NCBI GenBank assembly: GCA_030770425.1 | Contig: JASJFT010000241.1 | Location: 1-64,000, forward strand | Direction of reading: 5' to 3' | DNA: 64,000 bases | Source of the DNA: Darksidea phi | Taxonomy: Eukaryota > Ascomycota > Dothideomycetes > Pleosporales > Lentitheciaceae | Part shown: positions 1 through 64,000 of the stretch, one piece after another | How positions within the stretch are numbered: the stretch's first letter is position 1 | Layout: each line of letters begins with the position of its first letter | Notes under the pieces: generated by a model | The model's input: the letters and a program-made list of their open reading frames with translations, nothing else | Database searches by the model: none | What the model was told of the DNA's origin: nothing | Translations under genes and position numbers: made by a program

Positions 1-3000
1 CCTATACTATTAGTTTAACTCTACTATATTTACTAGTAACTAGGATAAGATCCTTATTATAGGTATATATATAATAGATAAAGTAGCTATATAGATATAG
101 CCCCTAATTAATAATTATATAACTAATAAGGACTTCTTATTAAAATAATATAATAAAATAAAAGTAGTATTTAAAGATTAGGATTTATTTAAGGAATAGA
201 TATATATAATCTTTAAAGATATTAATAAGATCTAATAGACTAAATACTAGATTTAAAGGCTAAAATAGACTAAATTAGTAAGTATATATACTACCGAATT
301 TAAATAGCTATAGTATAAGATTAATTAAAATAATATACCTCTTATAGTTATATATTATAATAAACTTAAGAAGCTAATTAAGAATAAGTTAGTCTAATTT
401 AAAAAATTAGACGATCTAGTAGAACTAATTAAGATAATAATCTATATTAATAATTAACTATATAAACGAGTACTTAAAAAACGAGATACTATAGAACTAG
501 TAAGAGTCTATAGAAAAGAGTAGATAGCTTAAAAGTATAGGTTCTATAAGAATTATAATAAAATAGATATTAGTATAGTCTAAAAAAAGAAATATCTAAA
601 GAATAAGAAATATAAATAAGGTAGAAAGCTATAGAAAGTTCTAGTAGATAAAATAAAATAATATTAAGATAAAAAAGTATATCTATACTATAGTATATAG
701 GGATACTTTACTAAAGAATATAGTAAGGAAAAGAAAAGTATAAAAGACTAGAATAATACTAGGTATATAAATATAATTAAATATAATAAAAAAAAAGAAA
801 CTAAGTCTAACTTAATACCTAAAATATAGTACGACGCTAGTAGGTAGAATAAGATTAAAGAGATTACTTAATAATAAGACGACCTAGAGCTTAAGATAGA
901 AGAACTAAAACTTAATAGATTAGACGAGATTAGTATAAAAGATATTTTTAAATAATTAGTATATAATAAATATTAGAAATACGGAACTAATTAGTATATT
1001 ACTAAATATTATACTAATATAAAGAAGCCGATATATATTATAAAAGATCGAGGTTAATAGATAATAGACTAGACTTTAAGACTTTAAGGACTAGAAGGTT
1101 ATAAGATAACTTAAAACTATAATAATATAAACTACAACGTACTACTATAAATAAACTATATAAGAAATTATAAGTACTATATCTAATAAAAGAAGGAAAC
1201 TATAATACTTCTAGGAAGTAGCTTATATATATATCTTTAAAATATAAAATATTTAATAGTAGGATACTATATCTATAACTATAATAACTAGATCTAGGCT
1301 TATAAGAAGTAAGAATAGCTATAATAGATTAATTACTATAATAATAAATATAATAAGTATTTTCTAATAAAATATACTATAGAACGATAGCTATATAGAC
1401 TAATCTAGGTAGATACTAAAGGATATAAGTAAGATATTAACTATAGAATTATATACTAAGAATCTAATTATAAAGCTATATATTAGATATACTATAATTA
1501 ATTATATATTCTATACCTAGTATAATAAGAGCTTATAACTAAAAGAGAAGAAGATATCTTCTATTAAAATCTTAAAAGAAAGAAATATCTTATTAAATAA
1601 TATAGATTATATAAATATCTAGTATAGAATCGAGATAGTTTAAAGAACCTAGAGATTAGTAGATAGCTAAGAGCCCTAGGTATATAGTAGGGATATTATA
1701 ATATCTAGAATAATAAAAATAAAAAAGAATCTATTAATTAGGCTATACTATTACTAAAAGGGGAACTATTAGAAGAGCTAAATTAAAAAATACCCCGTAG
1801 GATTAGAAGAATATTAGATCTAAAAATAAAATAGATAAATAAGTTACCTACTTAATAAAATAAGACTAGAGAACTAGAGGATACCCCTAAAGAATAGAAC
1901 CTCTATAATAATAAATTAAAAAACTAGATTATTATTAGTTATACTAGAGTTATACTAATAAAAGTATTTAAAAGACGACCTTATAAATCGTATAAGAAGA
2001 TATATAGTAACTAGTTAGATTAAAAGTAAATATACGAATTTATAGATAGAAAGTCTAAGCTATTATAAATAATAGAGTAGAATTTACGCTCCTATTATTA
2101 AAATTAGTAGAAGAATATAGGATTTCTTATTAAGTTAAAGAAAAATCTATATAAGTAGACCTTAGGAATAGATTATCTATAGAATATAAAGAAGGTATAA
2201 TTCGTTTTAAAATATAAAAAGTAACCTTAGAGGTAGAAAATATTAGAGACTATTATAGATTTAATATTATAGAAATTAGAAATACTAATATAATTATTAG
2301 TTATAACTAGCTAGTAATATATAATCTATAAATAGATTAGAAGCTATATAAAGTACTAGACTATAAGTAGATAGCTTAAGTTATAGAAATTAGAAGACTA
2401 GATAGATCTAGCTATAAGATCTAGTATATACCCTAAAAGAGAAGGATAGATTTAATTTTATCTTATAAGATTATAAGGATCTATAAGAAGAACTTATAAA
2501 GAGTTAGTATTATTATAGTATAGAGAGTTATAACCGCGTAGAAAGAATTATAACTAATAATACCTTAAGACTATAAGGAGTTCTAAGAGTTATTTAAAGA
2601 ATATCTAGATATAGATTTACTAAAGTACTAGAAATAGAATTATAAGATATATCTAAAGGAGGATATAAAGCTTAAGTCTAGACCTATATACTTATTAATA
2701 GTAGATTAATAAAAAGAACTAAAAGAGTACTTAACGAAGAACTTAGAAAGAGGATATATTAAAAAAAGTTAAAACTTTATAGTATTACTAGTTCTATTTA
2801 TTTTAAAGAAAAATAGAAAGTTATAACTTTATATAGACTATAGATATTTAAATAATATTATAAAAAAGAATAAATATCTACTACTACTAATTAAAGAACT
2901 TATAGACTAGCTCTAAGAAGTTAAGTAGATTACGAAATTCGATATCTAAGAAGAATTCTACTAGATTTAAATAGTAAAGGGATATAAGAAGTATATAGTA

Positions 3001-3192
3001 TTTAAAACCTAATATAGACTTTATAAGTATAGAGTTATACTATTTAAATTAATAAATATACTAATAATATTTTAGTCGGTTATTAATAGGATATTAAACG
3101 AATATTTAGATATATTCTATATAGTATATCTAAATAATATTCTTATATATAGTAAAGAAATACTAGAAGAATATAAAGAATATATAAAGAAA
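1..3192 (+). mobile_element. Element 1, left part: Ty3/Gypsy chromovirus gag-pol relic (5' end outside window)
   Basis: A degraded gag-pol can be read on the plus strand. Near 665-720 the remnant of a CCHC zinc knuckle is seen, with aromatic and glycine positions kept while cysteines are mutated. From about 2,740 to 3,190 a reverse transcriptase is clear: an LYIDY block followed by YLNNIIKKNKY, a YKYRV block and YLNNILIYSKE, the mutated form of the YLDDILIYS catalytic box. The frame is cut at 3192 by element 2 and resumes at 17,685. The left end and 5' LTR lie outside the window. All frames contain TAA/TAG stops, so it is dead. Confidence 0.88.
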
Positions 3193-3627
3193 TATTATAC
3201 GTTATATATACTTTAATATAGGATCCGGATTAGGGCCGATAGTACGTTTATTATATTATTAGGTTTTAATAGATTAAGGTTAAGTTAACGAATTCTATTA
3301 CTAGAATAACTACTTAGGAAAAGATCTAATCTTATTTATAAGTATTAGATAAACTAAAGGGAATTAACTATAAGGAGTTAAAATAAAAAGTCTAAGAGAT
3401 TCTCTACCCTCTTATACCTATTCTTATTCCTTAAGGTAGTAGTAGTAGTAGTAGAAGTAGTAACTTCTACGGCTTCTATAACTTCTATAGTAGTTATAGA
3501 AGTAGTTATCTTAGTAACTTCTATAACTTCTAAGTTATATAATATTAGATTACTAACTAAGTATAGCTTAGTTATCCTAGTCGTATTAGAGCTTACCCTA
3601 TATCCTTTTAATCCTAAGGTTATAATA
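3193..3627 (-). repeat. LTR of element 2 (left copy, its 3' LTR)
   Basis: 435 bp, matching 17245-17679 along its length with mostly C/T and G/A differences. It begins TATTATAC and ends GTTATAATA, RIP-mutated forms of TG...CA ends. It is preceded by the 5-bp target duplication AGAAA (3188-3192), which is found again after the right copy (17680-17684). A purine-rich tract read on the minus strand (complement of 3628-3646) adjoins the inner end and fits a polypurine tract, so the element reads right to left. The LTR holds a TAG/GAAG trinucleotide tract near 3,435-3,470. Confidence 0.92.
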
Positions 3628-5730
3628 CTCGCTCCCTCCTCCTAAGCTTCGTTCTTAAAGATTTTATTATACCTACTATACCCTAGCTAGTAGTATCCTC
3701 GCTTAGTAGGTTCTTTTTTCTAAACTATACTATACCCTACGTATACGTACTATATAGTCTATTTAGGGCTATAGTTATTCTATCTTTCTAGTAATATATA
3801 AGAATAATCGATCTATCGTCTATACGGGATTAACTACCCTTTATTCTTAATTAACTTCCTAGATTCTAATAATACCTAAGGCTCCTATAATAACTCGTTT
3901 TAAATATTATTATTATCTTATAGATTATCTATTTACTTATTCTTATTCTATACTAATACTCTACTTCTATTATCGTACTATATAGCCTTCTTAAGCTTAT
4001 TATATCGATCTTTAGTCTAGTTTTTATATAGAGTATATTTATCGTAGATCGAAGTATAATCTAGTAGTAACTAAGAGAGATTAGGTAAAGATAGATAAAT
4101 AGAAATCTAATCTTTAAACTAAGCTAAATACTATATATTCTACCTATAATAAGACTTTTATTTAAATAGCTAAGCTTTATACTTATAAAGCCTATCTCTT
4201 AAAGTAGCTTTAAGATCTAAAGTATTATAATACTAAAATATATTATTATAAGCTTACGTCCCTTAAAGAGCTAGATTAATTAAAGTAAAAGGAAGTTAAA
4301 TATTCTATTTCTTCTAACTTACTCGAGTTATTATAGTAATCCTTACTATATAAGTTTACTAACTTCTTCTTCCTAAATAGTTAGGAGCCTTCGTCTCTAG
4401 GTATTTCTAGTAATACTACTTAACTAGCCTCTAGTAGTTCTATAGATTCTTAATTAGTTCCTATATATTCTAGTTAGTAGGCTATCCTACTTATTTAACT
4501 AAATATTTCTACTAATAACCGAACTTCTATAGTCCTTAGATTTTCTTAACTTCGTATTCCTTATCTTCGAGCTTAATATTAGAGGCTACTTCGGCGTCTT
4601 TTAGTATTAGTTCTAGTAGTAATACGTAAAATATCGGATATATCCTTATACCTTTAGCTAGCTTTAGCCTATAGTTAACTAGTCCTATTTTTTCTTTAAT
4701 TTCGAATAGTCCGATTTATAAATTATCTAGTTTATTATATAGTTATTTAGTTTTTAGGTTTTATTATAAAAGAAAAACTTTATTCCTCCTTTTAAGGATT
4801 AATCCCTCGAGCCTTCTTTTATTTATTATTTTAACTATTATAAGGTTCCTACGTACTATTTATATATTAAGTTCTTTATATAATTCTTATATTAAATAGA
4901 CCTTCTCTTTTACCCCTATAGATATACTCTCGATATTCTTCGGATTTCTATAAGTTATTAGCTTATATCTATAGTTTATATAATATAGCGAGTATTTAAT
5001 TATTATAGACTTCTTACTATTATATACTAGTTATACTATTAGTAGTAATTTAATCTAGTTATCTTATAACTTATTAACGTAGAACCTTAGATACTTCTCT
5101 AAAGTTTAGTTTATTCGTTCTATCTAACTATCTATCTATAGATAGAAGCTAGTCGATAGCTTTCTTTTAATTTTTAGTTTTATAAGTAGTATACTCTAAA
5201 ACTTTAAAGTAAATAGTTTATCTCTATCTATAAGAATCTATTCTAGTAATCTATAATTAGTAATAAGTATTCTTTTAACCTCGTAAGCTATATTTTCTAC
5301 TATAATTACTTTATTTATTAGGATAAAGTATACTATCTTAGTTAATTAGTCTATAATTACTATAATCGTATTATATAATCTTCTTAATCCTAGTTTTAAT
5401 AATAGTAGTAGTTTTACTATAAAGTCTATTATAATATAAGTTTATAGTCGTATAGGTAGTACTAGTAGTTAGAGTAATCTATAGGGCTTATATCTCTTAG
5501 GTTTATTCTTAGAATATTCTAAATAGTCGTCTATTATTTTCTAAACTTTCTCTCTTATATTAGTAAATAGGTATTCTCTATCTATATATCTAGCTATTTT
5601 ATTAATTTCTAGATATTCTAGTATCTTACTCTTATAGATTTCCCGTATAAGGTCTCCTTTAAGATTTAGTAGTATATAGAGTTTTATCTCTAAGTTATTT
5701 TTTAGAGTAGAGTATTCTTCCTTATTAGAG
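3628..5730 (-). mobile_element. Element 2, 3' part: integrase and chromodomain region
   Basis: On the minus strand the complement of about 5,280-5,380 gives an integrase core block (TIIVIID then LTKIVYF) that matches the element 1 integrase near 18,980, showing that elements 1 and 2 belong to one family. The region toward 4,500 corresponds to the integrase C-terminus and chromodomain. The frame is interrupted at 5730 by element 3 and continues beyond 12,770. The last bases, TAGAG (5726-5730), are one copy of the target duplication made by element 3. Stops throughout make it non-coding today. Confidence 0.85.
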
Positions 5731-6179
5731 TATTAAACGGGGTCCGGGCCTAATAGGTTATTTAGCCTCGTTTAGGGTTTATACTTAAGATAGGAAAGAA
5801 GAAGTTAAAACGAGTAGGTAATAGTTTAATTACGTTAATAGGTAAGGATTAATCTAGATTCGAAATTAACTATAAGAGAAAACTATCTAGAAGATTCGTA
5901 GTTATTATATATTAATTTAGTTTCCTCGGATCTATAGGATTCGTAGCTCTACGTTTTTATAGATCTACTAATCTATAGATTTATAGCTCTATAGATCTAT
6001 ATTTACTAAGATCTATAGATCTATAGATCTATTACGTAACCTTCTAGTAAAGCCGTCCGTACTAATTATCGTTTATACCGTAGTCGTAGTCGTCGTATTC
6101 TATATTAGAGCTAGTAATAGGTTTAATCTTAAGTAGCTCCTCTTACTACTATCCTATAGTATATATTTAGTTTATAATA
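5731..6179 (-). repeat. LTR of element 3 (left copy, its 3' LTR)
   Basis: 449 bp, nearly identical to 12317-12765, beginning TATTAAACGGGG here and TGTTAAACGGGG in the other copy, where the original TG terminus survives. It ends TTTATAATA. It is flanked by TAGAG on the left, repeated after the right LTR at 12766-12770. On the minus strand a purine tract (complement of 6180-6195, AAAGAGGGGAGATAG) lies just inside and fits the polypurine tract, fixing the orientation as minus. The LTR contains a run of short AGATCTATAG-like direct repeats near 5,960-6,030. Confidence 0.93.
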
Positions 6180-6299
6180 CTATCTCCCCTCTTTAAACCT
6201 TCGGCTCGGAGGTTGTTCCGGGTCTAGTATTTAGCTATATTAGCGTTAGCTTAGAATCTTCTCGAGTTATACCCTTCTTCCTCTATAGTTTCTCGTAAA

Positions 6300-7010
6300 A
6301 CTAAAGAACGTCTTATACTTACTAACTATATTAGTCGTAATAATTCTAAAATATTTCCTTACCCTCGGTATAGTAGGCTAGAGACGCCCTACGTTATCTC
6401 TCCTAATAAAAGTAAATACTACGAGGCTTATATTCGCGTAAACGTACGAAATTCTTATTAGTTATCTAAGATTTCTATAGCTAAGTATCTATTTTTAACT
6501 ATAACTTATATATATAGGCTTATATATATTAAGGCGATCTATTAACTATTTATAAGAGAAACTTTAAGCTTAGTTATAGACGGCTAAAGAATATTATAAG
6601 GAACTACTTTGTCGTATAGTTAAGTTTAGTTAAGAGTTATTTAATACGTAAGTAAGGGTTTAATATTTAAAGAAATAGAAAGAGTTTCTTAATAAGAAGG
6701 CGGCTAGATAGTCTTACGCCCTCGAGGCTAAACTTAATACTAAGGAGGAGGAGCTTCGATAGCTAGGGTAATAGGAGGATTTAGAGGCCTCTCTAATTAC
6801 TCTAGATATTACTCGTAACGTCGTAGATAATATCGCTCTTCCTAGTTCGTTAAACGTCTCGTACTACGTTATAGATAGTATCGGTCTTTTTAACTTACTA
6901 TAAGGCGAATTTACCTTATCTTCGAGTTTTCTTTAGAATTATAGTTTTAGTACTCCGCGAGCTTTTTAGGATAATTAAGATTATCTTTAGGTTCTTAGGT
7001 TCGTTCCTAT
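6300..7010 (+). pseudogene. Antisense coiled-coil ORF relic inside element 3
   Basis: Between the pol 3' end and the polypurine tract of element 3, the opposite (plus) strand holds a frame readable for over 200 codons if TAA/TAG are taken as RIP-mutated glutamine codons. From about 6,543 it reads as a Leu/Lys/Glu/Gln-rich sequence with heptad-like spacing (EYYKELL, LKKQKEFLNKK, EAKLNTKEEELRQLG), typical of a coiled coil. It is antisense to gag-pol. No family is recognised. The caveat is that TGA stops are rare here anyway because TG is depleted, so openness alone is weak evidence; the regular coiled-coil composition is the stronger point. Confidence 0.45.
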
Positions 7011-10000
7011 AGGTTTCCCTTTTCGTCTATCCCTTATTATTTAATTAGATAATAGTTTTTCCTATTTCTAATATTATTATCTAGGATTTCTTCTACTTCT
7101 TATTCTTTATTATCTTCTCTATATATATCTACTTCGTATACTATTAGTCTAGCGTCTTATAGTACCTTTTCTAGTAAGCTAATATAGAACGTAGGATAGA
7201 TTTTTATTTATAGGGGTAGTCTTAGTTAGTAGTTTACGGATAAGACTTATTTCTTAATTTTATAAGGTCCGATCTTAGTATAGTCTAGTTTACTATTAGG
7301 TTACTTACTTTTAATATTTTTTTATAGTAACTATACCTTTTCTCCCTCTTTAAAAGTAGGTACTTCCTTTTACTTCTTATTATAGTACTTACTTATTCTA
7401 TTTTAAAGGAACTCTACGTCTTCCTTAAGTTATTAGTATATTCGTAGAATAATTTTTACTATTTCTTCTCTATTCTAGCTATAAGACTAAAGTTATCTAG
7501 GTTCTTTATATATTTCTAGTTCGATTCCGTAGTTTATAAAGAAAGGTATTATTTTTATTACGCTATATTACGAATTATTATACGTAAATTATATTATAGG
7601 TAAAAGTATAACCTAATTATTTTAGTAGTAGTTTAGATAATATCTAAGGTATTACTCTACTATTTAGTTTATTTATTCCGTTAATCCGTCTATTTACGGA
7701 TAGTACGCGGTTAATATACTATACTTTATTCCTAGTTTAGCTATAAGGGTCTACTAAAACTTTACTATAAACTTAACGTCTCTATCTAAGATAATCTTAT
7801 TTAGTATCCTATATTTACTAAATATATATTTTAGTAAGGTATAGGCGAGCTATTCTACTATATTTCCTTTATCTATATATAGGATAAAGTAAGCGTTCTT
7901 CGTAAACTTATCTACTACTACTAGTATAGTATCGTAGGATACTTCTATTATTAGTTCCTTAAAGCGCGGTAACTACGTAATAAAGTCTATAATAATAATC
8001 TTCTATAGTCCTTTTATATTTTCTATTAGTTATAGTATTCCGTAGGGTATATATCTAGTATACTTATTATAGTAATAATCTACGTATTCTAAAAGTACTT
8101 ATATTACTAGTTATCTTACGTATAGAAAATAGTACGTTCTTATTAGTCGTTTAAGAGTTTTCTCTACTCCCTAATATCTATATACTAGTACTTCGTAGTA
8201 TTATCTAATAAATTCTTTTCTTATCGCCTTAGGTATATAGGCTTTTTAGAATATATAGATAATTTCGTTCTTTTCTTAGATTACTTCTTAAATCTTATTT
8301 TATTTATCTATTACTTTCGTAGTAGCTATACGAATCTATTAGGTCTATTTATTTTCTTCTAATTTAAGCGTCGTTTCTTGTATTCCTATTAGTTTAGGGC
8401 GATTATAGGTAATTATTCCGTCTAATTATAGCTTAAGAATAGCTATACTAGGTTTCTCCGTTCCTTAGTAGTTAGGTCTTTTATTAAGCGCGTCTACTTG
8501 TTTATTTTCTAATCCCTTAGTATATACGATCTTAATATCGTAGGTTACGAGGGTTTATATCTATTATATTTATCTTCCGATTAAAGGTTTATTTATTAAG
8601 AATCCTATTAGGTTCTTATAGTCCGTATAGATTATAATAGGGTATTTAAATCCCTATAAATTAGATTTTTATTCCTTTAAAGCTTTAATAATTATTAATA
8701 ACTCTTTATTATAAATATCGTAGTTAAGTTTAGCTAGCGATATCTTTCGTAAGAAGTAGTATACTAGTTTAAGGTTATCTTTATCGTTTTTTTATAATAG
8801 TACTACTCCTATTATATAGTCTAATATATCCGTCTTAATAATCGAGGGTTCTTTAGGGTTATATATCTTAATTACGGGTTCCTTAGTAAACTATTCTTTA
8901 ATCTTTTTAAAGGCTCGTTAGTATTCCTCCTTCTATTCGAAAGGTTAGTCCTTTCTAGTAAGCTATATAAGGGGTACCGTTATTATACTCTATTATAGTA
9001 TTAGTTTTCGATAGAAGTTATAGAATCCTAGGAACGATTATAGTTCCTTAAGATTTTTAGGTATAGACTATTCTTTAACTTTCTCGATCTATTATAGGTC
9101 TACTTTAATTTCTCCTAGTCTAATAATAAATCCTAGAAACTCTATTTCTTATACGTAGAATTTATATTTTCGCGGGTAAAGGTATAGTTATACTTCCTTA
9201 AGCGCCTATAGGACCTTCTTTATATATTCTTTATATTTATCTTTTATCTCGGAATAGATTAGGATATTATCGAGGTATACTATTACGAACTAATCGAGGT
9301 AGTTTCGTAAAATATTATTAATTTGTTCTTAGAATATCGTAGGTACGTTAGTAAGTCTAAAGGATATTACTTAGTACTTATATAGCCCCTTCTTAGTTCT
9401 AAAAGCTATTTTCTATTCTTTACCCTTTCTAATTTAGATTTAGTAGTACGTGTTCTAAATATCTAGTTGTATAAACTATTTAGCTTTTCTTAGTTAATCT
9501 TATATTTTCGATATTAGAGGTAAGGGATATTAATTCTTAATCGTAATATTATTAAGTATTCGGTAATTAATATATAGTCGTAGTTCTATAGTATCTTTTT
9601 TAGATACGAAGAGGATAGGGTATCCTATAGGTAAATTTAAATATTAAATATATCTTTTCGTAAGGTTATCTTCGAGGTACTTTATTATAATCTTTTCCTC
9701 TTCTTTAGTTAACTTATAGATTGGTCCGAATTCTAGAGTCTTTCCTTCCTATAGTAGGATTATATAGTCCTAAGGCTAATACTAGGGTAAGCTTTCCTTT
9801 AATTTTATAAATAATTCTTCCTATTATTTATATTATTCTAGGATATTATTATTCTTTTCTTAAGTTACGCCTAGATTCTATTATAGAAATAATACTTATT
9901 AATTTATCTATTAAATTTAAGGATTGGCTTCTTAAAGCTATAGTATTCCTAGGATTATATCTTAGTTATCTAATATCTTAATTATATCGAGTATTTCGTT

Positions 10001-12316
10001 TTCTTTCTCCTATCCCTATAGGCCAAGTTTACCTTTAGTTTTATATATTATAGGTTCGTTAAAGGGTTCTCCTTTAATAGTATATATAATACTAGGATAT
10101 CGTTTCTTTTATTAAGGAATCTTTTTTCGTCGGATAAAGTCCTTACTAATAAAGTTTTAAGTAGCTCTACTATTAATTAAGGTAGTAATCTTTCTTCCTT
10201 AGTAGGTTTCTTAGAGGTAGATATAGTCCTATCCTCCTATTTCTTAGATTCTTATTTTCTTTAGCTAATATTTCGTATTAATCTTAGTCTAGATGTACTT
10301 TAGATATTTATTCTCTAGGTATTTATACTATAGTCTTCTTAGGATATAGTTTAAAGGTAGAAGTAGTCCTAGTATAATTTATATATATTCTTTTTATTAT
10401 TAATTCTCGAATCGTTACTATCTATATACTACCTTTAGTATAATTATTTAGGTAATTCTTTTATTATAATCCTTTACTAGGTAGTAGTTATTTTTCTATT
10501 TTACTTCCTCGTAGAGTTAATATTCTTTCTATATATACGAGATCTATATAATCTTAAAATATATTAGGTATCTTATTTTATATTATAGATTATCCTCTAG
10601 ATCGACTTTATATCTCTAATTATTATATTTTATAGAGGTCGTTCTTACGGGAATCTATCGTTCGATTACCGTATACTATAGTTACTCTTTATTAACCATT
10701 TTCGTAATATACCGTATTTCCTTCTAGGTTTCTTAATTAAGTATAAGGTCTATAATAATAAAGTTTTATTTAACCTATTATTTAAAGTCTTTAAATAGTT
10801 AATATATTAGGTAAGATCTAGACTATTCCTCGTAGATCTCTTATATTATTATAGGTATCGTAGTTTTTTCTATAAATCGTAAGGTTTAAGTATATATCGT
10901 ATTAAGTTCTAGTACTAGTCCTATTTCTTCTTTAGATAGTCGAATTATTTATAGGTATCTAGTATTCTTATATATAGTAACTAGGTTTTTATCTTCTAGT
11001 TCTAAGGACTCGTTATTATTATTAATTATTTATAACGGCGTATCTAGGGCGTTATCGAAGTCTTCCTACTTCGTAGATAAGCCTTCCTTAGGTACTTCTT
11101 CTTATACTTTTAGTAAGAACGAAACTCTCCTTTAAGACTTCTAAGTCGTAGCTACCTATTATTTCTATAGCTAATAGCTAGTATTTAATTTAGCTTTATA
11201 GTACGTTTTATACTAGTCGCGTATATAAGTTATCTAATATATAGTATTATATTCTTATATCGTAGCTACTCTATCCTTCTTACCCTACTAGGTATATTAG
11301 GGTTTTTCTTTTCTTAGGTCTAACCTATAGTCTTTTACTAGGTATCCTTACTTCTCGTATTTAAAGTATACTCGTTTTTTATAGAGCTCTTATTTCTTAA
11401 GGTTCTATTTTTCTTTCTTAGGCTCTAAGCTGGCCCTTAGGACTATTACCTCTAGTCTATAATACTTTTCTTCCTTCTTTTTTTTATAGAATCTAACCTT
11501 TTCCTTTCTTTCTAAGTTCTAGAGATAGAGGTTATCGTCAATCTTAATAGCTTATTTAATTAGTCCTCTTATAGTCTAGGGTCGTTCTATCCGAATTATT
11601 TTATAACGGATATAGTCTTTTAGTCCTTTATAGTATTATAATATAAGGGTTACCTCTCCCTATTAGATCTTTATAGCGAGTTATTCGAACTTAGACGTAT
11701 AGGTTATAGCGGATTTCATCTATTTAAGGCGTATAATCTTTTATTCCGCTAGCCTTTCTAAATCGATATTTCTAAAGGTAATATATAACTTATTCTTAAA
11801 GTACTTATAACTTAAGAAGATAACCTTTATTTCGTCGCTTTACTAAGTCTCTAGTAGTCGTAGTTGTTCGTTTAAATACGTTTCGAACTAAGTAATAGCC
11901 TTCCCTATAAACTAAGCTACTATAAACGATACTTTATTACTCTTAGTAGGTAGCTTTATTCTATTAAGGTCGAGATAGATTACTATATTAGCTAAAAATC
12001 CTCTAAGCTTCGATCTAGTTCTATTAAACTTCTCTAGTTCTCCGAGTTTTAGTAGTTTATTTATATATCTCTAAAGTTAAGTAGTTAACTCTATAAGCTA
12101 AGCTTCTAACGTATCTTCTCTTTTCTTAAATATATATTAATTCTTAATAATTCTTTTAAAGTTTTCCGTAATTATACTACCTTTTAGGGAACTAAACTCC
12201 CTATAGCTTCCTACTTCTAAGGGTTCGCCCTAAGTTAGCGGCTACGCCGCTCTACTTTATTAGGTTCCTTCTCCTACTATCGTAGTTAGCTATTCCTACC
12301 TACTAGATAGTTAAGG

Positions 12317-12765
12317 TGTTAAACGGGGTCCGGGCCTAATAGGTTATTTAGCCTCGTTTAGGGTTTATACTTAAGATAGAAAAGAAGGAGTTAGAACGAG
12401 TAGGTAATAGTTTAATTACGTTAATAGGTAAGGATTAATCTAGATTCGAAATTAACTATAAGAAAAAACTATTTAGGAGATTCGTAGTTATTATATATTA
12501 ATTTAGTTTCCTCGAATCTATAGGATCTGTAGCTCTATATTCCTATAGATCTACTAATCTATAGATCTATAGCTCTATAGATCTATATTCGCTAAGACCT
12601 ATAGATCTATAGATCTATTACGTAACCTCCTAGTAAAGCCGTTTATACTAATTATTATTTATACCATAGTCGTAGTCGTCGTATTCTATATTAGAGCTAG
12701 TAATAGGTTTAATCTCGGGTAGCTCCTCTTATTACTATCCTATAGTATATATTTGGTTTATAATA
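12317..12765 (-). repeat. LTR of element 3 (right copy, its 5' LTR)
   Basis: 449-bp partner of 5731-6179. It keeps the TG start (TGTTAAACGG) and ends TTTATAATA, followed by the target duplication TAGAG (12766-12770). The differences between the two copies are almost all transitions, as expected of RIP acting separately on each copy. Confidence 0.93.
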
Positions 12766-15700
12766 TAGAGAGTATCTTATTTTCCTTTACTCCTCTATTA
12801 CTTCCTTAGATAAGTTCTCGGATCTTTTTTTATTATTTTTTCTTAATATTTACTACTATTATAATCTTCGATAGTCTTATATAGTTATAAATAAGAGTTT
12901 CGTTAGATTTCTTTTATAGGACTAGTTTATATATAATAGGTTTGTCGATACCTTAAAGGTTTAATCTTCTACTAAGAGTATCTATTACTCTATTTAATAT
13001 TTTTAGCTAGTAACTTATCTTAAAGTTATAGTCTACTAGTAATTTTAACTATTAGAATTATTATCGATTAAGTTTTTTTATAGTCGTAAAACTTATAAGG
13101 TTTTAGTAGTTCGTAATAATCTTAATCCTATACTTAGCTTCTATAAGCTATAGTCTCTATTATTTAAATACTAATATAATAATACTAAATTCTTTATTAT
13201 AAACGTTATAGTTTATTTCTTCCTTATTAAACTTATATAAATAGTAGAATACTAATCTCTATTTTCTATCTTCCCTTTATTAGATAAGTATTACTTCTAG
13301 TATATAGTCTAATACGTCCGTCTCTACTCTAAAAGACCTTATTAGATCGTATATCTATAATATAAATACTAATATAAATAGGTTCTTAAGCTTATTAAAA
13401 GCTTTCTATTATTTTTAGTTTTACTAGAATTCTTTTTCTTTCTTAGTTACCTCTATAAGTAGAGTCGTAGTCTTCGAGTAGTTCTTAATAAACTTTTAAT
13501 AGAAGTTAGTAAATTCTAAAAAGGATTATACGTTCTTAACTAATATTAAAGTTAGTTATTCCCTTATAGTCTATACTTTCTTAGGATCTATAAATACTCT
13601 TTCTCGTAAAATAATAAAATCTAGGTATTTAGTTTCTATCTTATAGAATTTATATTTATCTAGATAAAGTAGTAACTTATTTTACTATAACTTTTATAGT
13701 ACTTTCTTTATATATTCTTTATATTTCTTTAGTATCCCTTTACTATATATAAGAATATCGTCTAAATATACTATATAGAATATATTTAAGTATTTATTTA
13801 ACGTTCTATTAATAATTAACTAAAATATTATTAGTATATTTATTAGTCTAAATAGTATAACTCTATATTCGTAGAGTTCGTATTAGGTCTTAAATACTAT
13901 ATACTTTTTATACCCTTTTACTATCTAAATCCTATAAAATCCTTCTTAAATATTAAATTTTATAATCTACTTAACTTCTTAGAGCTAGTCTATAAGTTCT
14001 CTAATTAGTAGTAGTAGATATCTATTTTTCTTTATAATATTATTTAAATATCTATAGTCTATATAAAGTTATAACTTTCTATTCTTCTTTAAAATAAATA
14101 GAACTAGTAATACTATAGAGCTTTAACTTTCTTTAATATATTCTCTTTTTAAGTTCTTTATTAGATACTCTTTTAGTTCTTCTTATTAATTTACTATTAA
14201 CGAGTATATAGGTCTAGGTTTAAGCTTTATACTTTCTTCTAAATATATCTTATAATCCTATTCCTAGTACTCTAGTAAGTCTATATCCGGATATTCTTTA
14301 AATAGCTCTTAGAATTCTTTATAATCTTAAGGTATTATTAATTATAGTTCTTTCTATACGGTCGCGACTCTTCGTACTATAATAATATTAACTTTTTATA
14401 GGTTCTTCTTATAAATCCTTATAATCTTATAAGGTAAAATTAAGTCTATTCTTCCTTTCTAGGGTATATACTAGATCTTATAGCTAGATCTACCTAGTCT
14501 TTTAATTTCTATAACTTAAGTTACCCGTTTATAGCCTAGTACTTTACGTAGCTTCTAATCTATTTATAGATTATATTTTACTAACTAATTATAACTAATA
14601 ATTATATCGATATCTCTAATTTTTATAATATTAAATCTATAATAGTCCCTAATATTCTCTATCTCTAAGGTTACTTCTTATATTTTAAAGTGAATTATAC
14701 CTCCTTTATATTTTATAAATAATCTATCTCTAAGTTCTACTTATATAGATTTTATTTTAATTTAGTAGAAAATCCTATATTTCTTTACTATCTATAATAA
14801 TAGAAGTATAAACTTTACTTTACTATCTATAATAGTTTAAACTTTCTATCTACGAATTTATACGTCTACTTCTAATCTAGCTAGTTATTAGATACTTTCT
14901 TATATAATTCGTAGAGTTATCTTTTAGTTACTTTTATTAATACGACTCTTATATAACTAATAATAACCTAGTTTTTTAGTTTATTATTATAGATAATCTA
15001 ATTATTAGGATTGTTATCTAGTTCTTAAATCTTATCCTAGTATTTCCTAGACTTATATTAAAATATAGGATAACGTTTATTAGGTCTAGGTTCTCCCTTC
15101 TACTAGGAGAATAAGCTATTTACTCGTTCCTAACTTAAATCTATTATCTTTCTAGCTTTAATAGATAGTTTCTAGTTTAGTACCTCTTATAGCCCCTCTT
15201 CCTAGCTTTCTTCTAATAATAGTACTTTCTTATAATTAATTTTTATCTTTTCTCTATTATTCTAAATATTATAATACCCTTATTATATACTTAGGGCTCG
15301 TAGCTACCTTTTAACCTTCGGGTTATTTAGATTATTCTAGTCCTATAGCTAATAACTATATCTATTATACTATTCGACGAGGTATTCTCGTCTTTAGAGA
15401 TTTGGGTAGAAGATATCTTCTTCCCTTTTAGTTATAAGCTCTCTTTACGCTAGGTATAGGATATATAACTTATTATAGTATATCTAATACTTTACTTTAT
15501 AGTTAGATTTCTAATACGTAGTTCTATAGTTACTATCCCGTTTATACTTCTTAATATCTATCTTAATTAATCCTTATAGCTATCGTCCTATAATATATTT
15601 TATTAGGAAATATTTCTTATATTTATTATTATAGTAACCGTTCTATTCTAGCTATTCTTAATCTTTATATACTATAATCTAATTCTTATAGTCGTATATA

Positions 15701-17244
15701 TAGTACTTAGTTATTAGATATTCTTTATCGAGAAGGTATATATATAGGTAATCTCCTAGAAAAATTATAATATCTTTCTTTTATTATATATAGTACTTAT
15801 ACTATCCTATATAGTAAGTCTATAGTAAGGTATTATAATCTTAATTCTCGTAATCCTATATTACCTTATAGCCCTCTAGTTCTTAAAGCTTTAGGATCTA
15901 TCCTATTACTATCTATTCTTAGTTACTAGTAACGTAAATTAGCTCTTTTACCTTAGTATAATACTTAGTAATATATTAACTATTACTATACTTCTAGTAT
16001 TTATTATATACTAATTATCGGAAAACTATTTCCGTACTAACCTTCTCTAGCTTATTAAGTTTTAGTTCTTCTATCTCGAGCTCTAGGTCTTCTTATTAAT
16101 AAGGAATTTTCTCGTCTATATTTTCTATTATATCGAACTATCCTTTTAGAAATAATCCTTAGTTATCTATCTCCTAGTAGATACCTCTAATTATATTAAT
16201 ATACTTAGTACCCTTCTAGTTACTTATATTCTTTTTCTTATTATTATATTCTTTAGCGAAGTATCCCTATATACTATAGTATAGATATACTTTCTTATCT
16301 TATCGTCGTTTTATCTCGTCTATTAGAACTTTTTATAACTTCTTATCTTAATCGTATTTTTTATTCTTTAGATATTTCTTTTCTTAAACTATATTAATAT
16401 CTATTTTATTATAGCCCTTATAGAACCTATACTTAGAAGCTAACTACTCCTTCTTATAAACTCTAACTAGTTCTATAGTATCTCTTTTTTTAAGTACTCG
16501 TTTGTATAGTTAGTTATTAATACGAATCGTTATCTTAATTAATTCTATTAGGTCGTCTAGTTTCTTAAGTCTAAATAACTCGTCTTTAACTACTTTCTTA
16601 AGTTCGTTATAATATATAACTATAAGAGAAGTATCGTTTTAATTAATCTTATACTATAGTTATTTAAATTTAGTAGTATAGACTCCTACTAACTTTATCT
16701 ATTTTAGTCTTTAAATCTTATACTCTATTTACTAGATCTTATTAATATCCCCGAAGACTATATATATCTATTCTTTAAAAAAGTTCTAATCTATAAATAC
16801 TACTTTTATTTTATTATATTACTTATTCGGAGTTTCTTTATTAGCTATATAATCGTCGACTAGGGATTATATCTATACTACCGCTTTCTCTATTATATAT
16901 ATACCTACTATAAGGATCCTATTCTAATTATTAGCGAATATAGTAAAGTTAAACCGATAGTATAGATCTATCTATATAAAGAATAGCTTTAGACCTTCCT
17001 TATTACTATTATATCTTTTAGATATCTTAACTTTTACCTTCCTACTAAGTCCTACTCTTACCTATTATAACGCTCCTTATAGTAATACTATAGCTTACTA
17101 TATCTCTACTATCTAAGCTACTTATTACTAAACAAGAGTAGCTAGATTCGTTATTAGAGCTTCTATTATACTTCCTTTAGAAGTATTACGTAAGCTAAAT
17201 AGAGTTATTATATTTAATATAACCTAGATTTAAGGTAGTTAATA
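12766..17244 (-). mobile_element. Element 2, 5' part: gag, protease, RT and RNase H
   Basis: This is the continuation of element 2 after the element 3 insertion, read on the minus strand. The complement of about 14,050-14,110 gives the reverse transcriptase block LFILKKNRKLQLYIDY in RIP-mutated form, homologous to element 1 near 2,790-2,840. The YLD/N-D box is near 13,740-13,790, RNase H toward 13,000-13,400, and gag with a degraded zinc knuckle to the right of about 15,000. Without element 3 and one target duplication the element is about 7.4 kb. No intact frame remains. Confidence 0.85.
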
Positions 17245-17679
17245 TATTATATATTATACGTACTTTAATATAGAATTTAGATTAGAGTTAATAGTACGTT
17301 TATTATATTATTAGGTTTTAATAGATTAAGATTAAGTTAACGAATTCTATTATTAGAATAACTACTTAGGAAAAGATTTAATCTTATTTATAAGTATTAG
17401 ATAAACTAAAGGGAATTAACTATAAGGAGTTAAAATAAAAAGTCTAAGAGATCCTCTATTCTCTTATACCTATCCTTATTCCTTAAGGTAGTAGTAGTAG
17501 TAGTAGAAGTAGTAACTTCTACGACTTCTATAACTTCTATAGTAGTTATAGAAGTAATTATCTTAGTAACTTCTATAACTTCTAAGTTACGTAATATTAG
17601 ATTACTAACTAAGTATAGCTTAGTTATCCTAGCCGTATTAGAGCTTACCCCGTATCCTTCTAATCCTAGGGTTATAATA
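17245..17679 (-). repeat. LTR of element 2 (right copy, its 5' LTR)
   Basis: 435-bp partner of 3193-3627, with identical length and the same ends after allowing C/T and G/A changes. It is followed by the target duplication AGAAA at 17680-17684, after which the reverse transcriptase frame of element 1 resumes. Confidence 0.92.
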
Positions 17680-20600
17680 AGAAAGTACTATAAAAGTTAT
17701 AATAAAATAAGTTACTACTTTATCTAAATAAATACGAATTCTATAGAATAGAAACTAAATATCTAGACTTTATTATTTTATAAGAAGAAGTATCTATAGA
17801 CCCTAAGAAAGTATAGACTATAAGGGAATAACTAATTCTAATATTAGTTAAGGACGTATAATCCTTTTTAGAATTTATTAACTTTTACTAGAAGTTTATT
17901 AGGGATTATTTAAAGATTATATCTCTACTTATAGAGATAACTAAGAAAGAAAAGAAATTTTAGTAAAACTAAAAATAATAGAAAGCTTTTAATAAGCTTA
18001 AGAATCTATTTATATTAGTATCTATATTATAGATATACAACCTAATAAAATCTCTTAAAGTAAAAATAAATATATTAGACTATATATTAGGAGTAATACT
18101 TATCTAGTAAGAAAAAGATAGAAAATAGAGACTAGTATTCTACTACTTACGTAAGTTTAGTAAAGAAGAAATAAACTATAATATTTATAATAAGGAACTT
18201 AGTACTATTATATTAGTATTTAAATAATAGAGACTATAGCTTATAGAAGCTAAATATAAGATTAAGGTTATTATAGACTACTAGAACCTTATAAGTTTTA
18301 TAACTACTAAGAAACTTAATTAATAATAATTCTAATAGTTAAAATTACTAGTAGATTATAACTTTAAGATAAGTTACTAGCTAGAAATACTAAATAAAGT
18401 AGTAGATACTCTTAGTAGAAAATCGGATTTTTAAAGAACTAATAAACCCGTCGTATATAAACTAGTCCTATAAAAGAAGCTAGACGGAACCCTTATATAT
18501 AACTATATAAGGCTAGTTAAGATTATAATAGTAATAGATATTAAGAAGAAATAGAGAAATAAGATTTAAGAAACTATTAGAGATATTAATAGAATATTAA
18601 AAAAAGATAATATATACTTTAATAAGAAAGAATACTCTACTTTAATAAATAACTTAGAAATAAGATCTTATATTCTACTAAGTCTTAGAGGAGATTTAAT
18701 ATAGAAAATTTATAAAAGTAAGATACTAAGATACCTAGGAATTAATAAAATAGTTAAATACGTAGATAAAGAATACCTACTTACTAATATAAGAAAGAAA
18801 GTTTAGAAAGTAATAGGTAACTATTTAGAATATTTTAAAAATAAATCTAAGAGATATAAGCCCTATAGATTACTCTAATTACTAGTACTATCTATATAAC
18901 TATAGACTTATATTATAATAGACTTTATAGTAAAGTTACTACTATTATTAGAACTAGGATTAGAAAGATTATACGATATAATTATAGTAATTATAGACTA
19001 ATTAATTAAGATAGTATACTTTATTCTAATAAATAAAGTAATTATAATAGAAAATATAGCTTATAAGGTTAAAAGAATACTTATTACTAATTATAAATTA
19101 TTAGAATAGATTCTTATAGATAGAAATAAACTATTTACTTTAAAATTTTAAAGTATACTACTCGTAAAATTAGGAATTAAAAGAAAGCTATTAACTAGCT
19201 TCTATTCGTAGATAGATAGTTAGATAGAATAAATAAACTAGATTCTAGAGAAGTATCTAAGGTTCTATATTAATAAGTTATAGGATAACTAGATTAAATT
19301 ACTATTAATAGTATAATTAACGTATAATAGTAAGAAGTCTATAATAATTAAATACTTATTATATTATATAAATTATAGATATAAGCTAATAACTTATAGA
19401 GATCTAAAGAATATTAAGAGTATATCTACTAGAGTAGAAGAAAAGATTTATTTAATATAAGAACTATATAAAGAACTTAGTACGTAGATAGTATATAGAA
19501 ATCTTATAATAGCTAAAATAGTAAATAAAAGAAGGCTTAAGGAACTAACTCTTAAGAGGGGGGATAAAGTTTTTCTTTTATAATAAAATCTAAAAACTAA
19601 ATAATTATACGATAAACTAAATAATTTATAAATTAGACTATTTAAAATTAAAGAAAAAATAGAACTAGTTAATTATAGACTAAAGCTAGCTAAAGGTATA
19701 AGGATATATCTAGTATTTTATATATTACTACTAGAACTAGTATTAGAAGATACTAAAGTAGCTACTAATATTAAACTTAAAGATAAGGAGTATAAGATCG
19801 AGGAAATCTAAGAACTATAGAAGTTTAATTATTAGTAGAAATATTTAGTTAAGTAGGTAAAATAGTCTACTAATTAAAATATATAGAAACTAGTTAAGAA
19901 CCTATAGGGCTACTAGGACCTAGTTAAGTAGTATTACTAGAAGTATCTAGAGGTAGAGACTCCTAACTATCTAAAAAAGTAGAAAAATTAGTAGACTTAT
20001 ATAGTAAGGGTTACTATAATAATATAGATAAGTTAAAAGAAGTAGAGTAAGTAACTTCTACTCGTTCTAACTTTTCTAACTTAAAGATTAAAGCTAGCTT
20101 ATAATTAAGAAGCTTATATTAATAAATATTATATTAAATTAGTTATACGCGGATATACTATTTATAAGTTTAAGTAACTAACTCTTTATTCTTAGTAAAC
20201 TTTAATTTAAATAGAAGTTAAGAGTACTCTTTCTTAGTACGAGTAAAAGACTTATTAGTTACTATTAGACTATAAGAAATATTCTAAGAGAGATATTTAC
20301 TATAATAAGTTAAGAATAGTAATATCTTATATTTATAGCTAGTAAATTAATAGTTTAGATATAATCGAGTTAGTAGTATTATATAACTAGAGTAAAGGAT
20401 ATAGTAAATAAAACGAAGATAATAAGTTATAAAAGTCTTAGAACCTTTAGATATTATTAGAACCTAAAAGAAAAATAAAGAATAGAACTTAGATACCTAT
20501 AAAGTAGAATATTATTTACTCTTATACCTAGGTAAGAGGCGGAATAACTAGGGTACTAAACTAAGAAAAGAATTACTAGTACGTATACGTAGGTTATAGT

Positions 20601-20701
20601 ATAGTATAAAAAGAATTACTAAAGTAGTTAGACTACTATTAAATAGAATTATAAAAAAGGGAATATAACTTTAAAAATAAAGTTTTAGAGAGGGGAGTAA
20701 G
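17680..20701 (+). mobile_element. Element 1, right part: RT end, RNase H, integrase, chromodomain
   Basis: The plus-strand frame left at 3192 resumes here with the RT connection (NKYEFYRIETKYLDFIIL, then DPKKVQTIREW and VKDVQSFLEFINFYRKFI). RNase H follows near 18,060-18,420 (DALDYILG, FYYLRKFSKEEINY). Integrase spans about 18,640-19,570, with the IIVIID/LTKIVYF core and the FYPQIDGQTERINQ block. A chromodomain lies near 19,780-19,940 (EYKIEEI, YLVKQ, ENL-like end), which marks a chromovirus. About 740 bp of unassigned sequence and a polypurine tract (AGAGAGGGGAGTAAG, 20687-20701) precede the 3' LTR. Stops are TAA/TAG, so it is inactive. Confidence 0.9.
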
Positions 20702-21136
20702 TATTATAACCCTACGCGAACTATAGAATATAGGGTATTCTAAGAAGATTAGAAGCTAAGATAGAGGCTTAGTTAGTAATCTAATATTATATAATAATAA
20801 TTTAGTTAATCTATATCTTAGTAAATAGAGTAAATAGAGTATAACTAATAATAATCTAGTTAATCTATATCTTAGTAAATAGAGTAAGTAGAGTAAGATA
20901 AAGTAGAATAGATATAAGAGAGTAGAGGATCTCCTAGATTTTCTATCTTAATTCTTTATAGTTAATCTTTAGTTCTTTATCTAATATTTACGGATAAGAT
21001 TAAATCTTTTCCTAAGTAGTTATTCTAGTAATAGAATTCGTTAACTTAATTTTAATCTATTAGAAACTAATAGTACGATAAATATTCTATTAGTTCTAAT
21101 CCGAATTCTATATAAAGGTATATATAATATATAATA
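20702..21136 (+). repeat. 3' LTR of element 1
   Basis: 435 bp, the reverse complement of the element 2 LTR type: it starts TATTATAACC and ends TATATAATATATAATA, the mirror of the element 2 LTR ends. The inner end abuts a polypurine tract. The following five bases are TCTCG; the matching 5' duplication would be outside the window and cannot be checked. It proves that elements 1 and 2 share one LTR family while lying in opposite orientation. Confidence 0.9.
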
Positions 21137-22001
21137 TCTCGTTCTATAGAAATACTACTTATAATAAATTAGTATAAGCTATCTATTAAGAAATCTAATA
21201 AGGTATATATAAAATACTATTAACGACTAGTTAACTATCTTATATATCTCGTATAGTAAATACGATCTAATTTAGCTTACTCTTATAGTCTATTAGTAAG
21301 TTACCTTATAAATCTAGAATAGTAGTATATAGCTCTAATTAAGTACGTATAGTAATATATTAATAAGACGAAGTACTATACTTTATAAGGAATAACTATA
21401 TAATATAGTAAAGTAGTTAAATATAATATAATTAATAGCGAAATAATTAAATAATCTAGAGTTACTAGTAATTTCTTAGAAGTAGTAGATATAGTATTTA
21501 CTAATAACGTTTATATTTACTAGAGTAGCTAGGACTACCTATTTTAGCTATTTAATATAACTATTAATTAGAAATTAGTTTAATAACGTATTATTATAAA
21601 GAGTATAACTAAGGTAAAGCTACTCGCCCTAAGCCTTACTAGCTTAGAGATAGCTAAGTAGTTAAGATTATTTAAAGGACTTAACCTTAAACTTAATAAG
21701 ACGTCTATTATTTAATATAATAACTAGTAAACGGTTAGTATTACTATAAAGTAAGAGGAAAAGCTTAATACTAAGCTTAAATACGTTAATATCTATTAAA
21801 GTTAGATTTAATAGGAGGTTACCTATAGCTATCTTAATATATAATAGCTACCTACTACTAAGATATCTATTAACGGACTTACTAAGATCCTTCTAAAGTA
21901 AAAGTATATATAGTTTATAAGGTAATTAGACCTCGTCGATATTAAAAGCCTAATTAAATAGGTTAGTCTTAAGGGCTACGAGTATCTCTAAGCTAAGGGG
22001 G
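21137..22001 (+). mobile_element. Ty1/copia pol relic (RT 3' end and RNase H)
   Basis: The plus-strand frame shows the copia reverse transcriptase tail near 21,240-21,360 (IRSNLAYSYSLL, then YINKTKY) and then RNase H: a TKVKLLALSLTSLE block for the usual TEAELLAL, RLFKGLNLKLNKT, a YNNQQTVSI block for the CDNQQ site, and NGLTKILLKQK for the ADGLTK end. It ends at a purine tract, AAGCTAAGGGGG (21990-22001). The 5' part must lie left of the window, because element 1 is inserted in it. All stops are of RIP type. Confidence 0.8.
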
Positions 22002-22330
22002 TATATCGCGGAGTAGACGGCTTAGGGACTAAGTATAATTAGAGATTTCGCTAGGCGTAAGGATTAGCCTAGTACTAGCGGCTATTTACTAAATCTTGTA
22101 ATCCAATAGAGTCCAATAGAGTCTAGTAGTATTAGTATTAAGGTATAGTTAGGGGTTGTTTCTATATATAAAATACCGTCTTTTTTAACTTATAGAAAAT
22201 AGAGCTTTTACTTTTAGAGACTACGTACTATAGTAATTTATACTAAAATTACTATAATACTATAGGTTGTATTGTATAGTATATTGTAGACGAGGGAGTA
22301 GATAGAAGACTTGCTAAATCTAATACTATA
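22002..22330 (+). repeat. Probable 3' LTR and flank of the copia relic
   Basis: The sequence directly after the copia polypurine tract, starting TATATCGCGG, is where a 3' LTR should begin. The outer LTR border cannot be set because the 5' LTR is not in the window. CA and TG reappear gradually here (for example a short direct repeat of CCAATAGAGT near 22,103-22,122), marking the edge of the RIP zone. Confidence 0.5.
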
Positions 22331-22942
22331 CCCTGATTTTTAATAAAGCTATCCTAATTAAGGATAGGGGCGCCCTTATTAACAATAAGAGTATAGTACT
22401 ATGGTAAAAAGGAATAAAGTATATTAAAATCTGTATCAACGATTATATATTTAATTAACCTAATAGAATGTAAAGCTAATGGCTAATACTCTAAAGTGCT
22501 TGATATCGAGATTTGAATTGACTGAAGTACTCAATTACTAGCCGCTCTAACTTTGAACACCTATTGCTTACGCACATTATCATTACATGATATGCATGTT
22601 TATGGCCGCCTACAACATGGGCAACAGATACCTATGTAGCACTGTGTAACAGCAGTGTGTTCTTGATCTTCCATCCCTCATTAATTACTGTGCAGCCCGC
22701 ACTCAGTCGTGCAAATGGAGGCCAACAGCCCATTTCAACCGGATGTGACAAACAAGGTGATTAGCTCAGACTCCTACACCAAATATCATCCCGTATTAAA
22801 ACACCATTACAAAAGCTGGCTAGGTTAAAGCCTTGTATCCCAGCAAGTGAAGAGCAAGGCATCCGCGATGGAAAGGCCCTTTCATTCCATCTCACCGCGC
22901 GAAAGGTTTCGGTGGCCTTAAATGAATGGTAGGCGTGACAGG
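22331..22942. other. Transition to normal-composition DNA, no gene seen
   Basis: Base composition changes from RIP-type to ordinary over about 100 bp. I see no supported coding region. It must contain the 3' untranslated region of the gene ending at 22943. Confidence 0.6.
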
Positions 22943-25000
22943 CTATTGACGCGATACGTTGGGAGGCGGTGATGACAAAGGTGAGGACCCACGACCATCA
23001 TTGAGAGAGGTTTTAATATCTTCGTTGGAAGCGTTCGCATCTTTGAGCGACGTATGGACCTCCTTTTCGCCATCAGAGTAATTCTCATCCACCTGTCCAC
23101 GTATGTCCCCCGAGTCAGATACGAGGATCGACGAGGGCTGTTTTCCAGTGACTGAAATAGCTGTTGTCTGGTTAGCATCGACTTAGAGATGCCGAACTAC
23201 TAACTACTTACTCATGTTGGAGAGCTCAGGGTCGGTGTCACCCTCCGCGTCCTCTGCATCACCTTGTCCAAACCCGGGAAGAGTGTCTACATCATCTACC
23301 TCCATGGAGGTATCTTCATCTTCCTCTTCCGCGTCGTCGTCGGTACAATCATCTTTCCCTACGGCGGAGTTATATCCTGCTACAAAACCGCCGCCTGTGG
23401 TGTGGAGGGCGGGGCTGGATTCCCCCGGTGAAAAATTAAGAGTAGAACACTGTTGGACTAGCGAACAATTAGTAGATCTCCGAAACCTTGTGCGTATCTT
23501 GAAGTACATACCAGAGAATACCTTCTCTCCCTTAATATCTCCCCTGCCTTGCTGAATGTACTTCTGCCGGTTATCGTTGGCGCCACGGTTCGCATACGCG
23601 GTTTGCAACATGGTTTCGGGATCGGCCACGTAAGTCTCCAAGACGCTGCTCTTGAACATCTTATCGCAACGAGCTTTGAACTTGCTGAAGAGCTCAATCA
23701 ACCTCGACACGCGATCCGAAAAAGTCAGACTCTGTGTCTTCGCCACGGTCTTCTGAAACGAGGGATCGTAGCAGCTGAATGTCTTGGGTCCCTTGCGATG
23801 CAGGTTCTCGGCCATATCAACAATATCCCAGCACATCTTTTCAACTGCCCGTCGATCGTAAAAGTCCTTGTAGCCTTGCTCGGGTTTCATGGGATCGAAC
23901 CATCGCCGCTTGAAAACCGGGCCTGGTCGGTCCTGGCACTGCGAGATATCGAGAAATGCGCGGACCAACTTACGTACCCACTCCCGACGGGCTTCTGGAC
24001 TACTGGGAAGGGTTGGGTCGTTTCGAGGTGCGCTCCACTCTGGTGTTACTACTCCTCTCATTGCCTCTTCGCGATTGCTGAAGAACAGTTGATAGCCATA
24101 ACCCGGCCTAGTGTCGCGCTTGTTTCTAGAATGCTGCGTGTTGTCGCGGTGAGTCTGCTTGACCCTGCAAGGCTGACCCTCGCCAGTTCCATGCTCCAGC
24201 TTGCGCTTGCGGTTGGTGCCAGGCGTGGGCTGACGCACTTCTGCAGTGGCTCGCTGACGAGAAGGCCGAGCAAACGGATGCGCGAGAGGGACGTTCGGGT
24301 CGTTAAGAGGCGAGTTCTGAGATGGTTCCATACCATAGGAGGTTTGTGGAAACGTCGTCCGGGTTTTAGCCCGACCCTTCTGGGGAAGAGGCAGGTGTCC
24401 CACAGGTCCACCGCCATACGTAGGTGTATTATTGGTTGGGACTGCAGCCAGCTCAACAGAATGACCTTGCTGGTAAGGACCTGGAGGCCGATAGCTAGCG
24501 GCTTCATATGCTGAGTGTGACGGTACCTGGACAAAGGCTGACGGTATATATGGCTGATAGGGCTGCTGTTGGGGGATGAGCGTATACGTTCTGCCATCAG
24601 AACCCGTGAATTGAGGAGGGAAGCTGTAGCCTTGTTGTTGGGGGTAGCCATGTTCCAGAAGGGGACCTTGTTCCAAAGGCATACCCGAAGACGGATAATA
24701 TGTCTGACCATAAGTGATTATTGGTGGTTGATTTGAAATTGACGGTTTTTTTAAAATAGACGGCAGGCCCTCTTGTCCGTCATTCTTGTAACGGATGTTT
24801 GCCGCCGAAGTGACACTCGAAGGCTGACGCTGAGGAGCTGTTTCTGAAAGCGATGGCTGAAGAGGCGGCGGAGTCTCAGCGGGCGGCGGCTGGAGCGCAG
24901 TCTGGAGGTGGGGGGCGGCAGCTTGATCTCGTAGATTAGGTGAAACCGGCTCCGATTTGGCCACGGAAGATTCTCCCTCCTCCTTCTGTGGGCCTGGCAT
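22943..25000 (-). CDS. Conserved fungal protein of unknown function, Gln/Pro-rich N-terminus
   Basis: Exon 1 is 25000-23212 and exon 2 is 23160-22943. The intron 23161-23211 has a GTAAGT donor, a GCTAAC branch site and an ACAACAG acceptor, and joins the frames in phase, giving 668 residues. Residues 1-270 are low-complexity (Pro, Gln, Ser, Tyr), with a basic RKRK stretch near 270 that could be a nuclear signal. Residues about 310-520 form a denser, probably globular region with many Trp, Phe and Lys. The C-terminal 120 residues are acidic. A further GTATGT...CTAG intron of exactly 54 nt (23458-23511) is possible; removing it keeps the frame. The start at 25000 (MPGPQKEEG) was chosen over an in-frame ATG at 25078, because the extra residues look non-conserved. 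No domain is recognised; a nuclear or transcriptional role is only a guess from composition. The gene sits between two RIP tracts. Confidence 0.75.
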
Positions 25001-25199
25001 GTTGGGCGGGCTAAAGTAAATGTGTTGGCAAGAGAAACGGGAAACCCAAAAGAATTCGCGGGATGGTAAGACAGGCATGTGATCGTGCGTTTCTTACCTT
25101 TTGTGAAGTGCGTATATTTTGTAGACCCTTGCTCGAGGATGAAACGCTCGTTCGCTCGGTGTGAGTGTAGTCGAGAACCCGGGTACACATGGAAACATA

Positions 25200-25860
25200 T
25201 TAGGCCTCTAGTACCTTTTATACCCCCGAGGTATATCCGTTATAATAGGAAAATATATGAAATTTCTAGAGTAAAAGTCTAGAAATAGGTATCGACGAAT
25301 ATAACGAGTTAGGCTTTTATCAAGCTAGATTATTTATAGTATTATAAATATATTATTATAGTATAGACTTAGTCTATATCTATCTTAAATTAAAAAAAGT
25401 TTATTAAAAAAAGGATTTATACGAAATATAGTAGAAGTTTATATATAATAATAAAGCTATAGAGCTATATATAATAATATTAATATAGTAATATTTTAAA
25501 TATTAAGATAATAAGAAATAATATATACTAATTATATATCTTTACTAATAATTATTTATCTAGTTTTCTAATAGAAGGAACTAGAGTATAATAGACTATC
25601 CGAGTATAGCGATCTAAATCTTTTAAATATTACGGTAAAGTATCCCTAATACTATAGACAAAAGGTACTATCGATAGAACTTCTTAATTATAATAAAAGA
25701 TTATATAAATAAATAATATAGACTAAGTCTATATAGAACATATAGCGATATTCCTATTATCTATCCTTTAGAAGATTAATTAAGAGCGGTACCTTAGGAA
25801 AAGAGCGATATACCTAAATAGTATTAGCCTAGCCGAGTAAAGGGAATTTTCACCTCGACC
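25200..25860. repeat. RIP-degraded dispersed repeat, related to 42003-42560
   Basis: AT-rich, CA/TG-poor tract. Bases about 25421-25530 match about 42003-42155, and about 25527-25695 match about 42375-42560, with differences that are nearly all C to T or G to A in this copy. The other copy has roughly 220 extra bases between the two blocks. An 18-bp motif, TATAGACTTAGTCTATAT, occurs near 25363 and its reverse complement near 25716; these could be terminal inverted repeats of a short element, but the motif is itself palindromic. There is no coding potential. Confidence 0.7.
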
Positions 25861-26186
25861 TGGCTAGGCTAAGCCGTTTACGGATAGATAGTGAATACTT
25901 GATTTCGTACCGGCCGTCGAGATACAGTCGCTTGCAAAACCGGCTTTACCTTTCGTACGTACAAAGATTCTTTAACACCCTTGTCGTACTAGGATATTCT
26001 TACTATAGCTTAACCAATCATCCGCTGTCAAGCCTTGAGGATTCCGAATTAGCTATTCTGCGGAGTTCGACCGGTTTTCGCACTGGGCTTGGCAGGTGTC
26101 TTTCCATGCAATTCAATGCAATTATATCTGACTAATCTGAGTCGTGTCTATTTCCAGCCACACCTCCTTCAGCTAAGGTACCTGCG

Positions 26187-26570
26187 TTAGCAATAGTCCA
26201 TCAATAGTCTATCCAGCATGCCCGAAATGACCTCTTGCCTCTGCTCTCTGTTTCCCACACAATCAACACACCATTCTAGGAACGCACTAAACCCTTGCTC
26301 TGAATTCTCCTTGAATAGCCTCCAGTTACGCTTAATGAAGATCTTTAATTCGGTAAAGACCTTTTCGGGTTGTTCGGGCGAATGCGGCGGTAGGTACATG
26401 AGTTCACCACTCGCATCAGCACACATCTACTCAATCCGTTCGGTATGGTGGAGACTCGTTGTCCATCAGGAGCACGTAGTTCGACTCTAGCCATCTACCG
26501 CAATAGTGAAGCGGCCGTTCGGTGAAGTCAAAGAAAATCACGTGCTTGTGGCTACTATTAGGAAGGCAGG
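26187..26570 (-). pseudogene. Tc1/mariner-type (IS630 superfamily) transposase C-terminal relic
   Basis: On the minus strand, two joined frames give the end of a DDE transposase: YVLLMDNESPPYRTD (for the usual MDNA.PHR block with the second Asp), an in-frame stop, then LMYLPPHSPEQ, the hallmark YLPPYSPxxNP-type motif, and FTELKIFIKRNWRLF. The sequence ends at 26187. The N-terminal half and the first catalytic Asp are not recognised upstream. Unlike the large nest, this relic has ordinary base composition. It is a decayed DNA transposon fragment; the borders are approximate and no terminal inverted repeats were identified. Confidence 0.72.
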
Positions 26571-26634
26571 AAAGATGGCGCCAAAAGTGGGAACGAACAT
26601 GGCGGTCCGCTCGCTAGCAAGGGTGGCCTGAGCC

Positions 26635-27190
26635 ATGGATTCGAGGCACCCATTCCAGCCACGCGATAGAGCTAAGCGATCGCCGTTTGGGCATAACATG
26701 ATGGGGGAACATAGTGCAAAAAGAGAGACGGATAGTCCAGAGTCTGTGGGGCTGAATATACGGACTCGGGTATTTCGTTACAACGAGGACAGGTTCGATG
26801 CCGACAGGATGAATCGGCCGGGAAAGCCCTTTCCCGATTTTCTCGAATCGATAGCAGAAATACGACACGCTGCCGTCCATATGGTTCGGGTGACTGCTGC
26901 CTCAGCCGGAGAATTACCAAGGTGGAATTGGTGAGACCGCTGAAGTGGGCTCAGATGGCGAGACGGGAGAGCAGCCTGGAGGGAGAGAGAAGAGGAAGAA
27001 CTTCGTGCCTCTACACACTAGCACGCAGCCTCATCTGGGGGAGTTTCGGCACACAGATGACGTGCGCAATTTACTCGATCGAAGACCAATGCTCAGGGAG
27101 AACCGGAGGAAAAATCAATATAGCTTTGGAGAAGCAACCCGCAGATATCGACGGCAACGTTCAAGAAACGGTAAGGGGTTTGGGTGAGGC
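26635..27190 (+). CDS. Doubtful hypothetical gene, polar protein
   Basis: An ATG at 26635 opens a 99-codon frame that ends at 26934, and an overlapping frame from about 26925 continues to about 27187 as a strongly polar Arg/Glu/Gly-rich sequence. A GTGAGA donor-like sequence lies at the join, but no convincing branch site or acceptor is seen. No family is recognised. It may be chance, since it lies directly beside the transposase relic. Confidence 0.2.
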
Positions 27191-27291
27191 GCGTCGTGAA
27201 TCTGTTTGAAGGTATTCACGCGAGACGGATACAATTCATCGACCCATTGCTCTGATTCTCCAGGTTTTTTTGGGCATGGTCTTCCAATTGA

Positions 27292-28083
27292 TCAATCCAC
27301 TGCCACTAGGTCATCCAAAATCATGATGGAGGAGATGATCAAGAGGACCATTACAAGGACAACGAGCCAAAGCCCAAACACAAGCCACGCGAGTGCGGTC
27401 CCGACGGTCCCGACGTTCGCTTTAACAACAGTAACGGCGGACATCTCAAGGACAGTTGCTGCGGTTGCTGATGCTGTGTGCTGCCATAGCGTCGACGTGA
27501 GCGCAAAAAGGGTGCCAAGACTGGCGACTGCAAGGCAAGACATGAGGAGCGGGCGGCTAGGGAACGGCTTGACATCGATGTCTGATCCAGTCTCATCGTC
27601 CATCTCCGAATGCCATCCTGGAAACATGCTGAAGAGAATGATGAGGATCAGGGCAAGTCCCCCACTGCCGATACTGCAAAATCCGTTCAGTCGGCGGCTG
27701 CGGGTAATGGGGCAACATGCTTACAACAATCCAGAAAAGACCACATCACTCTTGATTTTCTCAGCCATGTTGACCATACCAAGCGGATCGACGAATCGCT
27801 GTGCGGCCAGTAAGCCTGACATACTGTGGTGACATGACCAAGAGTTGCTATTCTGAGCGGCGCAAAGACCAAAATATCCCACGCGCACCTGGAAATGAGT
27901 GTTTCGGACAGCCTCAAATGCTGAACGTGTGATGTTTTCCCAAGCTCCATTGGGTACACTTGGGGGTTCGTTGGAGTCGATATAGCTAAGTTGGACAAGG
28001 TAGACTCTGTGGCCGATGGCATCAGAGCTTGAACCGGCAAGGAGAATCGCGGTTACGGTTGCAGCAGCCGCGACGACTAGCAT
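27292..28083 (-). CDS. FIG1-like membrane protein (mating, calcium influx and cell fusion family)
   Basis: Exon 1 is 28083-27725 and exon 2 is 27673-27292. The intron 27674-27724 has GTAAGC, a GACTGAAC branch and TTTTGCAG, and gives 246 residues. Four hydrophobic segments lie near residues 1-20, 114-139, 161-183 and 209-238. The first outer loop carries the family motif: GYFGLC at 69-74, with Trp82 and Cys84 after it. In yeast, Fig1 supports low-affinity calcium influx and membrane fusion during mating; filamentous homologues act in sexual development. The first in-frame ATG at 28083 lies inside what looks like the first membrane helix; the frame is open upstream (AYHHV) but lacks ATG, so a short 5' exon may be missed. 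Family assignment rests on the motif and topology. Confidence 0.8.
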
Positions 28084-29405
28084 AGCAACATGATGATAAG
28101 CCAATGCATCTGATGCGGTCAATAGGAATTTGCGGAATGCACGGGGGAATATTGAAGGTACCGAAGCATGAAAGACGGCAAATGCGACTTGTCCTCAAGC
28201 TGGCCATTTGCACCAGCGACTGCCTAGGGTATCGTCCCGTTGCTTGTAGGATCAGCCAAGAAGGGATAACAGAAGTCGCGACACGATACAATCTAGGCTA
28301 TACTAGTCATGCGCTTGCCTTCGAAGGTGCGGGCATGAAATGTTTGAAAGTCGGATTGTTTGACGGCACACTCGCTTTGCTTCCGGGTTTTGCACACTGC
28401 GAAAATTGTGCCCTGCATGCCTTCCCTGTCGTGTTTGGCATGAACTTTGCCTTATTTGTTTTAGCTTCGAACATGATTCTGACCTCTGACTGTACAATTG
28501 CTCAGTGGCGCACTGCCCTATTTCCTCTCTTCTCAGCTCCACCTTGGCACTTCGCATTCCGCACCACATCCGGCATGCTGGCGCGGCCCCCAATCTATCA
28601 GCCCATGCCGCCTTTCTTTTCGGGGCAGCATGCAGCAATCGAAATGGAAGATGATAAGGTGGGATGCGGATTCAGTTCTCCGATCCACCCCAACTAGTTC
28701 ATTAGCGCGCTGCGACCGCCGATACGTCTTTTATTGTTGTGTTTGGCTGCGCACTACTTAGTATTATGGGTTAATAATACCCCCTGTCATGGTACCAAGC
28801 TAGACAAGGGGTTCGGACTCGCTGGCGCTCTTCGGTAGTCAATTGCTTCGCGCCAGAGGCTCACTTTGGACGGGCCAGTTTGGTAATGTATGCAGCCCTT
28901 GGTTGAAAGGCTGAAAATACGCTGTGTGCTAGGGTGTGGGCTTTGGGTGACCCAATGGTCCGTGCTGAGGTACATGGCAGGGGGGTTTTCTTTTTGCTCG
29001 CAACCGTCGTACGGAGCCGTACCTATGATCTACATCCGGGGCGCTCGGCCCGGATATACTTGTACAGCTTGTAAACAACCTGAATCACAGAGCTCGCTCC
29101 GTCACAAAAGGATGTGGCAGGCGTGGGTCAGCCCTCTCCGCTTGTGATGGTAAACAAGCGCTCAATGACCTGCCCATTTCTACCGCATAATCTCGAATAT
29201 AAGGCACAAGCTAGGCCCAGAGAGGAAGGCGGTTGGGGCAAATAGGGTGAGCTGAGTGGGGCAAGCTTACAATCTCAACCCTACGCACGCGCCAAGTCGG
29301 GACCATCCTTCGCCGGAGGAGGCTCCAACGAGTAGCCGCACTTGTTAGCGTTGCCTTTGGTCGAGCCACCTGCCACCATAGAATTTTTGTATTAGAAGTG
29401 TTCCG
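28084..29405. other. Intergenic region between FIG1-like and CorA-like genes
   Basis: Head-to-head spacing of about 1.3 kb. Several short frames overlap without recognisable products, and codon pattern and splice signals do not support a gene. It should contain the promoters of both flanking genes. No clear repeat was seen. Confidence 0.5.
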
Positions 29406-32400
29406 ATGGGAGCCTTCCCAGACGTTGGCGGCGAGATTGCGCAAATCATGCTCCATCAAATGGATGCAAGCACGGTCTCGTCTACTCACGATTGCGATGC
29501 CGGCGCATCTGAGCCTACACGAGCAAACAACTCGCTCGAAGATCTGCTACGAGCCGACAGCCGATTCGAAGCTGACGTCCCCTTGCCTGAATCGCGGCGC
29601 TCCTCAATTGTAGACGGCTCCGTCTCCCATTCATTCCATGGAAGCCCATCGAACGAACCGACTACTGAGAGTCGCCTTCCTTCCCCACGGCTGAATCGCT
29701 CACCAACCCCGAAGGCTCGTAGGGTGAGGATTGAAGTGCCCGAGGATCATGTTATCGAAAAGCCTTCTCCACGGGAAGAGCAACTTGCAGAGCACAACGA
29801 AGAGCCTGAGCCCAATCCGCTTTGGTACAGGTCACAGACTTTCTCCCATCGATATGGCTCTTCCCGTCGGGAACCACTACTCAGCCCTCCCCTCCGCGCG
29901 AGTACTTTGCCGGTTGAACTACCCTCAAGGAGCAGGAGGCTTATCGAGCGACTGCCACGGCAAAGGTTATCAAATACGCCTGCCGTCGAGCAGCGTATTG
30001 CACCTCCAGACCCAGCTTCTAGGTCCAAAAAGTCGGGTCCTTTGGAATCGCCACGGAACCGCAGCAATCAAAGTCCCATTGACGCGAATGCGCCTCTACA
30101 GCCTACCATCGGACCTTTTCCTCCTGACGACGCTACAACAGGACACGAGATTCACAAAGAAAATGCTATTCAAAGCCGAAATGTCCCGATTGCCCGGACT
30201 GCCCATGCAGCAGACGCACGAACGGCAGAGCCCCCCAAACTCCCAGGCCCAGCGCGATCGTCCGCGCAGGCTCGGATCGTTGTTCCTGGTACAACAAGTG
30301 GAACAATTGAGGATAATCCGAACCGCATCCGTCGACGCGGTACTGGTGATACTGACAACTCCTTAGGGCGTCGCTCTATACGTCACGGCTCGGAGATGAC
30401 TTGGGTGAGGAGGCGTGCGCCTAGGGCATCTTCGGCTAAAAAAGTCACCGAAATATTTGCGCCGGATTTCGATTTTCACAACTACGACAAACTTATTGAG
30501 CGCCTGGCCGATCACATGCCACAATTAGTGAATCTTCGCGGAGATGAATGTCGAAGAATCGACAACGGAGCCATATACTGCTACGATACTCTAGAAAGCG
30601 GGGGTCGGCCTCGCTTGCTAGACAGTATTTCCTTCTCAACGTATAGACGCTCTCCCGAATACGTCGCGAGCAGGGTTAGTGGCTTGAAGCCCAACCGGGT
30701 ACGCAACGTCCGATTTCGATATATCTTGGTGGAAGATCTCTCTCCACTTGTTATTAGGTGCCTTGGCTCAACGTTTTGGCTCAATCCAGAATTCTTCGAA
30801 GAACATCTCAACCAAAGCGGCTATCGACCCGACTCCTATAACGACCCACATCCAAAAACTTGGAATACCAATGAAACTCCCAAGGACTATGCCTCAGTGC
30901 GTTGGTTTCGACCAGTGCATAGAACTAGGATTCGGCCGCTTTCGGAACTCGACCGTGAAAGGCTGTTGACCGACCAGGGCGAATTTAAATGGAAGACCAA
31001 TGTAGAAGGTGCAGGATTGCGAGAGGAAGTCGTTACTCTAGAAAATAACATATTCCGCAGGGAATGGCCCGTAGTATCTGACCCTGACGGAGCGATGATG
31101 GAAGACGGAGACAGCACGTTTCCCGTAGGTTGGGAAGAGAAAGTTACTGTTCACGTCTCTCAATATGCAGGCCGACCCCCGACTTTTATCATACTGCTGG
31201 ATCCGCTTCCGTCATTTGCCATCCAATCAGAACCGAGCAAAGGTGAATATGAGTTGGCCAAGAGGACAATTCCCTTTACCCAGGCATACAGCAGGGCTCC
31301 GATGGGCCCGAGATTCGGACTTACGGATGTCTTTGATGGGAATCCGCTGCAAGAAAGAACTATCCGTCAACTTGCTTCCAATCTTGCGTCCACGAATTGC
31401 ACACGAGAAGACTTGACATCATGGCTGTACAGTATCCACGGGGTCAAATCGGATGGTGCCGACATGGACATGATCACAGGTCTCTTGTGGATCATTCATA
31501 GAGACGTCGTTGGCTTTTTACACTTCGTCAGCACGACTTTAGAAGACATAGGACTCCATGCTACTGACGACTACCTGATACAAAAGCGTCTTGCACATTG
31601 GCGTCATCTAATTTCCCGTTTCCAGACGGAGCTACCAGCCATGCGTTCTTCCATCAAGAAATTCTTCGAGTTTGTCGCACAGTATCAACAACTGGATCGT
31701 GCCAAAGACTTCATTCAACGAACATTGGATTTGGTCGACGACCTAATAGAGGAGAATGAAAAGTCATATGCTGCACTGCGAGCAGACATGGCTTTATTAG
31801 AAAGCAAGAGGGCTATCGACCAGGCCGAAAGCGTCGGAAAACTCACAGAGCTTGGCTTCATCTTCATTCCAATATCTTGCATAGCTTCACTTTTCAGCAT
31901 GCAAGTCCAGCCACTCGAATCACCGGCTCCGATCTATTCTTTCTTTGTAGTTGCCATCGCCACTATAGGACTAATCTACATCATTCGACTCACAATCCGA
32001 AGTGCAGTGCTTATCGAATACAAGCGTGAGCTTTCTAGGAAGATCCGTATATATAAGGAACTCCCTCCAGGAACTCCTATACCTACCAGGATTTTCCTCC
32101 TGTACATGACGAAGGATGTCGAATTCCGTAGGCTTCTCCACAAACATATCTGGCGTCCAGTTGGCATCGTAATTTTATTTATCTCTGCTCTAGCCGCACT
32201 GATGTTACCGATAACCTTTCTGTGGACGCGCAACAGACGTATGGACGCCGGGTTCAAGGGAATGTTGACAGTGCTTATCTTCGTATTTGGTGCTGGAGTC
32301 ACCTTTCCCTTCGTCATTTATATACTACGGAAGAATAGGGTTATTTTCAACACATCAGGCAGTGCGCGCGGCCCTGATATCCGTGTCACCTTTGATGGAG

Positions 32401-33380
32401 TCAAAAGCGTCACATCTCGACCGAGGTCGCGCAGTCCAAGCAGCCCCTACTCTGATTCAGAGTCGAAGACCTCAAGAAGGCCTAAAAATGGCTGGCAGCG
32501 AGGACTAATCGCTACTGCGGACTGGCTACTTGGCAGACGAAAAAAGAAATCGGATACGGAGTCCATGAGTGATTATATGTACAGCGACTACACATCCTCA
32601 AGTGCTTCCGCTAGCTCCAGGAGGACAAGACAAACCCGACGGCGCACCAGCTCCTCTTCCTCCTTGAACCTTAATCGAAACGCTCGCGAGCCAAAACCTT
32701 ACACTTACACCCCGGAAAGTATCATGAACAGGGGAGAGAGGAGGATCGTTCCAACGGAGAACCATCCTCATAGGGAGGAAGAATCGGATGAATCTGGGCC
32801 ATTCCGGTTGACAAGACGTCACAGGTCTACCGAAAGCTTCAGTGATGATGATCTGTACGAACGGCTAACGCCGGGCCGAACACCGATACTTGGACAGGCT
32901 TCCGAGCCGGCTACGGAAACTTTCCAAGACGATGCCGTTCCCCACAGCCTTCACAGTGGAAGCTCAGTATCGTCAGCATCATTTGATCCAAATACTGCAA
33001 TCGTACTCTACGACCATGCTGTCACAGCACCTCAACTTGACACCATCGAACGGAGCGCGAAGACCTCGTTATCAATTGATCGGGTCTCGCTGCCTACCCT
33101 CGATCTTTCCGAAGGCTCGCTTGGGAATGACGACATTGGGATAAAGCGATCCAAAGGCAAGGAGAAAGCATTGGAACACGATGCCTACCCTCCATCAGAC
33201 ATTTCCCCCAACAATGCTTTCTACGGCGGGATACTAATTGAAGAAGAAAAAGCAAAGGAACAGGGGCCTCACATCTCTCCCGACAACCCCTCGCCCGCCG
33301 ATTCGAATCGTTTAGCCATCAGCCGACGGCAGTCGCAAGGAAGAAGCGAGCAAATACCTGAGGACAACTATGGACATTGA
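29406..33380 (+). CDS. Large CorA-like membrane protein
   Basis: One uninterrupted frame of 1,324 residues. Residues 1-340 are low-complexity, rich in Ser, Arg and Pro. From about 350 (FAPDFDFHNYDKLIERL) a globular region resembles the cytoplasmic funnel of fungal CorA-like proteins, and a long helical stretch near 700-810 leads to the membrane part. Hydrophobic segments lie near residues 815-837, 845-868, 915-942 and 950-976. CorA channels carry a Gly-Met-Asn motif at the end of the first helix; here the matching place reads SLFSMQV, so the motif is absent. The last 330 residues are Ser/Arg-rich, with clusters such as RRRTSSSSS, and are probably a cytosolic, phosphorylatable tail. Such proteins are sometimes annotated as magnesium transporters; transport has to be doubted without the motif. 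It is much longer than ordinary CorA proteins (300-600 residues). Confidence 0.8.
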   Translation: MGAFPDVGGEIAQIMLHQMDASTVSSTHDCDAGASEPTRANNSLEDLLRADSRFEADVPLPESRRSSIVDGSVSHSFHGSPSNEPTTESRLPSPRLNRSPTPKARRVRIEVPEDHVIEKPSPREEQLAEHNEEPEPNPLWYRSQTFSHRYGSSRREPLLSPPLRASTLPVELPSRSRRLIERLPRQRLSNTPAVEQRIAPPDPASRSKKSGPLESPRNRSNQSPIDANAPLQPTIGPFPPDDATTGHEIHKENAIQSRNVPIARTAHAADARTAEPPKLPGPARSSAQARIVVPGTTSGTIEDNPNRIRRRGTGDTDNSLGRRSIRHGSEMTWVRRRAPRASSAKKVTEIFAPDFDFHNYDKLIERLADHMPQLVNLRGDECRRIDNGAIYCYDTLESGGRPRLLDSISFSTYRRSPEYVASRVSGLKPNRVRNVRFRYILVEDLSPLVIRCLGSTFWLNPEFFEEHLNQSGYRPDSYNDPHPKTWNTNETPKDYASVRWFRPVHRTRIRPLSELDRERLLTDQGEFKWKTNVEGAGLREEVVTLENNIFRREWPVVSDPDGAMMEDGDSTFPVGWEEKVTVHVSQYAGRPPTFIILLDPLPSFAIQSEPSKGEYELAKRTIPFTQAYSRAPMGPRFGLTDVFDGNPLQERTIRQLASNLASTNCTREDLTSWLYSIHGVKSDGADMDMITGLLWIIHRDVVGFLHFVSTTLEDIGLHATDDYLIQKRLAHWRHLISRFQTELPAMRSSIKKFFEFVAQYQQLDRAKDFIQRTLDLVDDLIEENEKSYAALRADMALLESKRAIDQAESVGKLTELGFIFIPISCIASLFSMQVQPLESPAPIYSFFVVAIATIGLIYIIRLTIRSAVLIEYKRELSRKIRIYKELPPGTPIPTRIFLLYMTKDVEFRRLLHKHIWRPVGIVILFISALAALMLPITFLWTRNRRMDAGFKGMLTVLIFVFGAGVTFPFVIYILRKNRVIFNTSGSARGPDIRVTFDGVKSVTSRPRSRSPSSPYSDSESKTSRRPKNGWQRGLIATADWLLGRRKKKSDTESMSDYMYSDYTSSSASASSRRTRQTRRRTSSSSSLNLNRNAREPKPYTYTPESIMNRGERRIVPTENHPHREEESDESGPFRLTRRHRSTESFSDDDLYERLTPGRTPILGQASEPATETFQDDAVPHSLHSGSSVSSASFDPNTAIVLYDHAVTAPQLDTIERSAKTSLSIDRVSLPTLDLSEGSLGNDDIGIKRSKGKEKALEHDAYPPSDISPNNAFYGGILIEEEKAKEQGPHISPDNPSPADSNRLAISRRQSQGRSEQIPEDNYGH

Positions 33381-34443
33381 AGAAATGCCTGACGAATCGC
33401 TATCGTCCGAAGAAAAATATTAATCACGTATTCTCTTCGTAGCTGATGCAAGCTAGACAAGGCAATGTGTCTAAGAGACCTTGCTAGTCCGTGCTATTGT
33501 TGTGCGGTGTTGGTAGTGGATGTAGATTTGATGGAATAGCGGTTGGTCAGTTGCTGCATTTTGAAGAGTAGGGCAAGATGAATCAGTATATGTTCTTATT
33601 CTCGAAGGAGTAATGAACTACAAGCCGTCTAAATAGATATATAAAGCCTGCCGAATTACTTTAAAGTCTTGGTTAACTCTTCTTAGTTTAATAATAAAGT
33701 TTAAGAATTTATTTTTTCAAAGCTTCTTTTTAAACTACTCGTTAGAGGAATAGCTAATATATTTTTAAACGAGTAGTCTATATAAACGAGTAGTCTATCT
33801 CTATTAAGAAATATTAAAAGTTTAATAACTTTATAAATACTAGGTTAATTTAGATAAAAGTAAATTTAATTTAAAGTTCTAAAGTAGTACCTTTAGATAA
33901 AGAGAAAACTACCTAAATTAAACTACTACAAGAATAGTTATTAAGCTTTAAAAAAAAAAAGCTACGTCGCTTAGCTCTAATCCTTCTAAGTTAGTATTAT
34001 TCTTGGAATATATATAGATATAACTCTTTAATTAGGGTAAGCTAAGAGGGCGCGAAGTATTATTAGGCGTCTATAGGTACACGTTACTCTAGACTATAGA
34101 CGGCTTAGTTAGGATTTATAGAAAGATAAATTAGGAAGATTTTCCACCGGGGATTGTAGAAAGGAATAGTGAGGGGGACCGCTAAGTAAGCGGTCCTTGC
34201 CCCCAGGGGCAGGAATTCTACCCCTAACCCGAACCCCAAATACCAGCCCGTACCCGACAAAAGGCTATATTTATCAGGATTAGGGCTAATTCTAAATAAG
34301 ATACGTAGTACCGGGATAATAGCCACGTAGTTAGAAGTTCTACCTACTCTATTTTCTAACTATATAGAAACTGTAATAAAAATCCTTACTAAATAGAGGC
34401 TCTCGTTGCGAGGAGGCGACGGTAGTGGTAAGAACGGGTTAGA
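33381..34443. repeat. AT-rich RIP-like patch with GC-rich hairpin islet
   Basis: Bases about 33,640-34,110 are CA/TG-poor and TA-rich like the nest, and carry a short direct repeat AAACGAGTAGTCTAT (near 33768 and 33783) and a poly-A run. Within it, 34,140-34,260 is suddenly GC-rich, with a perfect hairpin GGACCGC-TAAGTAA-GCGGTCC at 34176-34196 and a second inverted repeat AGGGG...CCCCT just after. No transposon protein could be read. It is probably a solo or truncated repeat between the convergent genes that end at 33380 and 34444. Confidence 0.55.
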
Positions 34444-36308
34444 TCAGACGAGTATTGACCCCGAGATATTACTCTTAGTCCGTCCAGCAGCGTCTTTGAT
34501 ATCGTATCGCCACTTATCCCTTCTGTCCTTAGGGGCGTGACAGTCGGTGACAGTAAATGGGCCAGCAGTTCGTCCGTTTCTTAGGCGCAAGTAGACACTC
34601 TCATTGATTCTCCAGGGTGAGGGCGGGGGTTTCCATCCGCGCTGGGCTATCGCTTGCCCAAACCGTGTAGGAATGTCAGATGCAATGTGGCCTTCCTGCC
34701 TCGCATCGCCCTCTGCACCGTCAGAGAATTCCGAGTCTTCGGTCGGGATATCTTTCGGCTCATCCGCAATAGCGCACTCCCTCTCAGATTCGTTCTCTGA
34801 GTCGTCATCTGCAAGGACCTTATCAGTGGCATATACCGGGAGAACGAAAAGAGACAGTTCCCGAAGATGTCTTCCAGCATGTTTCGCGTAAGCTTTCGTC
34901 GTCGATACGGTCGTCGAACAAAGCGGGCAGGGATATAGCCCACTCTCCGAACTTCGTATCTCAGAGGATTGCAGGACCTTGTCGATTTGGCCCAGAGTCT
35001 GGGTGGAATGATGGCTTAGATAGTGATCCTGCATGCGTTGGCGGTCATCAAAAGGGTCAGGACAGCCGAGGCAACAGGTCCAGGCCTTGCCGTGGCAACC
35101 CTGCTCATGCTGCAGCCATTCGTGGCGGGTAGAATACATTCGACGTCCGAGAGGACAGCTTTCCCACAGACACATGTATGGTTGCAAGTCTAAATATACA
35201 TGCTGCCTAGGGACTATTTAGCGCTTATAATGTCGAAGAACTGAATGTGGACTTACTTCCAGTCTGAGCGGTTCTGGACAATGATTATATCGTAACAGAA
35301 AGGACATTCAAAATGCTCGTCGTAATTTGCATCGGGTGGCAATGGGGGAACACGAAGAGCTGCTGTGTCTGCTACCGAAGTTGCAAAAGATGTCGCCGTG
35401 AAGCCGCCTTCGGATCGATCGTCATCGCCGCCTAGTATGCCGGCACCAACAGCAGAGATCTTCAGCTTGTCTGGCAAAGATGACGCGATCGTGCTCTTGC
35501 CATCTTGCTCTTCAACGGTTAGACCAGCAGCCATTTTATTATGGTGCTCTTCACGGTACTTGAAGTAGCAGCGTCTCCGAGACAAGGCGGTGCCAAGGCG
35601 ACGAGCAAGATTACTAGAAATATGAGGATATTTCGCAGTAACGTGACTTATGTCGTATTGCTCGAAAGGAGTGGTATCGAACGATTTGGAGAAATTGAGC
35701 CATTGGTCGTGCCGGACTGGGTTTCGAATCGCAGCCGAGAGTCTGAGAAGATTGGTGATGGCCTCATTGATGCCTGCTACAATTTGATCCATTTCGGTCT
35801 TATGCTGGAGTTCCTGAGACAGTATCGGTTCAATCTGGGTGCCTTCTTGATCTTCACTGTCGTTTGAATCGCTGTCACTGAATTGTGCCTGATCCCATGG
35901 GGTTCGTATCTCGGACACAATCTCCCATGCTGTGTGATTGTTTTCAGCCAATGTTAACGCTCTCTTTGCACGGCACCTACCATCACAGAGACTCCCTTCC
36001 AAGCCAGACAAGAGCCTCAAGACCTGCTCTCGCAAATGTGAAGCATCACGCAGCCGGTGATCCAAAGACCTTCGCCCGGTATGATGAGCACCTATGTTGC
36101 TAGACCAGATCTTGAAGCGCCCTAACGCGTCGCTGATCGCCCTCGATAACGAGCGATATCTGTACCACGCATCTAACTCCCCAAGCACAACACGGAAGTT
36201 GCGCAAGCAGTCTTTTACTTGTTGGGATATCGATGGTGCGAAATTAGTTGCGGCTATATTTGGAGAGATTGAGATATAGGCCATCTCTGGACAACTGATG
36301 TCGGCCAT
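34444..36308 (-). CDS. Fungal C2H2-type zinc-finger protein
   Basis: Exon 1 is 36308-35257 and exon 2 is 35206-34444. The intron 35207-35256 (GTAAGT to CCCTAG) restores the frame and gives 604 residues with the conserved joint WKQHVYLDLQPYMC. Residues 1-300 are mainly helical with no named domain. The finger region starts at about 334 (ECPFC), continues as YMCLWESC near 363 and SRHEWLQHEQ, then CCLGC, and CPLC near 450 followed by KHAGRHLREL. This arrangement, a CPFC pair followed by a WKKHVYRDLxPYxC block, is common in large lineage-expanded fungal families found with signalling or incompatibility-type proteins. The C-terminus has acidic repeats and a WRINESVYLRLRNG module. It is divergent from the DUF7580 gene, with 372 bp between start codons. 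The function is unknown; nucleic-acid or protein binding is inferred. Confidence 0.85.
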
Positions 36309-36680
36309 GTTTGGAGAGATTTTGTTAAGTTAGGCAAGATGAACGCTGTCGGGCTCCGCGAAGTGGTTCCTAGGAGGCGGGAGAAATTCGATCCTCTGGG
36401 GAGCCGGTGGAAGAATTGTTATGGGAAACGCGGGGTGAGATGTGACGATAAGATTCCGCACCTTTTAGATGGAATAGGTTTCATAGCAATGTGATGAGAG
36501 ATGTCGAGATCGACAAGCGGCTAAAGTGGGGTCCAGTCGCAAGAGATCCGGTCAGGCCTGCCGGCGGCTATTTCGCGATTGGTTAGGCGTCGGCACCCCG
36601 CCGCCCAGCCTCAACTTTGTCAACAGCAAAGGTTGACAATGCTAGTCCCCTAACGACAATTCTTGCTACCAACTCAAGTA
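36309..36680. promoter_or_regulatory. Shared divergent promoter region
   Basis: 372 bp separate the start codons of the zinc-finger gene (left) and the DUF7580 gene (right). Both upstream regions must lie here. No TATA box or known operator is obvious. Co-regulation is an inference from the arrangement. Confidence 0.5.
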
Positions 36681-38523
36681 ATGGCCACCGGAATCGAAAT
36701 CGCCGGCCTCGTGTTGGCGGCGCTACCCTTGATCATCTCAGCTCTTGAACACTATGAGGAAGGGGTGTCGACAATCAGGAAGTTCTTCCGCTACAAGAGG
36801 GAGATCAAGTCCATCCTCGACAACCTAGCTACCGAGAAGGTAATGTTCGAAAACAGCTGTGAGCGACTTCTGAGCGACCTTTTCGGCCCAGTCGAACTCG
36901 CGGAAATGCTTCAAAATCCGCGGGGTGAGGCTTGGTCGCAACCGCATATTGCCACCGAGCTGCGTGCCCGACTCGATCGTTCCTACGACATCTACATGAT
37001 CCACGTCAGGAACATGGATTCAACTATCAAGACGCTGATAACGCGTTTGGATCTCGATGAGAACGGAAAGGTGTGCCACCATGGATAATGATATTGAGAG
37101 GCAGAGTATAGCTAATGTCGGTCGGCAGGTCCGCTGGACGGATTTGAAGGGCTTCAAGCGGCTACTGAAGAAAGGAAAGCTGACCCTAAGTCGATCGGCA
37201 TATCAAGACCTCCTATTGAGGATGAGAGAGTGTAATCGGGTGATTAGCACTCTCACCGAGCAGAATCGCCAGCTCACACCGATGAGACGGTCTAGGTCTC
37301 AGTACGACCATTTCCGGGCGGTTCGAGACTGCGCCAAGGAAGTGTACAAAGCATTGTGCGGTTCGTTCTCATGCAGTTGCGTCTCGCACTCGATCAATTG
37401 GCAGCTCGACGTCCCTCATCAGCCAGGGCGCGCCCAATTTCGGGTAATTACAGCGACTGAATGGCTCGACGACACATCCGAGGGGTCAAAAGCCTCAAAA
37501 GCATACCGTGAGATCGAGCTGAGGCCCACAGAGGAAGGGAGACTGGAAAAAGAACGGGAACCCCGTTCCATGCCTACGACAGAGAAGAAGGCTAAGAAGG
37601 CAGTGCGCTTCGCAGATGATCCAGGGCAGTCGAAGTCAGGCGTGGTCCAGTTCGGCTTCGTCCAGAGCTCCCCCCCATCGGCGACGATGTTGACGCAGAA
37701 TTCGACGTCCACGCTGGTCAGTACCAAGGACGACTCGATCTCCATCAGAGGCCTGCGGTTGGATGTACGAATCGACGACTTCTGTCGACAATTATCCGCC
37801 TCGAGCTTCGAGTGCGAAACGAAATGCTTAGGATATCTAAGTGCAGCGAACCAGCGGCGTTATGAGGTTTTCCCTATCGAAAGCTGGCAGATCCATGAGG
37901 GAAAGCCTGCCTCTCTCTCCTTGGCTTCTTTGTTGGCCCAGACCCGGACTGCATCCGCAACAACAACGCTCTCGTTGCACGACCGGCTCCAGCTGGCCAA
38001 GTCTGTCGCAACCGGTGTGCTGCAGCTTTATAACTCCCCGCTGCTGCAATCGACCTGGACGAAGGAAGATATCACCTTCGTACCCCGGACGGACAAGCCA
38101 TACAGAAAAGCATACATCAGCAAGCCTACCAGCATGGCAGATGCCACAAATCTTAAGGCAAATGCCCTGCCGTACATCCACAACCCCACAATATTCGCCC
38201 TAGGCATCCTCCTGATAGAAATCTGTCTTGGCCGCACACTTGCCGATTTGCGCACGCTCGAAGACTGCAACTCTGAAGCCGAGATGAACAAACCGAGCAT
38301 GGCAACGGACTACGCAACAGCCATACGGGTTCTTGATAGCGAAAAAGTCCTAGTCGAAAGTGGCGAATCGTACGCGGATGCCGTACGACGCTGCATCAGT
38401 TGCAATTTCGGGCCGACGAAAACGGACCTTGAGAACGATGACTTCCGGCAAGCAGTCTACAGTGGAGTCGTAGCACCGCTGGAAGAGCAGGTTAAGATAG
38501 TATTAGGGACCTCTATACTTTAA
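36681..38523 (+). CDS. DUF7580-type fungal protein with degenerate kinase-like C-terminus
   Basis: Exon 1 is 36681-37070 and exon 2 is 37129-38523. The 58-nt intron (GTGTGC donor, AGCTAATG branch, GTCGGCAG acceptor) joins the frames as ENGKVRWTDLKGF, which matches the usual family pattern, and gives 594 residues. The N-terminus (GIEIAGLVLAALPLIISALEHYEEG) is a hydrophobic helical module like those at the front of fungal NLR and incompatibility proteins. Residues about 330-590 resemble a protein-kinase fold (LASLLAQT..., DRLQLAKSVATGVLQLY, IFALGILLIEICLGR) but lack obvious VAIK, HRD or DFG motifs, so it is a probable pseudokinase. Proteins of this group are suspected in self/non-self or stress signalling; no function is shown. 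It forms a divergent pair with the zinc-finger gene. Confidence 0.85.
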
Positions 38524-39346
38524 GCTAAAAGCTTAGACGGATTATTAGACGATGATGTATACGTCTAATCACGGGGGCGAGTAGGAGTTATAGGGACATC
38601 TGGTGACCGCCTCAACTACTTCTATAGCGAGAGTATATAATTTACTTTATAATAAGCTGGGAGAAGTTGCTACTTCGGTGGCCCGGGAGGTGGCCCGGGA
38701 GGTGGCCTCCGTCATCACGGCGAAATTAGCGTGGGGGAGGCCGACTCGACATTTGAAGTTGGAACTAAACTGTTTTTATGCCGCTTCTGGCCTGCCGCTT
38801 TACGATGATCTACTCCTCGTGCCTTATTTTTGCGAGAGGTTGTTCTACCTGCTAAGCTCCATAACCTCCGATAGCCATGTCGAAAAGGCTCCGCGAGATG
38901 GTATAATATCACGGAGTTGGGGACCTCGTACTATAGCCCGCAGCTCATAGCAGTCCTGAATTAAGGACATTGCTTGGTGCTGACCCCGGAATATACCCAT
39001 TTTAGTCCGGAGTTAGGGTGCAGATATCCAGCTTTACATTGCGCTTCAGAGGCGGTTCAGCATCGTATCTTAATAGTACTCTCGCGCCGTTGAGCTTTTT
39101 AGGCGTTTTACAACGCGCTGAGTATATATAGCTTCGCCCTTCATGTCTCCATTACTTTCAACTGCAGGACCTCCGCCGTCTCCCATAGACCTTTGAATCT
39201 TTGCGCATGGCTTACCATGGCCACGTTCAAGAGTGTAATCTTCATGATATTGACCAATGTCTCTGGTTCATCCCCATTTTCTTATCCGTAAGCATACCGT
39301 GCCGCCCTATCCAGTATCGAAGCCTAGGAACATACGACTACAATTT
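38524..39346. other. Intergenic region, no gene supported
   Basis: It holds a direct tandem duplication of GGTGGCCCGGGA (near 38679-38702) and an open plus-strand frame at 38603-38950 without recognisable product. I see no splice signals or family motif. Confidence 0.45.
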
Positions 39347-39700
39347 TTAGAGGTGGTGAAGGTATACTTGCAGCAGCTCGACGATGACTTCGTTTCCGTT
39401 CCGTGCCGCCCACATCAGCAGCGTCCATCCGTAATTGCCCTTCGCGCCAACCTCGACCTTGCCAGTGCTGAGCAGCAGCTTGACGATGTCTGTGACCGTT
39501 CTGTGCCGCCCTATCAGCGGCGTCTGTCCGTCGTCGTCCGTTGCTTTAGTATCAATTTTCCTGACTGGAGCAGCAGCTCGAAAACCGTTGTTTCCATTCT
39601 CAGCGGCCCAGTAGCGCCGGCTGGATTGGTCCATGTTGTTTGAGCTGGTAGGAGGGCTTCTTGGCTATAAGCAACCCGAGGATTAGTGTAATATAGGTAT
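39347..39700 (-). pseudogene. Ankyrin-repeat gene fragment
   Basis: The minus strand shows parts of three ankyrin repeats: an AAENGNN block, LLLQSGKIDTKATDDDGQTPLI, IVKLLLSTGKVEVGAKGN, and GWTLLMWAARNGNEVIVELL, ending in a stop. The first repeat must be read in a different frame from the second, and the TPLI(WAA) part of the middle repeat has lost bases, so it is broken. No start or upstream domain (NACHT, HET and so on) could be found to the right. It is probably a decayed tail of a larger ankyrin protein. Confidence 0.7.
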
Positions 39701-40076
39701 TGTATCTATTAGAGCTGTTCACCAGTTATTTCAAGTATGGCGAAAGGACATGCGAAAGGCGGATTGTCAGTCGAGACCATGATAGGAGGTCCGGGTCTTC
39801 GCCTGCGTCGAAACGATGCCGCATGCCAGCAAGGATGATCTGCATTAGTAAGCTTGCCGTGCGGTTCCTGTAGATAGGGTGCGAACGAAGAAGAAGAATA
39901 CAGCGTCTTCACAATGAGATGAGACTGCCCAGCACTGAAGTGTTAGATGTTGGAGGCCGACACTAGCAGGGGTCTGTCTGCTTATGTAACCTTAACAGCC
40001 CCACTCTCACCAGGCTGCAACGGAATGTTTCGAGCCTCGACATGTACTATGCCCCAGATCTCGTTCTCCAATCCGA
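39701..40076. other. Intergenic region upstream of the exchanger gene
   Basis: No feature was recognised apart from being the expected promoter of the cation exchanger gene starting at 40077. Confidence 0.4.
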
Positions 40077-41556
40077 ATGACGATGAATGTCGACGATGTC
40101 TTGACGCGAGCTAGGAGTCAGCTGTTGAAGGTCTCAAGAGGTGTTGTCAGGAACGGGGAGCCGCTCTTCAAGCGGTGGGTCAACGTATTCATCCCTGTCG
40201 TCATCGCTGGGTTCGTGGTCCAGTATACCCATCAAAAGCCAAGCATCATCTTCGCAATCAACCTCGTAGCAGTATATCCCTCGTCTGTGCATATAGGAAC
40301 CGCTTTGAAGAGCTTGGGCGTACGCTACGGGAGATTTGCACAAGCGCTATTGTACATGACATTCGGGTAAGAGCTCGCAGCGTACGATTTGATAAAGCTC
40401 AACGCATCTGAATGTTTACTATAGGAATGCTGTACAACTCATTACTTCGATTATACTACTCAAAAACCGGCAAATTGATATCCTGCAGAAGTCCCTCATT
40501 GGAGGCATCCTGTCAAATATGCATCTTATGCTCGGGATAAGCATCTTGTTCGGCGGTATCAATAGAGTGGAACAGTACTTTAATGTTATCGTCTCACAGA
40601 CCTATAGCTCCCTACTGATACTATCAGTTGCGGGACTGATCTTTCCTACCGCTATCCAGTTGCTTGCAACGCCACGACCAGGCAGCATCCAATCGCTTTC
40701 ACGAGCCATTGCAATAACTTTTCTCTTCATATACATGGGCCTACTTATTTTCTCCCTGAAATCACATGTCTCGATGAGCCAACCGCCCAGTCAAAAAATT
40801 CCAAAAAAACGTCGAGATATGGACGTAGCAGGAAGCAGCAGCAATGTAGTAGATCGACTTACTGTCACTGCTGTGCCTGTCTTATCTGTTAGCACGGTTC
40901 CAGCTGGCACCGGAGGTTTGTAGTTCACCTTCTCCATGATCAATCCTACCGTGCTAATAACGGCTCATGATTTCAAAGCCCCATCCGAAAACTTCAGGCA
41001 TCAGGACGAATCGGAAAGCGTAGCGTCGGAGGACGAAAGCCCAAAGCTAGGGCTCTGGATCAGCATTACCGTTCTCTTTTTTTGCACGTCATTAATTGGC
41101 TTCAACACCACCTTCGCCACTGACAGCCTGCAAAACATCATGGAGTCTAAGACAATAAGCGCGAGCTTTGTCGGCATTGTTCTGCTCCCGCTGTTCACTA
41201 ATGATCCTGAGCCTATTGTGGCTGCAATCAAGGATAGGATGGACATGTGTGTGGACTTTACTATTGGCAGGTGTGTACAGACTGTTTTGTTTGTCATGCC
41301 ACTGGTCGTACTATTAGCTTGGATATTGGGGATCCAGGATATGACCCTCCGCTTCAACGGCTTCGATATCGTCGCTCTTTTCGCGTCTGTGCTGTACATC
41401 AGCTCCATGATCGAGAAAGGCAAATCTCATTGGTAAGTTCCCGTAATCGTCCGGCAATACAAGTCACGAAGTTGATGATTCTTGCATAGGTTTGAAGGCG
41501 CGGCGCTGCTAGCGATGTTCATAATCATATCCATTTCGGCATGGTACATCGAGTAG
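40077..41556 (+). CDS. CAX/VCX1-type cation/proton exchanger, divergent
   Basis: The four exons are 40077-40366, 40425-40915, 40979-41432 and 41490-41556, giving 433 residues in one frame. The second intron (GTTTGT, GCTAATAAC branch, CAAAG acceptor) removes a TAG at 40921 that would otherwise stop the frame. About ten hydrophobic segments are predicted by eye, with a polar loop at residues 205-285. Family blocks are present: TFGNAV at 95-100, GGILSNMHLMLG at 123-134 and the second repeat PLFTNDPEPIVAAIKDRMD near 331-349. CAX exchangers move calcium into the vacuole for protons and need an acidic residue in each GNAxE repeat. Here the first is Gln101 instead of Glu, and the second reads NDPEP, keeping Glu338 but losing the GNAAEH context. 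The ion and activity are therefore uncertain; it may be a specialised or inactive paralogue. Confidence 0.83.
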
Positions 41557-42002
41557 CCTTGCAATATGCTCGATATGAGGGCGAGGGTTGAAAGCGCCAA
41601 TGTCAATATCGCCGAATTGGGGTTGTTGTGGGCTTCGGGTCTTTTTTGCCGTGACAGTGTGGTTTTAGGGAAGATTGTGTCAGTGGATTGAATTGGTGAT
41701 GCTGGTCACTTATGGTGATATTATAAGACTGAGAACTGACGGCCGTACATGTTTCAGCCAATGGCAAGTAGACTGTCAGAATACCCCATTGTTGTTGAAT
41801 CTGCGACCTGTGCGATTTGCGTAATGCCTTTGCTATCGTCTGTAGCTCGAGTCTGGATTAATGCGGGACCCCAACTTTCGCTCCAAATTTGTGCCGGCGC
41901 GAGGGAAGCTTGTGGAACTGTATTGATTCTTAGAAGGTAGCTATCGAGTGCGATTATATTTGATTTGGATTTGCATAGTGGGAGTCTCTTTAGAAGGTCC
42001 GC
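41557..42002. other. Intergenic region, no gene supported
   Basis: Short overlapping frames on both strands near 41,750-42,010 show no family motif. Nothing else was recognised. Confidence 0.4.
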
Positions 42003-42560
42003 ACGAAACACAGTAGGAGTTTGTACACAGTAGAGGTGCTATACCCATACCTTATACACGATAATAGAGCTGTAGAGCTGTATACAGTACTGTCGATCGT
42101 GAGATACCGACGAGGTAATGTTTCGAATATTAAGGCGCTGGACGAGAAATAATATATGATACCGAACCACAGAGCGTTAGGAGACCAACAGCGGTAGCGA
42201 GGAGTTAGCGTACCAATACTACTACCTATAGTATAAAAATTGCCTGCGATAATACCAGTATCCCACTCATATCTATCTCTTATCCTTAGCTAGCTTCCTT
42301 ACTATATATCCTCAGTCTTCCGGTAACGGCGAGAGTAGTAGTACTAATATACCCTCTTCCTTAAACTTACTATTAATACCTACTAACTATATATCTTTAC
42401 TAACGATCGTTCGCCTAGTCCTTTATTAGGACCTTTAGTAGGAGGAACTAGGGTATAATAGACTATTCGAGTATAGCGCTCTAAACCTTTCAAATATCGC
42501 GGCGGAGCGTCCCCGGCGCTATAGGCGGGAGGTACTACTAATAGGGCTCCTTAATTATAA
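42003..42560. repeat. Dispersed repeat, less degraded copy of 25421-25695
   Basis: The two outer blocks (about 42003-42155 and 42375-42560) match the AT-rich repeat at 25421-25695. Where this copy has C or G, the other usually has T or A, so this copy is closer to the original. The middle section (about 42156-42370) has no counterpart in the other copy. No protein motif is read, so it may be an LTR or a non-autonomous element. Confidence 0.68.
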
Positions 42561-42634
42561 TAATTATTAGTATAAAACTAACTATACGTTAGATATATTT
42601 AAGGGAACGAGCGGTAATAGGATTCTTATATAGC

Positions 42635-43052
42635 TAACATGTTTTATAAGCATGCTGCGAATATAAGTAAGCTGCGAACCCCAAAATACACCTAAAAATC
42701 GAAAATCTATCTCTACAACTACATATTAATAATCTTTTAAATTTTAATAGAAGATAGATAGTACTTAGATAAAGAGGGTATTAGATTCTTAAAAGTTAAA
42801 AATATATATTCCTTAAGATAACTTCAGATACCTATATTTTGGCCCCCAAATTTAATAAACCTTTAATAACTCAAGTACTACTAATTTTTAAATTTTAAGA
42901 ATTTAACACCGTCTTTATCTAAATACTATCTATCTTCTATTAAAATTTAAAAGATTATTAATATGTAGTTGTAGAGATAGATTTTCGATTTTTAGGTATA
43001 TTTTGGGGTTCGCAGCTTACTTATATTCGCAGCATGCTTATAAAACATGTTA
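42635..43052. mobile_element. Palindromic MITE with about 180-bp terminal inverted repeats
   Basis: The unit starts TAACATGTTTTATAAG and ends with its exact reverse complement, CTTATAAAACATGTTA. The left arm (about 42635-42815) and right arm (about 42880-43052) are reverse complements with only a few mismatches, mostly C/T or G/A. They surround about 60 unpaired bases containing ATATTTTGGCCCCCAAAT. The terminal TA on both sides fits the TA target duplication of Tc1/mariner elements. No ORF is present. As RNA or single strand it would fold into one long hairpin. Confidence 0.85.
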
Positions 43053-44008
43053 TTAGTAGTTACCTATAATATATTCCTGTCCGAGGCCCTACATAACGAG
43101 GATAGGCGTTTCGTCGAGAGGTAGCTATTCCGTCTACGTAGGCTGGAGGACAAGCTTATATAGGGAAGACCGTTTAGGAGGGAGGAATCGGCCTTCTTAG
43201 CAGGCTATCGAGGGAACCAATACCTAACGTGGAAGATGGAGCTGGTATCCATGGTGGATACGATACGAACGATGGCGTAGGGGCGGAGGACGACGGGGAT
43301 ACCTGGCTGGGGAGGCTGCCGGTGAGTGGAGGACTGAGAAGTGGCCTGGCGTAGGTTACCTTGCTGTCGTTGTTGGTGGGTTGTTGGCGCGTTTAACTGT
43401 CTGTTGCGTGAGATATCGAAACATTGAAACACAATAAGGTGATTAGAATCATAAAAAACACAGCCAGCCCAGGATCCAACGTGACGTCACGCCGGGTAGT
43501 GGCCCAAGCTCCTGGGGGAGGGATCGAATAGTATAATATCTTTTTTATCCCACCGAGTATTGGATTATAGTACTATTGGTTGAATATTTAGACGGCGATC
43601 CTATTACCTCTCCTATCCCTCCGACTGCGGGTCGTGAGCTCCGCCCTCCTATCTACGATATGCCTATACATCACAACGTCACATGATCTTGAGCGGTCCA
43701 CACCATATTTAAAGTACTGTTCGTCCCACACTATATATGGTAGTAGTATTTTCTATTTACGACAAGATAGAAACTATATCGTACTGTGATAAGGAATCGT
43801 TATTGAGGTAGCTACCTGATGTTAGTCCGCCCTAGGGACTGTACCTTGCCTTGCCCTATAAAATTGCACTCTGCTTCCGGCCTTGAGCTGTCCTACGGTA
43901 GCACTTTATCATGGATTGCTTATCCTGGAAGCCCTCAGAGGGCGCTGGGTAGTGGCCCAACCTCCTCAACATTATCCGTTCTCCACAGGCTCGGACGACG
44001 TGGAATGC
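43053..44008. other. Intergenic region between MITE and AAA ATPase gene
   Basis: 43053-43200 continues the repeat-like flank; the rest is ordinary sequence with no supported gene. It should hold the 3' end of the ATPase transcript. Confidence 0.4.
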
Positions 44009-46291
44009 TTAGCCGTACAGAGTACCCCTTGTCTGTTCCGAGACTTGTGTCTCGTTGTGCAAGTGCTGAGTGACCTCGAGCGTCGTAACGATGTGGTGGT
44101 GGCTCAATTTAGCATCCTTCCGTGTAGCTAGCAGCCGCGCAATCTTTAGAATATTCTTGATCTGTCGACCATTCATATTCATGCGCGCAAGCTCATCAAG
44201 CTCACTCTTGGTGATACAATGCTCTTGTGGTGATGAGTCAAGAAAGTTCTTCCACACTGTACGCCGCGAGTTGACAGAGAGCTCTTGGTAGTCGAGCGAA
44301 ATGTGAATGCGTGACTGAAAGGCCTGATCGAACGTTTGTACACGGTTTGTTGTGAGGAACATGGTACCTGTTATACTTCGTTAGACTGTACGCTGTTGCT
44401 GTGGGGAGGGGTGACATACCCTCAAAATACTCCAATACACGTAGGAAGATAGACACAAGCTTGTTACGTTCCAATTCGTGCAGCGAGCGCTGTTCGAGGA
44501 ACACATCCGCTTCGTCTAACAGGAGTACACTATGCCAGCGAGTACACATTTCCAGGATATCCTGTAGCTTGGCCTCAACCTTGCTTGGATCTAAGCCTAG
44601 ATCTCCCGCGCTCATCATAAATAGCGGTACTTTCATTTCCTCTGCAACGGACTCGGCTGTGAGCGTTTTTCCCACGCCGGGAGGCCCGCAGAGCAAGATG
44701 ATCATACCACGACCTTTGCCTTCAATGACGTCGTCGAACGTGTCGCGGTGCTGTCGCTGCGACTCAGTGAAGCCCAGGATGAGCTCCTTCTGGTTCTTTG
44801 GAAGTACTAGCCTTTCAAATGCATCCTGTTGCCATTCAATCTCCTTTACGGAGTTGACGAAGAAGTTGAGCCAAAGCTTGCTCTTTAGACTATAACCACG
44901 AAGGAGAGGGGAGCAGATGAGCTTCTGGTCGGTGCTGAGCGGTGGCCGCTTTGATGCATCATCCTCGTCTGCAAAATGGCCGTCCATTGGCATGTCGTCG
45001 ACGTCACCTTCTTCTTCGTACTCCTCTTCTGAGTCCTCTTCATCTTGGTCCTGGGACTCCGTGGTGAGTTCTTTCTGAGTAAAGGGTTGGTTGTAGATGG
45101 CATAGCTAGGGTTGAATCGATTCCATCCGTATGTGTCAATTACGATCCGGCCTTCGACATTGTACTTGTCCTTGGTGCCGAAGTTCCCTTGACGCCATCC
45201 GATGCCGTGATATGCTCTATAGTTTGGCCCGGCCAGCGACTCCGCCTTGGCACCACGCTCAATAAGACGGGTCCGAAGGGCTTGTGCGTCCGGATGGTAT
45301 TCGATTGGAAATGCTCGGAGTTGCGCAATATGCCGTGTGCCGGTGTACTCATAGATCAATGAGTTCGACTTGCTAGTACCGAACCGAGTACCATCCCAGT
45401 CGACGTATTTACATCGGACCCAAAAGCAAGGGTTTCCTTTGCAATCTTGGCCATATTTGGTATCCAGCAGCGTCATTGCGGTTTCCTGTCCGTCTTGTCG
45501 GGTGAAAATGGTGGCTCCAGGCTGGAACAGAGTCCACAAATCGTCGTAAGTCATGACGCGCTTGTTTTTCAAATCTTGCGACCTATCAATCAGGCTCTTG
45601 AACTCTTTGACTAAAACATCTTGCAGAAGATTGGCATGCTCCTTGGTCGTGCGCTCTTGTTCCGTGTCATGGCCGAGCTTGGCAATGGCTGCCTGCAGAT
45701 CAGCCCATCGATGGATAAGAGGTTCGAACTTTCCCGAAAACTCTAGACGATTGAGGCCGACAGTAATGCCAGGATAGCCCTTTAATACCCCGGCAAGCAA
45801 TTTCTTGAGAAGAGGGCTTTGGACAACGATGGAGTGGATAGCCAGCACCTTGGTCGGGTCTCCGTAGACTTTTACGTTTCGCACAAGCAGGGCCCATTTT
45901 GCAGTTTTGTCGTTTTCGGCTGGGTCACCAATGTCTTCGGGGATCTTATCTTGCCACTGATAGCGTCCCTTCTTATCTATAAGAGGAAGCAAGGTTAGCG
46001 CAATTCTCAAAGGCGGGAGAAGAACACGTGGGCATCCAGCAAGGCTCAAGAATTGGACGTACCCTCTTTGCCGGAATACAGGTTATGGAGCCCATTTTTC
46101 ATGCCTGGCTCAATGTGCTCTTCAGGCTCTTCATCCTCGGGCTTTTCGATCACTTCTTCCTTGGTACCTTCGCCGTCCACACCATTGGTCGTACCGTTAA
46201 CGGCCTTGACCCCGTTCGGGAGGGTGAAGTTGAGCTCGTGCTCGTCCGAGGAATCTGACGAAGTGGAGAAGGTGCGCAGCCGTGAAGGCAT
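44009..46291 (-). CDS. Fungal AAA ATPase with N-terminal DUF7025-like region
   Basis: Exons are 46291-46063, 45976-44420 and 44367-44009. The introns 45977-46062 and 44368-44419 both have good signals and keep phase, giving 714 residues. Residues 1-75 are low-complexity. Residues about 80-400 form the conserved region found ahead of the ATPase in this fungal group (WALLVRNVKVYG, YDDLWTLFQPG, YHGIGWRQG). An acidic linker (EEDSEEEYEEEG) follows. The single AAA module has Walker A GPPGVGKT near 505, Walker B VLLLDEADVF near 556, a sensor-1 TTN and an arginine-finger-like SRIH. These proteins resemble the Bcs1/spastin-like AAA class, but the substrate is unknown. Its 5' end faces the homoserine kinase fusion gene. 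Confidence 0.9.
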
Positions 46292-47186
46292 TGTGACCGT
46301 GGTTACGCTTGATGGGCTTTGCGTCGAGTGACTACGATTGAGACTTGGGAAGTAGGACAGGCAACGCAATTAGGGGTGCTGCAGGAAGGGTAATTTGGCC
46401 GGTTAAACAGCGCCACAATCGAGAACTCGACGAGACGGAGGGAAGGCGACACCAGAAGCCTCGAGTGACCGTTGTTAAGTAGTTGGCCAGCCTGGTTGCC
46501 TGGTGCTGTTCGCCGGCCTCCTAGAGCTGTGATTCGCGCGAATCAAGTCGGAGAGCAGGTGACGAAGGCTGCCTAGTTGTCGGGCTCTGCATGAGCTTGG
46601 GGCGAAGTCTACCGTTGGGGCTTGCGCACGTGTTCGATGCGACGAGGCTGCGGCTTGTGTTCTGCACTAGTGAGTGGTGTGGACGCACAGCGTGAGCTGC
46701 CACGTCGAAGGAGAGAATGGTTGGACGGAAGCTTGTGGCGGTGTGGAAATGCAGAAGGGCGGAGAGCGAACGCCCTCATCATCGCTGGGTGATTTTCGAG
46801 TATCAATCTTGCCCTGCGGCTCCTGATTGAACATTGTGAGACCGTGGATCAGGCAACCATATGGGAGGTGCAGTGCAGAAGCGGGCGGTCCTTGGTCTGG
46901 TTAGTCACAGACTGCCTGCCTGTGCAAACAAATTCAAACATTCCATGGTACATGCTCTGCCCGGATGCGCAGTGATATTTTGTTGCACGTCCTCGTGGGT
47001 ACGAGCTGTGGCCGTGGCTGTGCGTGGCTGTGGTTGTGGCTGTGACTGCGCGTACCTGCGATATCGGCGGTTCCCCACCCTAAATACGATCAGTTTTTTT
47101 TTTATGAAAATCTCGTCAACCGCCGAGGGAAACCTTTTTGTCCTCTGTGCCGACAAACACAGCCTGACAGCCCCTGTGCATGCGCA
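46292..47186. promoter_or_regulatory. Divergent promoter region of the AAA ATPase and homoserine kinase-AIRS genes
   Basis: 895 bp separate the two start codons. It has an imperfect GTGGCTGTG repeat (about 47005-47045) and a poly-T run (47094-47103) about 85 bp before the fusion gene. I did not see a TGACTCA box for general amino-acid control near the fusion gene. Confidence 0.45.
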
Positions 47187-49322
47187 ATGGCGACAACGAC
47201 CATCAAAGTCCCCTGCTCGTCGGCAAATCTGGGGCCTGGCTTCGACGTCATCGGTCTCGCCCTCAACCTCTACCTGGAGGTCCAGCTTACAGTCACAAAG
47301 CATGAATCTTCCTCGCACTCCCTCAATTGCCGCATAACCTACGAAGGCGTCAACCCCGAGTCGGTTCCATTAGTCGCCGAAGACAACCTCATTACACGTA
47401 CCGCCGTATACGTCCTCCGCTGCCATGGCATCCGCGTCTTCCCCCCCGAAACACACGTCCACATCAAGAACCCCATACCCCTCGGAAGAGGCCTCGGCTC
47501 GTCCGCAGCAGCCATTGTCGCTGGCGTCAATATCGCAAATGAGGTGGGAAACTTGTGCCTGTCAAAAGCAAGGATGCTGGACTACTGCCTCATGGAGGAG
47601 CGACACCCGGACAACGTAGCGGCCGCTCTGTACGGCGGCTTCGTCGGCACCTATCTGAACGAGCTCTCCCCAGAAGATACCGAGCGCCTCGAGATTCCAC
47701 TCAGTGAGGTTCTGTCAGCGCCTGCGGGCGGCATTGACACTGGGCTGCGGCCGCCAGAGCCGCCCAAGGATATCGGCCATTATACCAAGTACAAGTGGTC
47801 GCCGGACATCAAGTGTATCTGCATTATACCCCAGTTCGAGGTCTCTACTGCAAAGGCACGCGAGGTGCTGCCTGACAGCTACACCAGGAAGGATATCATC
47901 TTCAACATGCAGCGTCTAGCAGTTCTGACCACCGCTCTCGGAGAGTCGCCGCCAGATCCCGACCAGATCTACACGGCGATGCAGGATAAGATCCACCAGC
48001 CTTACCGTAGCGGTCTGATCCCAGGTCTTACTCAGATCCTACAATCCGTCACTCCCCAGTCGCATCCAGGCCTCTTAGGCATCTGTCTATCCGGGGCTGG
48101 GCCTACTATCCTAGCGCTGGCGACTAGCAACTTCGACTCAATAGCCAATCATTTGCTCGCCGAATTTCAGAAAGAAAACATTGCCTGCGACTGGCGGCTT
48201 CTAGCGCCTGCGGAGGAAGGAACAACTGTGATGCGGCCGAGGGCGTCGTCTCTACCGGTGGAAGAGGCTCTGACGTACGCCTCCTCCGGTGTCAGTATCG
48301 ACGCTGGAAATGACCTCGTGAATGTCATCAAGGCACTTACCGCATCAACGAGAAGGCCCGGGGCCGATGGCAAGATTGGTGGATTCGGCGGCCTTCTCGA
48401 CCTGAAGGCTGCGGGTTACGACGAGCCACCCATTATCGTCAGCGCCATTGACGGCATTGGTACCAAGGTAAAGATTGCGTTCGAAATGGGTAAGCACGAC
48501 ACCGTCGGGATCGACTTGGTAGCCATGAACGTGAACGATCTCGTGGTCCAAGGTGCGGAACCTCTCATTTTCCTTGATTACTACGCTTGCAGCAAACTCA
48601 GTGTGGAGAGCGCCGCCAAGTTCGTGGAAGGGGTCGCAAATGGATGTCGACTCTCGGGAGCAGCTTTGGTGGGGGGCGAGACTGCCGAAATGCCCGGCAT
48701 CTACAAAGACGGCGAGTACGACGCAGGAGGGTGTGCGATCGGTGCTATCAAAAGGGGGGTCACGATATTACCAGACACTGCCGCAATGGCGGAGGGAGAT
48801 GTGCTCCTCGGTCTTTCATCGGACGGCGTTCACTCCAACGGCTTCTCCCTCGTCCGCAAGATTATTGAGAAGAAGGGACTGTCGTTCCACGACACTGCAC
48901 CCTGGAGCACCGGTGAGACTGTCGGCGGCAGTCTACTCACACCAACGCGCATCTACGTCAAGCCATTACTGGCTGCAACTCGAAAGCGGCTTATCAAGGG
49001 GATGGCTCATATTACAGGCGGCGGTCTCCTCGAGAATATCCCTCGCATGCTGCCAGACACCCTTGCAGCGGAGCTAGACGCAAAGACTTGGCCCGTACCG
49101 GAGGTATTTAAGTGGCTCAAGCAGGCGGGTCGGCTTGAAGACTCGGAGTTTGCCCGCACGTTCAACACCGGGCTCGGAATGGTCCTTGTCGTCAACGAAG
49201 AGGATGCTCAGACAGCTACCGAGATCCTGCAAGAGTATGGGGAGCAGGTGTACAGGGTAGGAACTTTGGTCAAGAAGACCACCGAGCTGTGTACGGTGCG
49301 GAACATGGACGTCTGGAGATGA
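47187..49322 (+). CDS. Homoserine kinase fused to AIR synthetase (phosphoribosylformylglycinamidine cyclo-ligase)
   Basis: One intron-free frame of 711 residues. Residues 1-348 are a complete GHMP-type homoserine kinase, the step making O-phosphohomoserine for threonine: VPCSSANLGPGFDVIG near 8-23, the ATP loop PLGRGLGSSAAAIVAG near 98-113, HPDNVAAALYGGF near 145 and CLSGAGPTILAL near 303. Residues about 361-711 are a complete AIR synthetase (PurM type): TYASSGVSIDAGNDLV, FGGLLDL, DGIGTK, VQGAEPLIFLDYYA, GGETAEMPG near 497, DGVHSNGFSLVRK and HITGGG near 607. The joint is a short linker (RASSLPVEE). Met349 (ATG at 48231) lies exactly at the border and could allow a separate AIRS product. In fungi AIRS is normally the second half of the ADE5,7 protein, and homoserine kinase is normally alone. 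No base-composition break is seen. Both halves look active by motif. The downstream genes are APRT and RidA. Confidence 0.95.
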   Translation: MATTTIKVPCSSANLGPGFDVIGLALNLYLEVQLTVTKHESSSHSLNCRITYEGVNPESVPLVAEDNLITRTAVYVLRCHGIRVFPPETHVHIKNPIPLGRGLGSSAAAIVAGVNIANEVGNLCLSKARMLDYCLMEERHPDNVAAALYGGFVGTYLNELSPEDTERLEIPLSEVLSAPAGGIDTGLRPPEPPKDIGHYTKYKWSPDIKCICIIPQFEVSTAKAREVLPDSYTRKDIIFNMQRLAVLTTALGESPPDPDQIYTAMQDKIHQPYRSGLIPGLTQILQSVTPQSHPGLLGICLSGAGPTILALATSNFDSIANHLLAEFQKENIACDWRLLAPAEEGTTVMRPRASSLPVEEALTYASSGVSIDAGNDLVNVIKALTASTRRPGADGKIGGFGGLLDLKAAGYDEPPIIVSAIDGIGTKVKIAFEMGKHDTVGIDLVAMNVNDLVVQGAEPLIFLDYYACSKLSVESAAKFVEGVANGCRLSGAALVGGETAEMPGIYKDGEYDAGGCAIGAIKRGVTILPDTAAMAEGDVLLGLSSDGVHSNGFSLVRKIIEKKGLSFHDTAPWSTGETVGGSLLTPTRIYVKPLLAATRKRLIKGMAHITGGGLLENIPRMLPDTLAAELDAKTWPVPEVFKWLKQAGRLEDSEFARTFNTGLGMVLVVNEEDAQTATEILQEYGEQVYRVGTLVKKTTELCTVRNMDVWR

Positions 49323-50712
49323 AGGTCCATCACCAAAGCCATGGAAAGCGGCCTGGAGGCCCTTTCTATGCCTGTTACACACGTCGACGTCCCCACTGCC
49401 TACCAGGGCTGCTATAGTGGTGCAATGGGAGTGAGGGGAAACTATGCCAAACCATGGGCGCGATGCGGAGCCCCATGTTTGGTTTGGACGTGAAGCTGTT
49501 GCTACCGGTCGTACAGCGGAGATGTGTCGCATAGGGTGGGCGAGCAGAACACAATTATTGATAGCTGCCGCGACGATTGTCGGGGCCTGACAAGTTGGGT
49601 AGCGTGGATGAGGACGGCGAATCTGCAGTGCCGTCTGGCGTGCGTTGGAGGAGTGAGATAGCGTAGCTCATGTATAATACTTGGCCCACCCGTAGCTGAC
49701 TGGAGAGGTGTTTCGGTTAACCGTATCAAGCTGGTTCTAGTTCGTCTTACTGGTTTGGGATAAAGCGATGCGACACTTAACTTGAATGTACTATGCTGCG
49801 GGGCTTCATCAGCAGCTCCCGCGTGCGGTATTGTATTGCTCATGGCACCATGGCACCATGGCACCATGGCTCAGTAAGCCCATGGGTCAAAGTAGCATGT
49901 TGGCAACCCTAGGTGTTGAGGGCAAGGATAGAGCAGGGCAGCCATCTGGATGCCTCCCGCTGGACAGCGTGGGCTTGAAACATTCGGTGGCTGCAGGCGA
50001 GAGTGCAGGGTGGCGTGCTCTCTGTGGAGAATTCCGGCCCATTCCAGGCCCAGATAGACTTCTGGAAGCATGCCGGTATGGCAGCGGGCCATGAGTCTGA
50101 CGGCCCCGGGCGGGCGGTGATTCATCCGCGACGGGATTCATCCGGCGACGGGCACTCATCCGCGACGGGACCCATCCACACACCGACGTTTGGCCCGGCA
50201 GGCCGTGACGTAATAAATGGGTATATATTGAGGGCGGGCAGGTGAGGGCGAATGGGGGTTGTTGTTGCGAGTGGGATGTCGTTTTGTTGGGACTATGCGA
50301 CGGGGCCGTGTGAAGTGTCGGCGGTGCGGGTGGTGTCGGTGGTGGTACGCAGAAGGTTTGATGGGTGGAGCACAGTGCATGGGAGGATAGCTCCGAACAT
50401 TCGAAGCCATGGGTGGCTCGACGCTTCGACGCTTCGACGCTTCGACGCGTCGTCCATGGCCAATGCGTGTCGCGACAGGCGCATGTAGCGGTGGCATTAC
50501 TCGCTCCCCCGGCCGCCTCTCATTCGCCCGCACCCACCCCCGCTCGTTTCCCACTCTCTTTTTTCGCAAGTCAAGGCGCGTCCGATACCCTCACCCACTG
50601 CACGTCCGCCGCCTGCCTTGCCTTGCCTTGCTGCCTTGCTTTGTCGCACGCCCTTCTTCCCCCCCCTCTTTCTCCTCTTTCTCCTCTTCCTCCCTCTCTC
50701 TTTCCTGCTATC
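49323..50712. other. Intergenic region with short tandem repeats
   Basis: 1.4 kb between the fusion gene and APRT. It has GGCACCAT repeated three times (about 49843-49868), GACGGGA/TCATCCG repeats (about 50120-50170), and GACGCTTC repeated (about 50419-50448). The last 120 bp before the APRT start are pyrimidine-rich, as is common ahead of fungal start sites. No gene is supported. Confidence 0.5.
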
Positions 50713-51495
50713 ATGTCCGGCGAACCCACGCCCAGCAACACGTCGACAGCAGAGCACCCGCCGCCCGCCTCGAAGCCTTCTACCTCGTCGCACCCCCCAC
50801 TCCACAAGCCGGATCCCACCCTCAGCTCCAACCACCATGCCGCCCAAAGAAGACTCTCCGCCTCCAGTCCCTCCGCCGCCGCCGAACTCGCCAGTCTTAC
50901 GCTAAACCTCAGATCTGCCCTCCGCCAATTCCCCGATTTCCCGTCGCCAGGCATCCTCTTCGAAGACATCCTGCCCATCTTCGCCAACCCGCAGTTGCAC
51001 GAGGCTCTCGTGCGCGCGCTGGAGCTGCATGTCGGCCAGGCGTTCGAGCAGCCGGATGTCATCGTCGGGCTGGAGGCGCGCGGCTTCCTGTTCGGGCCCA
51101 GTCTGGCGTTGAGGGTGGGTGCGGCCTTCGTGCCGGTCAGGAAGAAGGGGAAGCTACCGGGGCCGTGTGAGACGGCGGGCTACAAGAAGGAGTATGGCGA
51201 GGACTTCTTCCAGATGCAAAAGGGCGCGGTGAAGGAGGGGCAGAAGGTGCTCGTCGTCGACGATATCATTGCCACAGGTATGCGCTTTCTTGCACCTTGG
51301 GCCTCCCCGTGGCTTGGGAACGGCTACTGATCAATTGCAATTGCAGGCGGCTCCGCGGCGGCGGCCGGCTCGCTCGTCAGGAAACTCGGCGGCAGCCTCC
51401 TCGGCTACGTCTTCATGCTCGAGCTCGACTTCCTCAAGGGCCGCGCGAAGCTCGACGCCCCCGTCTACACGCTCCTTTCCAGCCAGGAAAAGTAG
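50713..51495 (+). CDS. APT1: Adenine phosphoribosyltransferase
   Basis: Exons are 50713-51277 and 51347-51495. The 69-nt intron (GTATGC to TTGCAG) splits the PRPP loop between ACAG and GC and restores VLVVDDIIATGGSAAAAG, giving 237 residues. The enzyme makes AMP from adenine and PRPP (purine salvage, cytosol). Family blocks are LRQFPDFPSPGILFEDILPIF near 75, GLEARGFLFGP, VPVRKKGKLPG and the PRPP loop near 183-199. The first 60 residues are a Pro/Ser/Thr-rich extension absent from the usual 180-residue enzyme; a later start or a missed 5' intron cannot be excluded, but no later in-frame ATG precedes the core. It lies downstream of the homoserine kinase-AIRS gene on the same strand. Confidence 0.92.
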
Positions 51496-51866
51496 CCGCC
51501 CGCAGACGAATCTCTCTTCCTTTCACATAGAGGCGGCTTGCATGGAAAGGCGTTGGTATCTCATTCTCTCGGAACCCGCGCATAATACCTGATGTTGCCA
51601 TGCTCTTCGGCGTACATAGACGGCGGATGCTTTCATCGTTTCAGAATATGACACACTCGGTTTGCTCACCACTTCTTCCGCCACGCGAGAAATTTTAGCC
51701 CGGCCTTGCCTCTGGCGTGATTGCATCGAGGGGGCGGGGGGGCTCTGGAGCAGCACCCCACCTGCCCCTTTGGGACTAGGCGGCCGATTCGGCGACGTGT
51801 GTCTCACCCCCCACCACCACATGCACCACACCAAGCGACGTTTTGCCCGAACGGTAGCTACTTTCC
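51496..51866. other. Spacer between APRT and RidA genes
   Basis: 371 bp holding the APRT 3' end and the RidA promoter; G/C homopolymer runs lie near 51730-51745. No other feature was seen. Confidence 0.45.
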
Positions 51867-52557
51867 ATGCGCAGCGTGCCATATACTTGGAGCTTACGGC
51901 GAGCCTGCTCTTCAGTTCCTCGACGCCCTCCACTCCGCGCGCAGTTCCTCTCGCAAGCCCGCCACATGTCCGAGATCAAGAAGGTCGTCACGGCGAATGC
52001 CGCCCCGGGTAAGTGCCTATGCAAGGGCGGCCTGATAGAGCCTGGTTAACGAGACTGAGTACAGTTGCTGGCCCTTACGTACGTCTCGTCTATTCGATTC
52101 CTCCTTACCCGCAACCAGCCTCATACACGGAACGAGGACTCGGCTGACGATGCGGGCAACAGTCGCAAGCCATCATCGCAGGACCCAACGTCTTCGTCTC
52201 TGGCCAGATCCCCGCTGACACCAAGGGCAACCTGATCGAGGGCAGCATCGCAGACAAGACGACGCAGTGCTGCGAGAACATCACTGCGATTTTGAAGGAG
52301 GCTGGGACGAATGTCTCGCGTGTGGTCAAGGTACGCCCCTCCCCACAACCCAAAGCCGGGGCGCTGGTTGATCATGTGGTTCCTAGGTCAACGTCTTTCT
52401 CGACGACATGGCCCACTTCGCCGAGATGAACGGCGTCTTCGAAAAGTACTTCTCGCACAAGCCCGCGCGTAGCTGTGTCGCGGTCAAGCAGTTGCCCAAG
52501 GGCGTGCCGGTCGAGATCGAGGCAATTGCATATGTTGGTACGACACCAAAACTCTAA
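51867..52557 (+). CDS. RidA/Mmf1 family enamine/imine deaminase
   Basis: Exons are 51867-52008, 52065-52078 (14 nt), 52163-52330 and 52387-52557, giving 164 residues. The family hydrolyses reactive 2-aminoacrylate and 2-iminobutanoate made from serine and threonine by PLP enzymes. Core blocks are [41 protein letters not shown] and [15 protein letters not shown], with the conserved Arg and the C-terminal VEIEAIA glutamate. The first ATG gives a 33-residue Arg/Ser-rich leader ([20 protein letters not shown]) typical of mitochondrial targeting; a second ATG at 51966 starts right at the mature domain (MSEIKKV), so two forms are possible. The stop at 52557 assumes read-through; a GTACGA...CTAG intron (52538-52593) would instead end the protein after AYVG at 52598. 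Confidence 0.92.
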
Positions 52558-53321
52558 TCCGTGCGAGTGAGTTTTCGTTGATTTATTGTCTAGGTTAAGT
52601 GGCTTGCTAAGCGGTGTAGAGTGCTGCAGGCCCAAGTGGAGAACGTCAAGGCAAGCCCTAGGAACTTCTCTAGCATTTACTGAATGGAAGACGCTGCATA
52701 TCTCAATCACGCAACAGGGATCTTGTGACTTTGAATGCTAGACTTTGTCTTCAGACCGGTTCGCACTATTTGTTCTTTCCATCTACTCCTTTCAGCTTTC
52801 CACTACGAAGCCCCGATTGCGATACGGCGCATCGCATTCTCGTAACACTAGGCATCCACTCCGGTCCGACTATCCACCTGATCAAGACTCCGACATGACC
52901 ATCATTTTGCAATGCTCTCATAGTATTGACACGGCAATATGCGCAACAGCGGAATGTCCTAAGTATATACAGCCAAAGCGCCACGTTGTTCGTTTGCACG
53001 GCTTTGACGGCATCGATCGTCATGTCGCACATCTACATCTCTTAGTTCCAAGGCTTAGTGTGCTCCACTCCTATTATATATCTCGGCTTCTAATTCGTCG
53101 CTTTTGACTTATAGGTCTGGTCCACGTTAGCTCCAAGTGCTTGGTCGTTGCACAGTAAGAGGGATTAATATCCGGGCACCCGGCTAATAAGCGAAGAGGT
53201 ATGAATCCGAAACGGGAAAGCATATTGGTATGAGGCATAGAGTCTACAAGAGGGCTGAAAATCTATTGTCGGCTAGATCTTTTCTTGGTGAGAGCTCGTG
53301 GTTGCGTTCGTGGTTGAGCCT
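52558..53321. other. Intergenic region, no gene supported
   Basis: Contains the RidA 3' end and the SET gene promoter. Short frames on both strands have no recognisable product. Confidence 0.45.
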
Positions 53322-54772
53322 ATGATCCAAAGACGTCAACTACCAATTATGCCTTCCTATCCTTCGTTTTCAGTCGTCCGCTCGACATTCCTCATCATCT
53401 GCACATCATGTCTCCATCAAACCTACGCATCCGTTGGTGTAATAGGCTTCGACACACTCCTTCCTCTGGACTCCAATGGCCAACAGAAACCCATAATACC
53501 CTCGCACAACATCCAATATGAATTCGAAACCCCATGGTCACACGACCCCGTTTGCGCGCGCTCGACGAGTCTCTCCTCCATGGGGAAGAAATACTGCGTC
53601 TATACATCGAATCTCACCGGTCCCGCTGGCATGTCCATGATCGTCCCTCCGGAGACGGCGGAGGAAGCTGCGCCGTTCTTGAACGATAACCCGCTCGACA
53701 ACTTCTTGACGAGGGAGCAGGCCGAGGAGTTATACTACGGCAATCCACCGTACAAAGTGATGCCCATCCCTGGCAAGGGCATGGGTGTCCTCGCTACACG
53801 CCAGATAAAGAAGTTTGAGACGATCATGGTGGATCAGGCGAGCGTTGTCGTCGCTCTGAATATCGAGAAAATAATTGGCAAGGCGGAAGCAAGAAAATTG
53901 TTATATCGCGCTGTCGAGCAATTGCGTGTCCCCGGGGAAGTGAGAGGCCTGAGTGTAGAGCATAACGCGGAAAGTGAGGGTGATGGACTTGAGGGGGAGG
54001 AAGGAAAGCTGGAGGAAGATGTCATGTTGACGAATGCTTTTGGAAGCCAGATTGGGAAAACTGATTGTAGGGCGTTATATCCGCTCGTTTCGGTGAGTCT
54101 CTACCACTGCATACCATTCCATACCCTACCGCGCCCGATCTCTCCTACTCGGGAGCATACAGGAAAGTAGTGCACTAACAACAAATACAACAGCGAATCA
54201 ACCACGAATGTAACCCTAACGCCTTCGTCCTCTTCTCCCGCGCCGGCATCAGCATGGCTGTAAAAGCGTACCGCGACATATCCCCTGGTGAGGAACTCAG
54301 CATCTCCTACATCACACTTGGTCAGCCCTCGTCGCGCCGCACAGCATCACTCGCGCGGTGGGGCTTCCGATGCACCTGTCCGCTCTGCAGCCTCCCGGAC
54401 CACGCAAAACAGCATTCCGACATCCTCCGTAGCTTGATCCACCAATCCGAGTCCAAGATCCTAGAAGTTGCGCAAGCGGGGAAGGTGTCGGAAGCCATTG
54501 ATCTCACGGAGGAGTCAATCGAGATGATCTTGGAAGAGAAGCAGGAGCACTTTCTAACAGACTGGTATGCTCTGTTGGCGAAACTATGGTTGATAGCGGG
54601 GCAACGGGGTAAGGCAGAAGTTGAGGCAAAGAAGAGTTTCGATATGCTGGCGCAGATGGGGTTTCTGGGCAATGAAAGCGTTTGGGAGGAATGGGATCTG
54701 GAGGCGTTTCTGGATGTGGTGGGCGAGGGAATGACGGCTGTTATGCCGCCCATGGTGGAGGATGCAGTATGA
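53322..54772 (+). CDS. SET-domain protein with N-terminal hydrophobic leader
   Basis: Exons are 53322-54092 and 54194-54772, giving 449 residues. The intron 54093-54193 (GTGAGT to CAACAG) ends just before RINHECNPNAFV, the conserved SET pocket. Residues 25-45 (VVRSTFLIICTSCLHQTYAS) look like a signal peptide or membrane anchor. SET begins near 148 (GKGMGVLATRQIKKFE), has an insert of about 60 residues (acidic, near 205-235), and then RINHECNPN near 258 and ELSISYI. A post-SET FRCTCPLC cysteine cluster lies near 315. The arrangement resembles fungal SMYD/SET5-like proteins, which methylate lysines. A leader is odd for a nuclear or cytosolic enzyme. The start at 53322 was chosen as the first ATG; 53349 is an alternative that puts the leader at the very end. 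Confidence 0.85.
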
Positions 54773-56459
54773 GGGGTGTTGGGACAGGATAGTGACGTTG
54801 ATTGAGGTTCTAAGTGCATAGGAGCGGTTGAATAAAAAGATTAGAAAAAAGGAATTCGGTTAAAATCACACGTCTGAACTCACCAGGCGTCATACCACAC
54901 GTCCCTATCTAGGTATCAAACTCCATCCCCGACCAATATCGGTTCCCTTAAAATGGTACATCAATCCTACTAGACCCACTTGGAACATGACTGCGCATTC
55001 CGAATTCTCCATATGGAAGCACGAGCCAGAAGTTGAACGGATACGGCTCCCGCCAAACCCGCCAATCGCTCTTGACGTTTCGGCCAGTCTACGCGGGTCA
55101 TCATTAATTTTCTATACCGTGACTGCGTGTCACTAGGCATCTTTCAAGGTCTGGTATGGGGCCAACTCTGCTTGCATTAAACCAGGTCTATGAATCCGGA
55201 GAAAACGACCTCTTATTAGAATCAATTCGATCGAGCTTGTTGGTTGTATCAGGACCCACCTTTTCCGCAAAATAGGCCCCGACAACAAGAACTGTGAAGG
55301 CAGATGAAAGGCCCGATCCGAAGCTAATGCCTATCGCCTAGCCATAGACCTTCGCGGGGGGCGGCGTTTCCTTGCCAGCTTCGATGGTATTATCATCTTC
55401 TTCCCCACCGCGCATATTCAAGCGGATATCGTGCCAGCGTGGTATCCAGCGGAGAGCGGGCAGCGCAGCTGGAACCTCAAGCTAGACGGAGTCGTTCTTC
55501 CTATACAAACCGGGGATAACGACGCCAAACTGAGATACACTGGCATCACTACGGACTCACTAGCACACTTCACTGTTGCTGCTTCGAGATGCATTCTAAG
55601 CCACATCAGTCTCCCTTTCACCCAAGCGCAGCTTTTCTTCGCCCAACGCGTGATACCTTTCGAATCCGCTTTAAAGGCACAATCAAAATGATACTATCCT
55701 ACTAGATACATTCCGCTTGCAAAGTCGCACAACGTCTGCCTGGCCGCTCACGCAATCGTTGGCCCTTGAGTCTCTATGCTGTGTTACGCCTATACCCTTC
55801 CATTACTCATACGATCTACCCCTTCGGGCCTCTACAATCGATCGAGTATATACTCTGAGACGCTTGCCGCCCTATTTTGAACGTGCTCTGTCGTGAAGGA
55901 TGCTTTGGAGGAGTTCGAATAGCTGCTAGAGTGATCGAGATCGACCGATTCAGGTACCATTACCTGATGATATGGCCTTCGCTCTTCACGGAATGGCCCA
56001 CTTGCGTTGTGAGCTGAAGAGTACACTAGCAACTATACATTCACGTACGCAGGCCGCCGAATTTGGGCCATAACTGCGTCTCGGGCCATAAGCGCGTTTG
56101 CGTCAACTGCTGCGAAGCTAGGTCAAACTTATTGCGGTCGGAGTCTGAAGGGGTCGTGACGGCGTTCTTGACTCTGATAACATGATTCGATTATCAGGTG
56201 TTGGCAAGTTCGTAACTGTGGAGTAGAAAACCTACGGCCCTGATTCAAGTTGTCTCAGCAATGGTTTAGGTGTTTTCTATACCCTAATACATGTCCTTGT
56301 CCATTTTACATCCCTTCCCTGAGAGCGTATGCCGGGATGAGCTCAAAATAGCTACGTAAGGGAGTCCACGGCATCTAAAGTCCAGACTCTATTTGGTACC
56401 CAGGTAAGTGGTCAAGCCAACCCTCTGTATCCTCTGTAACAGTATTCTGTACCCCGCAT
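54773..56459. other. Long intergenic region, possible degraded gene at 55300-55691
   Basis: A plus-strand frame runs from about 55,310 to 55,691 and translates to an ordinary-looking mixed sequence (SFDGIIIFFPTAHIQAD, SWNLKLDGVVLPIQTGD), faintly like an aspartyl-protease strand. The opposite strand near 55,250-55,350 reads a possible membrane helix (GLSSAFTVLVVGAYFAEK). Neither has a start codon with support, so I do not call a gene. The rest shows nothing recognisable. Confidence 0.35.
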
Positions 56460-57629
56460 TTATTCATCTCCTCCACAGTATGTGTCTTCAGAATGCCTTG
56501 CATCCCCGGACTCCCGCATGCATGGACTACACGCGAGAATTACGTTAGCGCAAGTGCCCACTTCATAATGGGGCCGTAAAAACCTACACATGCACGTATC
56601 GTTCAACGCCCTCTGGAGCGAATCCCCCTTCCACCCGAATACGTAATCTGCGTGTGTTCCATATCCTTTTTCGATCATTATAACTCCACACAAAAGGCTG
56701 GCTCCCGTCTTTCGGCCACATATCTTTAAACGCAGTTGTGTTCCACATGGTTTCGTACGCGAGCTGCGGCATGCGGATAGGGTGAGATGCGGGGCAAGGC
56801 CCAGCTTCGCGGAATTTCCCACGCACGGTCGAGTACATGTGGGATTGGTGATCAGGGCTGTCAAGGTTCTTGCCGTCCCAGCAGGCGGGAAAGTGATGGA
56901 TTGCCATTATTCCTGCAGGGCAAGGTTCTTTGGGGAAGTCAGGAGTTTCAAAGCCGCGCGTAAGTATTGTTTGGAGGCAGGTGTAGTGGAGACCGTTCTT
57001 TGTACCGTTAAGGGTGTTCACGGTAGGGTTGCCGACCGTCATGCGGAAGCCTGGTGGGAAGGCGGTGATGTATTGGTCACCATTACCATCGAAGTCCTTC
57101 TGCGTGTAATAAATGGTCATACCACCTTTGATGTCTGTTGCGTTTTGGCCTTCGTAGCCTAGTTGAGCATTTGGATATAGCGGCACTCGCTTGTAGGATC
57201 CGTTCTCATGTCTAAAATACATCGCCGCCGTCCAGTAGTTACTAAAGTAACTTAGCTAACAAATATTGAAAACCCGCTCAGTCTGTTTGTAAGAACAGCG
57301 GAATTATCCCGTGTTGGAAGTACTGGCACGGGGGTTGCTCTACCTGAAATCTTCAGTGTAAGCGCACGTTGTGCAGCTTCCCTGCTCGCCGATGTCGCCC
57401 GACATTGTCGCGTTAAAGGCATTACCGCCTAAAAAATGAACACGTCAGTAACTCTATGTGCGGTCTTGGTGCCAGAGATTTTCGTACCAACGATCTGATG
57501 CACATGGGATGACGGGATTGCTCCAGGTTCAACGAGCGGGTCTAGGCGTTGAATGGATACTGTCGAGCACCCAAACCGAAGGGCTGCCTGTGAAAACCCG
57601 GCTTGGAGGAGAAGTGAAACCAACTTCAT
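56460..57629 (-). pseudogene. DUF1996 secreted protein gene with a single-base frameshift
   Basis: Exons are 57629-57488, 57428-57344 and 57241 onward. The introns 57429-57487 and 57242-57343 restore the family sequence LDPLVEPGAIPSSHVHQIVG-GNAFNATM...TEDFS-NYWTAAMYF. The N-terminus (MKLVSLLLQAGFSQA) is a probable signal peptide. DUF1996 proteins are fungal extracellular or wall-associated proteins of unknown function. Conserved blocks are [49 protein letters not shown] and QPFVWSYND. Right after this, at a run of five A (minus strand, about 56668-56672), the frame slips: the conserved [18 protein letters not shown] continues in another frame to a stop at 56460, whereas the current frame ends at 56584. 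Either a real recent mutation or a sequencing error in the A-run explains it; the rest of the gene is well kept. Confidence 0.82.
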
Positions 57630-58399
57630 GTTGATTTGAAGCTATTTGACGATCCCTGTAGGACGAAAGCGAACGTCCAGTCTAATGATCCCTAAGAAAC
57701 GAACATAGATCTTAAAATGCGCGTTGCGTTGCGGGGCAGCTTTTTGTCGACTTACCACTTATCGTCCAAGCTCTTTCAATCTGGTACTGAAATGATTAAC
57801 TTCATATAACCATAGTTGGTGGCGCAGATATGAGCAACAAACCTGCAAATGATATGCGACGACTCGATCTACCGAACATGCGGGTTGCCACACTTTCTCT
57901 ATTCTAGCATATTAAATGTCGCGCCAAGATACCCGTGGTGCGATTGGACAAATACCGATACCTCGCGTGATTGTACCTCAATCTACTTGAGTGCTCGTGG
58001 TGGGGCACACTGCATGGCATTATGGTACCATGCATCTCGATGACCCTTTAGCACGTAAAGCTCGCAAAGCAAAGCGTCCGTCTATTTTTCGAATACCGAG
58101 TTGCTCTATTTCTAAGACATTTTTTCTGCGCTTTCTCTGATGCTTTTCGACGAGGAGATAAAGGTAGGAAAGGATCGCTATTGCCCGATATTAATGCAAA
58201 GATGCCCCAAAAAGAGTTCATTGAGACGTGGCAGAGGCATAGTAAACGACAGCTTCGCAGCAATCCAAATAAATCCATCCGGCCTCCCACCACGAACGTG
58301 TCCTGCCTGTCTGCTAAACCGCATCCCCGAGCAGAAAGCGACGCGCTTTCTTCTTCGTCCGTAAGTCATATGATGACTCCGGTCCATTTCCAAAAGTTT
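57630..58399. other. Intergenic region, no gene supported
   Basis: Upstream of the DUF1996 gene and downstream of the retropepsin-like gene. No motif or repeat was recognised in either strand. Confidence 0.45.
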
Positions 58400-59245
58400 T
58401 CAGCTCCCGCTACCGGTAGATGACTGGCTCTGCTGCGTCTGATTTTGCTGCGACGAGTGTTGCTTCGCCGCTTGTTTGGCTGCGCATTCTACCTTCAGTT
58501 TGCGCTGCTCTTCTTTGGCAAAAGTGATCTGTTGCCGCTCCTCTTGGGGTAAATTTTAGCTATGGATGTGATGCGAAGAGTGAGGCTTGAACTTACCGGC
58601 CGAAAATTTCGTATGAGGGATCAGCACGAGACAGGCATCCTCTCTAACAGAAACAATACCATACCGGTCGATAAACTTAGTGCCAAAAATAACGTCGCAC
58701 AGTACTAACGAAGAAACCATAAAGAATTTGTATTCGTAGTATTTACTGCTATGCGGGCGCTTGAACTGGAGGGAGATCGATCTAGCGACGGTCAGAACTT
58801 GCCCGTTCGTAACCGACCAGGCCATGACCCCGTTTAAGGGTGAGATATCGTTATCGGTTACGCCCAGCCGTTCTAACATTTCCGACGAGACCAAATTGGC
58901 CTTCTGGTACTGGGTATCCAGCAATGCAACTGCACGCTTTAACTGCCCGGCCTTATGGGGTATCCCAATGTCCCGTAAATTAGCATACGCTGTTATACCA
59001 AGCTAAGGACATACCGAACGTTGTCTGCTCTCAATTTCCCTAGACTCCTCCGGAGAAATGAGAGAAAGAACCCAATTGTGGCGATACCCTTGGCGCCTGG
59101 AAGCGCGACCCAATCGATCATGAGTGCTTGAGAGTATTAGCCCATTATGGTTTCTGGTAGTTAGAACGAACGGACCGGAGTACAGCATCGTGGGGTCCAA
59201 AGAGCTATTTTCTTGGTCCAGGCTATTGAGAGGCAATCCAACCAC
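58400..59245 (-). CDS. Retropepsin-like protein, 5' end uncertain
   Basis: Exons are 59245-59015 (5' border open), 58951-58597 and 58542-58400. The introns 58952-59014 (GTATGT, TGCTAAT, CATAAG) and 58543-58596 (GTAAGT, GCTAAAA, CCCAAG) keep phase. The middle exon reads as a retroviral-type aspartic protease fold: LLDTQYQKANLVSSEMLERLG, then EYKFFMVSSLVLCDVIFGTKFIDRYGIVSV, matching the DTGA...LLG...L layout used by fungal retropepsin-like proteins. The active-site triad reads Asp-Thr-Gln rather than Asp-Thr-Gly. The last exon is Gln-rich (QQITFAKEEQRKLK, NQTQQSQSS). No ATG precedes 59245 in this frame; an upstream exon is likely. It is probably a host gene or domesticated remnant, since no RT or integrase is nearby. 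Confidence 0.6.
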
Positions 59246-59789
59246 TTCTTGTCGTGGACAGGGCCTTAGAGGGAGGTGCGAATTCTACTTGCACCGCGAA
59301 AATATCTCTCTTCTTATGCTCCCACCCGTACCAGTTTGGAAGCTTGGTAGCCCATGGATCGATCGGCCGGGACATGAATCAACGATACGAACCGTCGGTA
59401 CCGGAAGCAGCCGCTTTGGAATCGGCAGCATCATTTGAAAAACATGGCAACCATGTATTGGTCCAGCCTTCATGGCGGGGCCGAGTCGCGGTACGTTAGG
59501 CTGAAGGAAGGCAGTGAACCGTTTTAAGCGATCGGCAAGCATGTATTGGTCGAGATTTCATCCATGGGGAGATTTCAAGGCACATTGGGCTGAAGCAAAA
59601 GAGTCTAAACCGTTTTAGGCGTCGGCAAGCCAAAGGGTGCTGTTTGTGTTCCAGGACATATTCTGGTCAGAGCTGGGCCTCAGCCCCTGTCCTATTCACG
59701 GCTTAGGCTCCAATGCAAGATATATTGACCATCATCACCGAACTATTTCGCCAGGCTTCCTTAATCTTTCCTCATCTCCTCTACCAGAG
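59246..59789. repeat. Imperfect tandem duplication upstream of the Zn2Cys6 gene
   Basis: Two similar units follow each other: about 59447-59534 and about 59535-59636. Both have GGCAA(C/G)CATGTATTGGTC, a TT(A/G)GGCTGAAG block and AACCGTTTTA(A/G)GC in the same order, with differing spacers. The first ATG of the next gene is at 59790. The region may also hold the missing 5' exon of the retropepsin-like gene. Confidence 0.55.
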
Positions 59790-62454
59790 ATGAGTTCCTC
59801 CATCGCGGTGGAATACCCTACCGAAGACCTTGACGAACTCTTTCCGGGGTATAGTCCCAACCCTGCACAGCTCTCCTCCATGCCACCATCTTTTACCTCG
59901 GCTCAGCCTCCGGTGCAGTCAAGGCACCATTCGTCCACTGCGTCGTCTATTTGCGCCGCTATCGGGCATGCCAACATTGACCAACAACCTTTTCCACACA
60001 TAGTCGACAACGTTCCTCCGAGCGGGCTGGCCGGCGACGGCGTTCCCCTCGGCCGTCAACCGCACCACCCTCACGACTGCGTCGATTCCATCATTGGTTC
60101 GCTTGACCTCAACTTCATCTGCTATGGCCAGCAATCCACATTGTGCGCGGACAATACTGATGGCAATCCTTTACTTGACTCCAACTCCGTCGACTACGGC
60201 CAACCCTCCTCCTCGAATGTCGCCAACAACATTACCTCCTATCCTCTGCAAGACCCTGCCCCTGACGACTACAGCCGACTACTCTATGCGCTTTCCACCG
60301 ACAACGCCTCCTTCCGTGATCCTCTGCTAGACCTCGGCCCTACCGACCAGGCCCCACTACTTTACGGGCATTTCCACATCAACACTGACCCCGGCCTTCT
60401 GCCTATCCCCAGCCATGCCTCCTACAGCCAACAATGGAACGATATACTCCTACCCACGGCTGTTAATACGACGAATTGGCCCCACTGCCCCGACATAGGA
60501 CCCTCGGCACCATTTTCATTCGCTACCGTTCCGGAGCCAGCTGCTCATTTCCCCTCAACAACGATCCCACAACTTGGCATACCGGATCAGACACAAGTGA
60601 TGAGTCAACCGCGCAAAAGGACCCACGAGGAATTTGGCTTTTCCAGTGCGCCGTCTCTCTATGGGAGGGCTCCAAAGCAGCCTAGAAAGCGGCTGTCTTC
60701 TATCGCACCCCGACCACTCTCAAAACAGCTCGGTCCTGTCAATAACATGTCCATCACGACTTCCACACCCGCCGTTCACGCTAAGGCACCATTTTCTGCC
60801 TCTGATACTTCGCTGTACTCGGAATGGGCATTGGACCATAGGCGTTCCGTCAGCCCATACATCAAACGAAAAGGCATACCCGAGGAGATGATAGACTGTT
60901 TTAACTTTGATCCTGCCAAGAACAATCAGACTCGTCCGCGTCGTCGAGGTTTCAAACGGGCTAAGTTCGTTTGTATCAGATGTCAAGCAAAAAAAATCAA
61001 GGTGGGCCTGCATATACACCTATTATGTCGTCGGACTAATAGAAGAGAAGTGTGACGGAGAGTTCCCCTGCAAAAATTGCCGCAAATGCGTGAAGACTAT
61101 GGCTCTCCCTATGGAGCCCTCCTGCATCGACACAAATGTAGAGAAGTTTAATCACTTCAATGGTACGTTTCATAAAACCTACAAGTTCTCATCATTTTGA
61201 CGGATGTGGTTAGTATTTGAATCATTCTACGAAGAAATTCTTCCGAACTATTTCGACTACATAAGTGACATGTTCTCCACGGCACGTTCAAAGCACAATG
61301 CGATCTCCAAAGCTACTGGCACGCTATTGCATTCACTCTCGGGGTATGTACACAGCAATGAGAATGAGATACATTGGGGAAGATTCAACACGTTTTTCTC
61401 TTATCTCACTTCGACTGGAATTCCCGCACGAGAGGCACCTACAATCTTTACCTCGCCGCCCCTCACGCCGTTGCGGATTACAAAGACCAATCTACCGGGT
61501 CCGCCCTCTCTAGGCTTCGGCATGGCATCGTTTATCATGGCTCTCACGCAAACACAGACCGTTGCAAGGCTCGCTCACCTACCAGAGCGAGATGTCGAGA
61601 TTTGGCTGTCAATAGTCTCGAGAATTCTTCTAGACTATACGAAGAAATCACTGGAAAAGGTCAGACGTAACAAGGAGACATCTGACGCAGAAAAGGATGA
61701 CCTCTTTGCTAACCTCGTAGCGCTGCTTTTCGCTTCCGGTGTCCGTAGCACATATGTCCTACGGGCAGCGCAGAGAAATTTCGACACGCTCTCTTCAGCC
61801 GATGGTCAACGCATCTTCAACGGCTCACGTATTCTGTGCGAATACGTTCTCAGGTTACCAGATATGAGAAGGTACCTACGTCTATGGGCTCAATTCTGGC
61901 TTCGAACACTATTTGGCGGCTCTGGTGGCTCTGTCTTTTTCGATATGCTCAGATCCGTTTTAACCTTCTGCACTCTGGTATTCTGCATGGATTTTGATGA
62001 CGGTGTCTATGCAGGCGAGCCCAAAGAAGATCAGACGATGAAAAACAACGAGGAGGACGGAGCCGAGGGGCATGAAGTTAACGATGCATCCGAGGAGAAC
62101 CACGGCGATGAAGAGACGGTTGAAGGGGTCGAGCCACCCGTCCTGGCACCATCGCGAACCCGTGGTGTTGAGCGTGTTTTATCAAATGTGGGGGAATCTC
62201 TTATGAGCTACAGTGAGAGGCAAGAACTTCAACAGAGGCTGGATCACTTGGCCTGTCAGGACCTTGCCGGTCTGTTCCCACCAGGTCTGCGGTTGCAGAA
62301 GAGGTATTGGATGTCCACCTCCGGGGAGCTGAATGATCATGCGGTTGAGGCTGGCATGCTCTTCAAAGCTTGCTATTTGGCAGGCAAGCCAGAGTTGACC
62401 ACAAACGATCACGAACGGCTTGATGCGCTAAAAACATGGATTGGGATTAAGTGA
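59790..62454 (+). CDS. Zn2Cys6-type transcription regulator, atypical cluster
   Basis: Exons are 59790-61001, 61051-61162 and 61214-62454, giving 854 residues. Intron 1 (61002-61050) splits the cluster exactly before the third cysteine, and intron 2 (61163-61213) follows it. Residues 1-385 are Pro/Ser/Thr-rich with a short basic region (RRRGFKRAK) before the finger. Cysteines are at 395, 398, 405, 411 and 414, the normal C-x2-C-x6-C-x5-C-x2-C. The sixth should come after six to eight residues, but the next are Cys417 and Cys429. The position in the middle of the protein is also unusual. Residues 430-720 form a helical domain, followed by an acidic segment (EEDGAEGHEVNDASEEN) and a conserved-looking tail. 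It is probably a DNA-binding nuclear regulator; targets are unknown. Confidence 0.82.
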
Positions 62455-63645
62455 GTTTTACGCAACGGTACAGTTGGAGCGGGACACATTTTTACTTATT
62501 ATGTAATTCGGGTAGAGGGCTATACCTGTTTGTGTAATTTTTGGATTTTAACTTTATCCCCCTATGTGTTAAAAACAATAATAATAAGGCGCCTTAAAGT
62601 GCGTTGAGTACTCGTCTTCTATAAAGTTATTATTAGGAACACAGTTATCCTCTAGCGGCGGTATGTGGGCATCTCCTTCTTTCCGTTCAGCGGAAGCTTC
62701 GTGGTGAGTGAACTCCACGCACTCACCGCAGTAACCCTCCTGCTACAATCATCGGCCTTACATTGTGCATTTAGCAGCTTCTTATCAAGTTATCTACACG
62801 ACTTTCTTTCTCAAGCGAGAGACAACCGCTCCGCTAGGCAGACTAAGTATCGTTTTGGCTCAGTAAACCGCCATTTTGAGTCCGAAGAAAATCACGTATT
62901 CAACCCGTGGATAACCGGGGTTTCCCTTCTTTTTTCCGTGTTTTAGTTGATCTTTTAAGCCACCTTGTTCCTACTAGATCTGTATATCACCCTTTTTTAC
63001 ACTTGGGTCGCGTTCCGAGACCCCTGTAACGGCTGACTTGCAATGAGCCGTTGTAACCGTGTTGAACACCTGAGAAACAAAGAGGAGGACTCTTATATAC
63101 GGTTATCGTTCGCGTTCTGATATAGCCGTCGTCATGATGCGGCTTCATGCAAGCTATGTTGTTAGCATATCCAGACACCTTTTCCAATTATCATAGGGAC
63201 AACCCCATGCTAACTCCTTATAGATAAATTTCCCGTTGTGGGCTTGTTACCCTGACTTGAGTTCAATGTACTCAGAGTAGCTTTGAAAGCTCAGCCTGAT
63301 GTGGAGCGCCAAGCCAAGGTGTTGTGTACGCACAGTGCATCTCCAGTACGCGGTGGTGAAAGGTCCGGCACGTCATTGGAGGGCAATTTCCAGGCGTTGT
63401 TCACGCAAAGCGCCTTGGCACGACATACAGAGCTACGCCTTCCTGCCCTGTGCACCAAAGTTCAAATCCTATTTAAGCCTTTCGCTCATGGTCGGTTCTC
63501 CTATACAACTTCATCCCTTCTGACTTCCCCACCCAGAAGTGCCATTGTCAGCCAAAACCACAACTCATTCAATCTCTCGCTATTGTCGACAATTTCCTGT
63601 CCCAACTTTCACTACTCATCTTACACATCCCCACGACCAAAGATA
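62455..63645. other. Intergenic region upstream of the right-edge gene
   Basis: 62,470-62,650 is AT-rich, with short ATAATAATAA runs. The remainder shows no supported gene. Near the right end a TATTTAAG box at 63470-63477 and a pyrimidine-rich tract (about 63482-63540) lie 110-175 bp before the next ATG and look like a core promoter. Confidence 0.5.
63470..63477 (+). promoter_or_regulatory. TATA-like box of the right-edge gene
   Basis: TATTTAAG, 169 bp before the ATG at 63646, followed by a CT-rich stretch such as often marks transcription starts in filamentous fungi. Assigned by position only. Confidence 0.4.
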
Positions 63646-64000
63646 ATGGCTTCCCCATCCGGTCGACCCCCCCAGGGGAACGAACACCAGCAGTTGACTG
63701 TTCCAAGCGGAAGTCAAGATCAACCTTCTCCTTCTGGGCACAGTAGGATGGCAGATAATGGTACGCACGATATCTACGCAGAGTATACTGCAGGCAATCC
63801 AGCCCATCAACCCCATGGCAGCTACTTTGAGGCGAAGGCTGCCGAAGAGGGTGCTCTTTCAAGCCATTTAGAACCACAACTAGCTCAACAAGGTCCGTCA
63901 TCGCTTTCTGGGCCTTCTCCGTCGCGTCAGTCTCAACGGGACAGACGAAAGGTACCTAATTCTCACGATGTACGGAACTGGCTTCGTCAACAGAGCGGTG
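63646..64000 (+). CDS. Start of a polar protein gene, cut by the window edge
   Basis: The ATG at 63646 opens a frame that stays open to the last base (118 codons). The product is Gln/Ser/Pro-rich (MASPSGRPPQGNEHQQ..., then SLSGPSPSRQSQRDRRK) and ends in a more structured stretch, DVRNWLRQQSG. A good CT-rich leader and TATA box precede it. No family is recognised from this part. A GTACCT near 63953 might be a donor, but the frame continues without it. Confidence 0.6.
   Translation, partial: MASPSGRPPQGNEHQQLTVPSGSQDQPSPSGHSRMADNGTHDIYAEYTAGNPAHQPHGSYFEAKAAEEGALSSHLEPQLAQQGPSSLSGPSPSRQSQRDRRKVPNSHDVRNWLRQQSG

Follow-up and report, generated by a model that had tools for sequence, protein, structure and literature searches.

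Introduction

Multifunctional enzymes of purine synthesis are often explained by channelling or by a fixed stoichiometry of their partners. The described systems closest to the gene analyzed here are the GARS-AIRS proteins (Ade5,7 of yeast, MoAde5,7 of Magnaporthe, Ade8 of Coprinopsis and GART of animals), the homoserine kinase THR1/ThrB and the bacterial single-domain PurM. GARS and AIR synthetase (AIRS) in one protein constitute the usual fungal arrangement according to the available portions of two reports (PMC7552465, PMC9502316), and the available text of a third presents the spermidine synthase-saccharopine reductase gene as a fungal fusion across pathways (PMC10051792).

Here we analyze a 64,000-nucleotide window of the Darksidea phi genome (GenBank assembly GCA_030770425.1, contig JASJFT010000241.1, positions 1 to 64,000), in which one gene encodes both a homoserine kinase (HSK) and an AIRS. 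As in the GARS-AIRS proteins, a homologous AIRS forms the C-terminal part, but its partner is a homoserine kinase from another pathway and GARS is a separate protein. With THR1/ThrB the fusion shares a full match to TIGR00191 and the GHMP motifs, to which it adds an AIRS extension of approximately 350 residues, whereas the solved HSKs matching it by sequence comprise 296-331 amino acids, besides the fragments 5was_A/B. The full match to TIGR00878 is likewise shared with bacterial PurM, but the AIRS of the fusion is joined to HSK at its N terminus and groups with fungi. Like spermidine synthase-saccharopine reductase, the gene joins two pathways in a fungus; the enzymes differ, and the HSK-AIRS case would also have broken up an older fusion.

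A first-pass annotation, made from the letters of the window, did not know this pair as a described enzyme, and we too found no account of it in the literature searched, mostly titles and beginnings of abstracts with few subscription journals; an earlier mention is possible in Leonard and Richards 2012 in PNAS, reportedly the main survey of fungal gene fusions. On the comparisons reported below, the gene very probably encodes a bifunctional HSK-AIRS enzyme that arose once, near the base of the Dothideomycetes, by movement of AIRS from ADE5,7 to THR1.

Results

The fusion gene and its two halves

The fusion gene (47187..49322, forward strand) is an intron-free frame of 711 codons including the stop, with no internal stop across its length, which agrees with its original description as a single gene. 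Its homoserine kinase part (THR1/ThrB; residues 5-349; 47199..48233, forward strand) matches TIGR00191 thrB with 343.7 bits (cut-off 168.25) over positions 2-302 of the 304 in the model, an assignment that also draws on its standing as the sole match in the genome and on homologues in the PDB. A variable junction, delimited on an alignment of 46 fusions, follows at residues 350-361 (48234..48269, forward strand) and leads into the PurM-type AIR synthetase part (residues 362-696; 48270..49274, forward strand), which matches TIGR00878 purM with 420.6 bits (cut-off 236.35) over positions 1-331 of 332 and is placed as AIRS by the tree described below. Pfam matches in the protein comprised GHMP_kinases_N, AIRS and AIRS_C; no GARS domain was found among them, and the combination of GARS and AIRS in one polypeptide that characterizes ADE5,7 is therefore lacking. 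The solved structures matching the AIRS half by sequence are 5vk4, 1cli, 2v9y and 7lvp.

We aligned the window fusion with 45 of its best 120 relatives. Across these 46 fusions, positions in PxSSANxGPGFD, PIPLGRGLGSS, HPDN and LSGAGPT, which we take to be the functional GHMP motifs of homoserine kinase, were invariant or nearly so, as were those in DGxGTK, GGETAEMPG, GxHSNG and HITGGGxxxNxPR, presumably the functional motifs of PurM AIR synthetase. In the AIRS stretch RT(F/W)NTGLGM two positions vary, with majority fractions of 0.74 and 0.61. The mean majority fraction was 0.87 in HSK and 0.82 in AIRS, falling to 0.57 in the junction and 0.60 in the last 15 residues, and the spacing between the invariant G345 and T363 ranged from 13 to 25 residues. 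Strong conservation of both halves around a loose junction is the pattern that would be expected of two working enzymes on a tether, and together with the full-length profile matches it upholds the first-pass description of both enzymes as complete, with their main motifs kept.

An AlphaFold model of the full fusion, built from 46 close sequences, reached a mean pLDDT of 71.6 and a pTM of 0.51, with the AIRS half weakly modelled (pLDDT below 50 in much of residues 390-511). Foldseek searches with this weak model matched HSK and PurM structures, the matches to 5vk4, 2v9y and 1cli (rmsd of approximately 9-16 Å) coming from the weakly predicted AIRS half. Given these pLDDT and pTM values, the arrangement of the domains in the model was set aside.

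Genomic context of the fusion

Downstream of the fusion and on the same strand lie an adenine phosphoribosyltransferase-like gene (50713..51495, PF00156; first exon at about 50713-51278, end placed by eye) and then a RidA/YjgF-type gene (about 51966-52557; PF01042, one exon tested). Bacterial RidA-type proteins have been linked to threonine-derived reactive enamines and to purine regulation, and the row of fusion, phosphoribosyltransferase and RidA-type genes may be more than chance. Upstream, on the reverse strand, a frame resembling AAA ATPases contains a DUF7025 domain (44238-46049). Elsewhere in the window, a 1324-codon open frame (29406-33380, forward strand) bears a weak resemblance to CorA-type magnesium transporters at residues 737-859 (20 bits, below the cut-off).

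One database relative bears on this neighborhood. The Bipolaris maydis protein P0089 (867 aa) contains a fusion cut short in AIRS that runs into a phosphoribosyltransferase, and probably results from a wrong intron that joined two neighboring genes in one model. This model suggests that the adjacency of fusion and phosphoribosyltransferase is common to B. maydis.

The fusion recurs across the Dothideomycetes

Among the best 120 of 4545 database proteins under the E-value limit (identities of 68-92%), 119 contain all three Pfam domains (GHMP, AIRS and AIRS_C), the exception being a 582-aa piece (P0110), and BLASTP matched both halves in all 120. Because the architecture recurs in 119 of the 120 listed relatives, chance and an assembly error at the joint are excluded. 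The holders of the fusion that we looked up in the taxonomy fall in six Dothideomycete orders plus one unclassified member: Pleosporales (Lentithecium), Mytilinidiales (Lophium), Botryosphaeriales (Lasiodiplodia, Saccharata and Aplosporella), Aulographales (Aulographum), Dothideales (Aureobasidium and Delphinella), Mycosphaerellales (Oleoguttula sp., the sole record of its order among the listed matches) and the unclassified Dothideomycete NU459.

The domain pair is already visible in public databases, under names that cover one half each ('homoserine kinase', 'AIR synthase', 'cyclo-ligase-like' and 'ADE1'). Database start sites of the fusion are inconsistent, since the models P0043/P0044 and P0035, from Parastagonospora and a near relative, begin 48 residues upstream (758 against 710 aa).

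Single copies in the home genome and free GARS in other fungi

We searched the home assembly (51.35 Mb in 477 contigs), in which the fusion lies on contig C159. Its only HSK match was the fusion. Besides the fusion, AIRS_C matched twice in a single open frame of 1389 residues on C444; given this length and the pair of AIRS_C stretches, we take the frame to be PurL (FGAM synthase). No second PurM-type AIRS was found in the 51.35 Mb. GARS_A matched in one place, on C79, where a gene with one intron encodes a standalone protein of 430 aa, with its C terminus, ...RKDIAGRALKK, beyond the GARS C domain. No AIRS remnant was detected at E values up to 10 in a 7-kb stretch around this gene, the sole weak match there being to the GARS query. 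No GARS-AIRS (ADE5,7) gene was found in the home assembly, which answers the earlier call to look for one, and the possibility that ADE5,7 is kept elsewhere in this assembly was rejected, there being no AIRS or GARS match of that kind. With GARS standing alone and neither a second PurM-type AIRS nor a remnant, the duplication that the first-pass annotation had proposed, with ADE5,7 left in place, is unsupported.

Free GARS was searched for with a length filter of 0.55-1.75 of 430 aa, which excludes proteins of ADE5,7 length, and the best 120 of 7999 matches were analyzed. All 120 (369-561 aa) carry GARS domains without an AIRS domain; 109 of them reach query residue 425, and of these 98 have no extra tail and 11 have 1-10 extra residues. 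Taking the best 120 of each list, fusion and free GARS (425-442 aa) are both on record in at least 28 other species. The free-GARS list also includes Pseudovirgaria (Acrospermales) and Coniosporium, whose fusions are not among the best 120 of 4545.

A corresponding search with an artificial GARS+AIRS query yielded GARS and AIRS domains in every one of the best 120 of 7884 matches (776-1363 aa). No Dothideomycete, and no Eurotiomycete, was recognized among the named records of these 120. The list therefore does not span all classes, and an ADE5,7 of a Dothideomycete, if divergent, could rank below it. The ADE5,7 holders that were looked up are Watsoniomyces (Lichinomycetes), Caeruleum (incertae sedis in leotiomyceta) and Zalerion (Sordariomycetes), and no species name was seen in both the fusion and the ADE5,7 lists (best 120 of each). 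We infer that ADE5,7 has been lost in fusion species beyond the home genome.

The AIRS half descends from fungal ADE5,7

We inferred an AIRS tree from 59 rows, hand-picked to cover a range of named taxa and of divergence rather than at random: 24 fusions (the window and 23 of the 120), 25 of the 120 ADE5,7 proteins and 10 of 15 bacterial loci obtained by a pattern-based scan. All 24 fusion AIRS group together (99/89, starred; recovered in 98% of 200 bootstrap trees) and are nested with 23 fungal ADE5,7 AIRS in a clade supported at 100/99, all bacterial rows falling outside. The sister of the fusion group is a single row, Tricharina, with modest support (94/78). This nesting shows the predicted AIRS half to descend from the fungal ADE5,7 lineage, as had been supposed from the window, and therefore to have changed partner. 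In a GARS tree of 28 free GARS (that of the home genome and 27 of the 120) and 25 of the 120 ADE5,7 proteins, likewise chosen by hand, a branch set the free GARS apart, but its support was poor (22/77; 30% of bootstrap trees), which leaves their grouping as one clade weak. A single origin of the candidate enzyme is supported by the AIRS tree and compatible with the GARS tree.

The junctions point to where the old protein was opened. In the nine ADE5,7 junctions compared, GARS ends at ...RKDIAH(R/K)AF and AIRS starts within approximately 10 residues at (L/M)TYA; the home fusion resumes at EALTYAS, with the same (L/M)TYA motif. Since the end of free GARS and the start of the fusion AIRS flank it, the breakpoint lies in the old GARS-AIRS linker.

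Predicted function

The N-terminal half would phosphorylate homoserine (the THR1 step of threonine synthesis) and the C-terminal half would make AIR from FGAM (purine step 5). The fusion is the only source found in the home genome for either predicted activity, and both presumably work. Because each predicted activity was found only there, threonine prototrophy and purine prototrophy would both be expected to depend on this gene. Most likely the two active sites would work independently and the fusion would fix their supply, and hence the dosage of the two activities, at 1:1.

Threonine aldolase makes glycine from threonine, and a route from threonine through glycine to purines is a conceivable metabolic link between the halves. 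In the available text of a review, glycine and riboflavin rose in Ashbya when threonine aldolase was overexpressed and threonine supplied (PMC7693651), and glycine is given as the GARS substrate in the part consulted of PMC7552465. Glycine enters at GARS, the half that did not move, which makes channelling inside the fused protein unlikely; shared supply or a frozen accident is the more likely explanation.

Rearrangements that could have produced the fusion

In the history that we propose, the ancestral state would have been the GARS-AIRS protein ADE5,7 with a separate THR1. A single transfer, probably at the base of the Dothideomycetes or close to it, would then have set the AIRS half of ADE5,7 in frame after THR1. 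GARS would have remained as a protein of its own, ending almost exactly where the two domains used to meet. A change of partner without a surviving duplicate is the simpler history.

The longest contig given for the fusion record equals that given for the free-GARS record in four of the 28 shared species: Lasiodiplodia hormozganensis (37,940), Saccharata proteae (738,190) and Aplosporella prunicola (1,043,247), all Botryosphaeriales, and Dothideomycetes sp. NU459 (168,294; models g5807 and g5819). Among 120 x 120 records, exact agreement occurs only in these four cases, each within one organism. As the NU459 fusion falls with those of Aureobasidium and Delphinella (Dothideales) in the AIRS tree and the other three species are Botryosphaeriales, the linkage of fusion and GARS may be old. 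Our reading, with the shared contig deduced from equal lengths, is that the two genes were neighbors early and were later spread apart. Shared contigs fit a local event, be it an inversion or a local duplication with loss.

One tentative possibility, which we take seriously, is a single inversion: had it broken THR1 at its 3' end and ADE5,7 within the short GARS|AIRS linker, the genes would have exchanged their 3' ends, giving the fusion and a free GARS together. This scenario assumes that THR1 and ADE5,7 were convergent on one chromosome and needs no duplication. The four species with fusion and free GARS on apparently the same contig favor it, as does the resumption of the fusion just where AIRS begins in the nine ADE5,7 junctions, within approximately 10 residues of the GARS end. 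It also suits the class: mesosynteny, most striking in the Dothideomycetes, is explained by frequent inversions and rare translocations in the available text of Hane et al. 2011 (PMC3219968). Against this stand the deduction of a common contig from equal lengths only, the different lengths in the other 24 of the 28 species, the separate contigs of the two genes in the home genome (C159 and C79), and the fact that local duplication followed by loss would yield the same linkage.

That second route, which completes the first-pass proposal with a loss, is also possible, if rather doubtful: a duplicate of the AIRS part of ADE5,7 would have arisen behind THR1, and the old gene would afterwards have lost its own AIRS. 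It would arrive at the same end state and the same AIRS tree, and a local duplication would account equally for the shared contigs. It requires two events, however; no species name was seen in both the fusion and the ADE5,7 lists (best 120 of each), the 7-kb surroundings of the C79 GARS hold no trace of AIRS, and no second PurM-type copy was found in the assembly.

A more specific version of the inversion seems unlikely to us, namely that one inversion in the Dothideomycete ancestor undid the old fusion, made the class-defining one and was fixed by the tie between threonine, glycine and purines. Fixation would then have followed because threonine output, a source of glycine via threonine aldolase, was tied to the purine pathway, and homoserine kinase would have been brought physically beside other purine enzymes.

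One product or two, and a bacterial source

It is very improbable that the HSK-AIRS gene is an artefact of gene modelling or yields two products, for instance an AIRS-only protein from an internal start. Wrong merging of models does happen here, as in the Bipolaris protein P0089, but the frame of the fusion is open and intron-free in the DNA itself and its architecture stands in 119 of the 120 listed records. In the window an in-frame ATG lies at codon 349, by the junction, but Met 349 occurs in one of the 46 fusions, that of the window alone. At position 362, where the AIRS match begins, 17 of the 46 have Met, but 29, the window included, do not, and the same Met is present in the natural GARS-AIRS proteins P0125 and P0163. 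No internal start common to all fusions was seen at the junction; a lineage-specific one shares the very low probability that we give to this reading as a whole.

That the AIRS half was gained from bacteria, replacing the fungal copy, is the least credible reading and is rejected by the AIRS tree with its 10 bacterial loci: although PurM of the best bacterial locus, a Hyphomicrobiales MAG (L010 2001-3002), is 55% identical to fungal AIRS and branches next to the fungal clade, nearer than two animal-type rows (97/84), the fungal ADE5,7 AIRS in the rows compared are 60-66% identical to the fusion AIRS, which the tree puts inside the fungal clade at 100/99. The animal-type rows, P0121 and P0204, are 51-53% identical to the fusion AIRS, and the position of the Hyphomicrobiales PurM is possibly an old transfer or a long-branch effect.

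Discussion

Enzyme fusions are common, but it is unusual for one that is widespread in eukaryotes to be dismantled in several orders of a single fungal class. That members of several orders seem to have dropped the GARS-AIRS link offers a test of how much the link ever mattered. For the Dothideomycetes, the HSK-AIRS fusion could serve as a clean shared-derived marker, and it could be a record of gene birth by rearrangement. For users of public databases it carries a warning, in that protein names reflect one half of the fusion only.

One gene of these fungi thus seems to serve two separate pathways, both probably essential. In Candida and Cryptococcus, THR1 is described in the available text of PMC8241756 as essential for growth and required for virulence. 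There are crop pathogens among the fungi with the fusion, and in these AIR synthetase and homoserine kinase would come from a single gene.
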